Shown piece by piece: positions 1 through 64,000 of a DNA stretch of 64,000 nt. A program made the translations under genes and the position numbers. Below the pieces are notes generated by a model, which saw nothing but the letters and a program-made list of their open reading frames with translations, was not told the DNA's origin and did no database searches. Each line of letters begins with the position of its first letter. The first letter of the stretch is position 1. Origin of the DNA: an uncultured Glaciecola sp. (lineage in GTDB: Bacteria > Pseudomonadota > Gammaproteobacteria > Enterobacterales > Alteromonadaceae); the NCBI GenBank assembly GCA_947496235.1, contig CANMCE010000001.1, positions 372,001 through 436,000 on the forward strand. The letters are read 5' to 3'.

Positions 1-116
1 AAGATTTAGAAAAATTAGCCACGACTCAAGAGAATGTGCAGAGTTTTATCGAAGGCAAAGCCTTGAGAAAAGTTATTGTAGTGCCAGGTAAACTGGTTAA
101 CATAGTGGCCAATTAA
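1..116 (+). CDS. leuS: Leucyl-tRNA synthetase, C-terminal end (partial)
   Basis: The last 37 codons of a gene that begins before the window. The tail reads [15 protein letters not shown] and then TAA; this is the anticodon-binding/C-terminal end typical of LeuRS (KxIxVPxKLVNIV). The enzyme charges tRNA-Leu in the cytoplasm. The stop codon abuts the ATG of lptE with no gap, so the two are almost certainly co-transcribed, as in other gammaproteobacteria where leuS precedes lptE and holA. Only the end is visible, so nothing can be said about the editing or catalytic domains. Confidence 0.9.
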
Positions 117-650
117 ATGACTAGCTTGAAAGCAATTTTAATAGTCGTCATCTCACTAAGTTTAAGCGCTTGTGGATTCACCTTACGTGGTTCTCAAGCC
201 CTTCCTGAGCAACTGACGACTGTTATAATTAAAAGTCCTTTGCAATATGCACCTATTTCACGCACTTTAAGTGAACGACTACCTGTATATCAGTTAAATG
301 GGTATTCTATGGAACAGGCAATGACAATGTCTTTTGTTCAGGGTAGCCTTGTACAAATCACTTTGCAGCCAGAACAGTTGGAGCGTAGGTTGTTATCTAT
401 GTTCAGCAACGGTCAAGTAGCGGAATATGAGCTTTTATATACCATAGATTATCAAGTGCAGTTCCCTGATAAACAAATTATCAATCACAGCGTTACTGTT
501 GCCCGTGAATATCAAGAAGACCCAAATAGAATTTTGGCTAAGACTCGCGAGCTGGAAGAGGTGATGCAAGAAATGCGCAATGAAACTGCTGATAGGATGA
601 TTCGTTTGCTTTCAAGTCAGTATGCCACCTCTTTACCCGCGGAAGAATAA
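117..650 (+). CDS. lptE: LPS-assembly lipoprotein LptE
   Basis: A 177-residue lipoprotein of the outer-membrane LPS translocon, where LptE plugs the LptD barrel and helps deliver LPS to the cell surface. The N-terminus is a short lipoprotein signal peptide ending in the lipobox LSAC, with the lipidated Cys at residue 19, followed by GFTLRG, which is the conserved start of mature LptE. The C-terminal part (REYQEDPNRILAK and a charged helix) also fits the family, and the length is normal. It starts directly after the leuS stop and is followed 6 bp later by holA, so it lies inside an operon. Identification rests on the motif, the length and the neighbours together. Confidence 0.93.
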   Translation: MTSLKAILIVVISLSLSACGFTLRGSQALPEQLTTVIIKSPLQYAPISRTLSERLPVYQLNGYSMEQAMTMSFVQGSLVQITLQPEQLERRLLSMFSNGQVAEYELLYTIDYQVQFPDKQIINHSVTVAREYQEDPNRILAKTRELEEVMQEMRNETADRMIRLLSSQYATSLPAEE

Positions 651-656
651 GCACTT

Positions 657-1679
657 ATGCAATTGAATGTGCAATCAAGTCTGCAAAAGATACAGTCTGA
701 AGCTCTTCCTCCGATATTCTTGCTATTTGGTGACGAGCCTCAACAAAAACTTGATGTTATGGATGCCTTACGTAAACAAGCCGTTGAGCAAGGCTATACG
801 GAGCGCCACAAATTTACCGCAGATAGCGATTTTAACTGGCATCAACTTGCCGAAACAGCGCAAACCATGTCTTTGTTCGCTGATCGTCAGTACATTGAAT
901 TGGAATTACCCACAGGCAAACCTGGCACAACTGGATCTAAAGCACTAATAGAATACAGTGAATCTGCATCCGAGGATGTTTTTCTGCTTATACATGGTCC
1001 ACAAATTGGTCAAGATGTTAAGAACAGCAAGTGGTTTAAACAACTGAGTACGCAAAGTTGGTTTTGTCCCTGTTATCAATTAAAAGACAATCAACTTAAT
1101 GCCTGGATCAGGCAGTATGCTCAACAATTATCCTTGCAACTTGGTCCTAACGAGGCCAGCATCATAGCAGAAATGAGTGAAGGCAATCTGTTAGCAACGA
1201 AACAGGAATTAGATAAACTATCTTTAGCCTATGCGAACCAAACCTTGACTGAAAAAATGATTTTGGACGCATTAGTTGAGCAGTCAAAATTTACGGTATT
1301 CCAACTGGTTGATGAAGTTTTGCTAGGGAATATTGATAAAGCTTTAAAAATTCTGCAGCAATTGGAAAGCGAAGGTGTAGAACCTAATGCAATCCTGTGG
1401 AATTTGATTAATGAAAATCAACGCTTACTGGATTGTAAACAACAAGCGGCTACCGGTAAGATACAGTTTGCCAAATTAAAAATTTGGCCTAGCCGTCAAG
1501 GGTTGTATTCAGCGGCATTAAACAGATTAGATGAAAATGCGTTAATGCTAATGCAAAAACACCTGCAACAAGCTGATGTTTTGTTAAAATCTCAAACACC
1601 GCCTAAACCTTTTGTGATTTTGGCACATCTAATGCTTTTATTCCTACCGGTAAACCTGTCATCGCTAGAGTTGTTGTGA
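657..1679 (+). CDS. holA: DNA polymerase III subunit delta
   Basis: A 340-residue clamp-loader delta subunit, which opens the beta sliding clamp during replication. The N-terminal LLFGDEPQQK matches the conserved xFGxExxL segment of HolA. The middle contains the LSLAYANQTL and VFQLVDEVLLGN stretches, and the helical C-terminal collar domain follows (LWNLINENQRLL, LLKSQTPPKPF). The length is close to the usual 340-345. The gene lies in the conserved leuS-lptE-holA order. It is followed by an intrinsic terminator rather than by nadD, which is the usual next gene. The last 15 or so residues (LMLLFLPVNLSSLELL) are hydrophobic and may be lineage-specific. Confidence 0.93.
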   Translation: MQLNVQSSLQKIQSEALPPIFLLFGDEPQQKLDVMDALRKQAVEQGYTERHKFTADSDFNWHQLAETAQTMSLFADRQYIELELPTGKPGTTGSKALIEYSESASEDVFLLIHGPQIGQDVKNSKWFKQLSTQSWFCPCYQLKDNQLNAWIRQYAQQLSLQLGPNEASIIAEMSEGNLLATKQELDKLSLAYANQTLTEKMILDALVEQSKFTVFQLVDEVLLGNIDKALKILQQLESEGVEPNAILWNLINENQRLLDCKQQAATGKIQFAKLKIWPSRQGLYSAALNRLDENALMLMQKHLQQADVLLKSQTPPKPFVILAHLMLLFLPVNLSSLELL

Positions 1680-1710
1680 TGATTTTATGAATCGGTTAAT
1701 CTGAATTTAG

Positions 1711-1734
1711 AAAGGGCTTCCCCTTTAATTTTTT
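1711..1734 (+). terminator. Intrinsic terminator after holA
   Basis: AAAGGG (1711-1716), loop CTTC, CCCTTT (1721-1726), then AATTTTTT. The stem is compact with a tetraloop and a T6 tract, a textbook Rho-independent terminator in the + direction. It separates holA from rsfS, so rsfS probably has its own promoter or depends on readthrough. Confidence 0.75.
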
Positions 1735-1752
1735 ACTTATAAAGGATAAATA

Positions 1753-2070
1753 TTGAACCCAAAAGAATTTACCCAATTTGTCGTTGATAAACTGGAAGAC
1801 ATGAAAGCCCGCGACATCATCGTTATTGATGTCAGTGGAAAGTCCAGTGTTACCGATACATTAGTCATATGTTCTGGTAATTCAAAACGCCATGTTTCAT
1901 CAATTGCAGACAACCTTATTGTTGAATGCAAGCACACTGAACACTCTCCCCTGTCAGTTGAAGGCAAAGATACTGGCGAGTGGGTGTTAGTTGACTTAGG
2001 CAATGTGGTTGCGCATATCATGCAAGATGAAACCAGAGACTTTTATCAATTGGAAAAACTTTGGCAATAA
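1753..2070 (+). CDS. rsfS: Ribosomal silencing factor RsfS
   Basis: A 105-residue RsfS/YbeB/Iojap-family protein, which binds ribosomal protein uL14 and blocks subunit joining in starving or stationary cells. Family motifs are visible: the DIIVIDVSGKSSVTD strand region, the CSGNSKRHV segment and the C-terminal GEWVLVDLGNVVAHIM. The frame opens with TTG at 1753 preceded by AAAGGATAAATA, where AAGGA is a good ribosome binding site, so the TTG start is believable. It is followed by rlmH, the conserved partner, after 28 bp. Confidence 0.93.
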   Translation: MNPKEFTQFVVDKLEDMKARDIIVIDVSGKSSVTDTLVICSGNSKRHVSSIADNLIVECKHTEHSPLSVEGKDTGEWVLVDLGNVVAHIMQDETRDFYQLEKLWQ

Positions 2071-2098
2071 CTCCTGTTTAGGGACAATATAATCCATT

Positions 2099-2569
2099 AT
2101 GCAAATTCAAGTAGTCGCTGTAGGGAACAAAATGCCTGATTGGGTCGTCCAAGGCACCAACGAGTATTTAAAACGTTTTCCGAACGACTGTCATATGTAT
2201 TTCACTGAAATCGCTTTAGGCAAAAGAAGTAAAACCGCTAACTTACAAAATCTCATTGATGCTGAGGGCGCTAAATGCTTAGACGCGATCCCCAAAGGAA
2301 ATCGTGTTATTGCCTTAGAAGTTAAAGGCAAACAGTGGGATACGCCGACCCTAGCGAAAAAATTAGATGCGTGGAAAATGGATGGTCGCAATTTGAGTTT
2401 GCTTATTGGTGGGCCAGAAGGTCTCTCCCAGCAATGTAAGGATGCAGCAGAATCATGGTGGTCCTTATCAAACCTAACACTTCCCCATCCTATGGTAAGA
2501 GTAATGGTCACAGAAGCACTTTATCGTGCATGGTCAGTCACTCAAAACCACCCTTACCATAGAGAGTAA
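2099..2569 (+). CDS. rlmH: 23S rRNA pseudouridine-1915 N3-methyltransferase RlmH
   Basis: A 156-residue SPOUT-class methyltransferase that modifies helix 69 of 23S rRNA. The SAM-binding trefoil knot shows [10 protein letters not shown] (about residues 100-109), and the C-terminus has the conserved [14 protein letters not shown] and QNHPYHRE end that is diagnostic for RlmH. The length equals the family's 155-156. It sits between rsfS and mrdA as in most gammaproteobacteria; the stop is one base before the mrdA ATG, so translation is probably coupled. Confidence 0.96.
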
Positions 2570-2570
2570 T

Positions 2571-4478
2571 ATGGCGCCTAAACGACAAACCATAAGAGAC
2601 CATTCTGCAGAAGCAAATTTATTTGCTCGCCGAGCCTTTATTTCAGGTCTATTTGTTGTCTTTTTTATGGGATTGATTTTACTCAATCTCTACAATTTGC
2701 AAATTAATCAGTTTGAAGACTATCAAACACGCTCAAACGGCAATCGAATTAAGCTACTTCCTGTAGCGCCAAACAGAGGGTTAATTTACGATCGAAACGG
2801 CGTTATTTTAGCCGAAAACAGACCGGTATTTAGTTTAGAAGTGATCACTGAACAGGTAGATGATTTAGAAGCTACGATAAATGACTTAGCAAGCCTAATG
2901 AATCTTAGTGAAGAGGAAATACAAGAATTTCATTCCGAACGCAAAAAACTGCGCCGGTTCAAACCTGTTGCATTAAGAAAACACTTAAGCCATCAAGATG
3001 TGGCTCTTTTTTCAGCTAATCAGCATAAATTCCCCGGTGTAAGCATTGAAGCAAGGCTTTCTAGACATTACCCCTTTGAAGATTCTCTTACCCATTTATT
3101 AGGTTATGTTTCTCGCATCAACAAACGAGATCTAGAGCATTTAGAAGCCACGGATCAAGCAGCCAATTACGCAGATACACACGACATCGGTAAACAAGGC
3201 ATTGAAAAATATTACGAAACAATGCTGCATGGACAAGTGGGATATCAACAAGTTGAAGTGAATAATCAAGGTCGAATTATTCGTGTTTTAGATTTTCAAC
3301 CGCCAATTCCCGGACAAGATCTTGTCTTAAACGTAGATATTAAACTACAACAAAAAGTACAAGAACAACTTGAAGGGAAACGTGGCGCTATCGTCATTTC
3401 AGATCCTAGGACAGGCAGTATCTTGGCCTTGTACAGCAATCCAAGTTACGATCCAAACTTGTTCGTCGATGGCATCAGCCAAAAAGAATATTCAAAGTTG
3501 ATAAACTCGCGGGCAAGTCCTTTATTAAATAGAGCGACTCAAGGCAGATATCCGCCTGCTTCGACAATAAAACCTCATTTAGCCTTACTCGGCTTGGAAA
3601 AAGGCATCATTGATAAAGATTCAACCATTCGAGATTACGGCACTTACCGTTTGCGTAATGTTGACCATGTCTGGCGAGATTGGAAAAAAGGTGGTCATGG
3701 AGTAGTTGACGTCACCAAGTCGGTTGAGGTTAGTTGTGATGTGTTTTTCTACGACCTCGCCTATAAATTGGGCATAGATAATATTCACGAAGGTATGACT
3801 AAATTCGGTTTTGGTCAATTTTCTGGCATCGATTTGAATGAAGAATCAGCAGCGCTGATGCCCTCTAGAGGATGGAAGCGCGCCCGTCATAACGAACCTT
3901 GGTATATTGGTGATACCATCCCTGTTGGCATAGGACAAAGCTTCTGGAATGTGACGCCTCTTCAACTCGTGCAGTCGCTTAACATTTTAATTAACCGAGG
4001 CATGCGTCATAACCCCCAACTGTTACGCGGGGTGCTACAAGAAAATCAACTAGTTGAGCAACCCATAAAGTCAACCCGCGCTGTTGAAGTACATAAACCT
4101 GAGAATTGGGACATAGTATTAGACTCACTCTATGGCACTGTTAATCGCAAACATGGAACAGCAAGAAACGCATTTAGAAATACAGACTACATTTCTGCGG
4201 GTAAAACGGGTACAGCTCAATTATTCTCTGTTGGCCAAGATGAAGAGTACGAAGAAGAAAATGTCTCTTTGTATCTAAGAGATAACGCCATGTATATTGG
4301 ATATGCACCCTATGACAAACCTGAATTTAGCATCGCTATTGCCATCGAGAATGCAGGCGGCGGAAGTTCAAATGCAGCGCCAGTCGCTAGAAGCTTGATG
4401 GATTTTTACTTTGAGCAACAACAAGGGGTTATTGCTCAGTCGGCCAATTCACCCAATACTGCTGTAAATAGCCAATAG
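2571..4478 (+). CDS. mrdA: Penicillin-binding protein 2 (peptidoglycan transpeptidase)
   Basis: A 635-residue monofunctional class B PBP that cross-links lateral-wall peptidoglycan in the elongasome together with RodA. One transmembrane helix lies near residues 20-40, then the dimerization/pedestal domain ([10 protein letters not shown]), then the transpeptidase domain with PASTIKP (SxxK nucleophile), VSCDVFF (SxN-equivalent) and AGKTGTAQ (KTG box). I chose the ATG at 2571 because AGAGAG lies just upstream and the rlmH stop ends two bases before; a GTG at 2526 in the same frame would overlap rlmH by 44 bp. rodA follows after 2 bp. Confidence 0.96.
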
Positions 4479-4480
4479 TC

Positions 4481-5590
4481 ATGACTGAATTAAAAACCAA
4501 CAAAGCAACTTATCTTGAACGGCTACACATAGATGCGTTTTTGCTTTTCTGCTTATTAAGTTTGATGTTTGTGGGTCTATTGACCATATATTCATCAGGT
4601 GGGCAAGAAATGGACTTGGTCTACAGACAGCTTATACGACTTGGCTTGGCACTCACTGTTATGTTTGCGTTAGCTCAAGTACCTACCTTATTTTTACGCC
4701 GTATTTCAGTATATGCATATGGCATAGGTGTCTTCATGTTAGTAGGCGTGCTTTTATTTGGTGATATGGGTAAAGGAGCGCAAAGATGGCTTGATTTAGG
4801 GTTTGTTCGCTTTCAGCCGTCGGAAATTATGAAACTAGCTGTACCTTTGATGTTGGCTGCGTATGTTAGTCGTAGAAGCCTGCCCCCGAAATTCAGTACA
4901 ATTTTAATTGGTTTTGGTTTGGTGTTTATTCCAACCATATTAATTGCAAAACAACCAGACTTAGGTACCTCATTATTGATCGCTAGTTCTGGAATATTTG
5001 TTTTATTCCTCGCCGGATTATCATGGAAGCTAATCACAGTAATCGCCGGTTTAGGTGGCGCCTTCACCCCTATCATGTGGTTCTTCTTAATGAAAGATTA
5101 CCAAAAACAAAGGGTGACCACATTTTTAGATCCTGAAAGTGATCCCTTAGGTTCCGGATACCACATCATTCAATCTAAAATTGCGATTGGTAGCGGTGGA
5201 TTAGACGGCAAGGGTTGGTTACAGGGAACACAATCTCAATTAGAATTTTTACCTGAACGCCACACGGATTTTATTTTCGCAGTATTTAGCGAAGAATTTG
5301 GACTAATCGGTGTGATTGGGCTACTAATAATGTACTTATTTATTATTTTTAGAGGCTTGTACATTGCCAGTCGAGCTCAAGATCCCTTTAGTAAATTATT
5401 GGCCGGCAGTATCACTCTAACGTTTTTTGTGTATGTTTTTGTGAATATGGGAATGGTATCTGGACTACTACCTGTTGTAGGAGTTCCCCTACCTCTGATA
5501 AGCTATGGAGGAACGTCAATGGTGACACTCCTTGCGGGATTTGGCATATTAATGTCTATCAGTACCCAACAACGATTGTTATCGAGGTAA
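4481..5590 (+). CDS. rodA: Rod shape-determining SEDS glycosyltransferase RodA
   Basis: A 369-residue polytopic inner-membrane protein of the SEDS family, which polymerizes lipid II into glycan strands during cell elongation. About ten membrane segments are visible. Family motifs include [49 protein letters not shown] and the C-terminal [13 protein letters not shown]. The length is normal. It is two bases downstream of mrdA, its functional partner, and upstream of rlpA. The usual Shewanella or enteric neighbour mltB is not present between rodA and rlpA. Confidence 0.96.
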
Positions 5591-5627
5591 ATACCTTAAT
5601 CGTTTAAAAATAAAAATCAGGATACAC

Positions 5628-6539
5628 ATGATGAAAAACAATAAAAATGTATACCTGTCTCTTGCGCTAATAGTTTTTCTAACACAAGGCATTGTGGCTT
5701 GTTCTTCGACGTCCAATACAAGTCGCTATAGTCAAAAACAAGATTCAGCTCCTACTTTTGAATATGGAGATCTGGACTATGTGGAACCTAATCCTGTGTT
5801 TGAACCTTATAACGTATGGACAAGTCGACCTTATAAAGTTAACAACAGATACTATACGCCCCTCATGACTGGAAAAGGTTTTGAACAAGAAGGGTACGCG
5901 TCATGGTATGGACAAAAGTTTCACGGTCACAAAACTGCCAATGGTGAAACCTTTGACATGTTTCAGTTGACTGCAGCTCATACGACACTGCCATTACCTT
6001 CCTATGTAAGGGTCACTAACACTGAAAATAACAATACTGTAATTGTGAGAGTCAATGACCGTGGACCTTTTCATGATCAAAGAATTATTGATTTGTCTTA
6101 CGCGGCGGCTAAAAAGTTAGGCTTTCGTAATAAAGGGGTTGCTAAGGTTAAAATTGAAGTCATTCATGTAGATGAAAGCGGTTTAGTGACTATTGGTAAG
6201 CAACCTCAAGATACACTTGTCGCGAAAAACCAAGCGCCAACCTTAAGCCCAGCAGACGTTAACGTCGAAGAGACGATTACTGAGTCAGTTACAGACGATA
6301 TCAAGTTACCTCAACTATTTGTGCAGGTCCTAGCGCTAACAGATGCAAATAAAGCACAGGATTTAGCGCGTGGTTTAGCTAACTTATTACAGTTACCTAC
6401 CCACATCCCTAAACTTGAAAATATCTATAAATTACAAGTAGGCCCTCTTGAAAATGAACAAAGTGCCAAAAAAGTAATCCAACATTTGAGTAATATTGGG
6501 TTTGAAAATGCCTTCACAGTGGAATTAACGCCCCAATAG
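5628..6539 (+). CDS. rlpA: Septal ring lytic transglycosylase RlpA family lipoprotein
   Basis: A 303-residue outer-membrane lipoprotein. The N-terminal signal ends in IVAC with the Cys at residue 25. A double-psi beta-barrel domain (about residues 88-175) carries YASWYGQKFHGHKTANGE and RVNDRGPF, with the catalytic-type Glu and Asp positions present. A SPOR domain at about 228-300 (LFVQVLALTD, YKLQVGPLEN) binds denuded glycan at the septum. RlpA proteins with these domains cleave or bind stem-peptide-free glycan strands. AGGA lies 5 bp ahead of the first of two adjacent ATGs. It sits between rodA and dacA as expected. Confidence 0.93.
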   Translation: MMKNNKNVYLSLALIVFLTQGIVACSSTSNTSRYSQKQDSAPTFEYGDLDYVEPNPVFEPYNVWTSRPYKVNNRYYTPLMTGKGFEQEGYASWYGQKFHGHKTANGETFDMFQLTAAHTTLPLPSYVRVTNTENNNTVIVRVNDRGPFHDQRIIDLSYAAAKKLGFRNKGVAKVKIEVIHVDESGLVTIGKQPQDTLVAKNQAPTLSPADVNVEETITESVTDDIKLPQLFVQVLALTDANKAQDLARGLANLLQLPTHIPKLENIYKLQVGPLENEQSAKKVIQHLSNIGFENAFTVELTPQ

Positions 6540-6672
6540 TACTTATCAGCAATCTTGGCTCCAAAATGAATATAGAATGCCATATTCAAGGGTGAGATAT
6601 GCCTCACAATCATGTAGAATACGCCGCATTATGCGAAATTAAAAAATAATACAAAAAGGTTAATGATAAAAA

Positions 6673-7830
6673 ATGCGCTACGTTAAATACCTTACGCTTG
6701 TGACCGCTATGGTCGTTAGTATGCTTGCACAAGCATCCATTGTTATCCCCCCTGCTCCCGCAGTAGATGCTAGTGGTTTCTTGCTCATTGACCACAGCAA
6801 TGGTCACATCATCGCATCTAAGAATGCCGAACAACAATTGCATCCTGCAAGTTTGACCAAAATTATGACTGTGTATGTGGTTGGTAAAGAGATACAAGCT
6901 GGCAATATCAGTCTTACTGATAAAGTTACAATCTCGGAAAATGCATGGGCAAAGAACTTTCCAGACTCATCTAAAATGTTTATTGAAGTGGGCACTCAAG
7001 TAACCGTAAATGAGTTATTGCAAGGTATCATAGTGCAATCTGGTAACGATGCTTGTGTGGCAATAGCTGAACATGTTGCAGGTTCAGAGTCTGCATTTGC
7101 TAGCATGATGAATGCCCATGCGGCCAATCTAGGCATGACACAAAGTCATTTCGTCAACTCTCATGGTTTACATGATCCTGACCACTACACCTCACCTCGC
7201 GACATGGGAATTTTATCTCGCGCGTTAATTGCTGAGTTACCTGACATGTATACCTATTACAGCCAAAAAGAATTCAGCTATAACGGTATTAAGCAGTTTA
7301 ACCGTAATAGTCTATTATGGGACAAGAGCCTAAATGTTGACGGTATTAAAACTGGACACACATCAGATGCTGGTTATTCCTTAATAACGTCCGCGACTCA
7401 AGGCGACATGCGTTTAATTTCTGTTGTCATGGGCACTGATAGTGAGCAATCAAGAAAAACAGAGAATAAAAAGCTGTTACGTTATGGTTTTAGATTTTTT
7501 GAATCGGCCTCTCCATATAAGGCCGGTGATAGTTTCGTCGCTCACCGAATTTATATGGGTGATAAAGAAACCGTAGAGTTAGGTATTAATCAAAATGTTA
7601 ATATTACTATTCCACGGGGACAGTCAAATAGCTTGAAAGCGCATTTTGAGATTAATGAACAATTAACGGCACCTTTATCCAAGGGGCAAGAAGTGGGTAC
7701 GCTGGTACTTAAGTTAGACGGCGATCAAATAGCTGAATATCCACTTGTTACCCTAGAAGAAGTGCAAGAAGGTGGTCTGTGGTCTAAAGCTATGGACTAT
7801 ATGGTGTTGAAACTTGGTTTGGAGGATTAA
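6673..7830 (+). CDS. dacA: D-alanyl-D-alanine carboxypeptidase (PBP5/6 type)
   Basis: A 385-residue periplasmic low-molecular-weight PBP that trims the terminal D-Ala from peptidoglycan pentapeptides. A signal peptide ends near LAQA (residue 21). The active-site motifs are SLTK (S60, K63), SGN in VQSGNDA, and KTG in IKTGHT. A C-terminal beta domain and a terminal amphipathic helix (WSKAMDYMVLKLG) anchor it to the inner membrane. The length matches E. coli DacA/DacC. The next gene, ybeD, starts on the last base of the stop codon. Confidence 0.95.
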   Translation: MRYVKYLTLVTAMVVSMLAQASIVIPPAPAVDASGFLLIDHSNGHIIASKNAEQQLHPASLTKIMTVYVVGKEIQAGNISLTDKVTISENAWAKNFPDSSKMFIEVGTQVTVNELLQGIIVQSGNDACVAIAEHVAGSESAFASMMNAHAANLGMTQSHFVNSHGLHDPDHYTSPRDMGILSRALIAELPDMYTYYSQKEFSYNGIKQFNRNSLLWDKSLNVDGIKTGHTSDAGYSLITSATQGDMRLISVVMGTDSEQSRKTENKKLLRYGFRFFESASPYKAGDSFVAHRIYMGDKETVELGINQNVNITIPRGQSNSLKAHFEINEQLTAPLSKGQEVGTLVLKLDGDQIAEYPLVTLEEVQEGGLWSKAMDYMVLKLGLED

Positions 7831-8093
7831 TGGATACGCGATTTGATGAATTGCTCGATTTTCCTTGTATGCAAACGTTCAAGGTCATGGGACTAGCGCA
7901 ACCTGAATTACCTTCGCTTGTTGTTGAATGCTTACAACAACACGCGCCAGGTGATTATTCGCCTAGCATAAAACCTAGTAGTAGAGGTAACTATCATGCT
8001 GTTAGTGTTGGTGTACGAGTGACCAGCAAAGAACATATGGAAACCATTTACACAGAATTGGCCAAAATTGAAATTGTGCGAGTAGTACTTTAA
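7830..8093 (+). CDS. ybeD: YbeD/DUF493 family protein
   Basis: An 87-residue protein of the DUF493 (UPF0250) family, a small ferredoxin-like fold with suspected regulatory function; no reaction is established. Family features are LLDFPCMQTFKVMG near the start and SSRGNYHAVSVGVRVTSKEH in the middle. Its ATG overlaps the dacA TAA by one base and lipB follows closely, the same order (dacA-ybeD-lipB-lipA) seen in enterics, so co-transcription is likely. Confidence 0.9.
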   Translation: MDTRFDELLDFPCMQTFKVMGLAQPELPSLVVECLQQHAPGDYSPSIKPSSRGNYHAVSVGVRVTSKEHMETIYTELAKIEIVRVVL

Positions 8094-8109
8094 TTGAGCG
8101 TTGTCTGAG

Positions 8110-8757
8110 ATGTCTTTACCCACTTATGTTCGGCAATTGGGACTAACTGAGTATCTGCCTATTTGGCATAAGATGCAGACTTTCACAGACGTAAGAGACC
8201 AAACTACGCCTGATGAAATCTGGTTATGTGAACATAAACCCGTTTTTACCCAAGGCCAAGCAGGTAAAGATGAGCACCTGTTAGCGCCTGGTGATATTCC
8301 CGTAGTGCCAGTTGACCGAGGTGGTCAAGTGACCTATCACGGTCCTGGACAACTCATGATGTACATATTACTTAACGTAAAACGGCGTAAACTGGGTGTT
8401 CGTGAGTTAGTAACTGCAATGGAAAATTGTATAGTGAACACGCTAGCAGAATTTGGTACTCAGGCTAATGCTAAACCAGACGCACCTGGTGTTTATGTTG
8501 ATAATAAAAAAATTTGTTCATTAGGGTTAAGAATTCGTAAAGGTGCTTCTTTTCATGGATTGGCATTTAATGTTGATATGGATCTTTCGCCTTTTCAACG
8601 AATAAATCCATGTGGATATGCCGGTATGCAAATGATAGATTGTAACTATGTGCCGGGACCAAAAAACACCGATCAAGCTGGCGAATCTGTAGTTAAACAT
8701 TTTTGTCAGATTCTTGGTATTAATAACTTAGTATTCAAAGAAGGTTTTGATGAGTAA
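8110..8757 (+). CDS. lipB: Lipoyl(octanoyl) transferase LipB
   Basis: A 215-residue enzyme that moves octanoate from octanoyl-ACP to the lipoyl domains of 2-oxoacid dehydrogenases and GcvH. The family signature [16 protein letters not shown] is present, together with the catalytic Lys in KKICSLGLR and the catalytic Cys in NPCGYAGM. I place the start at the ATG at 8110; a TTG three codons earlier (8101) is an equally open alternative and neither has a clear ribosome binding site. The 3' end overlaps the lipA start by 8 bp, which indicates translational coupling. Confidence 0.95.
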
Positions 8758-9712
8758 TTCACGACCACAAGCAGGGGTAAAACTGCGTGACGAGGACAAG
8801 GTAAAACATATACCTGTTACTGTGATCCCAACAGAAAAAGAGCAGATGCTGCGCAAACCTGAATGGATTAAGATCAAATTACCTCGCTCAACAGATCGCA
8901 TTGATCATATAAAAAGCACGTTGCGAAAAAATAAATTACACAGCGTTTGTGAAGAAGCTAGTTGTCCTAACTTAGCAGAATGTTTCAATCATGGTACGGC
9001 TACCTTCATGATTTTAGGAGACATTTGTACCCGCAGATGCCCGTTTTGTGATGTGGCTCATGGTAAGCCATTACCGCCAAGTGCTGAAGAGCCTGAAAAG
9101 TTAGCCAAAACTATTGCAGAAATGGCCTTGCGTTACGTTGTTATCACATCGGTAGATCGAGATGATTTACGTGACGGTGGTGCGCAGCACTTTGTCGATT
9201 GTATTAATGCGATTCGTGAACATTCGCCCACTACAAAAATTGAAGTATTAGTGCCAGATTTTCGAGGTCGAATGGACAAAGCTTTAGAGATATTCAAACA
9301 CGGCTTACCTGACGTGTTTAATCATAACCTTGAAACGATTCCACGTTTGTACCGTGAGTGTCGTCCTGGCGCTAACTATCAGTGGTCTTTGACACTACTG
9401 CAAAAGTTTAAACAACAACATCCTGAAATCCCAACCAAATCGGGATTGATGATGGGTATGGGTGAAACCAATGATGAGATGCAAAAAGTGTTAGAAGATC
9501 TCAGAGCCCATCAGGTAGATATGCTCACCTTAGGGCAATACTTGCAACCCAGTAAGTTTCACTTTCCAGTAAAACGTTATGTTCCCCCGGCAGAATTTGA
9601 TGCCTTAGGCGAATTTGCCAAACAAATAGGCTTCACCCATGCAGCTTGCGGCCCTATGGTGAGATCAAGTTACCATGCAGACAAACAAGCCCAAGGGGTT
9701 GAAGTAAAATAA
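8750..9712 (+). CDS. lipA: Lipoyl synthase LipA (radical SAM)
   Basis: A 320-residue radical-SAM enzyme that inserts two sulfurs into protein-bound octanoyl groups. Both iron-sulfur cluster motifs are visible: the auxiliary cluster [12 protein letters not shown] and the SAM cluster CTRRCPFC. The C-terminal VRSSYHAD supplies the conserved Ser ligand of the auxiliary cluster (RSSY). The ATG at 8750 is preferred over the adjacent in-frame TTG at 8747. It is the last gene of the dacA-ybeD-lipB-lipA unit and is followed by a strong terminator. Confidence 0.97.
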
Positions 9713-9718
9713 AACAAA

Positions 9719-9743
9719 AAGCCATCAAAATTGATGGCTTTTT
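9719..9743 (+). terminator. Intrinsic terminator after lipA
   Basis: GCCATCA (9721-9727), loop AAAT, TGATGGC (9732-9738) and then TTTTT, with an A-rich 5' flank. It ends the lipA operon 6 bp after the stop codon. Confidence 0.85.
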
Positions 9744-9773
9744 ACTATATTCGTTCATTATTTAACCTTATTT

Positions 9774-9788
9774 TGTAATTTTATTACA
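9774..9788. promoter_or_regulatory. Inverted repeat upstream of pckA (possible operator)
   Basis: TGTAAT TTT ATTACA is a perfect 6-bp inverted repeat about 180 bp upstream of pckA, in the 225-bp AT-rich gap after the lipA terminator. Gluconeogenic genes are usually controlled here, but I cannot assign the repeat to a regulator. AT-rich DNA produces such repeats by chance. The rest of the gap shows no convincing gene. Confidence 0.25.
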
Positions 9789-9968
9789 TTTTAGCTGAAA
9801 TCGTTTTCGTAATCTCACATTAATATATTCATAACATCCTATTCATACTTTGTTATAAAAAAGCAATTTTATTTGCGATTTTGGTATTAAAAACGCAAAT
9901 ACCCCTTGTTTATCAAGACATTTAGCACTAACATCAAATTTCCACCTACTAACGCCGAATGAAGTGAA

Positions 9969-11579
9969 ATGAAACTGAAAGACGCCCTGAAAGATTACAA
10001 TATTATTACGAATGCTGAGATTGTATATAATCCAGATTACGAAACACTTTACAAAGAAACCACGGATTTAGGTTTATCTGGCTTTGAAAAAGGAGTAGAT
10101 ACTGAATCTGGGGCTGTTTGTGTTCACACCGGTAAATTTACTGGCCGCTCCCCTAAAGACAAATACATTGTTAAAGACCAAACGACAGAAAATACAATAT
10201 GGTGGGGAGATAAAGGCCAAAACGACAATAAACCTATTTCACAAGAGGTTTGGAATGACCTGAAACAATTAGTTACCAACCAACTTAGCGGCAAACGCTT
10301 GTTCGTGGTTGATGCTTTTTGTGGTGCAGACGTTGCCACCCGCTTAGCAGTAAGGTTTGTTACCGAAGTAGCTTGGCAGGCACATTTTGTGACCAATATG
10401 TTTATAACACCAAGCGCGGAAGAATTGGAAAACTTTACACCAGATTTCGTGGTTATGAATGGTGCTAAAACTACCAATCCAGATTGGCAAAAACATGGAT
10501 TGAATTCGGAAAATTTTGTTGCTTTTAACTTAACTGAAAAAATTCAATTGATTGGCGGCACTTGGTACGGTGGAGAAATGAAAAAAGGTATGTTCTCCAT
10601 GATGAATTACTACCTTCCTTTGCAAGGTATCGCCTCCATGCACTGTAGCGCAAATGTTGGTGAACAAGGTGATGTTGCTATATTCTTTGGACTATCCGGA
10701 ACCGGCAAAACTACCCTATCGACTGATCCTAAACGACGCCTGATTGGTGACGATGAACACGGCTGGAATGATGAAGGCGTGTTTAATTTCGAAGGCGGAT
10801 GTTACGCAAAAACGATAAAACTTAAAAAAGAAAACGAGCCTGATATCTATAACGCGATCAGACGTAATGCGCTGTTAGAAAATGTGGCGGTTGATGAGAA
10901 TGGTAAGATAGATTACGACGACGGTTCTATTACTGAAAATACGCGAGTCTCCTATCCTATTGACCATATTGAGAACATTGTTAAGCCAGCATCTAAAGCT
11001 GGTCATGCTAAAAAAGTAATATTTCTCACGGCAGATGCATTTGGTGTTTTACCTGCTGTCGCTAAATTGACCCCAGAACAGGCTCAATATTACTTCTTAA
11101 GCGGTTTTACCGCTAAGTTAGCAGGTACGGAAAGAGGAATAACTGAGCCAACACCTACATTCTCTAGTTGTTTTGGCGCAGCATTCTTATCTTTGCATCC
11201 AACCCAATATGCGCAAGTTCTCGAAAGTCGCATGCAGGCGGTAGGAGCACAAGCCTATTTGGTAAATACTGGTTGGAATGGCACTGGAAAACGTATTTCA
11301 ATTAAAGCGACGCGTGCCATCATAGATGCAATCCTAGATGGCAGTATTGAAAATGCAGAAAGTTTCCAACTGCCTATTTTTGATTTAGCTATTCCTAAAG
11401 CTTTGCACGACGTGCAAAGCCAATTATTAGATCCTCGTGCAACTTATGAAGAAAGTGATACTTGGTATGAAAAAGCCGAAAGTTTAGCTGAAAAGTTCAT
11501 TCAGAACTTCGATAAGTTTACGGACACCACTAAAGGAAAAGAATTGGTCGCTGCTGGCCCCAAAATTCTGGTGGTATAA
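9969..11579 (+). CDS. pckA: Phosphoenolpyruvate carboxykinase (ATP)
   Basis: A 536-residue cytosolic enzyme converting oxaloacetate and ATP to PEP and CO2, the entry step of gluconeogenesis. The motifs present are [16 protein letters not shown] near residue 50, the kinase P-loop [13 protein letters not shown] at about 238-250, the metal-binding LIGDDEHGW, and the C-terminal [13 protein letters not shown]. The length agrees with the ATP-dependent family (about 530-540). It is a single gene with a terminator 40 bp downstream. Growth on hydroxybutyrate, which a locus at the far end of the window seems to support, would need this enzyme, but that link is inference. Confidence 0.97.
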
Positions 11580-11616
11580 CGAGTTAACGCATTAGTGAAA
11601 AAGCTTGTTCATTATT

Positions 11617-11641
11617 GGCCACTGCTATAGTGGCCTTTTTT
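11617..11641 (+). terminator. Intrinsic terminator after pckA
   Basis: GGCCACT (11617-11623), loop GCTAT, AGTGGCC (11629-11635), then T6. It lies between pckA and the convergent exporter gene and acts in the + direction. Confidence 0.85.
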
Positions 11642-12867
11642 TACAAGGCTTTTCTGGTTGGCGCCACCACGTTGGCAAAAATTAACCCTGCGACTAAAGA
11701 CATTAAGATTAAAAATGTTTCTTGCCCAATGTGGTCAGCCTGAACAAAGTTTTGGCCAGAGATAAAAGCATTTAGTCCGATATAAGTTTTTGAGCCAGGA
11801 ACCAACACAATCAATCCATGCATTGCAATAATAGTTGAAGGCTTGTTGACCATACGGGTAAACACATTCGCAAATACACCTAAGGCAAATGCTCCTAAAA
11901 AGGCACCTAACCCTTGTTCGAGGTATGCTGAACTCCATTTGGTTGTAGCATAGGCCAAAATAGTGGCTAATATTGCCCAAGGAATATCGCTAACCTGAGT
12001 TCGAAAAATTGTTACTAAGCCTAAGCTTAAACCTAAGACACCAAGCCACTGCACCCAAAACGGCATGGGTTGGTTAACCTGCACGGTAAATTCACCTACC
12101 AGCGCAACACTTAAATAGATACCCAAAAAAGCGCCAAAATATAGTTTAAATAGCTGCATAGCAGCATCCATAATTCTAGCTGTACCAGATACTAGATTAC
12201 GCGAAGAAAGCTCTGCTAGCCCCATAGTGAGGGACAGTCCGGGGACTAGAATTATCAACGACGATAATATAATTAACCAAATATTTATCCCATGAAAATA
12301 ATGATATGAGAGCATGCTAGCAATAAAGGCTACTGAGAATGAAGCTACTGGCTCTAACATTAAATTCACGCGTTTACTTTTTTGCGCCCATAGCGTCCAC
12401 AAATAAACCACCAAACCCAGCACTGAGGATATCAGTACTTCGCGAATACCTGCAGCCATCAAAGTAGCAAAAGCACCTGTAGAGATAGCAAAACCAAAAC
12501 CTGTCACAACACGACCGTAAGGGCTTGGCAGTGCATCAATGTGATCTAATTCAGCATCTGCTTCCGATAGATTGATTTCACCTTTGAGTAACTTCCCAGC
12601 CAGAGCGTCTGTTTTGGCCAATGCATTTAGATCTTGTTCTCCCGGATTTAAGCGCGCCGCATGTGTGTATTCGTCTTCATGACGGTCACTCCATATCACG
12701 AAAGTCAATGATGTAGGTGTTGATATAAAAGATGCACGAACGCCTAAATAACTGGCAATTTCAGTTAAGTATGCCTCTAATCGAAAAGCTGGAGTTCCAT
12801 ATTTATGTAGCATTTTACCCAGCTTTACAATAAAGCGTCTTATTTGTGTGAATTCAGTTTTGTCCAT
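11641..12867 (-). CDS. Threonine/serine exporter ThrE family, fused YjjP-YjjB type
   Basis: A 408-residue inner-membrane protein in which the two halves that E. coli encodes separately (YjjP, YjjB) are joined. The N-terminal about 120 residues are soluble (KLGKMLHKYGTPAFRLE, typical of DUF1212/ThrE). About ten membrane helices follow, with repeated AxGxxxGxxAL patterns, ending in the ThrE_2-like domain (GLIVLVPGSKTYIGLNAFISGQ). Relatives export threonine/serine or, for YjjPB, succinate; the substrate here is not certain. I chose the ATG at 12867 rather than a TTG at 12876. It is convergent with pckA and divergent from the next gene. Confidence 0.8.
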   Translation of the reverse strand: MDKTEFTQIRRFIVKLGKMLHKYGTPAFRLEAYLTEIASYLGVRASFISTPTSLTFVIWSDRHEDEYTHAARLNPGEQDLNALAKTDALAGKLLKGEINLSEADAELDHIDALPSPYGRVVTGFGFAISTGAFATLMAAGIREVLISSVLGLVVYLWTLWAQKSKRVNLMLEPVASFSVAFIASMLSYHYFHGINIWLIILSSLIILVPGLSLTMGLAELSSRNLVSGTARIMDAAMQLFKLYFGAFLGIYLSVALVGEFTVQVNQPMPFWVQWLGVLGLSLGLVTIFRTQVSDIPWAILATILAYATTKWSSAYLEQGLGAFLGAFALGVFANVFTRMVNKPSTIIAMHGLIVLVPGSKTYIGLNAFISGQNFVQADHIGQETFLILMSLVAGLIFANVVAPTRKAL

Positions 12868-13158
12868 GCCCGTCAATTATAGTCTTTAAAAAATGTAGCT
12901 GTAAAAATATCTGCGCTATTTCTAATAGCCGCAATGATAGTCATGTTATTACGGCTGACAACAGATAATATTTATCACTTATTCATTAGTATTTCTAATC
13001 GATTAGTCACTAATTCCAACACAGTCTATTCATAAACGCGTGTTGATTTAACGCAAGCGAAAGCGATAAACACATATTAGGGGTTTATAAACCGATTCGC
13101 TAAGGATATAGTGAATAAAATCAATAAGATCATTTAACTGGACTGTTGGAATATCATT
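12868..13158. other. Divergent intergenic region
   Basis: A 291-bp AT-rich gap between the divergent exporter and GCS2-family genes. It must contain both promoters. I see no good open frame, tRNA or hairpin, only AT-rich tracts and a short purine-rich GCAAGCGAAAGCG stretch near 13054-13066. Confidence 0.4.
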
Positions 13159-14604
13159 ATGGGTCAACAATTTGAAAAGGATCACTTTTCAGAACAGGAT
13201 TTTCTTGAGTTTAGCCAACGACTTCATAAGCAGATTTATCAATTACGGGATAAAATAGAAACCAAAGGCTTTTCCAGTGGCCCAGCTTCATTTGGTGCAG
13301 AATTAGAACTTTATCTACTTGATGAAGAATTCAACCCTAAATGCACGAATCAAAACATTTTAAAAACCGCAAATAACCCTCTGCTCACAGAAGAGTTAAA
13401 TCAATATAATTTGGAAATTAATTTATCCCCAGTCGAATCAGCACCAGACGCATTGAGTCAAATGCAAACTCAATTATTACAAGAGTTAGACAAATTAGAG
13501 AATCATGCTCAAGAGCATCAAACACAATTCATGCCCATAGGTATTTTACCGACGTTAGAAGAACGGCATTTGCATATCAACCATATGACAGATCTGCCTC
13601 GCTATCGAGCTTTGACTCATCAGCTCTCTACCGGCAAAAGTGAACCTTTTCATGTGGATATTAACGGGTTTGAAAGTCTGCGAATGAGTTGTGCAGAAGT
13701 GACGTTAGAGGGAGCTAATACATCTTTTCAAGTCCATTATAAAGTGCCTGCTGATGATTTCCCGAACCTGTTTAACGCAGCACAATTGGTCACGCCATTG
13801 GTCTTAGCAATAGGCGCCAATTCCCCTTTGTTTATGGGTAAAAAGCTGTGGCAAGAAACCAGAATTGCCCTGTTTAAACAATCTATTGATAACAGAACGA
13901 AAGAGCTCACTGAATGGCGTCAACCAGCGCGAGTATCCTTTGGTCAAGGTTGGATTCGTCATAGTGCTTGGGAGCTTTTCGCCGAAAATGTAGCGCTTTA
14001 TCCACCAGTGCTACCTGTGATTGACAAACAAAATAGTCCTTTCAAAGAACTTCTAATGCACCACGGTACTGTTTGGTCATGGAATCGAGCGGTTTATGAT
14101 GATCACGGAGATGGTCACCTGCGCATTGAGTTTAGGGCGTTGCCAGCAGGTCCAACGGTAGTCGATATGATAGCCAACGCTGCATTGATGATTGGATTAA
14201 CCAAAGCGCTTGCAAATAATATCAATGATTATTTGGTGAAACTGCCTTTTCAACATGCAGAATATAATTTTTATCGCGCCGCGAAACATGGACTAGATGC
14301 TAAAATTCTTTGGCCAAGCTTAAAACAAAGCCAACTAAAAGACTTTACTGTCGGTGAAATATTAATGCATTTACTGCCCCATGCAGTTGAAGGGCTGATA
14401 AGTCTTGGCATTAGCCCATCAGACGCAAATTATTACATAGATATTATTGAGCAACGGTTAGCTAAACGCCAAACTGGCGCGTCTTGGCAACTCGCGCAAT
14501 TAGAAAAATTAGAACAAAAATACGATCGAAAAGCGGCTATTCAGCAAATGTTAAGTCGATATTTGTACAATATGAAAGCCAATATCCCGGTCAGTAAATG
14601 GTAG
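13159..14604 (+). CDS. Glutamate-cysteine ligase family 2 (GCS2-like) carboxylate-amine ligase
   Basis: A 481-residue protein resembling the GCS2/YbdK branch of carboxylate-amine ligases, which make gamma-glutamyl or similar amide bonds with ATP. Visible family features are the early FGAELELYLLDEEF (metal/ATP-binding Glu residues), ILPTLEERHLHINHMTDLPRYRAL and the late GHLRIEFRALPAGPT, where Arg and Glu belong to the active site. It is longer than YbdK (about 370). The real amino-acid substrates are unknown. It is followed 10 bp later by an M14 aspartoacylase-like gene and then roxA, so it probably belongs to one transcript. Confidence is good for the family and low for the substrate. Confidence 0.75.
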   Translation: MGQQFEKDHFSEQDFLEFSQRLHKQIYQLRDKIETKGFSSGPASFGAELELYLLDEEFNPKCTNQNILKTANNPLLTEELNQYNLEINLSPVESAPDALSQMQTQLLQELDKLENHAQEHQTQFMPIGILPTLEERHLHINHMTDLPRYRALTHQLSTGKSEPFHVDINGFESLRMSCAEVTLEGANTSFQVHYKVPADDFPNLFNAAQLVTPLVLAIGANSPLFMGKKLWQETRIALFKQSIDNRTKELTEWRQPARVSFGQGWIRHSAWELFAENVALYPPVLPVIDKQNSPFKELLMHHGTVWSWNRAVYDDHGDGHLRIEFRALPAGPTVVDMIANAALMIGLTKALANNINDYLVKLPFQHAEYNFYRAAKHGLDAKILWPSLKQSQLKDFTVGEILMHLLPHAVEGLISLGISPSDANYYIDIIEQRLAKRQTGASWQLAQLEKLEQKYDRKAAIQQMLSRYLYNMKANIPVSKW

Positions 14605-14614
14605 TATATGTCCT

Positions 14615-15634
14615 GTGAAATTAGTCGAATATAAAGAACAAGAGGTCCGTGAATTTGCCAAACATTTGGACTTTGTTGGTTTTGCCAAACGACTTGGAAG
14701 CGCGTGTTATTTTGACCTTAATGGGCATTTTCAAGGAATGTCATTTGCCGTTACAACCTTATTGCATGGAAACGAGCCTTCGGGTTTATTCGCGATCTAC
14801 CAATTGTTAAAAACCGATTTTGCTCCCAGACACAAGGTAAGGTTTGTCATCGCATCTCTAACCGCCGCGCTTACTGAACCCTTGTTTACGCATAGAATGT
14901 TGCCCGGAAAAAAAGATCTCAATCGTTGTTTTAATCCATCTGCGCAGGGGCACAAACAAACGGATTTGCAAATTGCATTAGCTGACGCCATCAATGATAA
15001 GATTTCGCAGTTTAAACCAGATGCTATTGTAGATATTCACAATACTTCAGGCAGCGGGCCTGCATTTGGTGTTGCAGTTGAGCAGTCAGCTGAGTCCCTA
15101 AGTTTAGTCAGTTTTTTCTGTCAACGCATCATAATTACAGATATTCACTTGGGAGCAATCATGGAACAGGATTTTGGTTGTCCAATAGTGACAATTGAAG
15201 CTGGCGGCTCTCAAGACAATGATGCTAACGACACGGCATTTATGGGATTAAAAAACATATTGCTCGCCAAATCGCCGTTAAAACATCAAAGTATTTTAGA
15301 AGTTTTATTACACCCTAGGCGTTTAGAAGTAAAAGATGCTGCTAGCATCACCTACAGCCTAGAAAACAACACAGATTTTGATATTAGTATGCGCAGTGAC
15401 ATCGAAAGACACAACTTTGGCATCACTCCAGCGGGTACTCATCTTGGCTGGGTAAATAAGCCCATTGAGCAACTGCTTAAATTGGACAACAAGGATCAGG
15501 TAGATGCTTTTTTTTCTTTGGACGGCAATAAATTAATAGCTAAGCGAGCATTACGTTTGTTCATGGTAACCACTCGTGCAGATATAGCAGTATCAGATTG
15601 TTTGTTTTATGTAGTGAGTGCTGATGAAAACTAA
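14615..15634 (+). CDS. Succinylglutamate desuccinylase/aspartoacylase family (M14) protein
   Basis: A 339-residue zinc-dependent amidohydrolase of the AstE/AspA family. The zinc ligands are recognizable in LLHGNEPSG (His, Glu) and the downstream DIHNTSG (His). The catalytic Glu lies in VTIEAGGSQDND. Such enzymes deacylate N-acyl amino acids such as N-succinylglutamate or N-acetylaspartate. There are no other arginine-succinyltransferase genes nearby, so a role in the AST pathway is not supported. The start is a GTG at 14615. The end overlaps the roxA start by 11 bp. Placed next to a GCS2-type ligase, it may act on that enzyme's product, but this is inference. Confidence 0.75.
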   Translation: MKLVEYKEQEVREFAKHLDFVGFAKRLGSACYFDLNGHFQGMSFAVTTLLHGNEPSGLFAIYQLLKTDFAPRHKVRFVIASLTAALTEPLFTHRMLPGKKDLNRCFNPSAQGHKQTDLQIALADAINDKISQFKPDAIVDIHNTSGSGPAFGVAVEQSAESLSLVSFFCQRIIITDIHLGAIMEQDFGCPIVTIEAGGSQDNDANDTAFMGLKNILLAKSPLKHQSILEVLLHPRRLEVKDAASITYSLENNTDFDISMRSDIERHNFGITPAGTHLGWVNKPIEQLLKLDNKDQVDAFFSLDGNKLIAKRALRLFMVTTRADIAVSDCLFYVVSADEN

Positions 15635-16769
15635 CCCCCTTGATAGCAAATTATTCTTAGCCGAATATTGGCAACAAAAACCCTTAGTGATTCGTGGATT
15701 TATTCAGCTCTTTAACGACCCAATAGATGAGCATGATTTAGCCGGGTTAGCCCAAGAAGAGGAAATTGATGCCCGAATAGTACGTCGCTTCAATGGGCAA
15801 TGGAAAGTATTCCAAGGTCCCTTTGAGACATTTGATGACAAGTGTAAAGGCGATTGGACGTTGTTAGTGCAAGGGGTCGACAAGTATATTGACCAAGTCA
15901 AAGCCCTGTTTGAATTAGTCAGTTTTCTTCCCGCCTGGCGCACCGATGACGTGATGATCAGCTACTCGGTAAAAAATGCCGGCGTTGGAGCACATATTGA
16001 TCAATACGATGTTTTTATTATTCAGGGAAAAGGCAAACGTAGATGGAAAGTAGGTGCAAAAGGCGAACATGCGCCGTTTAGCCCCACTGAAAATTTATCT
16101 TTAGTGAATGACTTTGAGCCTATTATTGATGAAGTGTTATTGCCGGGGGATGCTATTTACATTCCTCCACAATTTCCCCATTCAGGCGTCACAATCGAAG
16201 ATAGTCTAAATTATTCCATAGGTTTTAGAGCCCCTAGCTTTACCGAACTCTTGCATGAAGTGACCGATCAAGCTATTGCCAGTGAGTTAGCAGTTCCCCG
16301 CTATCAAGATAATAAGAGTTTACTCAATCGTCAGCATCCATTTCATGCTGTAACACCAGCGGAAATTCAAGAGTTAAAAGCCTACTTAACATCGCAAATC
16401 AATTCATCGGCTTTTGACGATGTGTTAATGAGAGCCATAAGTCAAAGTCATTTACCAGAAACAGATGAAGAAGATTACACACTTGAGGACTTAATGGAAT
16501 GTGTAAATGATGCTCAATCCCTTTATTTAAGCCCAGGGGTTAAACCCATATTTTTAACTGATGAAGATTCAACATTATCAAGGTTTTATATAAATTGCGT
16601 AGCATTTGATGTGGCGTCTGAACATCAGTCCTTGGTGCAAGATCTTATTCACGATGGATATCTCAACATGAACCCTGAACTAGAAGATATCATTTGCCAA
16701 AATGAAGCACTGCAAAGCCTTTTACTGGGTTTGCTGAATTTGGGATATATTTATATTGAAGATCAGTAA
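15624..16769 (+). CDS. roxA: Ribosomal protein uL16 arginine 3-hydroxylase RoxA (YcfD)
   Basis: A 381-residue JmjC/cupin 2-oxoglutarate and Fe(II)-dependent oxygenase. It matches E. coli YcfD along its length as I remember it: an early EYWQQKPLVIRGF, then WTLLVQGVDKY, VGAHIDQYDVFIIQGKGKRRWKVG (iron ligands His and Asp), PGDAIYIPPQFPHSG (second His) and NYSIGFRAP, followed by a winged-helix C-terminal domain. YcfD hydroxylates an arginine of ribosomal protein L16. The ATG at 15624 is chosen over the in-frame GTG at 15618. The gene overlaps the upstream M14 gene and ends at a bidirectional terminator. Confidence 0.9.
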   Translation: MKTNPLDSKLFLAEYWQQKPLVIRGFIQLFNDPIDEHDLAGLAQEEEIDARIVRRFNGQWKVFQGPFETFDDKCKGDWTLLVQGVDKYIDQVKALFELVSFLPAWRTDDVMISYSVKNAGVGAHIDQYDVFIIQGKGKRRWKVGAKGEHAPFSPTENLSLVNDFEPIIDEVLLPGDAIYIPPQFPHSGVTIEDSLNYSIGFRAPSFTELLHEVTDQAIASELAVPRYQDNKSLLNRQHPFHAVTPAEIQELKAYLTSQINSSAFDDVLMRAISQSHLPETDEEDYTLEDLMECVNDAQSLYLSPGVKPIFLTDEDSTLSRFYINCVAFDVASEHQSLVQDLIHDGYLNMNPELEDIICQNEALQSLLLGLLNLGYIYIEDQ

Positions 16770-16777
16770 CCCGATAA

Positions 16778-16811
16778 AAACGGCGTTTAAGCTCAACCTA
16801 AACGCCTTTTT
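16778..16811. terminator. Bidirectional terminator between roxA and the S9 peptidase
   Basis: GGCGTTTA (16782-16789) pairs with TAAACGCC (16799-16806). It is followed by T5 on the + strand and preceded by A5, which gives a U tract on the - strand. It serves both convergent genes. Confidence 0.85.
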
Positions 16812-16815
16812 ACAA

Positions 16816-18852
16816 CTAATCTGTTGTTAATTTTTCCGCTAAATTAAGGTCAAATGGCGGTTTCTCAGTCTCCCGCGTCGCATCTTCAGCTAAGTAGGTA
16901 TTCATCCAACGCATCAACCTTAAAGAATAATCGTATCTTGCCGCTGCTTTGCGATTACCATGGCCTTCTCCGGGATAAAAAACCAAGCGCACTGGGGTGT
17001 CAGTGCGCACTTTTATTGAACGAAACAGTTCCATTGATTGACTAGGATGCACTCGAGTATCATCTTCACCATGTAGAATCAGAATTGGGGTATTGGCTTT
17101 ACCAGCATGGTACACAGGAGAGCGTTCTAAAATTCGCATCCAATTGTTGTTTTCCCAAGGCCATACTAAAGAATGTACCAAATGCATTTCATTCGGAATA
17201 TCGCTGGTACCAAACTTTGATATCTGGTTTGAAATGCCCACAAAAGCTACAGCAGCTTTAAAATATTCAGACTGAGCGGTCGCTGCCCACATTGATGCAT
17301 AGCCACCATAGGAACCACCAGTAATCCCTACCCTGTCCTTATCTATAATTCCCGCCTCAGCTAATGCCGTCAAACCATCCACAATGTCGTTAAATTCTTT
17401 ACCTGCATAATCGTTTTGATGAGCTTTAGCAAAGGCTACGCCGCGCCCCGTGGAACCTCGGTAATTAGGGTAAAATACAGCATAACCTTGAGCTGTGCCA
17501 AAATGACCAGGATTCGAATATCCAGTAAGCCAGCCATCACTGTAATGAGATTCTGGGCCTCCGTGGATCATCATTATCAGCGGCCATCCGGCAGATGGTT
17601 TTTTACCATTGGGCGTCATAAGCAGGCCCTGGATCATCTCTCCATCTCTGGCTTTATATTCAAAAGTGGTTTGTTTGCCTAGTTCTATGTCTTCTAGCCA
17701 AGTATTATGCTGGGTCAACTTAGTTACACCGTCCTTGGTAACAGCAAATAATGCGGTTGGATGAGCTGCACTGCTAGCGAGAAAGTAAATACCCTGCTTA
17801 GACACAGCCAGATAATCTAGGGCAATATCATCAGGAGTAGGAAGTGTTTTTTCGATGTTACCTTTGGTGTTATATTGAACCAGTTCGGTTTCTACACCTT
17901 TGTGCACAGCTGCAAGGATATCGCCATCCTTCCACGCTATATCCATAACGTATTGCAATTCATTTTGCGTCAACTGGGTTAGAGCGCCCGTTTTTATATC
18001 CGCAACCATGAGAACGCCGGTTGAGGTATCGTGAATGTCTGTACCTGCATACATAGCGAGTTTTTTATTATCAGGTGACACGATAAATTTGCCTAACTTT
18101 CCGGGCATATCCACTGTGGTTAACACTTTATGGTTTTTTAACGAAATGACATGCAGATCACGTTGCATGTAATAATCATCGATAAGGTTTGTAGGTGCTA
18201 CAGCTGCGACAATAAATTCGTTGTTCGATGACAATGTAATGCTTGATACATCACCCTTTGAAAAAATTGACTCGGCTTCACTTTCAGGATCAGTAAAATT
18301 CCACTTCCAGAGTTTCGCCATACGAAAATCTTCTTCAAATACGTAAGCTTTGAAACCTTTGTCCTTAAGCTCATTTTTTTGCTCTTTTTCTTTAGCAACA
18401 AAATATAAAGATTCTCCATTTGCACTAATGACATAATCTTCAATATTAGTATCATAAGAAAATACTTTTTCTGCTTCACCACCAGCTAATGAAATAGCAT
18501 ACAAAGAAGTCGTATCATCACCTTCGCGTTTGCTAGTAAAGTAAATTTTTTCGCTTTTGGGTCCAAAACTTAATCCGCCTATACGACCTTTACCTGCAAT
18601 AAATCTGATGGGTGCTTGATCTCCTTTAATAACATACAAATGCATATCAGAAGAGCCATCTTCATCACCAGCCACAATATCTCTTGGTTCTGATAAGGTA
18701 TAAGCAAGCAGATTTTCAGACGGCGAAGCGACTACATCAATCACATGTTTTACTTGAGGTAGGTGTTCAATTTGAAACTTTTCTTTACTGTGAACTGTGG
18801 CGATTAATGCCAAAGAAATTAAAAAGACCTTGATAAGATGAGATCCATTCAT
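16816..18852 (-). CDS. Secreted S9 family prolyl oligopeptidase-like serine peptidase
   Basis: A 678-residue exported peptidase. A signal peptide (KVFLISLALIATVHS) is followed by a beta-propeller (WD40-like PD40 repeats, about 30-400) and a C-terminal alpha/beta-hydrolase catalytic domain. The nucleophile is in GITGGSYGGY (about residue 514), the His in FYPGEGHGNRK and the Asp in HGEDDTRV. This fits the acylaminoacyl-peptidase/dipeptidyl-peptidase S9C branch, which releases short peptides in the periplasm. I use the ATG at 18852, which begins the signal peptide; an in-frame ATG at 18867 adds five residues and lacks a ribosome binding site. Confidence 0.88.
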   Translation of the reverse strand: MNGSHLIKVFLISLALIATVHSKEKFQIEHLPQVKHVIDVVASPSENLLAYTLSEPRDIVAGDEDGSSDMHLYVIKGDQAPIRFIAGKGRIGGLSFGPKSEKIYFTSKREGDDTTSLYAISLAGGEAEKVFSYDTNIEDYVISANGESLYFVAKEKEQKNELKDKGFKAYVFEEDFRMAKLWKWNFTDPESEAESIFSKGDVSSITLSSNNEFIVAAVAPTNLIDDYYMQRDLHVISLKNHKVLTTVDMPGKLGKFIVSPDNKKLAMYAGTDIHDTSTGVLMVADIKTGALTQLTQNELQYVMDIAWKDGDILAAVHKGVETELVQYNTKGNIEKTLPTPDDIALDYLAVSKQGIYFLASSAAHPTALFAVTKDGVTKLTQHNTWLEDIELGKQTTFEYKARDGEMIQGLLMTPNGKKPSAGWPLIMMIHGGPESHYSDGWLTGYSNPGHFGTAQGYAVFYPNYRGSTGRGVAFAKAHQNDYAGKEFNDIVDGLTALAEAGIIDKDRVGITGGSYGGYASMWAATAQSEYFKAAVAFVGISNQISKFGTSDIPNEMHLVHSLVWPWENNNWMRILERSPVYHAGKANTPILILHGEDDTRVHPSQSMELFRSIKVRTDTPVRLVFYPGEGHGNRKAAARYDYSLRLMRWMNTYLAEDATRETEKPPFDLNLAEKLTTD

Positions 18853-18953
18853 TGTCTCTTGCTCCATTTATTGATTATCTTTTATACAATAGCAAGCCAA
18901 GTATATATTTCAAGTCGCACCCCACCTGAGACGCTCTTCTCACTTATTTTGTA

Positions 18954-20087
18954 TTACCACCCATTGACGCGCGGCCAAGTTGCTTCGATTTGACCATCAT
19001 TCAGTACTTTATATTCTTCATAAGCCGCCGCTGTCATACAGGCATGATTGGGTAAGATAAGCAATTGTGTTCCTATGGGAAATCGCGCAAAGTCTTGTGC
19101 ACTTTTTAACTGAATTATCCCATGCTCCTGATTGACTTTATTAACAATCAAATTATCCATGGGCTGCATACTTTGTGCATCGAGTACTAGTCCGTACCCG
19201 TAGCTCACTTTTTGCTCTTTGGTCCCAGCATCTTTTGACATAGCCAAGGCACCTGCATCAATTATCAAACGATTATGTGACTTTTTGTGACTGATAACTG
19301 TAGTGAGTACCATGAGTGCAATATCCTCGATATTACACACACCAATATTTTTCATCACTAAATCTTGAAATACAAATACGCCTGCTCTTATTTCGGTGAT
19401 GCCTTTTGGTGTTTTTAAACCGTAGGCTGTTGGCGTCGAACCGACACTTATGATCTGACAACTTATATTCTCTTTATTTAACGCATCTACCGCTTTCATC
19501 ATCTCATCTACTTCTTGCTGAGCATGTAACTCAACTTCAGTCATCGACGAACAAAGATAAGAATCTCCGGCGTGGGTCATTAATCCTAAAAACTCGAAGT
19601 TTTCATGAGCATGGCAAAAATTTGCTATCTGAATAATGTCAGAATCTGAGGGGATCAATCCGGCTCTGTGACCGTCAACATCAATTTCAATTAAAATTTT
19701 GGCTACAACATCTTTTTGTTTGGCAATGATTGCAATTTGCTCAACAACAACTAAAGAATCTACCAATAATTTAAAATCAGGGTGCTCTTTTGCCAATGAA
19801 AGTGCTGCATCTATCTTGTTTGGTGCCAGGGTCACCGCATACAAAATATCGCTAACGCCCTGTTGGAAAAAATACTGCGCTTCTTTCAGAGTCGACACTG
19901 TTACCCCTGACATTGGGGATTGTGTCATATGATGTAATACATCGATGGATTTAGCAGTTTTAACGTGAGGTCGAATATTTACGTTCAAGTCAGCACAATG
20001 GGAATAAAGGCTTCTTATATTGTTTAGCATTTTCTGTTTATGCACAACTAAACAAGGGGTAATCAGATCTGAAAACGTTTTTTGCAT
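18954..20087 (-). CDS. D-threonine aldolase/D-serine dehydratase-like PLP enzyme (DSD1 family)
   Basis: A 377-residue protein with an alanine-racemase-type N-terminal barrel. RPHVKTAKS near residue 40 supplies the PLP-binding Lys of the low-specificity D-threonine aldolase/D-serine dehydratase family. The C-terminal beta domain ends with LLILPNHACMTAAAYEEYKV; the conserved His and Cys in PNHAC bind the metal in this family. Relatives split D-threonine into glycine and acetaldehyde or dehydrate D-serine, and which one this does cannot be decided here. It lies 44 bp downstream of the DUF342 gene in the same direction, so the two may be co-transcribed. Confidence 0.82.
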   Translation of the reverse strand: MQKTFSDLITPCLVVHKQKMLNNIRSLYSHCADLNVNIRPHVKTAKSIDVLHHMTQSPMSGVTVSTLKEAQYFFQQGVSDILYAVTLAPNKIDAALSLAKEHPDFKLLVDSLVVVEQIAIIAKQKDVVAKILIEIDVDGHRAGLIPSDSDIIQIANFCHAHENFEFLGLMTHAGDSYLCSSMTEVELHAQQEVDEMMKAVDALNKENISCQIISVGSTPTAYGLKTPKGITEIRAGVFVFQDLVMKNIGVCNIEDIALMVLTTVISHKKSHNRLIIDAGALAMSKDAGTKEQKVSYGYGLVLDAQSMQPMDNLIVNKVNQEHGIIQLKSAQDFARFPIGTQLLILPNHACMTAAAYEEYKVLNDGQIEATWPRVNGW

Positions 20088-20131
20088 CGCATTAAATTCT
20101 TTTTATTTTTGATAGCGGCATTTTGCCAGTG

Positions 20132-21778
20132 TTATGTTTTTAAGGCTTCAAGCCGCCATTCTCCACTTTGATAACTAACAATAACCTGTTTGTAATCTTT
20201 GTCTACATTAAAGCTTTGTTTATTTATTCGAACCTCCACCCCAGGAAAGATATTTTCATAGGCACTTACTTGCACCTTTTTCTTAAACTCTTTGAGTTGA
20301 GCTTCTACATTTTGCTCTGTACGCCTTAACCAATTCAGAAGCGAGCGTTCATCTTGTAATTTTTCACCAAGTTCTCGCACTTTTGGCAATAAAGCATCTC
20401 GATGTTTCTTTCTTTTTAGTTTAACGAATCTGATTTCATGTGTAGCATTTGACGACTCTAAAACTTTTCTCAGTTCCATTAGTGATTCATGTTTGTAATA
20501 CAGTTTGTTATAAGCTTCAGAATAGTCTATTTCAAGCTTACTTCCTGAAATTGCACCAATTTTACCTGCGGCGACTTGCCCACTGGCTCTAATTCGACAG
20601 CCAAATAAATTACCGTCAATTTTTCCTTGATTGCCAACTATCACTTCGCCTTCACAATCTATTTCACTATGGGATAACTGCTTCATTACTCGCACATCTT
20701 TATGCGCTTGCATTTTAGTATTTTGTGCATGAAACAGGGCTATGCTGCCGCCCGCTTCTAATCTGCATTCATCGCGATTGGGTTTTCCCGTTGCGCCCTG
20801 TGTAATAATAATATCGCCTTGCGTTTTAATATAGGCAGACTCTACAAATCCATTTATGGTAACATCCCCAGTTGCGATGATTTTCATATTTTCGGTCACA
20901 TCACCATTCACAATGACCGCACCATCGTAGTCGACATTCCCGGTTTTAACGTTTACACCGTTAATGCGATACACATCATCAATGTTCATTTGACCGTATT
21001 TAAACTTAGGTTGTCCCGACACAGTAGCAATAATTAAGTTAGGATCGTCGTCCAAGCACTTGGTGTTAGTGCCTAAAGAATGTTGAACCCAATCGCCTTC
21101 AGAGGCAATTATCAATTTATTTTTAACAGTGTAACCATTTCGACCTGGACGCGGTGGTATTTTCTTAGCCACCAACTGCCCCTCGTTGACACAAACGATG
21201 TCCCCAAGATTACGCATATCAACTTTATCTTTACCTGAATTCTGAGGCTGTAAAATTCTATCTAATGCATTTGGAACCATAGGAATAATTTTGGAATCTT
21301 TACCCTTGCGAGGTGGAAGGCCTTTGGCAATAACTTCAGATAAGGATTTTCCTGGAGGATGTGCGGATAATTCTTTTAAAAGCTTCTCAATACGCTTTTT
21401 ACTAATGCCGCGTGAAACTTTCTGGTCTTTAAGTGCTTCATTAACCTCCTCTAGGGTGACAGAACGACCACCATAGGGATTGTACACCGTGAGCTCAACT
21501 TCCATTTCATCGGGACTAACGTCGATCAATAATTTACCGTCAAGAATTTGAGCAATCGCCATTTCGACTTGGCTATCATTGCCACTTTGATTGCGTTTAA
21601 TAGCTAACTCAACAGCCGAAATCAATGCTTGATCATCAAGGTATAAATCTTTGTATTCTGATTGATAAATGTTGTATTGGACAGATTTAGATTCAAGTTT
21701 GTCGCCACAGGTTTGTGGGTCGATGTGAAGAATTAAATGTTCACCCTTATCATCAAGGTTTAAAGAAATACCATTCAT
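20132..21778 (-). CDS. DUF342 (FapA) domain-containing protein
   Basis: A 548-residue cytoplasmic protein with the DUF342/FapA architecture: an N-terminal region, a central beta-helix made of repeated G-D/N-V turns (GNVDYDGAVIVNGDV, ATGDVTINGFVES, EAGGSIALFHAQ, AGKIGAISGS) at about 260-410, and a C-terminal coiled coil (about 420-500). Relatives appear with flagellar assembly genes or in polysaccharide contexts, but no flagellar gene is near. The function is unknown. The gene is divergent from the large hybrid kinase, with a 211-bp AT-rich gap between them. Confidence 0.8.
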   Translation of the reverse strand: MNGISLNLDDKGEHLILHIDPQTCGDKLESKSVQYNIYQSEYKDLYLDDQALISAVELAIKRNQSGNDSQVEMAIAQILDGKLLIDVSPDEMEVELTVYNPYGGRSVTLEEVNEALKDQKVSRGISKKRIEKLLKELSAHPPGKSLSEVIAKGLPPRKGKDSKIIPMVPNALDRILQPQNSGKDKVDMRNLGDIVCVNEGQLVAKKIPPRPGRNGYTVKNKLIIASEGDWVQHSLGTNTKCLDDDPNLIIATVSGQPKFKYGQMNIDDVYRINGVNVKTGNVDYDGAVIVNGDVTENMKIIATGDVTINGFVESAYIKTQGDIIITQGATGKPNRDECRLEAGGSIALFHAQNTKMQAHKDVRVMKQLSHSEIDCEGEVIVGNQGKIDGNLFGCRIRASGQVAAGKIGAISGSKLEIDYSEAYNKLYYKHESLMELRKVLESSNATHEIRFVKLKRKKHRDALLPKVRELGEKLQDERSLLNWLRRTEQNVEAQLKEFKKKVQVSAYENIFPGVEVRINKQSFNVDKDYKQVIVSYQSGEWRLEALKT

Positions 21779-21989
21779 CTTTTAATACTGTCTCAATGTT
21801 CACTACTACCATTATAGGCTATCGGCTTAAAACCTATATTTATTTAATGGTTTAGTACTTTTTTAATAAACCTTTGTATTTTTTAACCTTTATATTGATA
21901 TATATGTTCGTATTTATGCTAATTCACTTAACATTTATCTTATTTAGCAGTAGATTAATCCTATATACACCTAAGAGGTTTAGTATCTT

Positions 21990-24900
21990 TTGGATCGTGA
22001 AAATCATGGAATAATCAATCAAAATGCTTTTAAAGGCATTGTGGTTGCAACAGTGCTAGTCATAACCACAGCCTTTTATTTTACTTGGTATGCGCTGAGT
22101 CAGATAAAAGAAGATGTATTAAATGAGTATGGAAAATCTCTTACGACAGTATTGGAAAGTAACTCCACCGCAATAAACTTCTGGATTCAACAACGGGCAA
22201 ATATACTTTCGCGAATTGCCTCCTCGTCTGAAATCACAATGATGCACTCGGCTATTATTGCCGCAAATAACGAAGCAAACCAAAATGCCAATGATATGGC
22301 ACCTATGCTTGCACAAAAACTATCTTTGTTTAGAACATTTAATCAAAATAAAGGACTTATGTTGTTTTCTGTAGACGGCAATTTTATTGCGGGTGATATT
22401 GACGAATCCATAAGTATCCGAGATTTATCTCTGTTAAAGCAGCATTATCCAGAACTCTGTAAGCGCTCTCGGGAAATTACCCAATTCATTCCCCCCGTTA
22501 GCTTTACCACCCTTTCTGGTCAGCATCTTAATCTCCTTACTTTTATTGCTCCCATTAAACAAGATGAAACTCTGCTAGGTTACATAGTGTCTGTTTATTC
22601 CCCTGAAAATGAACTTAGCCAAATTGCATCCTTAGCTCGGATTGGCAAAACCGGGGATTCGTTTTTATTTAATAAAGAGGGTTATTTATTATCGCGGACT
22701 CGTTTTGAGGACTCCCTACCCGAACTAGGTCTATTATCCGCCAATCAATCATCCATCCTGAATCTGAAGCTAGTTGACCCAGGTGTTAATCTTTACAAGG
22801 CAAGCTCAGCTTTGAACTCTGAGGAAGTGCTTACTCGAATGGCAACCTCCGCAATTAAGGGAGAAAATAGTTTTAATTTAGACGGTTATCGAGGCTTTAG
22901 AGGTGTGAACGTGATTGGGGCTTGGCAATGGATGCCTGATTTACAAATGGGGATTGCCACCGAAATTGACCTGCATGAAGCCTTAGAAAGTTATCGCAGT
23001 GCCAGCTTGGTTGTGTTGTCGCTATTAACCCTTAGTTTGATGATTTTTGGTGTGTTAGGCACTGTGGTCGTCATCACTTCCTATAAAGCAACAAGTCGCT
23101 TGCGATTGGCTGCAATTGATTTAGAGCATAGAGTTGACGAAAGAACTGAAGAATTGTCTGTTGCATTGAATAACCTCAAACATGAACAAACAATTCTTCA
23201 ATGTTTGTTTGACAATATTCCCGATCCCATATTTTGCAAAGACAACGATAAACGCTACGTAAAAGGAAATGATGAGTTTTTTAAAACCTTTAATAAAACA
23301 CAAGAAGAAGTCATTGGGTTCACCGACCAAGAAATCACCCATCAAAATGATAAGTCTTTCTTCGAAGATACCGATCAACAAGTATTAGATTCTGGAAAAA
23401 CACTTGTATTTGAGCGCGAAGGCAATCATGAAAATTACACCGATAGAATTTTTGAAACCCGCAAGTCATTAATTCCCTTCCCTGATGGCATACCGCCGGG
23501 CATTATTGGTATTGCCAGAGATGTCACCGAACAGCGAAAAGCGGAACGCAGTTTAATTTCGGCAATCAAAACCGCAGAGGCGGCCAATCAAGCCAAAAGT
23601 GAGTTTCTGGCGCGCATGTCACATGAAATTCGCACCCCCATGAACGGTGTTATTGGAATGCTAGATTTGGTTATGGATACCACCTTATCTGATGAGCAGC
23701 GACATAAACTAGATGTCGCCAAAAGCAGTGCCAAAAGTCTATTAGGTTTAATTAACGACATTCTGGATTTCTCTAGGGTTGAAGCTGGAAAATTAGAATT
23801 AGAAGTGATTGATTTTGACTTACCTAAACAGATAGAAGAAACCACCAAAGCGCAAGCAATTCGCGCTGAAGCTAAAGGCTTAGAGCTATTGATTGACGTC
23901 ACTTCTATCGATAATCCAATGGTCAAAGGCGATCCATTACGCTTGCGTCAAATTGTGACTAATTTAGTCAACAATGCGATTAAATTTACCCAACAAGGAC
24001 AAATATTCATCAAAGCAAGTTCTAGCACGCACAGTGGCAAAGTCAAACTAGAGTGTTCAGTTTCAGATACGGGTATTGGCATACCTGAAGATAAGTTAGA
24101 TACCCTTTTTGATTCATTTACTCAAGTTGACTCATCGACCACGCGCAACTATGGCGGTAGCGGCTTAGGCTTGGCAATTTGTAAACGATTATGTGAATTA
24201 ATGGATGGCGAGATCAGAGTTACAAGTGACCTTGGTAATGGCAGTTGTTTCACTTTTACCGTAACTTTTGAAGCAAGCGCACTAAAACCGCAAAGTAAAC
24301 CCTATGGCAATATTCAAAACCTCAGAACCTTAGTGGTGGATGATAATCCAATCAATTTGGAAATATTGAAAAATCAGCTCAATAAAATGTCTATCTACTG
24401 TAAACAGGCCGAAAGTGTTGACCAGGCCATCGACATATTAGAAGAGTCCGGCGGTAATTTTGATATTTTAATTACCGACATGAACATGCCAGGTAAAGAC
24501 GGACTTGAACTCACCCGATTAATTCGAAAATCCCCAGATTTCAGGCATATTAAAATCATTATGCTGAGTTCTATGTCGTTTAACGCCAACAGAACAGAAA
24601 TGAAGGCCATGGGTCTTGACGGATGTTTACTTAAACCTATATCCACTGATGATTTGTTAAATGTAATCAGATTAGTTGCTAATAATGCGTCGTCTGACAC
24701 AGTAGTTAATGAATTAAGTCTAGTGAATTATAGCAATTCAACACCAGAGCCAGCGCCACAATGGCCAAGTTACCATCGAATTTTGATAGTAGAAGATAAC
24801 CCAGTCAACATGATGGTTGCTGAAGGGCTATTGAAAAAATTAGGGTTACGATTTGCCTCTAGTTTTAACGGTCAGGAAGCTATTGATAAACTAAAATCCA

Positions 24901-25799
24901 GTGAAGCAAACGATACCTTTACCCTCATTTTAATGGATTGCCAGATGCCTGTCATGGATGGGTACAAAGCAACTACATTAATACGCCAAGGTTTTGCTGG
25001 TGATATTTATAAAGACATTCCTATAGTTGCAATGACCGCCAATGCCATGAAAGGCGATAAGGAAAAGTGTTTGCAAATGGGAATGGACGATCACATCGCC
25101 AAGCCTATAGACAACAAACTGTTTATCGATACCATACAAAGAGCCTTTTTAATGTCTAAAATGGCCATTGAAGGCTACGACATGCCTAATCACAGTCTGG
25201 ACAATGACAATCATCAGCAACCACTGAATATCCCCCACAGAGCGCTGCGCACAATGGATTGGAACGAATTAGTTCCAAGCTTAAGTGTTGATCCAAAGAT
25301 GTATTTAAAAAGCTTATCTGTATTTCAACACCAGCATGTTGGAAAACCCTTTGTATTAAGCAACACAACTGAAAGCGCAATTGATATAAAAAGAGACATT
25401 CATACGTTAAAAGGCAGCGCTGGCAACATGGGCTTTTTAACCCTATATAAGCTTTGCTTAGCCTTGGAAATAAAAATTATTGATTCGGGACTAGTTGAAT
25501 CTGACATTGAAACCCTTAATCATACACTAAATGATGCATTAAGTGATGCTCAACTAATACTTGAGTCCAACACGCACTTAAATTCTCAACTTAATACTAT
25601 ACGTCCAAAGTTACAGGTGTATACTGATATTCAGCGGTACGTAGAGAACAGTGAACTCGTTCCTTTCGTGTTGGTTGAAGAGCTTAAAGCGATAAAAACC
25701 AATGGAAACATCGATGATGAAGAAATTGATCTGGTTGTCAACCTATTAGAGCAGTTTGATTATGAAGAGCTAAATTCGGTATTAAAAAGGATCTTATGA
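21990..25799 (+). CDS. Hybrid sensor histidine kinase (Cache-like/PAS/HisKA/REC/REC/HPt)
   Basis: A 1269-residue membrane sensor kinase with an internal phosphorelay. TM1 is at about 15-36 and TM2 at about 337-360, enclosing a periplasmic Cache-like domain of some 300 residues. Then come a PAS domain (about 400-520), HisKA with SHEIRTPMNGVIG (phospho-His near 546), an ATPase domain (NLVNNAIKFT, GGSGLGLAICK), two receivers with phosphoacceptor Asp in TDMNMPG (about 829) and MDCQMPVMDG (about 982), and an HPt domain with HTLKGSAGNMG (about 1139). The start is a TTG at 21990 with AAGAGG upstream; no in-frame ATG exists near. The end overlaps the next gene by 4 bp. Confidence 0.88.
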   Translation: MDRENHGIINQNAFKGIVVATVLVITTAFYFTWYALSQIKEDVLNEYGKSLTTVLESNSTAINFWIQQRANILSRIASSSEITMMHSAIIAANNEANQNANDMAPMLAQKLSLFRTFNQNKGLMLFSVDGNFIAGDIDESISIRDLSLLKQHYPELCKRSREITQFIPPVSFTTLSGQHLNLLTFIAPIKQDETLLGYIVSVYSPENELSQIASLARIGKTGDSFLFNKEGYLLSRTRFEDSLPELGLLSANQSSILNLKLVDPGVNLYKASSALNSEEVLTRMATSAIKGENSFNLDGYRGFRGVNVIGAWQWMPDLQMGIATEIDLHEALESYRSASLVVLSLLTLSLMIFGVLGTVVVITSYKATSRLRLAAIDLEHRVDERTEELSVALNNLKHEQTILQCLFDNIPDPIFCKDNDKRYVKGNDEFFKTFNKTQEEVIGFTDQEITHQNDKSFFEDTDQQVLDSGKTLVFEREGNHENYTDRIFETRKSLIPFPDGIPPGIIGIARDVTEQRKAERSLISAIKTAEAANQAKSEFLARMSHEIRTPMNGVIGMLDLVMDTTLSDEQRHKLDVAKSSAKSLLGLINDILDFSRVEAGKLELEVIDFDLPKQIEETTKAQAIRAEAKGLELLIDVTSIDNPMVKGDPLRLRQIVTNLVNNAIKFTQQGQIFIKASSSTHSGKVKLECSVSDTGIGIPEDKLDTLFDSFTQVDSSTTRNYGGSGLGLAICKRLCELMDGEIRVTSDLGNGSCFTFTVTFEASALKPQSKPYGNIQNLRTLVVDDNPINLEILKNQLNKMSIYCKQAESVDQAIDILEESGGNFDILITDMNMPGKDGLELTRLIRKSPDFRHIKIIMLSSMSFNANRTEMKAMGLDGCLLKPISTDDLLNVIRLVANNASSDTVVNELSLVNYSNSTPEPAPQWPSYHRILIVEDNPVNMMVAEGLLKKLGLRFASSFNGQEAIDKLKSSEANDTFTLILMDCQMPVMDGYKATTLIRQGFAGDIYKDIPIVAMTANAMKGDKEKCLQMGMDDHIAKPIDNKLFIDTIQRAFLMSKMAIEGYDMPNHSLDNDNHQQPLNIPHRALRTMDWNELVPSLSVDPKMYLKSLSVFQHQHVGKPFVLSNTTESAIDIKRDIHTLKGSAGNMGFLTLYKLCLALEIKIIDSGLVESDIETLNHTLNDALSDAQLILESNTHLNSQLNTIRPKLQVYTDIQRYVENSELVPFVLVEELKAIKTNGNIDDEEIDLVVNLLEQFDYEELNSVLKRIL

Positions 25800-27613
25800 G
25801 TACAGAAGTTGAATTTAAACCAGTCATTTTGGCAGTTGACGATGATCCTACGAATATCAACGTCATTGTGAGTCACTTGTCTCCACTCAACCCTAAATTT
25901 TTAATCGCTAATAGCGGTAAGTCAGCATTAGACATATTGGCTAAACAGCAACCTGATCTCATCATTTTAGATATCAATATGCCTGATATTACTGGCATAG
26001 ATGTTTGCAGAAAAATTAAGTCTGATACACTCAATCAAGAGACCCCCGTACTTTTCCTTACCAGTAGCGTTAATGATATTTCTGAAGCCTTTGATGTAGG
26101 TGGTGTTGATTACATATTAAAACCGGTAAAAGCTGAAGAACTTCTTGCCCGTGTAACAACGCATTTGCGTCTCAATCGTTTGGTCAAATCCCTTGACGAA
26201 GCCAATACATTGCTCGAGGGCGTAAATGAAAGCTTAGAAATCAAAGTTCAACAACGAACTATCGAACTGGTTACAGCGAATAAAAATCTAAGACGAGAAA
26301 TAGATGAAAGGCGTCGTCTTCAGGACAAGCTGTCTTATCTATCAAATTATGACTTTGTGACCCGAATGTACAATCGCACATCAATGGAACACGAGCTCAA
26401 ATCCAGATTAGACTTAATGATGACCTCAGATGCCATAGAGGCTCGTTGGTATCTGTTTTTTATAGATCTAGACCAGTTTAAAGTTGTCAATAACAGTTGT
26501 GGCCATGTTGCTGGGGATGAACTATTAAGGCAAATTGCTGAAATTCTAAGAGATTTATATACCGATGATTATATTTGTGCGCGTATGGGTGGGGACGAAT
26601 TTGCCATCCTTCTGCAATCCGTTAACCTTGAAGACGCGATTAAAAAAGCACACATTGTGAAAAATGCGATCGAGGCCCACAAGTTTGAATGGAATAACGA
26701 AATATTCAGACACACCATTAGTATTGCGTTGGTTGAACTCGATGAAAGTGTAGATTCCGTTTCCCATTTACTCAGTATCGCTGAACGAACCTGTTTTGAA
26801 AGTAAACGCAAAGGTGGTGGGGAAATATCGATTTATAATCACACAAAAGAATACATAGATAAGTCGCAGCAACAATTAAAGGTCATTCCAATTTTGCATC
26901 ACGCATTAGAAAATGACCAATTCACCCTCTTTTATCAGCGAATAATTCCGTTAAACGAAGAGCATCCTTACAAAATAGAGGTTTTACTGCGCTTAGTTGA
27001 TAACAGTGGCAAGGTAAAACCACCTAGCCACTTCATACCCATTGCAGAACGCTATCATTTAATTACTGAAATCGATAAATGGGTAATCAATAAAACCCTT
27101 GAACAAATGAAAAATTTGCCTGAAGACTTGCATGTGTCGATTAATTTGTCAGGTGAGTTTATTGGAAAGAGTAACTCAGCAGAATTAATTAAATCTATGT
27201 TGAGCCAATCACAAATAGCACCACAACGCATCTGTTTTGAAATTACAGAAACATCAGCTATATCCAATGTTGAAGCAACCAATGCTTTAATTTCAGAGCT
27301 GAAAGAAATTGGTGTCCAATTCTCATTAGACGACTTCGGTACTGGTACATCGTCCTATGAATACTTAAAACAACTTCCTATCGATTTTGTCAAAATTGAC
27401 GGTATTTTTGTTAGAGATATTGAGAACGACGAAATAAATCGTAAGATGGTAGAATCTATTCTTGGCATTGCCGTCGCTAAACAAGTCAGAGTTATCGCGG
27501 AATGTGTTGAAACCCCAGAAGCCCTTGCGATATTGCAAGAAATGCAATTGGATTATTATCAAGGGTATCTAGCGCATAAACCTGAGCCTCTAGCTAAGTT
27601 ATTTGAGAAATAG
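25796..27613 (+). CDS. Response regulator with REC-GGDEF-EAL domains
   Basis: A 605-residue c-di-GMP turnover regulator. The receiver (about 10-125) has the acidic pair VDDD and phosphoacceptor Asp in LDINMPD (about residue 61). A coiled coil at about 135-185 leads to GGDEF (RMGGDEF intact at about 264, so cyclase activity is possible) and then an EAL domain with EVLLR (the catalytic Glu kept), the DDFGTGTSSYEYL loop and KIDGIFV. Both catalytic sites look complete. The ATG overlaps the kinase stop codon (ATGA), so it is almost certainly the kinase's cognate output and co-translated with it. Confidence 0.9.
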   Translation: MSTEVEFKPVILAVDDDPTNINVIVSHLSPLNPKFLIANSGKSALDILAKQQPDLIILDINMPDITGIDVCRKIKSDTLNQETPVLFLTSSVNDISEAFDVGGVDYILKPVKAEELLARVTTHLRLNRLVKSLDEANTLLEGVNESLEIKVQQRTIELVTANKNLRREIDERRRLQDKLSYLSNYDFVTRMYNRTSMEHELKSRLDLMMTSDAIEARWYLFFIDLDQFKVVNNSCGHVAGDELLRQIAEILRDLYTDDYICARMGGDEFAILLQSVNLEDAIKKAHIVKNAIEAHKFEWNNEIFRHTISIALVELDESVDSVSHLLSIAERTCFESKRKGGGEISIYNHTKEYIDKSQQQLKVIPILHHALENDQFTLFYQRIIPLNEEHPYKIEVLLRLVDNSGKVKPPSHFIPIAERYHLITEIDKWVINKTLEQMKNLPEDLHVSINLSGEFIGKSNSAELIKSMLSQSQIAPQRICFEITETSAISNVEATNALISELKEIGVQFSLDDFGTGTSSYEYLKQLPIDFVKIDGIFVRDIENDEINRKMVESILGIAVAKQVRVIAECVETPEALAILQEMQLDYYQGYLAHKPEPLAKLFEK

Positions 27614-27690
27614 TTGTTTGGAATGTTGTCATCAAGCTGTCACTTTTTTATGTCAGCCTAAAGGATAGTCAGTCTTGATGAACCTCAGGT

Positions 27691-28473
27691 TTGAAAAAAC
27701 TAAAACAATACCAATACGAACGTTATGCCATCCTTTGCCAAATGGCCTATCCAGGGTCACATTTTTCCTATCCTGAGACCCTAGCTCCATTTAACGAAAG
27801 ACTTATTATGGATCAACATGGGCGTATAGGCGTTCGTGTATTGTGGCGAGAGGACAAAAAAGAAGTCATTGTTGTCTTTCGTGGCTCAATTACCATGCAA
27901 GACTGGTTAGGTAATTTGTGTTTCGTACCAGTGCGCTACCAAGCAAGTGCTGGTCGTATACATTGGGGATTTAAACGACTATTGGAACAACCCATGTACT
28001 CAAGTCACAAATCCCGCGACCAGGCTATTGCATTACAAGAGCTGCTAATGCGAGTACTGACGCCCCTAGTAAAAGCTAACAAGAGATTCACCTTTATCGG
28101 ACATTCTTCCGGAGGGGCTATTGCTTGTATCTTTGCCAACATATTTGAACAAAAATTCCCGCAAAAGGTAAAACGCGTTGTCACCTTCGGGCAACCAGCG
28201 TTTGGCACTTTCAGCTATAGACGTCACTATAAATTACATAATAAAACGTACCGCATTTGCTGTGATTTAGACATTGTCACTTACATGCCGTTGGTGCCTT
28301 ATATGTACTGGCACATTGGAAAAATGCTCTGGCTACACGACGATCAGATTTACGAAAACACACCAACCCATGAGCGTTTTCTTCGTTCCATGAAAAGCTG
28401 GATACTTCGCCCCATTACTTATCACTACATGAAAAAATATATTCGTAATAAAACCCTATTTGACGAGCACTAA
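27691..28473 (+). CDS. Class 3 (fungal type) lipase family protein
   Basis: A 260-residue alpha/beta-hydrolase of the lipase class 3 family. VVFRGSITMQDWLGN precedes the nucleophile elbow FIGHSSGGAIA (Ser near residue 138); the Asp of the triad is probably in CDLDIVTYMP and the His in TPTHERF. No signal peptide is seen, so a cytoplasmic location is likely unless another route is used. The start is a TTG at 27691 and no in-frame ATG is near. Its stop overlaps the stop of the convergent AAA ATPase gene by 4 bp, with no terminator between. The substrate is unknown. Confidence 0.8.
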   Translation: MKKLKQYQYERYAILCQMAYPGSHFSYPETLAPFNERLIMDQHGRIGVRVLWREDKKEVIVVFRGSITMQDWLGNLCFVPVRYQASAGRIHWGFKRLLEQPMYSSHKSRDQAIALQELLMRVLTPLVKANKRFTFIGHSSGGAIACIFANIFEQKFPQKVKRVVTFGQPAFGTFSYRRHYKLHNKTYRICCDLDIVTYMPLVPYMYWHIGKMLWLHDDQIYENTPTHERFLRSMKSWILRPITYHYMKKYIRNKTLFDEH

Positions 28474-31400
28474 TCTTCGGATTTTTTGCCAGAATTTAAT
28501 TTAGCTAAAAAAATGATTTCATCTTGCAAAGTAAGTTGCCAATGTCGCCCATCTTTCCGGTTTTGAGAACAAGGCACATAGCTCGCAAATCCTGGGTATT
28601 GAATACCTAAAGCGGTCTCATCACGCTCCCCCAGCGATAGCGGCTTTTTGGCTTTATTACCTTTTTTACGGATGGGGAATAACGAACAGGATTTAGGCTT
28701 TACATCAGACACCATTAAATCTTCATCTAAAGCCAATTTATGTAAGGAACAAGCACCGTCAGTTAACGCAAAAACGCAGCGGGTTTGATTAAAATGTGAC
28801 GGAAAATCTGGACTCTTATACTGATGCTCACGCACCGCGGTTTTGTCGCCGGAAAAACCTTCCCAGTCACCTTTAACAATAAACTCTTGCGGTAAATGCT
28901 CAAAGTATTGTGGAAATTTTTCTACATATGCGGTTATTGATTTAACTTCAGCATCAGTCACGTAGACCCCATCATAGCAACATCTCGCTTCACAATGGCG
29001 ATAATTACAGGCTTTATAATTTTGCTCGCTATTTTGCGGACTAAATCTAGCCTGCCAACGCTTTACAAACTCGTTTTGTACGGATGTTAATTCAATGTCT
29101 GTAAGTTTATTTAGCGCCTGAAGAATAAAATTTCGACTGCCTTTTATGCCCTCGCACTGAGCCAACGCAGATATAAAATCATGAGTCGTTTGCTTGCAAA
29201 TTTTATTGGTAAGCAAGGAGTAAGCGTAAGCGTAAGATTTGTATAAAGGCGATAGCTCCCTATCTGCTTCGTTTATTTGAATTTCATGGAAGATTTTGCC
29301 ATAAAAAGCGACGACATATTGAAATGCTCGAGCTAAATCACAGAGATAAAAATAGCCGCCTTCTTCCGCTTCTTGTGCCATTTGAGTAAGCACTTCATAT
29401 GCTTTTAGTGGATCTTCTTGATAAGTCGCCAAGCATTGATATGTCTTACCGTAAATATAGTCCCATTGATGACCAATTTTTTCTGCCAGCGCTACACCTT
29501 GAGAGTAGAGCTTTTTACTATCTTTTACTTTTCCCTGCTCAAGTCTAATGTTGGCCAAACAAATCGCAGCAATATCGATGGCGTGATCAAGTTTACTTTG
29601 CATTGCCTGATCATAGGCTTCGGATAAAATAATATCCGCTTTATCCAGCATACCAACACCCCAATAAGCATCGGCCAAGTTAACCTTGCAAATGATAAGT
29701 TGTTGGACATCACCCTTTTCGCGCTGTAATTGCACACTTTGCTGTGCGTAAAAAATGACTTGCTCATTTTTTTCTAAATCATGTAACACCAAACTGGCAG
29801 TATGATAAAAGTGACTCACTAGCCATTGAGGTAAACTGCTAGATTTGATGCTTGCTTCCATCTTGATCAGTAACGCCAAAGCTTGAGCAGATAAACCACT
29901 CGCCCAAAGGATCACAGCTTTACAAAGAGACACATTAAACCATTGCAAATTTGTGGTGCTGAGTTGTTCGGCCTTGTTAATAACGTCTAGCCCCTGCTCG
30001 CACTTGCCGGTACGCATTAAAAACCTAGATAAATAGGTATGCTGGGAAACTTTGTGTTTTGAAGCTACGGTCGGCCAATCATTTAATAGTTGCCGCTCTT
30101 TTTCTACGTCACCGCTCATGTAAGCAGAAGTCACCCTAATCTGCCAAGCTTCTTGAATCAAACTCTGCGGCAAATACGCTAGCTTTAATAGAAGTTGACA
30201 GTTCTTATCTGCATTAAAATAATCCCCAACAGAAATTCGCATCAGTGCCAGCGACCTTAACGTATTGGCCATTGGCAAATTCCAGTTTTCGCTTCCTAGT
30301 TCAAATTCTTCACTTAGATCACACAATCTTTGAATTAGACGTTGCTGAGTTTGCTCCGAAAGATCATTCCAACGCTTGTCGCTAACTAAACAATGGAGTG
30401 CCTTGGCTATTGTTTTAAGATAAACAGTAGCTTTTGGGTGGGTACGAAAAAATTCATAACTGGCTTCAAAATACTCTGCCCGTTTAAATTCCAACTCTTT
30501 ATAGTTGTTATTTTCTAATCGACTGGCAACAAATCCATAAGCAGATTCAGCTTCACAAAGCTGTTCTGACACCTGCGTATTTTTATCCATTAGCGCAAGC
30601 GTTTCCAATAAACTTATTTCATCAAACTCTCGACCTTGACCACTGCCCATTACCAACAACTCTCGCATTGCGGCACCCGCGGTTCTCAATCTATTTCTTG
30701 CCATATCAAGCGCTTTCGATGGTAACGAAGTTAATTCCTGTACAGAAACTTCTAGCTGCCCCTGCTCGTTTAACCAACCTGGCGCATTTTTTAACTCGTC
30801 GACATAATCTTTTAGCATGTCGAGGTTTCCACCCGATTTTTCTATCAGGATATCTATAGCAGCAAGATCCAAATGTTGTAATGACTGCGTTACCAAATCT
30901 ATCTGAAACTCTGTAGGAATTGGTTTTACCCTAATTTCACGCACATAATTTGATAAATCATCATCACTTTTTAACTCAGCAAAATAGTCATAAATCGGTT
31001 TTGAAAAATCCAATGATTTTGACTTTTCTATGGCATCATCCCAAACCGTCATAATAATCATGAGAGGCCATTTTTGTTTATGCGCTGTTTTTAGCAACTG
31101 TTTTAAGATATCTAGACTAGCCTGATCAATAAACTGCACATCGTCCACTACCAAGACAAGCGGCATATTGTGTACTTTTAACAAAGCATTAAATGCGTTG
31201 CTGGCTTCGTCCTCAATTCGTTTAGTATCTCGGTTTAGAAGTTCATCAACACTAATATTGTCTGATTTTTGAGAGCTAAACCTTTCTTTTAATGAGGCGA
31301 AAAATCCTTCCGCGGTTAGCGCATCAGAGCTGGTTTCAAGGAAGGAGTTCACTGATTCAATAATTTGTCCGCTGCCTGGCACTGCAAAGGAAGCAAGCAC

Positions 31401-31829
31401 ACTGAAGGCCGATTTTGCGAGATTCAGATTAGCTTTCTTATTTTTTGCTGAACTGATTAAATAAAATAAATGATGCCTTAATTGGCGTCTTAAAATTTCA
31501 AATGCTACAGGTTTTACTGCGTGCTCTTTGGCAGAGTCATAAGATGTGCATCTAAATCCAAGCCAAAGCCATGGCATTTGCTGAACGTTGGTATATTCCA
31601 CCGAATTTATTAATGGGGCTACCGAAGAGGCTTTTCCGATATCATGTAAATTATCAGGCCAGTAATTGTCTGGGTCGTGGTGTTCAATTAAATATTGGTA
31701 AAAACGTTGGACTAAAGAGGTTTTTCCGACTCCAGGTTGGCCTTTTAACAAGATTAACTGGGGACCATTTTCTAATTCACCAAATGCACGGTAAATTCGT
31801 TTTAATTCTGATGTTCTGCCCTGAAACAC
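28470..31829 (-). CDS. Large AAA ATPase with helical repeats and C-terminal cysteine-cluster domain
   Basis: A 1119-residue multidomain protein. A STAND/AAA-type ATPase at the N-terminus has Walker A GQPGVGKT (30-37) and Walker B LVLVVDDVQFID (about 225-236). A long alpha-helical, TPR-like middle (about 450-900) resembles MalT-type or adenylate-cyclase-type ATPase scaffolds. The C-terminal about 170 residues contain a cysteine-rich cluster: CNYRHCEARCC, then CVFALTDGAC, SCSLFP and VPCS, reminiscent of YkgJ/DUF3109 iron- or zinc-binding clusters. No DNA-binding HTH is visible. The start is a GTG at 31829 without a clear ribosome binding site. I do not recognise a named function. Confidence 0.7.
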   Translation of the reverse strand: MFQGRTSELKRIYRAFGELENGPQLILLKGQPGVGKTSLVQRFYQYLIEHHDPDNYWPDNLHDIGKASSVAPLINSVEYTNVQQMPWLWLGFRCTSYDSAKEHAVKPVAFEILRRQLRHHLFYLISSAKNKKANLNLAKSAFSVLASFAVPGSGQIIESVNSFLETSSDALTAEGFFASLKERFSSQKSDNISVDELLNRDTKRIEDEASNAFNALLKVHNMPLVLVVDDVQFIDQASLDILKQLLKTAHKQKWPLMIIMTVWDDAIEKSKSLDFSKPIYDYFAELKSDDDLSNYVREIRVKPIPTEFQIDLVTQSLQHLDLAAIDILIEKSGGNLDMLKDYVDELKNAPGWLNEQGQLEVSVQELTSLPSKALDMARNRLRTAGAAMRELLVMGSGQGREFDEISLLETLALMDKNTQVSEQLCEAESAYGFVASRLENNNYKELEFKRAEYFEASYEFFRTHPKATVYLKTIAKALHCLVSDKRWNDLSEQTQQRLIQRLCDLSEEFELGSENWNLPMANTLRSLALMRISVGDYFNADKNCQLLLKLAYLPQSLIQEAWQIRVTSAYMSGDVEKERQLLNDWPTVASKHKVSQHTYLSRFLMRTGKCEQGLDVINKAEQLSTTNLQWFNVSLCKAVILWASGLSAQALALLIKMEASIKSSSLPQWLVSHFYHTASLVLHDLEKNEQVIFYAQQSVQLQREKGDVQQLIICKVNLADAYWGVGMLDKADIILSEAYDQAMQSKLDHAIDIAAICLANIRLEQGKVKDSKKLYSQGVALAEKIGHQWDYIYGKTYQCLATYQEDPLKAYEVLTQMAQEAEEGGYFYLCDLARAFQYVVAFYGKIFHEIQINEADRELSPLYKSYAYAYSLLTNKICKQTTHDFISALAQCEGIKGSRNFILQALNKLTDIELTSVQNEFVKRWQARFSPQNSEQNYKACNYRHCEARCCYDGVYVTDAEVKSITAYVEKFPQYFEHLPQEFIVKGDWEGFSGDKTAVREHQYKSPDFPSHFNQTRCVFALTDGACSLHKLALDEDLMVSDVKPKSCSLFPIRKKGNKAKKPLSLGERDETALGIQYPGFASYVPCSQNRKDGRHWQLTLQDEIIFLAKLNSGKKSED

Positions 31830-31918
31830 GCTAAAAGACTTCTTCTTATAAATTTTTACGCAAGTTATAAGTTGAATCTTACACTAGAGTTTCAGCTTTA
31901 TCAGTATTTGTTGGGTAT

Positions 31919-32422
31919 TTAACAATCACTATCTAAAACAGTAATTGTCGGAGGCGTTCCTTCTGCTTGCGCTTGCTGATAAATAACTTTGCAATTATCT
32001 AATGAAGCAACCCCGCTAGGTAAAATAGCAAATTCATCACTACGGGTTACAGCCTGAGGCGCAGAATCAGTTAGCACGCCAATTCGCCAATCGGTATTAT
32101 TGCCAGTTCCGCTACCATCAAGATCTATCCATGACCTGTGGTTTGTCACTATGTCTCTAATCGCTGGATAGCCATAAACAGTGTAGACAGTGCTATTATT
32201 GATTGACATATTCTCATCTGCAGCGCGCTCTTTACCAGCTAACACTGCTTTTGAATAGACTAGATCTGCACCGCCTTGAATTGCAGCTTTAAGCCCCTGT
32301 AGACTCGCCTTTCTTGCATCACTTTGCACATCAATAAATCTAGGGGCCGCAGTAACAGCAAGAATGCCCAAAATAACAATGACTATAATGAGTTCGATAA
32401 GAGTAAAACCGCGTTGCTGCAT
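31919..32422 (-). CDS. Type IV pilin-like protein (MshA-like major pilin)
   Basis: A 167-residue prepilin. It starts at the ATG at 32422 with the short leader MQQRG, then FTLIELIIVIVILGILAVTAAPRF, the hydrophobic N-methylated helix with Glu5 that prepilin peptidase substrates share (cleavage G^F). AAPRFIDVQSDARKASLQGLKAAI is typical of MSHA-type pilins. A Cys pair near the end (DNC and DSDC) would form the C-terminal disulfide loop. A TTG at 32467 would add 15 residues and is less likely. No assembly ATPase or platform genes are nearby, so it must use machinery encoded elsewhere. Confidence 0.85.
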   Translation of the reverse strand: MQQRGFTLIELIIVIVILGILAVTAAPRFIDVQSDARKASLQGLKAAIQGGADLVYSKAVLAGKERAADENMSINNSTVYTVYGYPAIRDIVTNHRSWIDLDGSGTGNNTDWRIGVLTDSAPQAVTRSDEFAILPSGVASLDNCKVIYQQAQAEGTPPTITVLDSDC

Positions 32423-32512
32423 GTAAGTGGAATCCAAAAAAACAAAGACTTCTTTAGTTTGCCACAAATGAATAATAGGAAGGTTGTTAAAAACTAAGCT
32501 TAGTTATGAAAA

Positions 32513-32549
32513 TTAGTACCTTACAACTATCATATTTGTAAGGTACTAA
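32513..32549 (-). terminator. Long hairpin, probable terminator of the PEP-CTERM-like gene
   Basis: TTAGTACCTTACAA (32513-32526) and TTGTAAGGTACTAA (32536-32549) form a perfect 14-bp stem with a 9-base loop. On the - strand it is followed by TTTTC, so it probably ends transcription of the gene that stops at 32564, just before the pilin gene. Confidence 0.6.
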
Positions 32550-32563
32550 AAGTTTAATCTAGA

Positions 32564-33295
32564 CTACTTAAAACGGCGACGATTGGCGTATGCCAGACCA
32601 GTAAAAAATATCAAGATCATTGACATTGTTGAAGGACCGTCGGTGCTAATTGCGGGACATCCGCCGACGCCTGGAGGGTTAGTTGCACAAGGATCTTGAC
32701 CACCAACAGAAAATTCCGTAATAACGCGAACGAAATCTCCAGGTGTTGATGCTAACCAATCGACATACAAACGATTTGTTTCGGTGCCTGTGCCAATCCA
32801 CACGGTATCCTGAGCTGGCTCTAGACCGCGAGCACCTGGATTAAGATAGGTAACATTATTGTTTAGAAGATTATCACTTGCTGCAAGCAAATTGGTACTA
32901 GTAATAACTGCAATAATGTTCGAATCAAAATCCACATAGCCTTGTTGAGCCGTTGAATCGTCTGGGTCAAAAAAGACATAATGACTTGCTATAGTGGTTC
33001 CAGAGGCAACGGTTCCACCAATATTTGTCATTAGGTCTGATGCCAGAAGTATATTTTGACCTTCATTAAACCCGTACAAATTTGGCGTTTGAAAAGTATC
33101 ATTCCCTACTGTGTTGGCAGGTCCTGCTGGAGGATTAAAAGGCAAGGTTAATAACTGGAAAATGCCGCCTTGGTCAAATGCATCAGGGTAAAGTGCGCCA
33201 CTACCAATATCAGTTACTGCCCCTCCGATGATAACTGCATGAGAATGCGCTGCAAAAAGACACCCAACTAGGGTAATAGCTATTTTTTTAAACAT
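32564..33295 (-). CDS. PEP-CTERM-like exported surface protein
   Basis: A 243-residue exported protein of unknown role. A signal peptide ends at AHSHA (residue 20). The mature part is a beta-rich, Asn/Gly/Thr-rich domain. The C-terminus has the tripartite form of exosortase substrates: a PST motif (DGPSTMSM), a hydrophobic stretch (ILIFFTGLAYA) and a basic tail NRRRFK. The canonical PEP is replaced by GPST, so the match is to a variant. The ATG at 33295 is chosen because GGAG lies 9 bp upstream; an in-frame ATG at 33310 overlaps that binding site. It is flanked by two pilin-like genes. Confidence 0.65.
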   Translation of the reverse strand: MFKKIAITLVGCLFAAHSHAVIIGGAVTDIGSGALYPDAFDQGGIFQLLTLPFNPPAGPANTVGNDTFQTPNLYGFNEGQNILLASDLMTNIGGTVASGTTIASHYVFFDPDDSTAQQGYVDFDSNIIAVITSTNLLAASDNLLNNNVTYLNPGARGLEPAQDTVWIGTGTETNRLYVDWLASTPGDFVRVITEFSVGGQDPCATNPPGVGGCPAISTDGPSTMSMILIFFTGLAYANRRRFK

Positions 33296-33647
33296 TGTTA
33301 CAAACTCCATGTAAGATTATTTTTCTTGTCAGATAAATACAGCGAAAAATCTTTCCTTTTATCCTTTTGAACAAAGTGTAAAGTCATTAATTCAAAAGTT
33401 AGATTAATAACCAACACCTTTTGATTAATTTTTAAGCAATTCATACACCAAAATACTATTCTTCATTTAAAACAACGGCTTATAAATTATTTTTACTAAT
33501 TTGCACTTGGTAATTTAGTAATGCGTAAAAATTACTGACACCAGATATAAGTTTTCAAGTCAAACTAGCTATTTTAACTAAGGCTAAAGTTCTACTCATG
33601 AAGCCGATACAACTAAAGTAAAGCTATTTATGGAGTAAGTTCCCACT
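33296..33647. other. Divergent intergenic region between PEP-CTERM-like and pilin genes
   Basis: 352 bp, strongly AT-rich, with promoters expected in both directions. The - strand has a good ribosome binding site (GGAG) for the exported protein at 33304-33309. I looked for a sigma-54 site (TGGCAC-N5-TTGC), which often drives pilin and exosortase-related genes, and found none. No open frame or RNA gene is convincing. Confidence 0.4.
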
Positions 33648-34184
33648 ATGGAAAAATCATATTCAACTATTTCGTCTATTCGTGGATTCACCCTTATTGA
33701 GTTGATAATAGTAATTGTGATTATTGGTATACTCGCAACCGTAGCCGCGCCTAGATTTATCGATATTAGTACGGATGCTCGAATAAGTGCATTAAACAAA
33801 GTAGCATCTGAAATGAAATCCACCATTACTTTGGTGAAAAGTAAGGCCATTGTAAGCGGGCTTAGAGCGGCCGCCAGTAATCCCGCCGGCGGTTCTAGTA
33901 GTAATCAAATTGGTTACGCAGTGGATTTTGGTTTTGGAAATACAGAAGTAGACTGGCGAAACTTATGTCCGGAAGCAGAAGCCGAAGTTAATGACGCCCT
34001 TGGTATGCTGGACTTTGTCAACTATGAAGCAAACGACTTTCAAGTAAGAACTGATAATCAGTATGCTCTTTTAGGATTTGAAGTCCCGTCTAGCGGTATA
34101 CCCACAAACCAAGGTTGTTACATAATTTACGATTCCTTTGGCTCTCCAGAGTGCACTATTACAGTTGTGACTACCGATTGTTAA
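33648..34184 (+). CDS. Type IV pilin-like protein
   Basis: A 178-residue prepilin with a 13-residue leader (MEKSYSTISSIRG), then FTLIELIIVIVIIGILATVAAPRF containing the conserved Glu5. Like the pilin at 31919-32422 it has AAPRFIDxxxDAR after the helix and C-terminal cysteines (NQGC, PEC, TTDC), so the two are probably paralogues. The insertion around NPAGGSSSNQ and an acidic loop distinguish it. It is divergent from the PEP-CTERM-like gene. Whether it is a major or minor pilin, or a pseudopilin, cannot be told here. Confidence 0.83.
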   Translation: MEKSYSTISSIRGFTLIELIIVIVIIGILATVAAPRFIDISTDARISALNKVASEMKSTITLVKSKAIVSGLRAAASNPAGGSSSNQIGYAVDFGFGNTEVDWRNLCPEAEAEVNDALGMLDFVNYEANDFQVRTDNQYALLGFEVPSSGIPTNQGCYIIYDSFGSPECTITVVTTDC

Positions 34185-34312
34185 TCTCAATACCAAACTG
34201 AACTTCTCATTTGTCGGTATGATTTACTGAAAATTCAATTTATACTCTCGCTGTTATCATGAGTCCAGTCCAATTAAACCTTTAAATTTAATTAAAATCA
34301 GAGTGTTAGCCG

Positions 34313-36223
34313 ATGTTGAAGTATGAAAAAAAGCTACTAAACTGTCTCTGTAATGTGTCTAGTTCATTTTTCATCTATATTGCCGCAGTTTGGCTAATCT
34401 GGGCCATGCCCATGTACGCTTTAGCTAGTGAATTTGCTCAAGCTCAGCAGATAGAAGACAGTGATATTAGCTTCAACGAAAAGTATAAATCCTTATTGTT
34501 ATTGCTTGAAGATTCTGAAACTTGGTCAACCGAAGAGCAGAGCTCATATTTTCAATGGTTAGGAACTGCGGCTGGCGAAATTGACAAATTAGAAGAAGCA
34601 GAAACCTACCTTACTAAATCAATTGTATTGATCAAAGATTCAGCGCCGTCAGAGCAATTGGCGTTTAGCTTATTAGAACGTTCGTATTTTAGATATTTAG
34701 ATACAGGAGACACTCAAATCTATTGCCCTGATAGATTTTTAGCTATTGATATTGCCAGACAACTTGAAACATCTGAGATGTTGCTTAAAGCATTAACTCA
34801 GGCGGCTTTTTGTGCCACAGACACCAAGGACTTTCAAACCGGATTAAGTTTGCTAAAAGAAGCATTAAATATAATGGAAGTTGATTCTATTCCAAGCACC
34901 GATAAAGGACTAATTTATAATGCTACCGGTAATATTTATCGCAGCAATGGCCTACATGAGCGGGCTTATTTCTACATCAAAAAAGCTTATGACGAATGGT
35001 TTGCAATTCAAGATTATGTAGGTATGTTCAACATGTTGCATACGTTAAATGCAGAAGCTATCTCTTTGCAACAATTCGAGGTAGCACAAAGTCATGTGGA
35101 TAAAATGTTTGAAATGGCAAATGCTAATTATGCGGGAATAGACTTTTTATTCTTTGCAAATTTTAACCAAGGCACCTTGTTTTATGCACAAGAAAAGTTT
35201 GAAAAAGCCTATGCCAGCTTTTTAAACGCTTATGAGTTAAAAGAAACTACTGTAGAGCAAGATTTTGTAAACACTCTGGTGTCCTTTCTATCTTTTTCAG
35301 CTTGGTATAATAACGACTTCACCTCAGCCCTTGAATACGCAAATTTAGCGTCCCAAAGCAAGCCTAAGAGTATTAGAGAAAAACTCTTACTGGACGGAAT
35401 AATTCACAGCGCAACGAGTTCTAAAAATGAAAAGCAAACTATGTATAGGCTTTTAGAGCTCGATAAATACTATCGGCAAAAAAATTCTGAGTTATTGTCT
35501 AATCAAATCGGTGTACTTTCCCTTGAACACGATGTGGTTGTCACCAATGTTGAAAAAGAACTATTGGAAAAACAACTAGCTTTAAGCCAACTTGAAATTG
35601 AAAAAAAGCAAGCAGAAGAAGAGCACACACAATTTGTACAGCGGATATTAATTATAATTCTAGGTATGCTGTTTCTCGGTCTGTTTGGCTTATTTTGGGC
35701 ATTGTCCTATTTCAAGAAGATGGCGGGAACCGATTTTCTTACCGGAGTAAAAAGCCGTAGGGCCGCATTTAAGCTTGGCGAAAAAATCATGCACAGCAAT
35801 TTGGAGCAAGATAAAGAATTTAGTGTACTTGCCATTGATGTGGACCATTTTAAACGTATAAATGATAACTATGGACACCACATTGGCGATATTACGTTAA
35901 AAGAGATCGCTAAACGATTGCAAAATGCATTACGCAAAAAAGACATCCTAGCCAGAATTGGTGGCGAGGAATTTCTGATTTTATTACCCAATACTGCTCA
36001 GACAGAAGCAACCGATTTAGCTCAGCGGTTACGTGAAAAAATGAATAAGGATCCCATCAACTTCGATAAACGTTCTTTGTCTATTACCATCAGTATTGGT
36101 GTAGCAACAAACACATCAGGCGTTGCTTTCGATAAGCTGATTGCAGTTGCTGATAATGCTTTATATCAAGCAAAGGAAACAGGTAGAAATAAGGTTGTGG
36201 TAGCGGACGTTGCTAGTTCGTGA
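34313..36223 (+). CDS. Exported TPR-repeat diguanylate cyclase
   Basis: A 636-residue membrane protein. An N-terminal hydrophobic segment at about 18-40 (ending MYALA) acts as a signal or anchor, then a periplasmic helical TPR region occupies about 45-400, a coiled coil at about 405-440, one membrane helix at about 441-465 (ILIIILGMLFLGLFGLFWAL) and a cytoplasmic GGDEF domain. The active site is GGEEF in RIGGEEFLILLP (about 548), with DVDHFKRIND upstream, so cyclase activity is expected. No EAL domain is present. The periplasmic TPR probably senses a protein or peptide signal; this is inference. It stands alone between a pilin gene and tRNA-Pro. Confidence 0.88.
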   Translation: MLKYEKKLLNCLCNVSSSFFIYIAAVWLIWAMPMYALASEFAQAQQIEDSDISFNEKYKSLLLLLEDSETWSTEEQSSYFQWLGTAAGEIDKLEEAETYLTKSIVLIKDSAPSEQLAFSLLERSYFRYLDTGDTQIYCPDRFLAIDIARQLETSEMLLKALTQAAFCATDTKDFQTGLSLLKEALNIMEVDSIPSTDKGLIYNATGNIYRSNGLHERAYFYIKKAYDEWFAIQDYVGMFNMLHTLNAEAISLQQFEVAQSHVDKMFEMANANYAGIDFLFFANFNQGTLFYAQEKFEKAYASFLNAYELKETTVEQDFVNTLVSFLSFSAWYNNDFTSALEYANLASQSKPKSIREKLLLDGIIHSATSSKNEKQTMYRLLELDKYYRQKNSELLSNQIGVLSLEHDVVVTNVEKELLEKQLALSQLEIEKKQAEEEHTQFVQRILIIILGMLFLGLFGLFWALSYFKKMAGTDFLTGVKSRRAAFKLGEKIMHSNLEQDKEFSVLAIDVDHFKRINDNYGHHIGDITLKEIAKRLQNALRKKDILARIGGEEFLILLPNTAQTEATDLAQRLREKMNKDPINFDKRSLSITISIGVATNTSGVAFDKLIAVADNALYQAKETGRNKVVVADVASS

Positions 36224-36242
36224 ATAAGGTGAGGATGTTAAT

Positions 36243-36319
36243 TGGTCGGTGTGAGAGGATTTGAACCTCCGACCCCTGACACCCCATGACAGTGCGCTAC
36301 CAAGCTGCGCCACACACCG
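36243..36319 (-). tRNA. proL: tRNA-Pro (anticodon GGG)
   Basis: A 77-nt cloverleaf on the - strand. The acceptor CGGTGTG pairs with CACACCG before A and the encoded CCA end. The D arm is GCGC/GCGC with AGCTTGGTA, the anticodon stem is CTGTC/GTCAG with loop ATGGGGT (anticodon GGG), and the T arm is GTCGGAGGTTCAAATCC. The T-T mismatch in the anticodon stem also occurs, as I remember it, in E. coli proL. It reads CCC and CCU proline codons. Confidence 0.95.
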
Positions 36320-36333
36320 ACCGTAGGCTGCGC

Positions 36334-36361
36334 ATTATATGGATTTGGTACAGATAAGCAA
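36334..36361 (-). promoter_or_regulatory. Sigma-70 promoter for tRNA-Pro
   Basis: On the - strand TTGCTT (36361-36356), a 16-bp spacer, and a perfect TATAAT (36339-36334), followed by GCGC, the GC-rich discriminator typical of stable-RNA promoters under stringent control. Transcription would begin near 36327, eight bases before the tRNA. Confidence 0.75.
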
Positions 36362-36383
36362 GTGTTTTATAAGCTTAATTCAG

Positions 36384-37085
36384 CTAAATATCTATGCAAA
36401 CAAGACCGGTTTCAGTTTTATTTAATACTGCTTTCAGTGCACCTGAATTAGTCCAGACTGCTGATTGCCCTGCGTTAATATAATCAGCACTTTTCCCAGT
36501 GGCATTTGAAAATATTATCGGCATATTGAGTTTTCGAGCTGTTTCGCCATAAAATTCAAACGCACTTGCCATTGAGTGATTTGATTTTGCTACCCCAACA
36601 AGGTAAGCATCAGCATTTTTGTGTCGATTAACATGTGGTTGTTGTAGAGACTCATAACAGATACCTATGGCTAGATGCTTGTTTTGCCATTGCAATAAAT
36701 TATCTTTTTGCCCAGGCGTGTAATAAGGCAATTCATCGTCATGCAAAAGGCGTTTTTGATAATCCCAACAAGCGCAATCTGGAAAAATGAATCTATGGTT
36801 AATAAACACCTGTTTGCCATCTAACTTGGGAAAGCCGCCCCCGATTGCTATCTGAAATTGGTTAGAGGCTTGTTGCAAAACTTGGGTAAATTGCATTATC
36901 AAAGGAGCAAATTCTTTCGCCATCTCTATAGCGCCTTTATCTAGATATCCGGTAAGCGATAATTCAGGGTATATTATGAGATTTGCACCCTGCTCTGCCG
37001 CTAAACTCATCAAGTGAAGATGCTGTTCAAGATGATAATCGAAATCACCCAATCGGCTCTCTATTTGTCCCGCGGCAATCCTCAT
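36384..37085 (-). CDS. Carbon-nitrogen hydrolase (nitrilase superfamily) protein
   Basis: A 233-residue amidase-fold enzyme with the Glu-Lys-Cys triad of the superfamily: Glu in IIYPELSLTGY, Lys in WDYQKRLLH, and Cys in AIGICYESL. It is somewhat shorter than the usual 260-280. Members hydrolyse amides or nitriles, and no substrate can be assigned. The ATG at 37085 is preferred to one at 37109 because AAAGGA lies 8 bp upstream of it. It lies downstream of greA after a terminator, so it is probably transcribed separately. Confidence 0.8.
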   Translation of the reverse strand: MRIAAGQIESRLGDFDYHLEQHLHLMSLAAEQGANLIIYPELSLTGYLDKGAIEMAKEFAPLIMQFTQVLQQASNQFQIAIGGGFPKLDGKQVFINHRFIFPDCACWDYQKRLLHDDELPYYTPGQKDNLLQWQNKHLAIGICYESLQQPHVNRHKNADAYLVGVAKSNHSMASAFEFYGETARKLNMPIIFSNATGKSADYINAGQSAVWTNSGALKAVLNKTETGLVCIDI

Positions 37086-37111
37086 TCTATTGTCCTTTAA
37101 TGAATACACAT

Positions 37112-37146
37112 AAAAAAATCCGGTGTAGCTAGGCTAGACCGGATTT
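37112..37146 (-). terminator. Intrinsic terminator after greA
   Basis: AAATCCGGT (37116-37124) pairs with ACCGGATTT (37138-37146); on the - strand the stem is followed by a run of seven T. It ends greA transcription 19 bp after the stop. Confidence 0.85.
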
Positions 37147-37164
37147 AGTATTAAATACGTTTAC

Positions 37165-37641
37165 TTATTTATATTCAACTTCGATGATTTCGTACTCAAC
37201 TGTACCTGCTGGGGTTTGAATATTCACAATATCATCTAGCTCTTTTCCAATTAACCCTCTGGCAATAGGCGAGTTTACTGAGATTAAACCATTTTTAATA
37301 TCCGCTTCATCATCACCAACGATACGGTAAGTGGTTTCTTCTTCATTGCTGACATTTAAGATGGTAACAGTTGTACCAAACACAACTTTTCCGTTGTTAG
37401 GCAATTTGGTGACATCAATAATTTGAGCGTTTGAAAGCTTACCTTCGATATCTTGGATGCGACCTTCACAAAAGCTTTGTTGCTCACGAGCTGCATGATA
37501 TTCAGCATTTTCTTTTAAATCGCCATGCTCTCGTGCTTCAGCAATAGCATTAATGATGCGCGGGCGCTCTACAGACTTCAAATGATCTAATTCTTCACGC
37601 AATTTTTTAGCGCCTTCCGCTGTCATGGGATAAGTTGTCAT
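37165..37641 (-). CDS. greA: Transcription elongation factor GreA
   Basis: A 158-residue factor that inserts its coiled coil into the RNA polymerase secondary channel and stimulates cleavage of backtracked RNA. The N-terminal coiled coil begins [16 protein letters not shown] and carries the catalytic tip acidic pair in [16 protein letters not shown]. The C-terminal FKBP-like domain has [28 protein letters not shown]. The length is exactly that of E. coli GreA (158). It lies downstream of carB after a terminator, the common carAB-greA order. Confidence 0.97.
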
Positions 37642-37710
37642 GATTATTCTCTTTGTTTTTCTGCTTATACCTGATTGTTTGTTCCTTCAAATGAACAATC
37701 AATACGTTTA

Positions 37711-37740
37711 AAAACAAAACGAATGCCAATTGGCATTCGT
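37711..37740 (-). terminator. Terminator after carB (perfect 22-bp palindrome)
   Basis: ACGAATGCCAATTGGCATTCGT (37719-37740, a perfect palindrome, 22 bases) is followed on the - strand by TTTTGTTTTTAAAC. It lies about 85 bp after the carB stop and would separate carAB from greA. Confidence 0.75.
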
Positions 37741-37825
37741 TGTTTCGATAGAGATGAACCGATAAGTATATGTCAATTTTGATGTTTTATCATCTTATTT
37801 GATACTTAACAGCTTCCGTTGTGGT

Positions 37826-40800
37826 TTAACCTGTAATGCGCTTATGTAATTCCTGAACGGATTGTACATTACGTTTCGCGTCAGCAGCACTTGCTTTTAA
37901 CGTAGCGAATGCGGCATTCAGCGTTGTCGTATAAGGCACTTTATTCAACAAAGCTTCGCGGCGAATATAGACTGAATCAGTTATCGCCTGACGTCCTTCA
38001 GTTGTATTTACTACATAACAGTATTCACTGTTTTTGATAGCATCTACAATATTAGGACGACCTTCTGATACCTTATTTACTTCTTTGCAATCGATACCTG
38101 CGATTTCAAGAGCTTCGGCAGTGCCACGGGTTGCTTCGATAACAAAACCACTTTCCAGTAACTGTTTAGCTAAATCAACAATTCGCTTCTTATCATTATT
38201 TCGAACAGACAACAGAACTTTACCGGCTTCAGGTAAAGGTGCAGAAGCACCTAGGTTTGCTTTCGCATAGGCCTCTTCAAATGTCTCCCCGACGCCCATA
38301 ACTTCGCCTGTAGAACGCATCTCAGGACCAAGTAAAGGATCAACGCCTTGGAATTTAGCAAAAGGTAACACCACTTCTTTGACTGAGAAAAACGGCGGAA
38401 TGACTTCTTGGGTTACACCCTGCTCTTTCAACGATTTATTCACCATTGTTCGAGCTGCAACCTTGGCTAAAGGAATACCCGTCGCTTTAGATACAAAAGG
38501 AACAGTTCGAGCAGCCCTTGGGTTTACCTCAATCAAATAAACTTCATTGTCTTTAATTGCAAATTGGGTATTCATTAGGCCTTTCACACCTAACTCAAGT
38601 GCCATTTCTTTTACCTGAGTACGCATAACGTCCTGAATATCTTTATTCAATGAATAAGGAGGTAAACTACAAGCAGAATCACCAGAGTGTACGCCAGCTT
38701 GTTCAATATGTTCCATGATCCCGCCGATCACTACGTCGGTACCGTCGCAAATGGCGTCAATATCAACTTCTACTGCGTCATCAAGGAATCTATCTAACAA
38801 TACAGGCGCTTCGTTTGACACCTTCACCGCTTCATTTAGGTAGCGTTTTAAGTCTTTGAGGTCATACACAATTTCCATTGCTCGACCACCTAGAACATAA
38901 GAAGGTCGCACTACCAGTGGAAAACCAATTTCTTTTGCCTTTTCTAGTGCTTGTTCCATATTGCTCACAGTCGCATTAGCAGGTTGTTTCAAACCAAGCT
39001 TTTGCACCATTTTTTGAAAGCGTTCACGATCTTCTGCCATATCGATAGAATCTGGTGAAGTACCTATGATAGGTACGCCGTTTTTCTCTAGATCTCTAGC
39101 TAGTTTAAGTGGTGTTTGACCACCATATTGCACAATGACGCCCGTCGGTTTTTCAACTCGAACTATCTCTAATACATCTTCTAATGTAACAGGCTCAAAA
39201 TACAATCTATCTGACGTATCATAGTCGGTGGAAACAGTTTCAGGGTTACAGTTCACCATGATAGTTTCGTAACCATCTTCACGCATCGCCAGTGCCGCGT
39301 GTACGCAGCAATAATCAAACTCAATACCTTGACCAATTCGATTAGGGCCACCGCCAAGTACCATGATTTTTTTCTTGTTAGAGGGCGCAGCTTCACACTC
39401 TTCGTCGTAGCAAGAATACATATAAGCAGTTGAGGTAGAAAACTCTGCAGCACAGGTATCAACCCGTTTAAATACCGGCAGAACATCAAGCTTTGTTCTT
39501 TGTTCACGAACATTTGTTTCACTGGTATTAGTTAAAGTCGCTAAGCGGGCATCAGAAAAACCTTTACGTTTTAAATTTCGCATTAGGTTTTCGTCAATGC
39601 CAGTTAGCCCAACCCTGGACGACAATTTTTCCAGCTCAATGATTTCTTCGATTTGCACTAGGAACCAGCGATCAATATTGGTAAGTCTAAACACTTCTTC
39701 AATGCTCATACCTAATCTAAATGCATCGCCAATGTAGAAAATACGTTCAGCGCCAGGTTCTCTTAATTCATAAATTATTTTGCTTTGTGCTTCAGGGTCG
39801 TCAAGGTCAATGATGGGATCAAAGCCTGACACTCCAGTTTCTAGCCCTCGAAGTGCTTTTTGCAAAGATTCCTGCTGATTACGACCAATGGCCATAACCT
39901 CACCAACAGATTTCATTTGAGTAGTTAATCTATCGTTTGCGCCGGCGAACTTTTCGAAGTTAAAGCGTGGTATTTTAGTCACAACATAATCGATAGAAGG
40001 CTCAAACGAAGCTGGCGTTAATCCGCCGGTAATGTCGTTATCAAGTTCATCAAGGGTAAAGCCTACCGCTAGTTTTGCTGCAATTTTGGCGATTGGGAAG
40101 CCGGTAGCTTTAGACGCTAAAGCAGATGAGCGAGAAACCCTTGGGTTCATCTCAATGATGACAAGGCGTCCTGTTTTAGGATCCACACCAAATTGCACAT
40201 TAGACCCACCGGTTTCAACACCGATTTCACGTAGTACTGCCATAGCGGCATTACGCATAATCTGGAATTCTTTGTCGGTTAATGTTTGCGCTGGCGCTAC
40301 GGTAATTGAGTCACCAGTATGAACGCCCATGGCATCGATATTTTCAATAGTACAAACGATAATACAGTTATCCGCTTTATCGCGAACCACTTCCATTTCG
40401 TACTCTTTCCAACCAATTAAGGATTCGTCAATTAACAATTCATTGGTGGGAGATAAATCTAGGCCTCTGGCACAGATTTCATTAAATTCTTCGATATTGT
40501 AAGCAATACCACCACCTGAGCCGCCCATGGTGAAAGACGGGCGAATGATACAGGGAAAACCAATGCGCGATAAAACGTCATGAGCCTGTTCCATATCGTG
40601 AGCTATCTCAGCTCTTGGACATTCCAATCCGATTGATTTCATGGCTTTGTCGAATCTTTCGCGGTCTTCAGCTTTATCTATTGCGTCAGCTGTAGCACCT
40701 ATTAGTTCAACGTTAAATTCATCTAAAACACCATGCTTATTCAAGTCTAGAGCACAGTTAAGCGCAGTTTGTCCACCCATGGTAGGAAGGATGGCGTCTG

Positions 40801-41047
40801 GCTTTTCTTTAGCAATGATATTTCTGACCACTTCCCACTGAATTGGCTCGATATAAGTAGCGTCGGCCATTTCAGGATCTGTCATGATAGTTGCAGGGTT
40901 CGAGTTAACCAAAATAACTCGATAGCCTTCTTCTCTTAACGCTTTACAAGCTTGAGCACCTGAATAATCGAACTCACAGGCCTGGCCTATTACAATAGGA
41001 CCAGCGCCTAAAATCAAAATACTTTTGATGTCGGTACGTTTTGGCAT
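37826..41047 (-). CDS. carB: Carbamoyl-phosphate synthase large subunit
   Basis: A 1073-residue synthase subunit that makes carbamoyl phosphate from bicarbonate, ammonia (channelled from CarA) and two ATP, feeding pyrimidine and arginine synthesis. Two homologous ATP-grasp halves are visible, the first beginning [23 protein letters not shown] and the second near residue 555 with [24 protein letters not shown]-like allosteric C-terminal domain begins about residue 935. The length equals E. coli CarB. It follows carA after 9 bp in the same transcript. Confidence 0.98.
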
Positions 41048-41056
41048 TCTTTCTTC

Positions 41057-42208
41057 CTATTGCTTAGATTGGGTAATTAAATCGATAAAATGATCAAATA
41101 AATCTGCAGCTTCATGGGGTCCAGGGCTTGCTTCTGGGTGTCCTTGGAAACTGAACGCTGGTCTGTCAGTAAATTCAATACCTTGTAGAGAATTATCAAA
41201 TAAACTCACGTGGGTTACCTGTATGTTGTCAGGTAATGATGCTTGATCCGCGGCAAATCCATGGTTTTGGCTGGTGATCATAACTTTATTCGATCTCAGG
41301 TCTTTCACTGGGTGGTTTGCCCCGTGGTGACCAAATTTCATCTTAATTGTTTTAGCTCCTGCGGCTAACGCTAGTAGCTGATGGCCTAAACAAATACCAA
41401 ACACAGGAATTTTCTTTTCCAAAAACACTTTTATTGCGTCGATTGCGTAATCGCATGGCTCAGGGTCGCCAGGTCCGTTTGATAGGAAAACGCCGTCAGG
41501 ATTCATGGCTAATACTTCTTCTGCTGAGGTTTGCGCCGGTACTATAGTCAGTTTGCAGCCTCTGTCGACAAGCATTCTTAGAATGTTCTTTTTGGCACCG
41601 AAATCGTAAGCCACGACATTAAATTTATAGTCTTGAACATTTGTTGCGTGCCCAGAGCCTAGATTCCAAAGGCCATCAGACCAAGGGTGAGTGTCTTTAC
41701 AGCTTACGACTTTAGCGAGGTCCATCCCTTTAAGACCGGGGAAAGCTTTTGCTTTTTCTAAGGCTGCTTGAGTCGCTTCTTCGATATTATCAACATCTAG
41801 CTCAACTGTCATAATACAGCCGTTTTGCGCACCTTTGTCGCGAAGGATCCTAGTTAACCTTCGAGTATCTATGTCTGCAATACCTAAAATCTTATTCATT
41901 TTTAGATATTCTGAAAGTGATTGCTTGTTTCTAAAATTACTTGCAATTAAAGGTAAATCTCTAATGATGAGACCTTTTGCCCAAACTGTATCTGATTCAA
42001 CATCTTCTTCGTTGGTACCAGTATTGCCTATGTGAGGATAGGTAAGAGTAACAATTTGTTCGGCATAGGATGGATCTGTAAGAATTTCTTGATAACCTGT
42101 CATTGAAGTATTAAATACCACTTCACCAACAGAGTATCCGTGAGCACCGATTGCAGTTCCTTTAAATACAGAACCATCGGCGAGTACAAGCAGGGCAGAA
42201 ACAGCCAA
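41057..42208 (-). CDS. carA: Carbamoyl-phosphate synthase small subunit
   Basis: A 383-residue glutaminase subunit. The N-terminal CPSase domain ([31 protein letters not shown]) precedes a class I glutamine amidotransferase domain with nucleophile Cys in FGICLGHQL (about residue 271) and HPEASPGP with the His and Glu of the triad. The start is TTG at 42208, supported by a perfect AGGAGG six bases upstream; E. coli carA also starts with TTG. It is preceded by a 220-base leader that seems to carry an attenuator (see the leader ORF and hairpin). Confidence 0.98.
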
Positions 42209-42238
42209 GTCGACCTCCTGAAATGAGAGATAACTAAG

Positions 42239-42258
42239 AAAAACTTGCGTTAAGCAAG
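42239..42258 (-). terminator. Terminator-like hairpin in the carA leader (putative attenuator)
   Basis: On the - strand CTTGC (42258-42254), loop TTAAC, GCAAG (42248-42244), then TTTTT (42243-42239), about 30 bp before the carA TTG. The stem is short (5 bp) but the T5 run is immediate. The leader ORF stops inside the loop (TAA, 42252-42250), so a translating ribosome would block the stem. An upstream GCAAG (42325-42321) could pair with the 5' arm as an antiterminator. Confidence 0.5.
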
Positions 42259-42327
42259 AATTTCTATATTATTGTCCTCTTTCCTCGCAAAAAGAGGATA
42301 ACATGTCTCTACCAAAACACCTTGCAT
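42250..42327 (-). CDS. Putative 25-residue carAB leader peptide
   Basis: A small open frame starting with ATG at 42327 and preceded by AAAAAAGG four bases upstream, a good ribosome binding site. It encodes 25 residues (begins [13 protein letters not shown], ends EILA) and stops in the loop of the terminator-like hairpin before carA. Its middle contains the pyrimidine-rich RNA CCUCUUUUUG, which could be a UTP-sensitive pause as in pyrBI-type attenuation. No arginine-codon run is present (a single Arg codon), so pyrimidine control fits better than arginine control. Position, ribosome binding site and stop position are seen; expression and function are inference. Confidence 0.5.
42276..42297 (-). 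promoter_or_regulatory. Alternative hairpins inside the carA leader
   Basis: On the - strand CCTCTTT (42297-42291) can pair with AAAGAGG (42282-42276), or its CCTC with the nearer GAGG (42286-42283). These mutually exclusive stems lie in the middle of the leader ORF next to a U-rich tract, and could act as a pause hairpin. Confidence 0.35.
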
Positions 42328-42431
42328 GTTGCCTTTTTTCTTGATTGCAAGCCTTATTATTTAAGGATTCAATCCTCAATGACCACCAATCAAAACAAGC
42401 TGCAAGAATTTCTTTTTGGCAAATTCCGAGC

Positions 42432-42461
42432 ATTATATACAACAAATTAAACTAGGTCTAA
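42432..42461 (-). promoter_or_regulatory. Sigma-70 promoter for carAB
   Basis: On the - strand a perfect -10 box TATAAT (42437-42432) lies 18 bp after a weak -35 TTAGAC (42461-42456). Start would be near 42425, giving a leader of about 217 nt before carA. I saw no convincing ARG box in the leader. Confidence 0.65.
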
Positions 42462-42533
42462 CAGTTTTTAAATTGATTTTTAAATATGTAAAAACAAAGC
42501 TTTTATTACCATTATTAGACTTAAGCCCTAAAA

Positions 42534-43337
42534 TCACAACAATTCCAAAACATTCTGCATCGAAAACAGACCTTTTTCTTTACCTTTTAGCCATTGCGCT
42601 GCATGCAATGCGCCGTTGGCGAAGGTCAATCTACTCGAAGCTTTATGAGTAATTTCAAGGCGTTCCCCAAGCGTCGCAAACATGGCTGTATGCTCACCAA
42701 CAATGTCTCCTGCGCGTACTGTGGCAAAACCTATGGTTTCTCGTGATCTTTCTTCGGTAACACCTTCTCGGCCGTAAACCGCACATTGGTCTAGATTTCG
42801 ATCCAAAGCATCGGCAATTGACTGCCCTATTGCCATAGCTGTGCCCGATGGAGCATCTTTTTTAAATCTATGGTGGGCTTCGAGGATTTCGATATCTGCT
42901 GTGTCTCCCATGACTTTAGCAGCCGTTTTCACAAGATTCAGCATCAAATTAACGCCAACTGAATAGTTGGCAGCAAATACGACTGGGATATATTTTGCAG
43001 CCTCGTCAATCAAAGTTAGCTGTTCGGATGTAAGTCCTGTAGTACCAATAACTATTGGCGTTTTAGAATCTACGGCTAAGTGTAAATTCTGCTCTAATGC
43101 CTCAGGTAACGTAAAGTCAATGAGTACGTCAGCGTGTGTAATAATATCTTTTTTCAGTTCAACCACCTTGATATATTGCCGGCTAATTCCAGCTAATTCA
43201 CCTGCGTCCATTCCGATAAAGGGAGAATTTGACCTTACACTGGCAAATCCTAACGCGACAGATGAATGTGCATATGCGGCTTCGATAAGAACTCTACCCA
43301 TGCGACCATTTGCGCCTAAAATACCCACTTTTACCAT
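42534..43337 (-). CDS. dapB: 4-hydroxy-tetrahydrodipicolinate reductase
   Basis: A 267-residue NAD(P)H-dependent reductase of lysine and diaminopimelate synthesis. The N-terminal Rossmann motif is VGILGANGRMGR, and the substrate-binding/catalytic HHRFKKDAPSGTA contains the conserved His pair and Lys. IGTTGL and NYSVGVNLML are further family blocks. The ATG at 43337 is preferred to a TTG at 43364 because it begins exactly at the family start and has GGA upstream. It lies upstream of carAB in the same direction, separated by a 325-bp region that contains the carAB promoter and leader. Confidence 0.96.
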   Translation of the reverse strand: MVKVGILGANGRMGRVLIEAAYAHSSVALGFASVRSNSPFIGMDAGELAGISRQYIKVVELKKDIITHADVLIDFTLPEALEQNLHLAVDSKTPIVIGTTGLTSEQLTLIDEAAKYIPVVFAANYSVGVNLMLNLVKTAAKVMGDTADIEILEAHHRFKKDAPSGTAMAIGQSIADALDRNLDQCAVYGREGVTEERSRETIGFATVRAGDIVGEHTAMFATLGERLEITHKASSRLTFANGALHAAQWLKGKEKGLFSMQNVLELL

Positions 43338-43463
43338 TTCTTTGATTCCTTTGTTTAAGGTCAATTTGATGAGGGGTATTGTGCATTAATGTATGGCGAT
43401 TAGTAAGTCTAATCTGTTATTCTTTAGATGTTTTTTTACTTTTTTCGTTAAATTGGATTTACT

Positions 43464-44150
43464 ATGCAACAAGCAGATGTCTGGGATTTCCCTACCCGTC
43501 TTTTTCATTGGTTATTGGTAGCTGCGTTAATTTTTCAATATGTAAGTGGTGAGATTTTAGATGATGCTATGCAGTGGCACTTTTATATTGGTTACTTCAC
43601 TATTGGACTGATTGTTTTTCGACTATTGTGGGGCTTTGTTGGTCATACTCATTCAAGGTTTAGCCAATTTATTGTTGGCCCTGGCCGCGTGGTAAACTAT
43701 GTTAAAGGCCAAGATAGCCAGCATTATCTAACTCACAATCCATTAGGCGCTCTGTCAGTGATTGCTATTCTAGCAATAGTAGCAACCCAAGCGATCAGTG
43801 GACTTTTCATTGATGATGATATTTTCTTTCAAGGTCCTTGGTATGCAGCTGTGGATAAAGACACTGTAAGCTTAGCTAACACTATTCATCATACGTTTTA
43901 TAAGGTAATTATTGGATTAGCAATTTTGCATATCATTGCGATTGGGTTTTATCAGCGAGTCAAGAAACAAGCCATTGTGCAAAGTATGATACATGGTAAA
44001 AAGCCGACTCAAAAAGCTCACGCTTATCCAACGTTTAGTCGTTCTCTTGTTTGGCGCTTTTTAATCGTAGTGGCTATTTCGGCTGCTATAGTCTATTTAG
44101 GCGTTGAAGTGTTGTCACCAGAGCCAGTCGAAGAGTTTTTTGGATTCTGA
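43464..44150 (+). CDS. Cytochrome b561 family di-heme membrane protein
   Basis: A 228-residue inner-membrane cytochrome b of the Ni/Fe-hydrogenase-type b561 family. Four to five transmembrane helices are visible. Conserved histidines lie in LFHWLLVAAL, the second helix region WHFYIGYF, and the later IHHTFYKVIIGLAILHIIAI; these would bind two b hemes and pass electrons between quinol and a c-type cytochrome. Its convergent neighbour encodes a cytochrome c-prime, and in many proteobacteria these two are adjacent, suggesting an electron-transfer pair. Confidence 0.85.
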   Translation: MQQADVWDFPTRLFHWLLVAALIFQYVSGEILDDAMQWHFYIGYFTIGLIVFRLLWGFVGHTHSRFSQFIVGPGRVVNYVKGQDSQHYLTHNPLGALSVIAILAIVATQAISGLFIDDDIFFQGPWYAAVDKDTVSLANTIHHTFYKVIIGLAILHIIAIGFYQRVKKQAIVQSMIHGKKPTQKAHAYPTFSRSLVWRFLIVVAISAAIVYLGVEVLSPEPVEEFFGF

Positions 44151-44177
44151 TAAGGATTAACTCGCACTCGTTATCAT

Positions 44178-44219
44178 TAAAAAAGGACAAGCATGGTCCG
44201 CCATACTTGTCCTTTTACA
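44178..44219. terminator. Bidirectional terminator between cytochrome genes
   Basis: AAAAGGACAAG (44181-44191) pairs with CTTGTCCTTTT (44206-44216), with an inner ATGG/CCAT extension. Flanking A and T runs serve both convergent genes. Confidence 0.85.
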
Positions 44220-44235
44220 TTATTGAAACTTTTAT

Positions 44236-44715
44236 TTAGTCAGCTTTGTAAGCGTCGTGACATGCTTTACAAGTGCCGCCCACAGCACCTATAGCTTTAC
44301 GATAATTATCTTCATCTTTGCTAGCAGCAACTTTTTCTAAGGCTTGTGCAGCTTCAACCATATCCATGGCTTTTTGATTAAAATCAGCAGAATTTTCCCA
44401 AATAGCATCTAAAGCTTCAGTGTCTACGTCAAAGCCACTTGTATCAGGCGCAAAGTAATCTTCCATCATCATGCCAAGTTGTGCGATACGCTTGGCGTTT
44501 GTTTCCATTTTTGCTGCATCAAAATCGATCTGGCCTTTAGCCATTGCACCCAAAGGACCCATATTGGAATACACCAATTTTAAAATGGATTGGCGAAAAG
44601 CAACAATAGATTGCGCTTGTTTTTCAGATTTAACGCCGTGGTCATCGGCCAATGCAATGGTAGACAAGCCTGAGATTACTAGCCCACAGGCTAATGCCAT
44701 AACGGTTTTTTTCAT
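44236..44715 (-). CDS. Cytochrome c-prime
   Basis: A 159-residue periplasmic cytochrome. A signal peptide ends at IALA (residue 23). The mature four-helix bundle begins with RQSILKLVYSNMGPLGAMAKG, and the single heme site CKACH lies at the C-terminus (GGTCKACHDAYKAD), which is characteristic of class II cytochrome c-prime. Members bind NO or act in electron transfer. It is convergent with the b561 gene. Confidence 0.9.
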   Translation of the reverse strand: MKKTVMALACGLVISGLSTIALADDHGVKSEKQAQSIVAFRQSILKLVYSNMGPLGAMAKGQIDFDAAKMETNAKRIAQLGMMMEDYFAPDTSGFDVDTEALDAIWENSADFNQKAMDMVEAAQALEKVAASKDEDNYRKAIGAVGGTCKACHDAYKAD

Positions 44716-44816
44716 TTTATTTTCCTTGTGTGAAACGTTTTGAATAATTGATTTATCTTAATTTTTACAGCATGAATCGGCGAAAAGTTTATATTTTATT
44801 TTTAGTGGTCAAATCA

Positions 44817-45368
44817 TCAACGTTTTTGCTTAAGGATTTCCTTCGCTAACTCTGATATGGCCTTTCTCATAGCTTGCACCGAAGACAAATAGCCTTTGGT
44901 AGCTTGCCTAACTTGTATTTCAAAAGTATGACCTGTACTAGTCACATTTGCTTTCGAAAATTTAAAATACCCAGTTAATACTATATTGCCATCAAATGTT
45001 GGGTAAAAGCTGTCTAAATAAAGTTTTAACTTTTCACAATCACGGCAGGTATCGACAAAATTAGTCGCATCTGTTTGCTGGTTTAAATCAAACACCAGAA
45101 CATTCTTTAACATTGTGTCTAGATCCACAGCCCATTGATGATAATTAGCAATATAAAGTTTGTGACTCTGCTCCAACATTACAATATTTTTCTGCTGTAA
45201 ATATGCAGGGATTGCGACAATCTCAACGCTAACACTTTGGTTTCCCTCTTCCCATTGCATCACTAAGGGTTTATCTTCAAGTAAATAATAATGGGTTTCT
45301 GGCACCGACTCAGTAGTCACACAACCAAATAAAATTGTTATCAGCAGCAAAATTACAGATTTTTTCAT
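44817..45368 (-). CDS. pqiC: PqiC-like lipoprotein (ABC-type transport auxiliary)
   Basis: A 183-residue outer-membrane lipoprotein with lipobox LFGC (Cys 16). The THYYLLEDKP start of the mature part and the VEIVAIPAYLQQKNIV block match the PqiC/YmbA family, which forms the outer-membrane end of the PqiABC lipid-transport tunnel. The ATG overlaps the pqiB stop by 4 bp, so translation is coupled. It is the last gene of a four-gene operon. Confidence 0.85.
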   Translation of the reverse strand: MKKSVILLLITILFGCVTTESVPETHYYLLEDKPLVMQWEEGNQSVSVEIVAIPAYLQQKNIVMLEQSHKLYIANYHQWAVDLDTMLKNVLVFDLNQQTDATNFVDTCRDCEKLKLYLDSFYPTFDGNIVLTGYFKFSKANVTSTGHTFEIQVRQATKGYLSSVQAMRKAISELAKEILKQKR

Positions 45369-46975
45369 TTATCTTCACCCGATGAATTGTCAGGATTGGG
45401 TTCTTTGTCTTCTGGCGCAGCATCACTAAAAATAAGAGAATTGGGCTTGTTACTGATATCAGATATCATGGGCTGCACCATTAATAACGTTTGCTCTAAC
45501 TCATCTAAGCTTGACATTAGCCTATGGTAAACGGCTGAATCCGGTTGCACTCCCTGTAAAGCATCATCCACCTCTTTCATAGTGGATTCTATAGTATTCA
45601 CAAGTGACTGCATCGAAATTAAAGTGTCTTGGGCCACTAAAACAGTTTGATCAGTACTTTGTAATAATTGTTCGATGGGAAGCGCATTTAGCTTTTCTAA
45701 TAAGGCATCAGTTTTACTTAAAAGAGAAGCAAAACCGCCTTCAGCCAAAGGAATTATGGGATATTCACCAAAGGTCTCATAGTTACCAACACCGGCTGGA
45801 TTAAAATCTAAAGTCACCTTCAAAGAGCCTGTAATGTAATTGGCGGTTTCAATTCTTGCTTGCAAACCGTTTTTAATCCAATGCTCAAAATGCTCGGTAA
45901 AGCCTTCTATATTACTTTCGTTTGAACGCTGAGTAATGCGAGCAGGTTCAATATTGATAACCACTGGTATTCGGGTTTCGTTTTCCCGTATTTCATTCGT
46001 TTCGTAAAAGCCTAGGTAAGGTTTAGCAACTCTACCGATTTTAATTCCTCTGTACTCGACAGGAGCGCCAGTATCCAAACCACCAACTGTTTCTTCAACC
46101 AAAATGACGTAAGTTATGGTTTCGTATTGCCTTTCTTCAATTGTCGCTAGTTGTGAAGGATACAGCTTAAACGTAGTGGATTCTGAAACAGCTTCACCTG
46201 GTGTTAGATCTTCAGGTACATCAAAAGCAACACCACCAGCCACTAAGGACTCAAGTGAAGAAAAATCTACTTCTATGCCACTAACACTGGTGGAAACTGT
46301 GATACCACTAGCATTCCAAAAATGGGTATTAGATGTGACCAGCTTATCAAAGGGAGCGCGAATAAAAATACCATAGGTGATGCTTCTATCTTCTATATCA
46401 AAATCTATGGATTCCACAACGCCAACTGAAATTCCGCGATACACTACGGGATTTCCTTCAAATAAGGACTTCCCACCATAAGAGATCAAATCTAGTTTGA
46501 TCCCAGCCTCAGATGGCGATGCCACAGGAGGACGGCTAAGGCCAACAAATGAGTCACTTAGATTTTTTTCTTCTCCTGGCTCTAATGCGATGTAAGCGCC
46601 AGATAGTAAAGTGCCAACACCACTAATTCCAGTGGCACCTATACGCGGGCGCACTACCCAAAAATGGCTGTCTATTTTTAAAAATCGTTGCGCATCTCGA
46701 TTAATTTTGATGTCTGTTAAGATAGACTTTCCATCATCGGCAAAGCGGATTCGTTCAACTCTACCAATATCAACATTACGATATTTTACTAAGGTTCGGC
46801 GGGCTTCGATGCCTTGGGCATCATCAAATTGTACTATGATATCTATGCCCCGATTAAGCCAACTTTGATACAAGAGTCCCCCACCAACGAGCGCTGCAAT
46901 AATTGGTAATAGCCATACCCAAGAAATACCTTTTTTGTTTTTGATCTCAGGAATAACGGGTTGTTGGTCGGTCAT
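45365..46975 (-). CDS. pqiB: PqiB-like MCE protein (periplasmic lipid-transport tube)
   Basis: A 536-residue protein with an N-terminal transmembrane anchor (VWLLPIIAALVGGGLLY, about 19-38), three MCE/MlaD domains (for example DIIVQFDDAQGIEARRTLVKYR, IKLDLISYGGKSLFEGNPVVYR and ETVGGLDTGAPVEYRG) and a C-terminal helical region (about 430-510). PqiB hexamers stack into a syringe-like channel between the inner and outer membranes. The length is near E. coli PqiB (546). It lies between pqiA and pqiC with 6 bp and -4 bp spacing. Confidence 0.92.
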   Translation of the reverse strand: MTDQQPVIPEIKNKKGISWVWLLPIIAALVGGGLLYQSWLNRGIDIIVQFDDAQGIEARRTLVKYRNVDIGRVERIRFADDGKSILTDIKINRDAQRFLKIDSHFWVVRPRIGATGISGVGTLLSGAYIALEPGEEKNLSDSFVGLSRPPVASPSEAGIKLDLISYGGKSLFEGNPVVYRGISVGVVESIDFDIEDRSITYGIFIRAPFDKLVTSNTHFWNASGITVSTSVSGIEVDFSSLESLVAGGVAFDVPEDLTPGEAVSESTTFKLYPSQLATIEERQYETITYVILVEETVGGLDTGAPVEYRGIKIGRVAKPYLGFYETNEIRENETRIPVVINIEPARITQRSNESNIEGFTEHFEHWIKNGLQARIETANYITGSLKVTLDFNPAGVGNYETFGEYPIIPLAEGGFASLLSKTDALLEKLNALPIEQLLQSTDQTVLVAQDTLISMQSLVNTIESTMKEVDDALQGVQPDSAVYHRLMSSLDELEQTLLMVQPMISDISNKPNSLIFSDAAPEDKEPNPDNSSGEDK

Positions 46976-46981
46976 AGAAAC

Positions 46982-47611
46982 TTACATATCCTTTTGTTGT
47001 TTATCCCATATTAAGCGCAAATCAAATTGATGTGCAGCTAACATGGTCAGGATGACAACGCATGCAAAGGCACGTGCGGCGACGCCCGGTTCAACTACCA
47101 TGATATTCGAAACATGGACTAAGGCAACTAAAATTGCGACTACAAACACATCTATCATTGACCATTTTCCAATGAACTCGGTAACTTTATACATAAAAGT
47201 TAGCTCATTTTCAGATAGTCTAGAGTCTTTACGAGTGCAATAGCACAACCAGAAAATGATCAAGATTTTAGCGATTGGGATAAAAATACTGGCGGTAAAA
47301 ATAATCCCAGCGACCAAATAAGATTCATGTTCCATAAAAGCCAATATGCCTTGAATTATTGTGCTTGGTTCTCTTTGTCCTAACATGGTATTTACCATGA
47401 TTGGATAGGTATTGGCTGGAATATATAAAATAATCGCAGTAATGAGCAAGGCTATGGTTTTTTGCACACTCTGAGGTCTTCGCACATGGACATGAGTGCC
47501 ACAACGTTTACAGCTTTTGGTTTGCCCCTCATTTATTGTATAGCAAATATGGCAGGCTTTTTTTCCCATACTTGCTGCAGTATTTTGAGGATAGTTTGCT
47601 TTATCAGTCAT
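46982..47611 (-). CDS. PqiA-like inner-membrane protein, second half
   Basis: A 209-residue PqiA domain protein. It has an N-terminal zinc-ribbon (CHICYTINEGQTKSCKRCG) followed by four membrane helices with TYPIMVNTMLGQREPSTI and the conserved GKWSMIDVFVVAILVALV. E. coli PqiA (417 residues) contains two such units in one chain; here they are two genes that overlap by 8 bp. It is the inner-membrane partner of PqiB. The first-half gene is immediately upstream. Confidence 0.85.
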   Translation of the reverse strand: MTDKANYPQNTAASMGKKACHICYTINEGQTKSCKRCGTHVHVRRPQSVQKTIALLITAIILYIPANTYPIMVNTMLGQREPSTIIQGILAFMEHESYLVAGIIFTASIFIPIAKILIIFWLCYCTRKDSRLSENELTFMYKVTEFIGKWSMIDVFVVAILVALVHVSNIMVVEPGVAARAFACVVILTMLAAHQFDLRLIWDKQQKDM

Positions 47612-48218
47612 TGGCCATAGCCTCTATCCAACACCAAACCTGGTATTTATTGGCAATTAAGGATGCCGCAATAAAGCATAATGTAAAGCCAATGTACGCC
47701 CAGAAAGCGATGCCTAATACTATGTCAGCCAATTCAATAACCTTAATTAAAGCCACCAAAACGCCTATGATAAACACATCTGCCATTGCCCAAGGAATTA
47801 GCCGTGTTAGCAACTTTGCACAGGTTAATGATGCTCTATAAGGCAATAGCGCATTTTTTCCCATCAATAGTAATATCAAGCATATGAGATAGATGAAAGG
47901 AACGGCCAAAATAAAAGCTAATACCAAAAATCCTAGCAACCAAAAACCTTGCAAAAACAAATCGAAGGACGCTTCGGTTATGGTTATTGTGCGTAGTACG
48001 CCCGAGGCTTCAAAGGTTAAAAAAGGAAACAAATTCGCTACTGCAAATAAAATTAACGCGGTAACGCTGTATGCAAAACACTTTTGTGACGCATGAATTT
48101 GATTTTCAAACAAAAAACTATGACAACGAGGACAATAAACCCGTTGATGAGGTAACAGATCGTCTGGTGTTTTAACCACCAAGTCACAATGTGAACATGC
48201 AATCTGTTTTAATGCCAT
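47604..48218 (-). CDS. PqiA-like inner-membrane protein, first half
   Basis: A 204-residue PqiA domain protein with a zinc-ribbon (CSHCDLVVKT and YCPRCHSFLF) and four membrane helices. NLFPFLTFEASG and RLIPWAMADVFIIGVLVALIK are PqiA family blocks. It is the first gene of the pqiA-pqiA-pqiB-pqiC operon and corresponds to the N-terminal half of E. coli PqiA. The 3' end overlaps the second-half gene by 8 bp in another frame, so this is a true split rather than a frameshift within one domain. Confidence 0.85.
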   Translation of the reverse strand: MALKQIACSHCDLVVKTPDDLLPHQRVYCPRCHSFLFENQIHASQKCFAYSVTALILFAVANLFPFLTFEASGVLRTITITEASFDLFLQGFWLLGFLVLAFILAVPFIYLICLILLLMGKNALLPYRASLTCAKLLTRLIPWAMADVFIIGVLVALIKVIELADIVLGIAFWAYIGFTLCFIAASLIANKYQVWCWIEAMAND

Positions 48219-48341
48219 AACTTGATAATTAAACCTGAAATTTCAATATATTGCTGATGAAAATATAACAGGCTGAGGATATGCATTCAATCTGATAATA
48301 AGTCGAAACGAAATTGATATTAAATTGATTTAAGATGCAGA

Positions 48342-48376
48342 TAAAAAAAACAACCGCTTATTGCGGTTGTTTTTTG
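48342..48376 (-). terminator. Terminator after dnaJ
   Basis: AACAACCGC (48349-48357), loop TTATT, GCGGTTGTT (48363-48371), flanked by A8 and T6, so it can act in both directions. It lies just after the dnaJ stop. Confidence 0.88.
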
Positions 48377-48394
48377 GACTTGGTTTTGTGAACT

Positions 48395-49522
48395 CTAGTT
48401 AGTTAGATCATCGAAAAACTTTTTCACACCATCAAAGAAACCTTTTTCTTTTGGTCTGTGCTTTTCTGACGAGCCTTTCATCGTTGCTTCAAACTCTTCT
48501 AACAATTCACGCTGTTTAGATGACAAATTCACCGGTGTTTCCAGTACCACTTTGCAGATCAAGTCTCCAACGGCGCCACTGCGAACTGATTTGACCCCTT
48601 TCCCACGCATTCTAAACATCTTACCCGTTTGGGTTTCTGGTGTAATTTTCAGTTTTACTTTACCGTCGAGCGTTGGCACTTCAATCTCACCGCCTAGCGC
48701 AGCTGTGGTAAAGCCCACTGGGACTTCACAGTACAGATTGTTTCCATCGCGCGTGAAGATGTCATGGTCGCGAACATGCACTTGAACGTACAAATCACCT
48801 GCTGGAGCACCGTTCTCGCCGGCTTCACCTTCACCTGTTAAACGAATTCTGTCTCCGGTATCAACACCTGCAGGTACTTTAACTGAAAGAGTTTTGGTCT
48901 TTTCGACACGCCCCTGACCACGACAGGAATTACAGGGATCAGAAACAATCTTACCTTTACCCGAACAAGTTGGACAGGTTTGTTGAACCGCAAAGAAGCC
49001 CTGACGCATCTGCACTTGGCCATTGCCTTTACAGGTTGGACAGGTTGTTGGTGATGTACCCTTTTTAGCACCCGATCCATGACAAACTTCACATTCAACC
49101 AAGGTTGGAACACGAATTTCGACTTCTTTACCTCTAACGGCTTCTTCAAGCGTCATTTCAAGGTTATAGCGTAAATCAGCCCCTTGTCTGGCTCGACTTT
49201 GACGGCCTCTACCGCCACCAAAAATATCACCAAAAACATCACCGAAGATATCACCAAAATCGGCGCCACCACCGTAGCCTCCGCCACCTCTGTTAGGATC
49301 GACACCGGCATGACCATACTGATCATAAGCTGCGCGCTTACGTTCATCTGTTAAGATTTCATAGGCTTCTTGAATTTCTTTAAATTTTTCTTCCAGCGCT
49401 TTATCACCAGAGGTTCGATCTGGATGATATTTCATGGCTAGCTTCTTATACGCTTTTTTAATATCGCGTTCGCTAGCGCTTTTGCTGACGCCTAATACTT
49501 CGTAATAATCTCTTTTGGACAT
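48395..49522 (-). CDS. dnaJ: Chaperone protein DnaJ
   Basis: A 375-residue Hsp40 co-chaperone that stimulates DnaK ATPase and delivers substrates. The J domain begins KRDYYEVLG with HPD in [10 protein letters not shown] glycine-rich linker (about 75-110) follows, then four CxxCxGxG-type zinc motifs ([32 protein letters not shown]) and the C-terminal substrate-binding domain. The ATG at 49522 is used; a start at 49537 would add MGCGC, which is unlikely. It lies downstream of dnaK after a 144-bp gap with a hairpin. Confidence 0.97.
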
Positions 49523-49599
49523 ACACCCACATCCCACTTAGTGTGGTATTGAAACTGTTTAACAATACCTTTCGAATATCTTAGTTTTTACAACAAACA

Positions 49600-49624
49600 G
49601 GCGCAAACTGCTACCAGTTGCGCC
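49600..49624 (-). terminator. Hairpin between dnaK and dnaJ (partial terminator)
   Basis: GGCGCAAACTG (49600-49610) pairs with CAGTTGCGCC (49615-49624) with one bulged base. On the - strand it is followed by TGTTTGTTGT. It may lower dnaJ expression relative to dnaK; no separate sigma-32 box for dnaJ was found in the gap. Confidence 0.6.
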
Positions 49625-49666
49625 CGCTTATGCTGTTAAGACAGTCGCCACTGCCTATGACGATAC

Positions 49667-51592
49667 TTATTTTTTATCGTCATTTACCTCTTCAAACTCA
49701 GCATCTACAACATCATCATCTGCTTTACCAGCACTGCTTTGCTGTTCTGCTGATGGATCCTGTGCTTGAGCTTGCGCTTTCGCTTGAGCAATTTCCATTA
49801 ACTTCTGAGAAGCTTGAATTAATGCTTGAGTTTTCTCTTCAATGGCTTCTAGATCATCACCTTTACGTGCTGTTTCTAGATCATTGATTGCAGCTTCAAT
49901 TGCTTCTTTGTCGCTAGAATCAAGTGCGTCACCTGCTTCTTCAACCTGAGTACGAGTACCGTGAATCAGACCATCAGCTTGGTTACGCGCTGTAACTAGC
50001 TTTTCAAACTTAGCGTCTGCGTCTTTGTTCGCTTCAGCATCTTGAACCATTTTTTCTATTTCAGAATCAGATAGTCCAGATGACGCTTGAATGGTAATTT
50101 TCTGCTCTTTACCTGTATCTTTGTCTTTAGCAGATACATGCAATATACCGTCAGCATCAATATCAAACGAAACTTCAATTTGTGGCGTTCCACGCGGTGC
50201 AGGGCGAATACCTTCTAAGTTAAATTGACCTAGAGATTTGTTCCCAGCTGCTTGCTTACGTTCACCTTGAAGCACGTGTACAGTTACCGCAGATTGGTTA
50301 TCTTCCGCTGTTGAGAAGGTTTGAGATTTCTTAGTAGGAATCGTCGTATTTTTCTCAATTAATGCGGTCATAACGCCACCCATTGTCTCAATACCTAGAG
50401 ACAGAGGTGTAACGTCTAATAAAAGAACGTCTTTAACATCACCGGCTAAAACACCACCTTGAATTGCCGCACCAGTGGCTACAGCTTCATCAGGGTTAAC
50501 ATCTTTACGTGGCTCTTTACCAAAGAACTCAGCAACATATTTTTGCACCAATGGCATACGTGTTTGACCACCTACCAAAATGATGTCGTTAATATCGCTT
50601 ACTGACAAATCAGCGTCCGCAAGTGCTTGTTTAACTGGTTCAAGGGATTTTTTCACCATGTCTTCAACTAAAGACTCTAACTTAGCACGGGTTACTTTGA
50701 TCGCTAAGTGCTTAGGACCAGAAGCATCAGCCGTGATGTAAGGTAGGTTAACTTCAGTTTGTTGTGCTGAAGATAACTCAATTTTCGCTTTCTCACCGGC
50801 TTCTTTTAAACGCTGCATAGCAAGAGGATCTTTACGTAAATCTACGCCTTGATCTTTCTTAAATTCATCCACTAAGTAAGTGATCATTCGGTTATCGAAA
50901 TCTTCACCACCTAAGTGAGTATCACCGTTTGTAGCTAGTACTTCAAACGTGTGTTCGCCGTCAACTTCGTCAATTTCAATGATAGAGATATCAAATGTAC
51001 CACCACCAAGGTCATAAACGGCTACTACGTTGTCGCCTTGCTTTTTATCCATACCGTATGCAAGTGCAGCTGCGGTTGGTTCGTTAATAATACGCTTAAC
51101 TTCTAAACCAGCAATTCGGCCAGCGTCTTTAGTTGCTTGACGTTGAGAGTCATTAAAGTAAGCAGGTACAGTGATTACTGCAGCTGTTACTGGCTCACCT
51201 AAATAATCTTCCGCTGTTTTCTTCATTTTCTTAAGAACTTCAGCAGAAATCTGTGGTGGTGCCATTTTCTCATTGTTGGCTTCTACCCAAGCATCACCGT
51301 TGTCAGCTTTCACAATTTTGAACGGCATGATGTCAATATCACGCTGAACTTCTTTGTCTTCAAAACGACGTCCAATCAAACGCTTAATCGCAAAAAGCGT
51401 GTTGTTTGGGTTGGTTACTGCTTGACGTTTTGCCGGTTGACCAACCAACGTCTCTCCATCTTGCGTGTATGCAATGATAGAAGGGGTTGTGCGGTCACCC
51501 TCGGCGTTTTCAATTACTTTTGCTTTGTCGCCGTCGAGTACGGCAACACATGAATTAGTTGTACCTAAATCGATACCGATTATCTTACCCAT
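49667..51592 (-). CDS. dnaK: Chaperone protein DnaK (Hsp70)
   Basis: A 641-residue Hsp70 chaperone. The ATPase domain opens with [14 protein letters not shown] and has the [13 protein letters not shown] phosphate loop and [13 protein letters not shown]. The linker [15 protein letters not shown] leads to the beta-sandwich substrate domain, and a helical lid and acidic EVNDDKK tail close the protein. The length is that of E. coli DnaK (638). GGAG lies 8 bp before the ATG. A sigma-32 promoter lies just upstream, in addition to possible readthrough from grpE. Confidence 0.98.
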
Positions 51593-51626
51593 GTATATAT
51601 CTCCAGAAACTATTCGTTGCTAATCT

Positions 51627-51653
51627 ATGTGGGGTTAATAACCCCTTTTTCAA
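51627..51653 (-). promoter_or_regulatory. Sigma-32 heat-shock promoter for dnaK
   Basis: On the - strand TTGAAA (51653-51648), a 13-bp spacer, and CCCCACAT (51634-51627), against the heat-shock consensus CTTGAA-N13/14-CCCCATNT. The spacer and -10 also form GGGGTTA-T-TAACCCC, a perfect inverted repeat, which could fold as a hairpin that ends grpE transcripts. Confidence 0.8.
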
Positions 51654-51683
51654 TAGGTGTATTACAGATTTATTGCAAAAAAT

Positions 51684-52325
51684 TTAAGCAGTAGTATCTA
51701 CGCCTTCACTTGGTGCTCTTGATACCATCACCATTGCAGGTCTTAATAATCTACCGTTAATTAAATAGCCTTTTTGCATAACAGCTATCACCGTATTTGG
51801 CGCGACATCCGCTGACTCTTGCATTGACATTGCCTGATGATGTTCAGGATTAAAAGCTTCCCCTTGAGGGTCAATCACTTCAATGCCAAATTTTTCTATG
51901 CTAGCCATAAAGCTCTTGTGAGTTAGCTCAACCCCTTCTAATAAAGGTTTAACTGCCTCGTTTTCAGCATCCGCTGACATTGTTGCTCGCTCAAGATTGT
52001 CGATTACCGACAATAATTCACCAGCAAATCTTTCCAATGCAAACTTGCGTGCTTTTTCTACGTCTTGCTCTGCGCGTTTGCGTACATTATCTGACTCTGC
52101 AATGGCGCGAATAACGCGATCTTTTTGCTCGTCAATCGTACGTTTGGCTTCTTCCAATTCCGCTTCGAGGGATTGAATTTGTGCCTGTTCAACCGTTAAA
52201 CCGTCTACATTCTGCTGCGTATCCTGGTTCTCAGTTTCGTTTGAATCAGCCTCATTCACTTCAGGTTGTTCTACTGAATCTGTCGCCTGATCTTGCGTTT
52301 GTTCGTGCTCTTGGTCTTTACTCAT
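51684..52325 (-). CDS. grpE: Nucleotide exchange factor GrpE
   Basis: A 213-residue ADP-release factor for DnaK. A long acidic, Gln/Glu-rich N-terminal tail (about 1-50) leads to the coiled coil (about 50-110, with [24 protein letters not shown]), then the head domain with the family block [21 protein letters not shown]. The length is close to E. coli GrpE (197). It is transcribed toward dnaK from its own heat-shock promoter, giving the order grpE-dnaK-dnaJ. Confidence 0.96.
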
Positions 52326-52386
52326 TTATCACTCCGGTTTCATGAGTGTGTTTAATCAACTGGGTTTTTGCTTACAATGCTGGCTA

Positions 52387-52414
52387 TAATGGGGATAGAT
52401 CCTATGGGTTCAAG
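52387..52414 (-). promoter_or_regulatory. Sigma-32 heat-shock promoter for grpE
   Basis: On the - strand CTTGAA (52414-52409), 14-bp spacer, CCCCATTA (52394-52387), an almost perfect RpoH promoter. It lies about 60 bp upstream of the grpE ATG and close to the divergent kinase gene start at 52449. Confidence 0.85.
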
Positions 52415-52448
52415 ACAATAATTAAAAAAATTTTTAGAGCTGCAAAAA

Positions 52449-55400
52449 ATGTTTTCAATTTGGACAGTAAGTGCAATCACACTTGTATATTTGGTTTTTT
52501 TGTTTGCCATAGCGCGTTGGGGGAATCGACAGCAAAAACTGTCCAAAAATGTATATTCACTCTCTTTGGGGGTGCATTGCACGTCTTGGGCATTTTTTGG
52601 TACCGCTACTCAAGCCAGTGAATTTGGTTGGCCTTTGGTGCCTACATATCTTGGTTGTATTTTGGTGATGTTTTTTGGGGTTAATTTTTATAAAAAAGTC
52701 GCCCTTTTGTGTCAGCAGCATCAAATCAGTTCGCTTTCCGAATTTATTGGGATTCGATTTCATCACTCCAACAGCATTGCTGGCATTATAGTCGCTATTT
52801 GTATCATTGGCGTAATTCCCTATATTGCCCTTCAGCTTGACGCAATATCAATGGCGGTTGCACTCCTTACCGATACTGGAGAGACTGGCAGGTTTTCTAT
52901 CAGCTTTTACATCACAGTGACCATGGCATTATTTGCTGTTTTATACGGTCATAGAACCCTTGATTTGACCCAAAAACACCAAGGTTTGATGTACACATTA
53001 GCGTTTGAAAGCATTGTTAAATTGGTAGGGTTGGCAATAGTAGGTATTTTTGTAGTTTACGTGCTGCACGACGGAGTTTTCGACTTATTTTCTCAGGCAC
53101 TTAAAACCCCATCTATAAATGAAAGTTTAACCCAACCCTTTGCTTTTTTAGTTTTCGCTAGCCACGTGTTATTGGGAATATGTGCTATGTTCTGTCTTCC
53201 TCGCCAATTTCACGTAAATTTTATTGAAAACAGGAATACCGAAGAAATTGATAGAGCCAGATGGTTATTTCCTATCTATTTATCGTTAATGAGCATTTTT
53301 GTATTACCTATTGCCGTTGCAGGAGACTTAGCGTTTTTAGGGCAATCTGGCATCAATGCTGACCGTTATGTGCTCTTGTTGCCGCAAAAATACGATGCTC
53401 CAATCATTAGTATTGTCGGTTTCTTAGGAGGTTTGGCCGCTTCTACTAGTATGGTAATTGTCGCCACATTAGCATTAAGTAATATGGTAAACACTAGCTT
53501 AATAATGCCAATTTGGTTAAAAACGCGCAGATTACACAAAGCTCAACCTAACCTCAGTAGCAAACAATTACTTAGAACACGTCAATTCAGCATTGCTGCT
53601 TTGGTATTTATCGCCTACTTATATCATGTTCAGATTAGTCAAACCGCTCCTTTGGTGAAATCTGGCACCATAGCATTAGCGCTGTTATCGCAAATATTCC
53701 CTGCTATTTTATTTTCGGTTTATTGGGACCGTGTAAATAAAGTGGGCATCATGTTAGGCCTAGGATTAGGCGTCACTATTGTCATAGTTAATATGGTGTA
53801 CCCAGCAGTTGTGGCCAGTTATTACTTTGCGCCTCAGCCAACGGATGAAGCATTCGCTTATGCCATCTTTTTATCGCTAGCTGTTAATATCTTTGTTATC
53901 GCTCTCACCAGTGTGATTTTTCCAAACACCAAATTACATCCATTCATGCGGCAAAAATTGGTCACCACGGGTCTGCAAATCACACCTGAAGCATTATTAA
54001 ATTTAGTTGAACCAGTGTTAACAGGTCAGGCAAAAGATGAGTTTAGACAGAAAGTCGAGCGCCAATCTAAACTCAGTTTTGTCGACCCTATCACCATTTT
54101 GCACGCTCAGAGATTGCTTTCAGCAAGATTAGGGGCTGCCAGTGCACAAATTTTACTTAACGCGGTAGCCGACAATAAAAACACTGACCATACTGAAATT
54201 ACCGAATTAGTAGAACAAGCAAGTCAGACTTTTCAGTTTAGGCATGAAGTATTGCAATCGTCTATCGCCAATCTACCCCAAGGTATTTCTGTGGTAGATG
54301 CTGAATTACGTTTGGTTGCATGGAATAAGGCCTATGAAAATCTGTTTCAATATCCCAATGATTTTTTGTCCACCGGTATGCCAATAAAAGACTCCTTGAT
54401 GTTCAATGTAAGTCAGATAACCACAGATGCGACCACCTTGCCAGATGCGGAAGCAATGATTAACCAACGCATCGACTATATTCAAGGTCGCGAGCCATAT
54501 AAAGTTAAGCGGCAATTGAAGTCTGGCAAAGTCTATGAGGTGTCTGGTAGCCCGTTACCCGGTGGTGGCTATATCACTACTTACACTGATATCACTGAGT
54601 ATATGAATATACAAAAAGCCCTTGAGGACTCAAAAACAGAATTAGAGGATCGTGTTCAACAACGTACCCATGAATTGCAATTAGCGAAAAAAGAAGCCGA
54701 AGAAGCCAATGAAAGTAAAACGAAATTTTTGGCCGCTACCGGTCATGACTTAATGCAACCCATAAGCGCTGCTACCTTATTTGCTTCATTGTTAAACGAA
54801 AAATTGCTGGATGAGCAACTTAAAGAGACCAGTCACAATTTGCTAAATTCATTGGAAAATGCTGATCAACAGTTAAGTATGTTGATTGAATTCAGTAAAT
54901 TAGATTCTGGCCGTGTAGTGCCAAGTGAAACTGTATTTCCATTAAATCAAATTTTAAAGAATGTGGTGAATGACTTTAGACTAATGGCACAGAATAAAGG
55001 TATACAACTGCACTTTGTTGAAACTTCTTTATTAATTAGAACGGATAAGCGCTTATTTACCCGAATTGTGCAAAACCTTATGTCGAACGCTGTGCGGTAT
55101 ACTACAACCGGAAAAGTGCTTATAGGTGTTCGTCGCCGTAAAAATAACCGCTGTGAACTTTGTGTCATAGATACAGGCCCTGGTATTGATGAAACCAACC
55201 AAAGACAAATTTTTCAAGAATTTGCCCGCCTCAATCAAACGTCTCATATTCAAGGTTTGGGGCTAGGATTAACCATAGTTGAACGGATGTGTCGCTTATT
55301 GAATATTAAAATTGGGCTAAAAAGTAATGTGTTAAAAGGCAGTTTGTTTAGTTTGGATTTTCAACACTTGGGCAGAGTTACTGAACAAAAGTTTTCAACC

Positions 55401-55793
55401 AAGTTACCAACTTCCGATCGAACTACTCAATTAAAAGACTGTTATATTATGGTGTTGGAAAATGATGAATCAGTGATTACGGCGCTTACTGCTTTGTTAA
55501 CTGAATGGGGATGTAACATTAGTGTGGCACGGCAAAAACGAGAAATCCAAGTCATTCCCGAAAACATTGATTTTATTATTGCAGATTATCATCTAGATAA
55601 CGATGAAAATGGCGTAGATCTTATAGAACATATTAGGTATTGTGCAAATAAACCTATAAAAGCAATTTTATCCAGTGCAGATAGAAGCGATAGCATAAGA
55701 GACTTGGCGAGTACCCATAATCTCGCATACTTACCAAAACCAATTAAGGGACCTGCACTGAAACGCTTGCTACTCAACTTGTTAGCGCGATAA
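52449..55793 (+). CDS. CrbS/MxtR-like hybrid histidine kinase with sodium-solute symporter domain
   Basis: A 1114-residue protein. The N-terminal about 500 residues form roughly 13 membrane helices of a sodium:solute symporter (SSS) fold, followed by PAS (about 594-720), HisKA with the variant ATGHDLMQPISAAT (phospho-His near 764), an ATPase domain (NLMSNAVRYTTTGK, GLGLGLTIVERM) and a C-terminal receiver (Asp in FIIADYHLD, about 1044). This is the architecture of CrbS (Vibrio) and MxtR (Pseudomonas), which control acetate and related carbon metabolism through a LuxR-type regulator. A gene of that type is convergent at 56941-57570. The signal itself is not known from sequence. Confidence 0.85.
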   Translation: MFSIWTVSAITLVYLVFLFAIARWGNRQQKLSKNVYSLSLGVHCTSWAFFGTATQASEFGWPLVPTYLGCILVMFFGVNFYKKVALLCQQHQISSLSEFIGIRFHHSNSIAGIIVAICIIGVIPYIALQLDAISMAVALLTDTGETGRFSISFYITVTMALFAVLYGHRTLDLTQKHQGLMYTLAFESIVKLVGLAIVGIFVVYVLHDGVFDLFSQALKTPSINESLTQPFAFLVFASHVLLGICAMFCLPRQFHVNFIENRNTEEIDRARWLFPIYLSLMSIFVLPIAVAGDLAFLGQSGINADRYVLLLPQKYDAPIISIVGFLGGLAASTSMVIVATLALSNMVNTSLIMPIWLKTRRLHKAQPNLSSKQLLRTRQFSIAALVFIAYLYHVQISQTAPLVKSGTIALALLSQIFPAILFSVYWDRVNKVGIMLGLGLGVTIVIVNMVYPAVVASYYFAPQPTDEAFAYAIFLSLAVNIFVIALTSVIFPNTKLHPFMRQKLVTTGLQITPEALLNLVEPVLTGQAKDEFRQKVERQSKLSFVDPITILHAQRLLSARLGAASAQILLNAVADNKNTDHTEITELVEQASQTFQFRHEVLQSSIANLPQGISVVDAELRLVAWNKAYENLFQYPNDFLSTGMPIKDSLMFNVSQITTDATTLPDAEAMINQRIDYIQGREPYKVKRQLKSGKVYEVSGSPLPGGGYITTYTDITEYMNIQKALEDSKTELEDRVQQRTHELQLAKKEAEEANESKTKFLAATGHDLMQPISAATLFASLLNEKLLDEQLKETSHNLLNSLENADQQLSMLIEFSKLDSGRVVPSETVFPLNQILKNVVNDFRLMAQNKGIQLHFVETSLLIRTDKRLFTRIVQNLMSNAVRYTTTGKVLIGVRRRKNNRCELCVIDTGPGIDETNQRQIFQEFARLNQTSHIQGLGLGLTIVERMCRLLNIKIGLKSNVLKGSLFSLDFQHLGRVTEQKFSTKLPTSDRTTQLKDCYIMVLENDESVITALTALLTEWGCNISVARQKREIQVIPENIDFIIADYHLDNDENGVDLIEHIRYCANKPIKAILSSADRSDSIRDLASTHNLAYLPKPIKGPALKRLLLNLLAR

Positions 55794-55831
55794 CTAGAGC
55801 GTGTTTATCTTAACCTTGTACATGGTGTGAA

Positions 55832-56908
55832 GTGGGAATCCAGAAGTCATCTTACGAAAAACAAATTAATGAAAGCTTTGCAGAACTAGAACAGCAAAGC
55901 GTGCAACTCGTAACTGAAAAATTGCTTCAGCGCCTTTGTCTGTTCGGCGCTTTCTCTCATTTATTTTTTATCTTTTTCTTTGCACTCATTGGTTCACATG
56001 AATTAGCTTTTCTAAATGTCATCAGTGTAACACTATGGGTAATTGCGACTATCCAAAATATGCGCCAGCACCATACTTGGTGCATCCGCTTAATTATAAT
56101 TGAAGTCGTTTTACATTCTTATATTGTTACCTACATGATTGGAATCGCTTATGGTTTTCACTTTTATCTTTGGTCATTGATTGGATTTGTGCTTTCAGGG
56201 CCGATTGGTACATTAAAACAACAGATTAAAATTATCTTGGTGATTATTGTTGGTTTTATAGGTATTTACTTCATGAGTTTATCTAACAATTATGCATTGG
56301 ATGTTACTTCATTAGCACCCTATGCTTACTCGGTAAATTTATTTTTATCTATAATTCCCATAGCCATAGTGGTTTATCACTCACGCAAAAACTCGGCACA
56401 AAGTGCCAAGAGCTTCTTTATTCAAGCGAATACAGATATTGTGACGGGCACCTTTAATCGACTGTACGTTGAAAAATTACTGAAAGAAGCGCAAGAGGGA
56501 TTAACAAGAAGAGGCTTCGATCAATATTCAGTGGTTTTGTGCTCAATACAGAATCTTCATGAATTGAAAGAAACGGAGCAAAACGCTAACGTCGATAAAG
56601 TGCTACAAAACGTCGCCAAAACCATTCAAAGCAACATCCGCGATTCAGATTTAGTAGCAAGATGGCAATTCGACGAATTTATGATTCTGCTTTCTAACGC
56701 TACTCATGAAACTACACTTAAAATAGTAGACAAGATAAAATCCGCGATAGAGCAAGTTAAGGTGCTAAAAGACGATAATAGTGACATAGTGCTAGGTGCG
56801 GCATTCGGTATTGCAGACTCGGCCGGAACTGACGATTTTGATCGCGTAATTATCAAAGCAAATGTTAACTTAATTCAAGCGAAAGCCAAGTTTGTGACTA
56901 AAGACTAG
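55832..56908 (+). CDS. Membrane protein with degenerate GGDEF domain
   Basis: A 358-residue protein. Five or six transmembrane helices fill about residues 35-190. The C-terminal part folds like GGDEF (DIVTGTFNRLYVEKLL replaces DxLTGLxNR), but the active-site loop reads RWQFDEF instead of RxGGDEF, so cyclase activity is unlikely; it might act as a c-di-GMP or GTP sensor. The start is a GTG at 55832, since no in-frame ATG is near. It follows the SSS-kinase gene by 38 bp in the same direction and is probably co-transcribed. Confidence 0.75.
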   Translation: MGIQKSSYEKQINESFAELEQQSVQLVTEKLLQRLCLFGAFSHLFFIFFFALIGSHELAFLNVISVTLWVIATIQNMRQHHTWCIRLIIIEVVLHSYIVTYMIGIAYGFHFYLWSLIGFVLSGPIGTLKQQIKIILVIIVGFIGIYFMSLSNNYALDVTSLAPYAYSVNLFLSIIPIAIVVYHSRKNSAQSAKSFFIQANTDIVTGTFNRLYVEKLLKEAQEGLTRRGFDQYSVVLCSIQNLHELKETEQNANVDKVLQNVAKTIQSNIRDSDLVARWQFDEFMILLSNATHETTLKIVDKIKSAIEQVKVLKDDNSDIVLGAAFGIADSAGTDDFDRVIIKANVNLIQAKAKFVTKD

Positions 56909-56940
56909 AGACTGTTCAACTTTGCTAAGATAAACATCCT

Positions 56941-57570
56941 CTAATCATCTGTTTGCATAATTTGCTTATAAATGACACCTGCTTGAGTTCTGTTAATCAG
57001 CCCCAGCTTGCGCAACACAGCCGAAGCATGTTGTTTCACTGTGGACTCAGAAATACCAAGCTCATAAGCAATTTGTTTATTTAATAGCCCATTTGCCATC
57101 ATATCCAATACACGTAATTGATGAGGTGTAAGTAATTCTAGTTTTCGTAAATACTGGACCTCTTCCTCACTTTGTTCGGCGCTTTCAAAATCTTCAGGCA
57201 ACCAGGTTTCACCTGACATTATTGCCGCAACAGCCGTTTTCAATTTATCCAAATTCAGTGATTTAGGAATAAAACCACTGATACCCACTTGAATTGCCTT
57301 TTGAATAATTCCTGGATTTTGTTCTGCTGAGACAAGGGTAATCAAGGTGTTCGGAAAAAGACTTTTAATCTGTACTAAACCTGCTAAACCATTGGCGTCA
57401 GGCATATTTAAATCGAGAAATACTATGTCGTAATCAGCGTTTGACTCCATTAGTTTGATCGTTGAGGCATAATCAAAAGACTCTTCAACTTCAAAATTAA
57501 GTTCCTGTGTCAGCATCAACAACAAAGCTTGCCTGAAAAGCGGATGGTCATCGGCAATAATTGCTCGCAT
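56941..57570 (-). CDS. LuxR/NarL-type response regulator (CrbR/ErdR-like)
   Basis: A 209-residue regulator. The receiver begins MRAIIADDHPLFRQAL and has phosphoacceptor Asp in IVFLDLNMPDANG (about residue 54). The C-terminal LuxR HTH reads LTPHQLRVLDMMANGLLNKQIAYELGISESTVKQH. The ATG at 57570 is used because an ATG at 57615 would add a tail outside the family and overlap a terminator. It is convergent with the CrbS-like kinase cluster, which makes that kinase the likely partner, as CrbS/CrbR (MxtR/ErdR) pairs. The gene lies immediately downstream of the TonB receptor. Confidence 0.85.
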   Translation of the reverse strand: MRAIIADDHPLFRQALLLMLTQELNFEVEESFDYASTIKLMESNADYDIVFLDLNMPDANGLAGLVQIKSLFPNTLITLVSAEQNPGIIQKAIQVGISGFIPKSLNLDKLKTAVAAIMSGETWLPEDFESAEQSEEEVQYLRKLELLTPHQLRVLDMMANGLLNKQIAYELGISESTVKQHASAVLRKLGLINRTQAGVIYKQIMQTDD

Positions 57571-57619
57571 TTTTAACGTACTACCTTCAAAGTTGGATAA
57601 TTTTTTATCAAACATACTA

Positions 57620-57645
57620 AAAAAGGCGACAGAAGTCGCCTTTTT
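57620..57645 (-). terminator. Terminator after the TonB receptor gene
   Basis: AAAAAGGCGAC (57620-57630), loop AGAA, GTCGCCTTTTT (57635-57645), with T6 on the - strand. It ends the receptor transcript before the regulator gene. Confidence 0.88.
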
Positions 57646-57660
57646 ATCTTAGTCTGTCAA

Positions 57661-59961
57661 TTAAAATCTATAACCAACAGTCACATGAATGGTACGAGGG
57701 TCACCGAAATAACCAATCAAGGTTAAGTCACCACCAACACCAGGAGCAAAACTTCCATTTCCATCAGGCGCGCCTACAAAGTTGTAACCACCTACAAGGT
57801 ATTCTTCATCCGTTAAGTTTTTACCGTGAATACTTGCATACCAATCGCCTTCTAAACTTTCCCAGTTTAAGCTCATGTTGAGCATGCCGTACCCGTCTTG
57901 CGCTAACAGTTCTGATGTTTCGAACAATAAGTATTCGTCACGTACGTAGTAGTTAGCGATAAGAGTAAAGTAACCTACATCTGTATCAAAGCTATAGTTA
58001 GCTGCAAAGTTTGCAGTATATTTTGGAGAGTTAGATAATCCAATTAATGGCGGAACAGCGGTATTTTCTTTAATCTCGAAGTCCAAGTAACCAAGCGCTA
58101 CATCAAATGATAAATGCTCTGTTGCGACATAGTTAATTTCTGCTTCAATACCACTACCTTCTGTTCGTGCAGCGTTTTGTAACGTTTGGTTTAGGTCGAT
58201 ACCATCTGTTGCACCAACCGCTATATACTGTCTGTCTTTGTGGTCATATTGGAACAAAGTAACATTGGTTCGTAATTTAGTGCCCCAATCTTTCTTGATA
58301 CCTAATTCAAATGAATCAACTACTTCCGGATCTACACCTGCTTCGTTGCCTTCAGCTCTTGGGTTAAAAGTACCTGACTTGAACCCCTGGCCATAAGACG
58401 CGAAGATCATAGTGGAATCATCCATCATATATTCTAAGCCAACGCGAGGCGTAAAGCGGGACCAACTTTGAGATTTAGGAGCGTCTAATACGCCATCACC
58501 ATCAGTGTCTACACCTAACACTTGAGGCGTTATGGCACCGCTAGGGAATGGGCTGTCTGGACGTACATATCCAGGTACCCAACCTGACTCAGGATAAACG
58601 GTGTAAAACACCACACCATTGTCCACTCTTGCCACTTTTTCTTCATCTGTGTAACGGGCACCAAGGGTCATTGACAATTTGTCAGTAATATCGAAACTAG
58701 TCTGCGCGTAAGCAGCCCAACTTTCAGAGTTATTACAACCAGCGGTCTCACGCGTTAACCCTGGCAATAATAAAGACTGTCCAAAACGTTCTAATATTGC
58801 GTTGAACATACCGCAAGATTCGCCGTCGTAATAATACAAACCTGATACAAAGTTAAAATTACCATTATCAAAATTAGCTTGTAACTCGTGAGTTGTATTG
58901 TCGTCAGTATAAATAGCTGGAACATCGAAAATCACAGCTGCTGTATTGTCGAAATCGATATTGGTAGGAGAATAACCTTCTCTTTTTGATGCGACATATT
59001 TAAGCTCAAGATCATCAGTTACGTCATAGCGAGCCATAAAAGAATAACCTTCTAGCTCAACTAGGTTATCTGTAGGTAATGAGGTGTAAGAATCAAAAAC
59101 ACTGTCAGGAACAGGGGCATCCGTTAATAATGAAGGAAGAAGACGATACCCACCTTTAGCATTTGAAGTATCGCGCGTTTTATCCCAACCAAAACGGAAA
59201 AACAAATCGTCGGAAGCATGATATTCAAGATTTAATCTAGCAGTCCACAGTTCTTTGTTGTAGTTTTCTGTGTTTTGATTAGACAATGCTGATTGCAAAT
59301 ACTCACCAAAGCCGTCTCTATTTAAAGTGGCAAATCCAGCGCCCACATACAATTTATCTTCAATTAGCGGCATTTGACCTGTGGCTTTCAAATCATTTTG
59401 ACCGAAGCTACCGACAGTAGCCTTGATATCAAAACGCATATCGCCCATCATTTCTTTAGTTACATACTTAACTGCACCACCTATGGTGTTTTTACCGTAA
59501 AGTGTTCCTTGAGGACCACGCAACACCTCGATTCTTTCCACATCAAGAATATCTAACACTGCCCCTTGTGGACGAGCGATATACACGTCATCAATGTAGA
59601 TACCAACACCTGGCTCATATCCCCATAGTGGATCTTGCTGACCTACCCCACGTATAAAAGCTGTTAACGTACTGTTAGTACCACGGCTTGTTTGTAAGGT
59701 TGTATTAGGTGAAAATTGTTGGATTTCGTTAATTACTGAAATGCCGTTTTCAGCCAAATCTGAAGCACTAACAGAGGTAAGTGCTACCGGCACTTCTTGA
59801 ATTGACTCTACGGATTTACGTGCTGTAACTTCAATTCTTTCAAGTTCATCTTTCTTTGCTTCCTCTTGAGCTAGCAAGGGCTGAGCAAATAGTGCGGTGG
59901 CAACAGCCAATGCGCACATGGTCGGTGTGTTGTGTAAAAAATTCGTTTTATTATTCATCAT
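57661..59961 (-). CDS. TonB-dependent receptor
   Basis: A 766-residue outer-membrane importer. A signal peptide ends near FAQPLLA (about residue 31). The plug domain begins with ERIEVTARKSVESIQEVPVALT, the TonB-box-like and plug start typical of Alteromonadales and sphingomonad receptors. It contains VERIEVLRGPQGTLYGKNTIGGAV, and the barrel ends IHVTVGYRF with a terminal Phe for BAM recognition. The ATG at 59961 (GGGA six bases upstream) is preferred to a TTG at 59973. It is divergent from a GntP permease and probably imports an oligomeric carbon source rather than iron; this is inference from the neighbours. Confidence 0.9.
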   Translation of the reverse strand: MMNNKTNFLHNTPTMCALAVATALFAQPLLAQEEAKKDELERIEVTARKSVESIQEVPVALTSVSASDLAENGISVINEIQQFSPNTTLQTSRGTNSTLTAFIRGVGQQDPLWGYEPGVGIYIDDVYIARPQGAVLDILDVERIEVLRGPQGTLYGKNTIGGAVKYVTKEMMGDMRFDIKATVGSFGQNDLKATGQMPLIEDKLYVGAGFATLNRDGFGEYLQSALSNQNTENYNKELWTARLNLEYHASDDLFFRFGWDKTRDTSNAKGGYRLLPSLLTDAPVPDSVFDSYTSLPTDNLVELEGYSFMARYDVTDDLELKYVASKREGYSPTNIDFDNTAAVIFDVPAIYTDDNTTHELQANFDNGNFNFVSGLYYYDGESCGMFNAILERFGQSLLLPGLTRETAGCNNSESWAAYAQTSFDITDKLSMTLGARYTDEEKVARVDNGVVFYTVYPESGWVPGYVRPDSPFPSGAITPQVLGVDTDGDGVLDAPKSQSWSRFTPRVGLEYMMDDSTMIFASYGQGFKSGTFNPRAEGNEAGVDPEVVDSFELGIKKDWGTKLRTNVTLFQYDHKDRQYIAVGATDGIDLNQTLQNAARTEGSGIEAEINYVATEHLSFDVALGYLDFEIKENTAVPPLIGLSNSPKYTANFAANYSFDTDVGYFTLIANYYVRDEYLLFETSELLAQDGYGMLNMSLNWESLEGDWYASIHGKNLTDEEYLVGGYNFVGAPDGNGSFAPGVGGDLTLIGYFGDPRTIHVTVGYRF

Positions 59962-60044
59962 TATATTTCCCAAGTTGAAAATGTTCGTTACCTTAGGCGT
60001 TGCGGTCTTTGTTAAATCTAAGTTAATTTTTGTTTAAAAAAAAC

Positions 60045-60058
60045 AGTACCATCGTACT
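60045..60058. promoter_or_regulatory. Inverted repeat in the divergent TonB receptor/GntP region
   Basis: AGTAC-CATC-GTACT, a perfect 5-bp inverted repeat with a 4-base spacer, in the 198-bp gap between divergent starts at 59961 and 60160. A -10-like TTTATACCC follows it at 60071-60079 toward the permease. It is a plausible operator for the neighbouring LuxR-type regulator. Confidence 0.5.
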
Positions 60059-60159
60059 ATGGGAAAAATTTTATACCCTTGTAGACTTAGCCACATCTCG
60101 GCGTACTGCGGTCACAGATACGAAAGCTTTAGTAGCTTATTTAACGGGATAGAACAAAA

Positions 60160-61455
60160 ATGATAAGTTTAATTGGATTAATTGGTGGGCTTGCATTACT
60201 GATAGTGCTAACCATCAGGGGCATGAATTTATTTATTGCCGCGCCTTTTTGTGCCGCAATAGTGGCAGCGACAAATGGGTTAGCTTTCTTTACCGGCGAT
60301 GCCAACTTTGTGACAACCTACATGTCTGGGTTTACTGGTTTTATTGCCTCATGGTTTTTCATGTTTTTACTTGGCGCATTGTTTGGTAAATTTATGGAAG
60401 ATTCAGGCGCAGCTGAATCGCTAGCTCGCTGGATTGTTGGAAAGCTAGGCTTTAAACACGCCATGTTTGCTATTGTTGCCGCTTGTGCAATATTAACCTA
60501 TGGTGGTGTCAGCTTGTTTGTGGTCGCCTTTTCTGTCTATCCAATGGCTGTAAGCTTGTTCAAAGATGCTGATTTACCTCGCCGTTTTATTCCGGCGACC
60601 ATCGCATTTGGCTCGGTCACCTTTACTATGACCTCTGCAGGTTCACCAGAAATTCAAAATTGGATTCCAACCAAGCATTTAGGCACTTCGCCTTTTGCCG
60701 CTTGGGAAGTGAGTTTGGTTGTAGCCATAATCATGGCAGTTTTCGGTTATTGGTGGCTATCAAGAATGGTCAACAAAGCAGTGAAAAACGGAGAACGGTT
60801 CACTACTCGACCTGAAGATCCAAAGCAAAAAACACGCGATTTACCAAGTCCTATCACAGGTTTTATTCCATTGTTAGTGGTATTATTCGTGTCGTTTTTA
60901 TTCCATGACAGTTTTGGGCAATATGCGTTAATTTTAGCCCTCGGCGGCGGCGTACTCATGCTAATTGCCTTGAATTTTAAATACTTCACTAATTTTGCAG
61001 GCGCCATCAACTTAGGTACTACAGGTGCTTTAGTGGCAATCGGAAACACAGCGGCTGTTGTTGGTTTTGGTGCTATTGCGAAAACCACAGATGCATTTCA
61101 ACAAACCGTTGAAGTAATGACACAAATTCCCGGAAATGAACTTATAGGCGCTGCTGTAGCAGTAAGTGTGATTGCAGGCTTAACTGGTTCGGCATCCGGA
61201 GGGCAGGCTATCGCCCTACCATTGGTTGGTCCACACTATATTGATCAAGGTGTAGATCCCGAAGAGCTCCATCGCATAGTGTCTATTAGCTCAGGGGCTT
61301 TAGATTCTTTACCTCATAATGGCTATGTTGTAACGACTATACGCGCCATTTGCCATGAAACTCACAAAGCTGCTTATGGCCCCATGGCCGCACTTACAGT
61401 AATAGTGCCATTGATTGGTTTGGCCGCAGCTATTGGTTTGTTTATTTTATTTTAA
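60160..61455 (+). CDS. GntP family permease (probable 3-hydroxybutyrate/hydroxy-acid importer)
   Basis: A 431-residue inner-membrane transporter with 11-12 helices. Gene length and motifs such as NGLAFFTGDANFV, FMFLLGALFGKFMEDSGAAESLARWIVGKLG and GLTGSASGGQAIALPLVGPHYID fit the GntP/gluconate:H+ symporter family; the FxEDSGAA segment is a family hallmark. GntP relatives near hydroxybutyrate genes carry short hydroxy acids. Here the following genes are two secreted hydrolases and 3-hydroxybutyrate dehydrogenase, so 3-hydroxybutyrate is the likely substrate. It is the first gene of the putative operon. Confidence 0.85.
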   Translation: MISLIGLIGGLALLIVLTIRGMNLFIAAPFCAAIVAATNGLAFFTGDANFVTTYMSGFTGFIASWFFMFLLGALFGKFMEDSGAAESLARWIVGKLGFKHAMFAIVAACAILTYGGVSLFVVAFSVYPMAVSLFKDADLPRRFIPATIAFGSVTFTMTSAGSPEIQNWIPTKHLGTSPFAAWEVSLVVAIIMAVFGYWWLSRMVNKAVKNGERFTTRPEDPKQKTRDLPSPITGFIPLLVVLFVSFLFHDSFGQYALILALGGGVLMLIALNFKYFTNFAGAINLGTTGALVAIGNTAAVVGFGAIAKTTDAFQQTVEVMTQIPGNELIGAAVAVSVIAGLTGSASGGQAIALPLVGPHYIDQGVDPEELHRIVSISSGALDSLPHNGYVVTTIRAICHETHKAAYGPMAALTVIVPLIGLAAAIGLFILF

Positions 61456-61467
61456 TAAGGGCATTTA

Positions 61468-62661
61468 ATGAAACTTCGACAATTATTGTTTACGCTATGC
61501 TTCTGTACTCTGCTAGTAAATTGCGTCAACGCGAAGGATAAAATGTTAGTTGAAAAACAACACCATAACATAAAGAACTTTAACACCCATTTTGGGAAAA
61601 CAATCGCTGAGGTGAATGTAGGCTGGGAAAGTTATGGCAAGCTAAATGATGACAAATCAAACGCAATTTTAATCACACACTTTTTTACCGGTAATAGCCA
61701 CGCGGCTGGGGTTTATTCGGAAGATGATGAAGAGCCAGGATACTGGGATAGCATCATTGGTCCCGGCAAGGCTATAGACACAGATAAATTCTTTGTCATT
61801 AGTGTGGATAGTTTAGTTAATATCAGTGCAAACAATCCAAAAGTGATTACCACTGGTCCTGCGTCCATAAATCCAGCGACAGGAAAGCCTTATGGTTTAG
61901 ATTTTCCAGTTGTTACTATGCGTGATTTTGTTAACGCACAGAAATCTGTTTTAGACAGTTTAGGTATTGAAAAGCTCTATGCAGTTGCTGGCCCTTCAAT
62001 GGGAAGCATGCAAGCTATTGAGTGGGCTAGTGCCTATCCAGATAAAGTTGAACGTATGATTTCTGTTATTGGCAGCGCGGGGGCTGATGCTTGGACTAAA
62101 GCTTTGTTGGATCAATGGACTTGGCCAATAAAGTCAGATCCTAATTGGCAACAAGGCAATTATTACAACGAACAACAAGAAAATTATCCAGTTCAAGGAC
62201 TCACCCTGGCCTTAGCGTTAATCACCCAAAGTGCACTTACTCCAGCATTTTTTAATTCTGTTGAAGATCAACTTGCTAAGATTTCTAAGCAACAACTAGC
62301 CTCCTCGGTCACTCAAGATACCGCCATTGTCAAATGGTTAATGGAAAGAGCTGGGGCTCGTGCAAACCAAATGGATGCAAATCATTTACTTTATTTGGTC
62401 AGAGCGAATCAATTATTTTTAACGGGTATGCAGTCCGACCTATCGTCAGGCCTTGAGCGAATCACAGCAAAAACACTGTTCATCACTGCGAAAACAGATT
62501 TGTTATTGATGCCCTATCACGCCGAACTAGCGTTTAATCAATTAACGTCCATGAATAAAGATACACAAATTGTCTACATTGATGGCCCTTTAGGGCATTT
62601 AGAAGGAGTAGCTGGAATACAAAAAGCAGCCACAGAAATTAAACAATTTTTACAGGACTAA
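61468..62661 (+). CDS. Exported MetX-like alpha/beta hydrolase
   Basis: A 397-residue alpha/beta hydrolase that resembles homoserine O-acetyltransferase (MetX): GWESYGKLNDDKSNAILITHFFTG, then the nucleophile elbow VAGPSMGSMQAIEWA (Ser near residue 179), DLLLMPYHAEL with the Asp, and GHLEGVAG with the His. Unlike MetX it has a signal peptide (MKLRQLLFTLCFCTLLVNC, cut near VNA), so it works outside the cytoplasm and a methionine role is unlikely. Lying 12 bp after the permease and 3 bp before a PHB depolymerase gene, it may cleave hydroxybutyrate oligomers; this is inference. Confidence 0.75.
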   Translation: MKLRQLLFTLCFCTLLVNCVNAKDKMLVEKQHHNIKNFNTHFGKTIAEVNVGWESYGKLNDDKSNAILITHFFTGNSHAAGVYSEDDEEPGYWDSIIGPGKAIDTDKFFVISVDSLVNISANNPKVITTGPASINPATGKPYGLDFPVVTMRDFVNAQKSVLDSLGIEKLYAVAGPSMGSMQAIEWASAYPDKVERMISVIGSAGADAWTKALLDQWTWPIKSDPNWQQGNYYNEQQENYPVQGLTLALALITQSALTPAFFNSVEDQLAKISKQQLASSVTQDTAIVKWLMERAGARANQMDANHLLYLVRANQLFLTGMQSDLSSGLERITAKTLFITAKTDLLLMPYHAELAFNQLTSMNKDTQIVYIDGPLGHLEGVAGIQKAATEIKQFLQD

Positions 62662-62664
62662 TAT

Positions 62665-63666
62665 ATGCAAGGTTATTTAAAAAAATGTTCACTTGTAAGT
62701 CTGCTAGCAATATCGCCTTTTGTTGCCGCGCAAAAATTAGTGGTAGATCTCGATAACACTAGCATCTCGGGATTATCTTCTGGGGGTTATATGGCAACTC
62801 AATTTCAATTTGCACATGCTGAAACCTTAGTAGGTGCTGGAATTGTTGCTGCTGGCCCTTATTACTGTGCTCAAAATTCTATTTCTACTGCTCTTAGTGA
62901 ATGCGTCACAGCTACAACCGACGCCCTAGATCCACAAGTGTTGTTAGATTATGTTTCAGCGCAACAAGCGGCCGGCAATCTCGCAGATGAGGAAGCTTTA
63001 AAACAGCAAAATGTTTTCCTCCTACACGGAACCTTGGATGCTAAGATTAATCCTAAGGCTGCCAACTTGTTGCACGCACAATATCAATCAATTGGCGTAA
63101 ACAACCTTAAATTCGTAAACGACAAGGCATTCCCTCATTTATTACCTACTCTTAGCAATGGCGTAGAATGTACAGAATCAGCATCGCCATTTATTGGTGC
63201 TTGTGACTATGACGCTGCAGGTGAAATGCTTAAATTTATCTATCCGGACTTAGGCCCTAAAGGACAAGCTAAGAAAGAAAATTTGATCACCTTTGCGCAA
63301 AATGCATTAACCGACATAAAAGAAGCAGAAATGGGCGAAAAAGGTTTTGTATACGTACCAGATAGTTGCCAACAAGGTGAAACTTGTTCTGTGCATATTA
63401 GTTTGCACGGTTGCAATCAAAATCAAGAAGATGTGGGTGATGCATATGCCTGGCAGTCAGGGTACAACGACTGGGCAGAAAGCAATCACTTGATTGTATT
63501 ATATCCGCAGACTAAAAAGTCTAAAATGTTTCCACTTAATCCCCAAGGTTGTTGGGATTGGTGGGGCTACACAGGCAGCGAATTTGCAACTAAGCAAGGT
63601 AAACAAATTACAGCTATCTATAATTTGCTAAACGCATTAACAAATATCGATGTTAAGGATCTTTAA
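62665..63666 (+). CDS. Secreted polyhydroxybutyrate depolymerase (type 2 catalytic domain)
   Basis: A 333-residue esterase. A signal peptide ends at FVAA (residue about 22). The lipase box SGLSSGGYMATQF lies right after it, with the nucleophile Ser near residue 38, as in extracellular short-chain-length PHA depolymerases with a type 2 catalytic domain. Further blocks are SLHGCNQNQEDVG and NPQGCWDWWGYTG. No C-terminal substrate-binding or fibronectin-type linker domain is present, which suggests a periplasmic enzyme acting on soluble oligomers more than on granules. It lies 3 bp after the MetX-like gene and just before 3-hydroxybutyrate dehydrogenase. Confidence 0.88.
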   Translation: MQGYLKKCSLVSLLAISPFVAAQKLVVDLDNTSISGLSSGGYMATQFQFAHAETLVGAGIVAAGPYYCAQNSISTALSECVTATTDALDPQVLLDYVSAQQAAGNLADEEALKQQNVFLLHGTLDAKINPKAANLLHAQYQSIGVNNLKFVNDKAFPHLLPTLSNGVECTESASPFIGACDYDAAGEMLKFIYPDLGPKGQAKKENLITFAQNALTDIKEAEMGEKGFVYVPDSCQQGETCSVHISLHGCNQNQEDVGDAYAWQSGYNDWAESNHLIVLYPQTKKSKMFPLNPQGCWDWWGYTGSEFATKQGKQITAIYNLLNALTNIDVKDL

Positions 63667-63669
63667 ACA

Positions 63670-64000
63670 ATGAGCAAATACAATATTCTCATTACTGGTG
63701 CAGCAAGTGGCATTGGCTTCGGAATAGCTGAATACTTAGGTAAACAAGGGCATCACATTATTGTTGCAGACATTAATATGGAAGCAGCGCAGTCAGCGAC
63801 AGAAGATTTAAGCGCAGCAGGAATTTCTGCCAGTGCCGTTGCCGTAGATGTGTGTAATGCGTCTGAAGTGTCTGAATTGCCCGAAAAATTGAAAAACACA
63901 CCTGTGGACGTTCTGATTAATAATGCAGGTATTCAACATGTAAGCAAAATAGAAGACTTCCCCCCTGAAAAATGGCAATTATTGATTAACATCATGCTTG
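63670..64000 (+). CDS. bdhA: 3-hydroxybutyrate dehydrogenase (partial, runs off the window)
   Basis: The first 110 residues of a short-chain dehydrogenase. The cofactor motif is TGAASGIGFGIAEYL and the structural motif is NNAGIQHVSKIEDFPPEKW, whose NNAGIQHV...EFPxxKW form is characteristic of D-3-hydroxybutyrate dehydrogenase, which oxidises the monomer to acetoacetate with NAD+. The ATG at 63670 is three bases after the depolymerase stop. The catalytic Tyr-Lys region lies beyond the window. Confidence 0.85.
   Translation, partial: MSKYNILITGAASGIGFGIAEYLGKQGHHIIVADINMEAAQSATEDLSAAGISASAVAVDVCNASEVSELPEKLKNTPVDVLINNAGIQHVSKIEDFPPEKWQLLINIML

Follow-up and report, generated by a model that had tools for sequence, protein, structure and literature searches.

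In E. coli, the pyrBI transcript begins AAUUUG, and its leader combines a leader peptide, PyrL, with a terminator. At B. subtilis pyrG and E. coli pyrC, events at the start site alter the folding of the 5' end. For E. coli carAB, UTP-sensitive reiterative transcription at P1 was described by Han and Turnbough in 1998, as given in PMC6245113. According to the available text of that source, the carP1 transcript starts GUUUGC and high UTP leads to abortive GUUUUn transcripts, breaking the T run abolishes the UTP control, and a starting A gives more stuttering than a starting G (PMC6245113). The same text places the stuttering control of carP1 at very low UTP, atypical of growing prototrophs, and describes it as weaker than that of pyrBI (PMC6245113). 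In Pseudomonas, attenuation was proposed in the carA 5' UTR, with a leader peptide in P. aeruginosa and the P32 transcript in P. syringae (PMC4997734), and the carA motif of Polynucleobacter (SRC-12-1) is a candidate riboswitch located before carA (PMC8632094).

We analysed the carAB leader in a 64,000-nucleotide stretch of DNA (the window) from a genome of 4.4 Mb. The genus sample comprised 13 species, the window's species (L003) included, hereafter the congeners. Two minus-strand genes, which we take to be carA (from the sequence, consistent with the E. coli carA annotation) and carB (from the sequence and the gene order), follow a neighbor that is presumably dapB, with its stop near 42534. 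The order dapB-carA-carB-greA, found here among the open reading frames of the window, is usual in gammaproteobacteria. Among the named loci compared, where records of the own or very near genomes may be missing, the closest CarA was that of Aliiglaciecola (79%). A first-pass annotation had placed a probable pyrBI-like attenuation leader that would sense pyrimidine supply, with a new leader-peptide gene, before carAB. Its promoter about 217 nt before carA, its 25-codon ORF with AAGG, the U-rich tract CCTCTTTTT and its hairpin are all there, on the minus strand between the dapB stop and the carA TTG at 42208. Table 1 lists these features together with those found in this analysis.

Table 1. Features of the carAB leader region, in positions of the window.
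Feature	Position	Strand	Description
carAB promoter	42432..42460	-	-35 TAGACC 42460-42455; 17-nt spacer; -10 TATAAT 42437-42432
Probable start of the transcript, with the initially transcribed sequence AATTTGCC	42418..42425	-	Start inferred from the -10 box; predicted UTP-sensitive slippage on TTT
P1, 5' strand	42414..42423	-	Transcript start; may pair with 42317-42308; 10 bp predicted
P1, 3' strand	42308..42317	-	UUUUGGUAGA; GC[A/G]AAGA in many relatives
25-codon ORF first taken for a leader-peptide gene	42250..42327	-	ATG start, AAGG upstream; probably not a gene
HpA	42271..42302	-	10-bp hairpin, GCGA loop; site of the intrinsic terminator in many relatives; no U tract here
HpB	42238..42264	-	Outer GAAA/UUUC and inner CUUGC/GCAAG stem; the hairpin first proposed as terminator
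Ribosome-site hairpin	42213..42231	-	AUCUCU opposite GGAGGU of the Shine-Dalgarno; possible, not proven
carA	41057..42208	-	TTG start; carbamoyl-phosphate synthase small subunit
carB	37826..41047	-	From the ORF list

The promoter matched the consensus at 10 of the 12 positions of the -35 and -10 boxes, and from the position of the latter the carAB transcript probably begins AAUUUGCC. With the start placed in this way, the first transcribed bases of the non-template strand contain a run of at least three T, in AATTTG 6 nt after the -10 box; the promoter bears the sequence features of the UTP-sensitive mechanism, and stuttering would thus be expected. For the comparison with relatives, the best -10 box followed by AATTTGCCA was scored within at most 600 bases upstream of carA. 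The 228 carA loci gave 201 distinct upstream regions, from which exact duplicates alone had been removed, so related species are not independent. A score of at least 12 was reached by 163 of the 201 regions against 8.0 in shuffles, and a score of at least 14 by 123 against 0.2, which places the strong TATAAT promoter of the first-pass annotation beyond chance. The other 38 regions scored below 12, including that of E. coli because its -10 box is CAGAAT. No match at all was obtained for 20 regions (16 from named loci and 4 from the own family), which include Marinobacterium, Oceanobacter, Marinomonas, Microbulbifer, a betaproteobacterium, Klebsiella, and Enterobacter. The named members bearing the start include Alteromonas, Pseudoalteromonas, Vibrio, Photobacterium, Aeromonas, Xenorhabdus, and Proteus, and Colwellia has the variant ATTTTGTC; in one set of relatives that was read directly, nearly all had the same letters after the -10 box. 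In five family members without AATTTGCC (L172, L195, L196, L198, and L184), GATTTAYC stands at the same place, with the T run kept and the G lost, and a terminator-like hairpin was seen by eye directly before the Shine-Dalgarno.

The start was aligned in 159 regions with the 6-nt spacing, selected by T-A-T of the -10 box and TTTG, with no use of the -35 box. At positions outside the selection, TNGAC was conserved at -35 to -31 (T-GAC at 96, 91, 87, and 84%), and +9 to +14 were strongly A/T (A at 74, 88, 76, and 55%, then T at 83 and 71%). The starting AA was found in 96 and 87% of the regions; these A, as well as the C and A after TTTG, belonged to the score. Conservation reaches AAAATT, at +14, which is beyond the requirement of slippage, and it is partly dyad-symmetric. 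Both properties would suit a repressor binding to DNA, with AATTTGCCAAAAATT as its operator (inverted repeat AATTT-5-AAATT) and the match to the pyrBI start incidental. However, the dyad shows no compensatory change (where the second position is T, in 18 regions, 17 have T and not A on the opposite side), and the second arm of the window's own dyad is shifted, so that we consider an operator improbable. In the source genome, TANNAT-(5-7)-AATTTGCC occurred 7 times and the reversed pattern twice. TAGAAT-6-AATTTGCC was also present on the minus strand at 26529-26548 of the window (contig 398529-398548), and inspection of the own-genome region upstream of pyrB found no AATTTG start.

The mechanism first proposed for the leader was that of pyrBI, in which a ribosome on the 25-codon ORF, close to a polymerase at the U-rich tract, would block a terminator at 42258-42244. 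Its parts are present as described (ORF, AAGG, U tract, and a core CTTGC-TTAAC-GCAAG with the stop TAA in the loop and T5 after it), and the closest species, L004, has a frame of 25 codons that also stops in this loop, with no SD-like word. Nevertheless, an ORF ending in the HpB loop was found in 2 of the 13 congeners, namely the window's species and L004, a lack of conservation that the first-pass annotation had itself named as a refutation. Chance produces such frames readily: of 3000 dinucleotide shuffles of the window leader, 45% had an ATG-initiated ORF of 20 or more codons, and 17% had an ORF of that length that began with ATG, GTG, or TTG and carried an SD-like word. The 78-base frames of the window and L004 show 17 differences, distributed 6/5/6 over the three codon positions, and 32% of random changes of the same kind that kept the frame open gave an equal or better protein score (P 0.32). 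As 17 differences are few, this comparison is a weak test, and within that limit the divergence resembles that of non-coding sequence. In 45 long terminator-bearing leaders of relatives, with many short frames, no recurring ORF with a Shine-Dalgarno was seen by eye; frames ending VNGM-stop occur in 10 of the 45, with differing starts, and the letters concerned form the terminator arm itself.

As a terminator, HpB is weak. The 5-bp stem, already named as the weakest point, has -4.2 kcal/mol; with the outer GAAA/UUUC pairs the hairpin reaches -8.4 kcal/mol, and T5 then lies inside it. Among the 13 congeners, T5 follows HpB in the window's species only, and L004 and L006 have 5 T in 8. We therefore regard the pyrBI-like mechanism as very improbable, and the 25-codon ORF is probably not a real gene, given its chance-level occurrence and the lack of a coding signature.

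The leader RNA itself, about 215-217 nt long, folds more stably in the window than shuffled sequences (z -3.57; 0/200), with z ranging from -0.8 to -5.6 across the 13 congeners. It contains the hairpin HpA, which, like the conserved start AATTTGCC, was absent from the first-pass annotation and whose 5' arm is the U-rich tract. The congeners share the position of HpA and HpB, whereas the arms differ in sequence. When arms were swapped among the 13 congeners, the energy of HpA changed from -10.1 kcal/mol (own arms) to -5.0 kcal/mol (swapped arms) and that of HpB from -12.2 to -6.9 kcal/mol, each with 0/20000 permutations. Within the six-species window subclade (L003-L007 and L027, defined by leader likeness, not by a tree), the swap gave p 0.011 for HpA and p 0.0043 for HpB, whereas mismatched control pairs gave p 0.16 to 0.94. 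HpB is weak in L005 (-3.0 kcal/mol).

The covariation of the leader structure across the 13 congeners points in the same direction, with a score of 0.457 against 0.220 in shuffles and 0/500 shuffles reaching it. In the MAFFT alignment of these species, 81.1% of the cells were paired, against 65.2% in shuffles and 45.5-54.1% with the partner slid, and two-sided changes were found in 11 of the 11 pairs of HpA and 9 of the 13 pairs of HpB. On the plain alignment, RNAalifold gave -7.74 kcal/mol with a covariation part of -1.77 and a two-sided change in 11 of 17 pairs; it folded HpA and the ribosome-site hairpin and did not predict HpB; in some rows, the HpB arms stand one column apart in the MAFFT alignment. 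These comparisons of sequences show a covarying RNA in which HpA and HpB are kept by compensatory change. Additionally, a 5'-domain stem around the loop AAGAAAA was seen by eye in L014, L018, L019, L026, L028, and L029, and its arms seem to covary in L018 and L026.

Terminators were counted in 173 leaders with a start score of at least 11 (20 regions had no match and 8 a lower score), a start-based choice that may favor some clades. By one rule, an intrinsic terminator was found in 101 of the 173 (21.5 in shuffles). Among those 140 nt or longer the count was 66 of 80 (15.0 in shuffles), and among the shorter ones 35 of 93 (6.5 in shuffles). The same rule found none in the window's species, where HpB fails it; a simpler scan lists HpB, as two terminator-like sites that are both strands of one hairpin, against 0.3 in shuffles. 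At least 5 T within the 8 bases after HpA occur in 7 of the 13 congeners (L008, L014, L018, L019, L026, L028, and L029), whereas L003-L007 have 2 or 3 T in 8 and the T run of L027 begins 5 bases later. Two relatives have carA leaders of far greater length: that of L016 measures 294 nt, with its terminator 198 nt before carA, and that of L035 284 nt.

The three hairpins (HpA, HpB, and the one at the ribosome site) were combined in a covariance model built from the 13 congeners. It scored the window leader, itself a training sequence, at 80 bits, and its only other match in the window was weak (E 1.3). The search set comprised 88 non-genus carA loci chosen for spread, among which the leaders of L033 and L065 are identical. 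At E <= 1 the model matched 35 places: 34 end where carA starts, and a single one, in L017, lies away from it; 16 matches had E <= 0.01. In 12 of these 16 best matches, a C-G-rich terminator followed by a U run (-7.9 to -17.0 kcal/mol) lies at HpA, a position established base by base in four leaders and by distance from carA in the others. The terminators of L177 and L230 are weaker and A-T-rich, and L188 and L012 have none by rule. In 147 whole genomes of the family, under stricter filters, 10 were matched at E <= 0.01, each at one place directly before carA (six in the own genus and four in other genera, 5 of 52 genera in total), and 137 had no match. Elsewhere in the source genome, a stretch of about 40 bp matches the leader (83%, E 9.5e-4); it falls inside a 283-codon ORF, presumably rpoH-like, and the match was taken as chance.

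An attenuator is therefore well supported in the relatives, at HpA, upstream of the hairpin first proposed; where attenuation acts, it sits at HpA with no conserved peptide. Judged from its sequence, the window's species has a terminator signal that is gone or very weak, and both hairpins are still kept. Peptide-free attenuation could still be active here, with HpA or HpB terminating some of the transcripts and the balance set by the 5' domain or by a protein. The terminators at HpA in many relatives, the T5 behind HpB in the window's species, and GC[A/G]AAGA, a conserved site before HpA, agree with such a mechanism; however, L003-L007 lack a U tract after HpA, T5 after HpB is confined to L003, and no antiterminator pairing was seen by eye in the terminator class. 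We give this possibility a modest chance at most. The hairpin of the first-pass annotation is conserved and its T5 is not; it stands as an RNA structure, not as a strong terminator.

The whole window, searched against Rfam at the gathering score, returned only a tRNA (36246-36319), leaving the leader unmatched. The loci of 12 relatives returned nothing at that score, and a further search gave only snoRNA matches below threshold (E 2.6 and 4.7). The open-licence PMC matches listed contained no description of this leader, nor of the conserved start in organisms other than E. coli; in the main text of PMC2965389, carA occurs only as part of an author name in the references.

At its 5' end, the leader may be closed by P1, a possible predicted helix between the beginning of the transcript and a site about 110 nt downstream. 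By reading of the folds, P1 is in the minimum-energy fold of 8 of the 13 congeners, and a longer fold of the window pairs the 5' end differently. The arm swap gave p = 0.001 over the 13 species and 0.12 within the window subclade. Family-wide, tested on 109 non-redundant leaders of 163, the 5'-end pairing reached p <= 0.05 in 27 of 109, with a mean z of -0.72; the own 5' end was outpaired by 42% of the foreign ones on average. In 14 Colwellia-type leaders (L020, L021, L055, L058, L064, L173, L176, L182, L189, L212, L216, L218, L227, and L228; three named Colwellia), the 5' arm of an intrinsic terminator comes from the transcript's own start: early bases TGTCAAAAATT, beginning at about base 5, pair with TTTTTGGCA further on, which has T6 behind it. 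Read jointly with this arrangement, AAUUUGCC might double as a slippage site and, once transcribed, as one strand of P1, the helix before the attenuator hairpin (in the 14 leaders, as the terminator's 5' arm), coupling two nucleotide sensors. We hold this reading to be quite unlikely; if it is true, the leader would fold according to how many U are added, or to exactly where the transcript starts, and initiation control would be joined to attenuation without a peptide.

At the other end, a possible hairpin is predicted to cover the carA Shine-Dalgarno. Its pairs are kept, with two-sided changes in 0 of 6 and likewise in none on an alignment fitted to, and so favoring, its own structure, and the swap test gave no signal (p 0.75-0.83). 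A leader that binds a metabolite or a protein, like a riboswitch, could control carA translation through this hairpin: a covarying multi-hairpin RNA adjoins the ribosome site, the anti-Shine-Dalgarno segment is conserved in relatives, and the Polynucleobacter candidate also precedes carA (PMC8632094). Against this, the hairpin arms vary freely, few unpaired letters are invariant in the modelled part, and the ribosome-site hairpin has neither the two-sided changes nor the swap signal, which makes such a switch a distinctly unlikely explanation.

The leader could also be passive, serving stability or ribosome access, with the control of carAB left to proteins that act at the promoter, ArgR or others. 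An ArgR gene was found in the source genome, and carAB is described as a core ArgR target in gammaproteobacteria (PMC5343134). However, 78 ARG-box-like sites were found in the window against 94.6 expected, which, with one simple consensus and up to 3 mismatches, is weak evidence, and the two sites near carA (42356-42373 and 42467-42484) each have 3 mismatches to that consensus. We regard control of this type as unlikely.

The most likely explanation, to which we give slightly better than even credence, is UTP-sensed initiation combined with a peptide-free folded leader related to the attenuator of the relatives. RNA polymerase would start the carAB transcript at AAUUUGCC. On the model of E. 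coli carAB P1 and pyrBI, the nascent AAUUU would slip on the T3 run at high UTP and the transcript would be aborted, whereas at low UTP the polymerase would escape into carAB. The UTP control at this promoter may be small, because the stuttering control of carP1 is weaker than that of pyrBI and acts at very low UTP. The escaped transcript would carry the leader of about 215 nt, with a 5' domain perhaps closed by P1, then HpA, HpB, and possibly the hairpin covering the Shine-Dalgarno. Since HpA is an intrinsic terminator in many relatives, the leader probably descends from a peptide-free attenuator; since HpA has no U tract here, any regulation by the leader in the window's species would most likely be weak or act through access to the carA ribosome site. 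The terminator signal being gone or very weak with the hairpins kept, we put UTP-sensitive initiation first and the leader RNA second, as an unproven layer that perhaps works through the ribosome-site hairpin. The idea of a regulatory carAB leader sensing pyrimidine supply thus survives in outline, with UTP as the most likely signal, whereas its peptide mechanism fails where testable.

Relatives in Alteromonas, Vibrio, Aeromonas, and Proteus share this kind of start before carA, which suggests an old, selected control. The covarying leader, terminator-bearing in many relatives and unmatched in Rfam, is a candidate regulatory RNA, and its target would be the enzyme that feeds both arginine and pyrimidines.

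Compared with known systems, the leader shares with the Polynucleobacter carA motif a structured RNA right before carA, near the ribosome site; by its description, however, that motif is one imperfect extended hairpin with little covariation, from betaproteobacteria, whereas here two covarying hairpins and further elements are found (PMC8632094). With the Pseudomonas carA leaders, as far as their description goes, it shares a proposed 5' UTR attenuation and a short 5' RNA, whereas the peptide reported for P. aeruginosa has no supported counterpart here (PMC4997734). The likeness to E. coli pyrBI (TATAATGCCGGACAATTTGCC: TATAAT-7 nt-AATTTGCC) lies in TATAAT followed by AATTTGCC, a start that the first-pass annotation did not mention, and not in the layout of leader peptide and terminator on which it had relied: the window's species has neither a conserved leader peptide nor a strong terminator, the spacing is 6 nt here and 7 there, and slippage here is predicted from sequence. 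Against E. coli carAB P1 (CAGAATGCCGCCGTTTGCC: CAGAAT-6 nt-GTTTGCC), the transcript starts AAUUUG here and GUUUG there, the leader is structured and about 217 nt long here and about 100 nt there (by eye), and no ARG boxes were recognised here with the simple consensus. Nevertheless, both promoters serve the same operon from between dapB and carA, both have the 6-nt spacing, and in both T3 comes right after the start and is followed by GCC.
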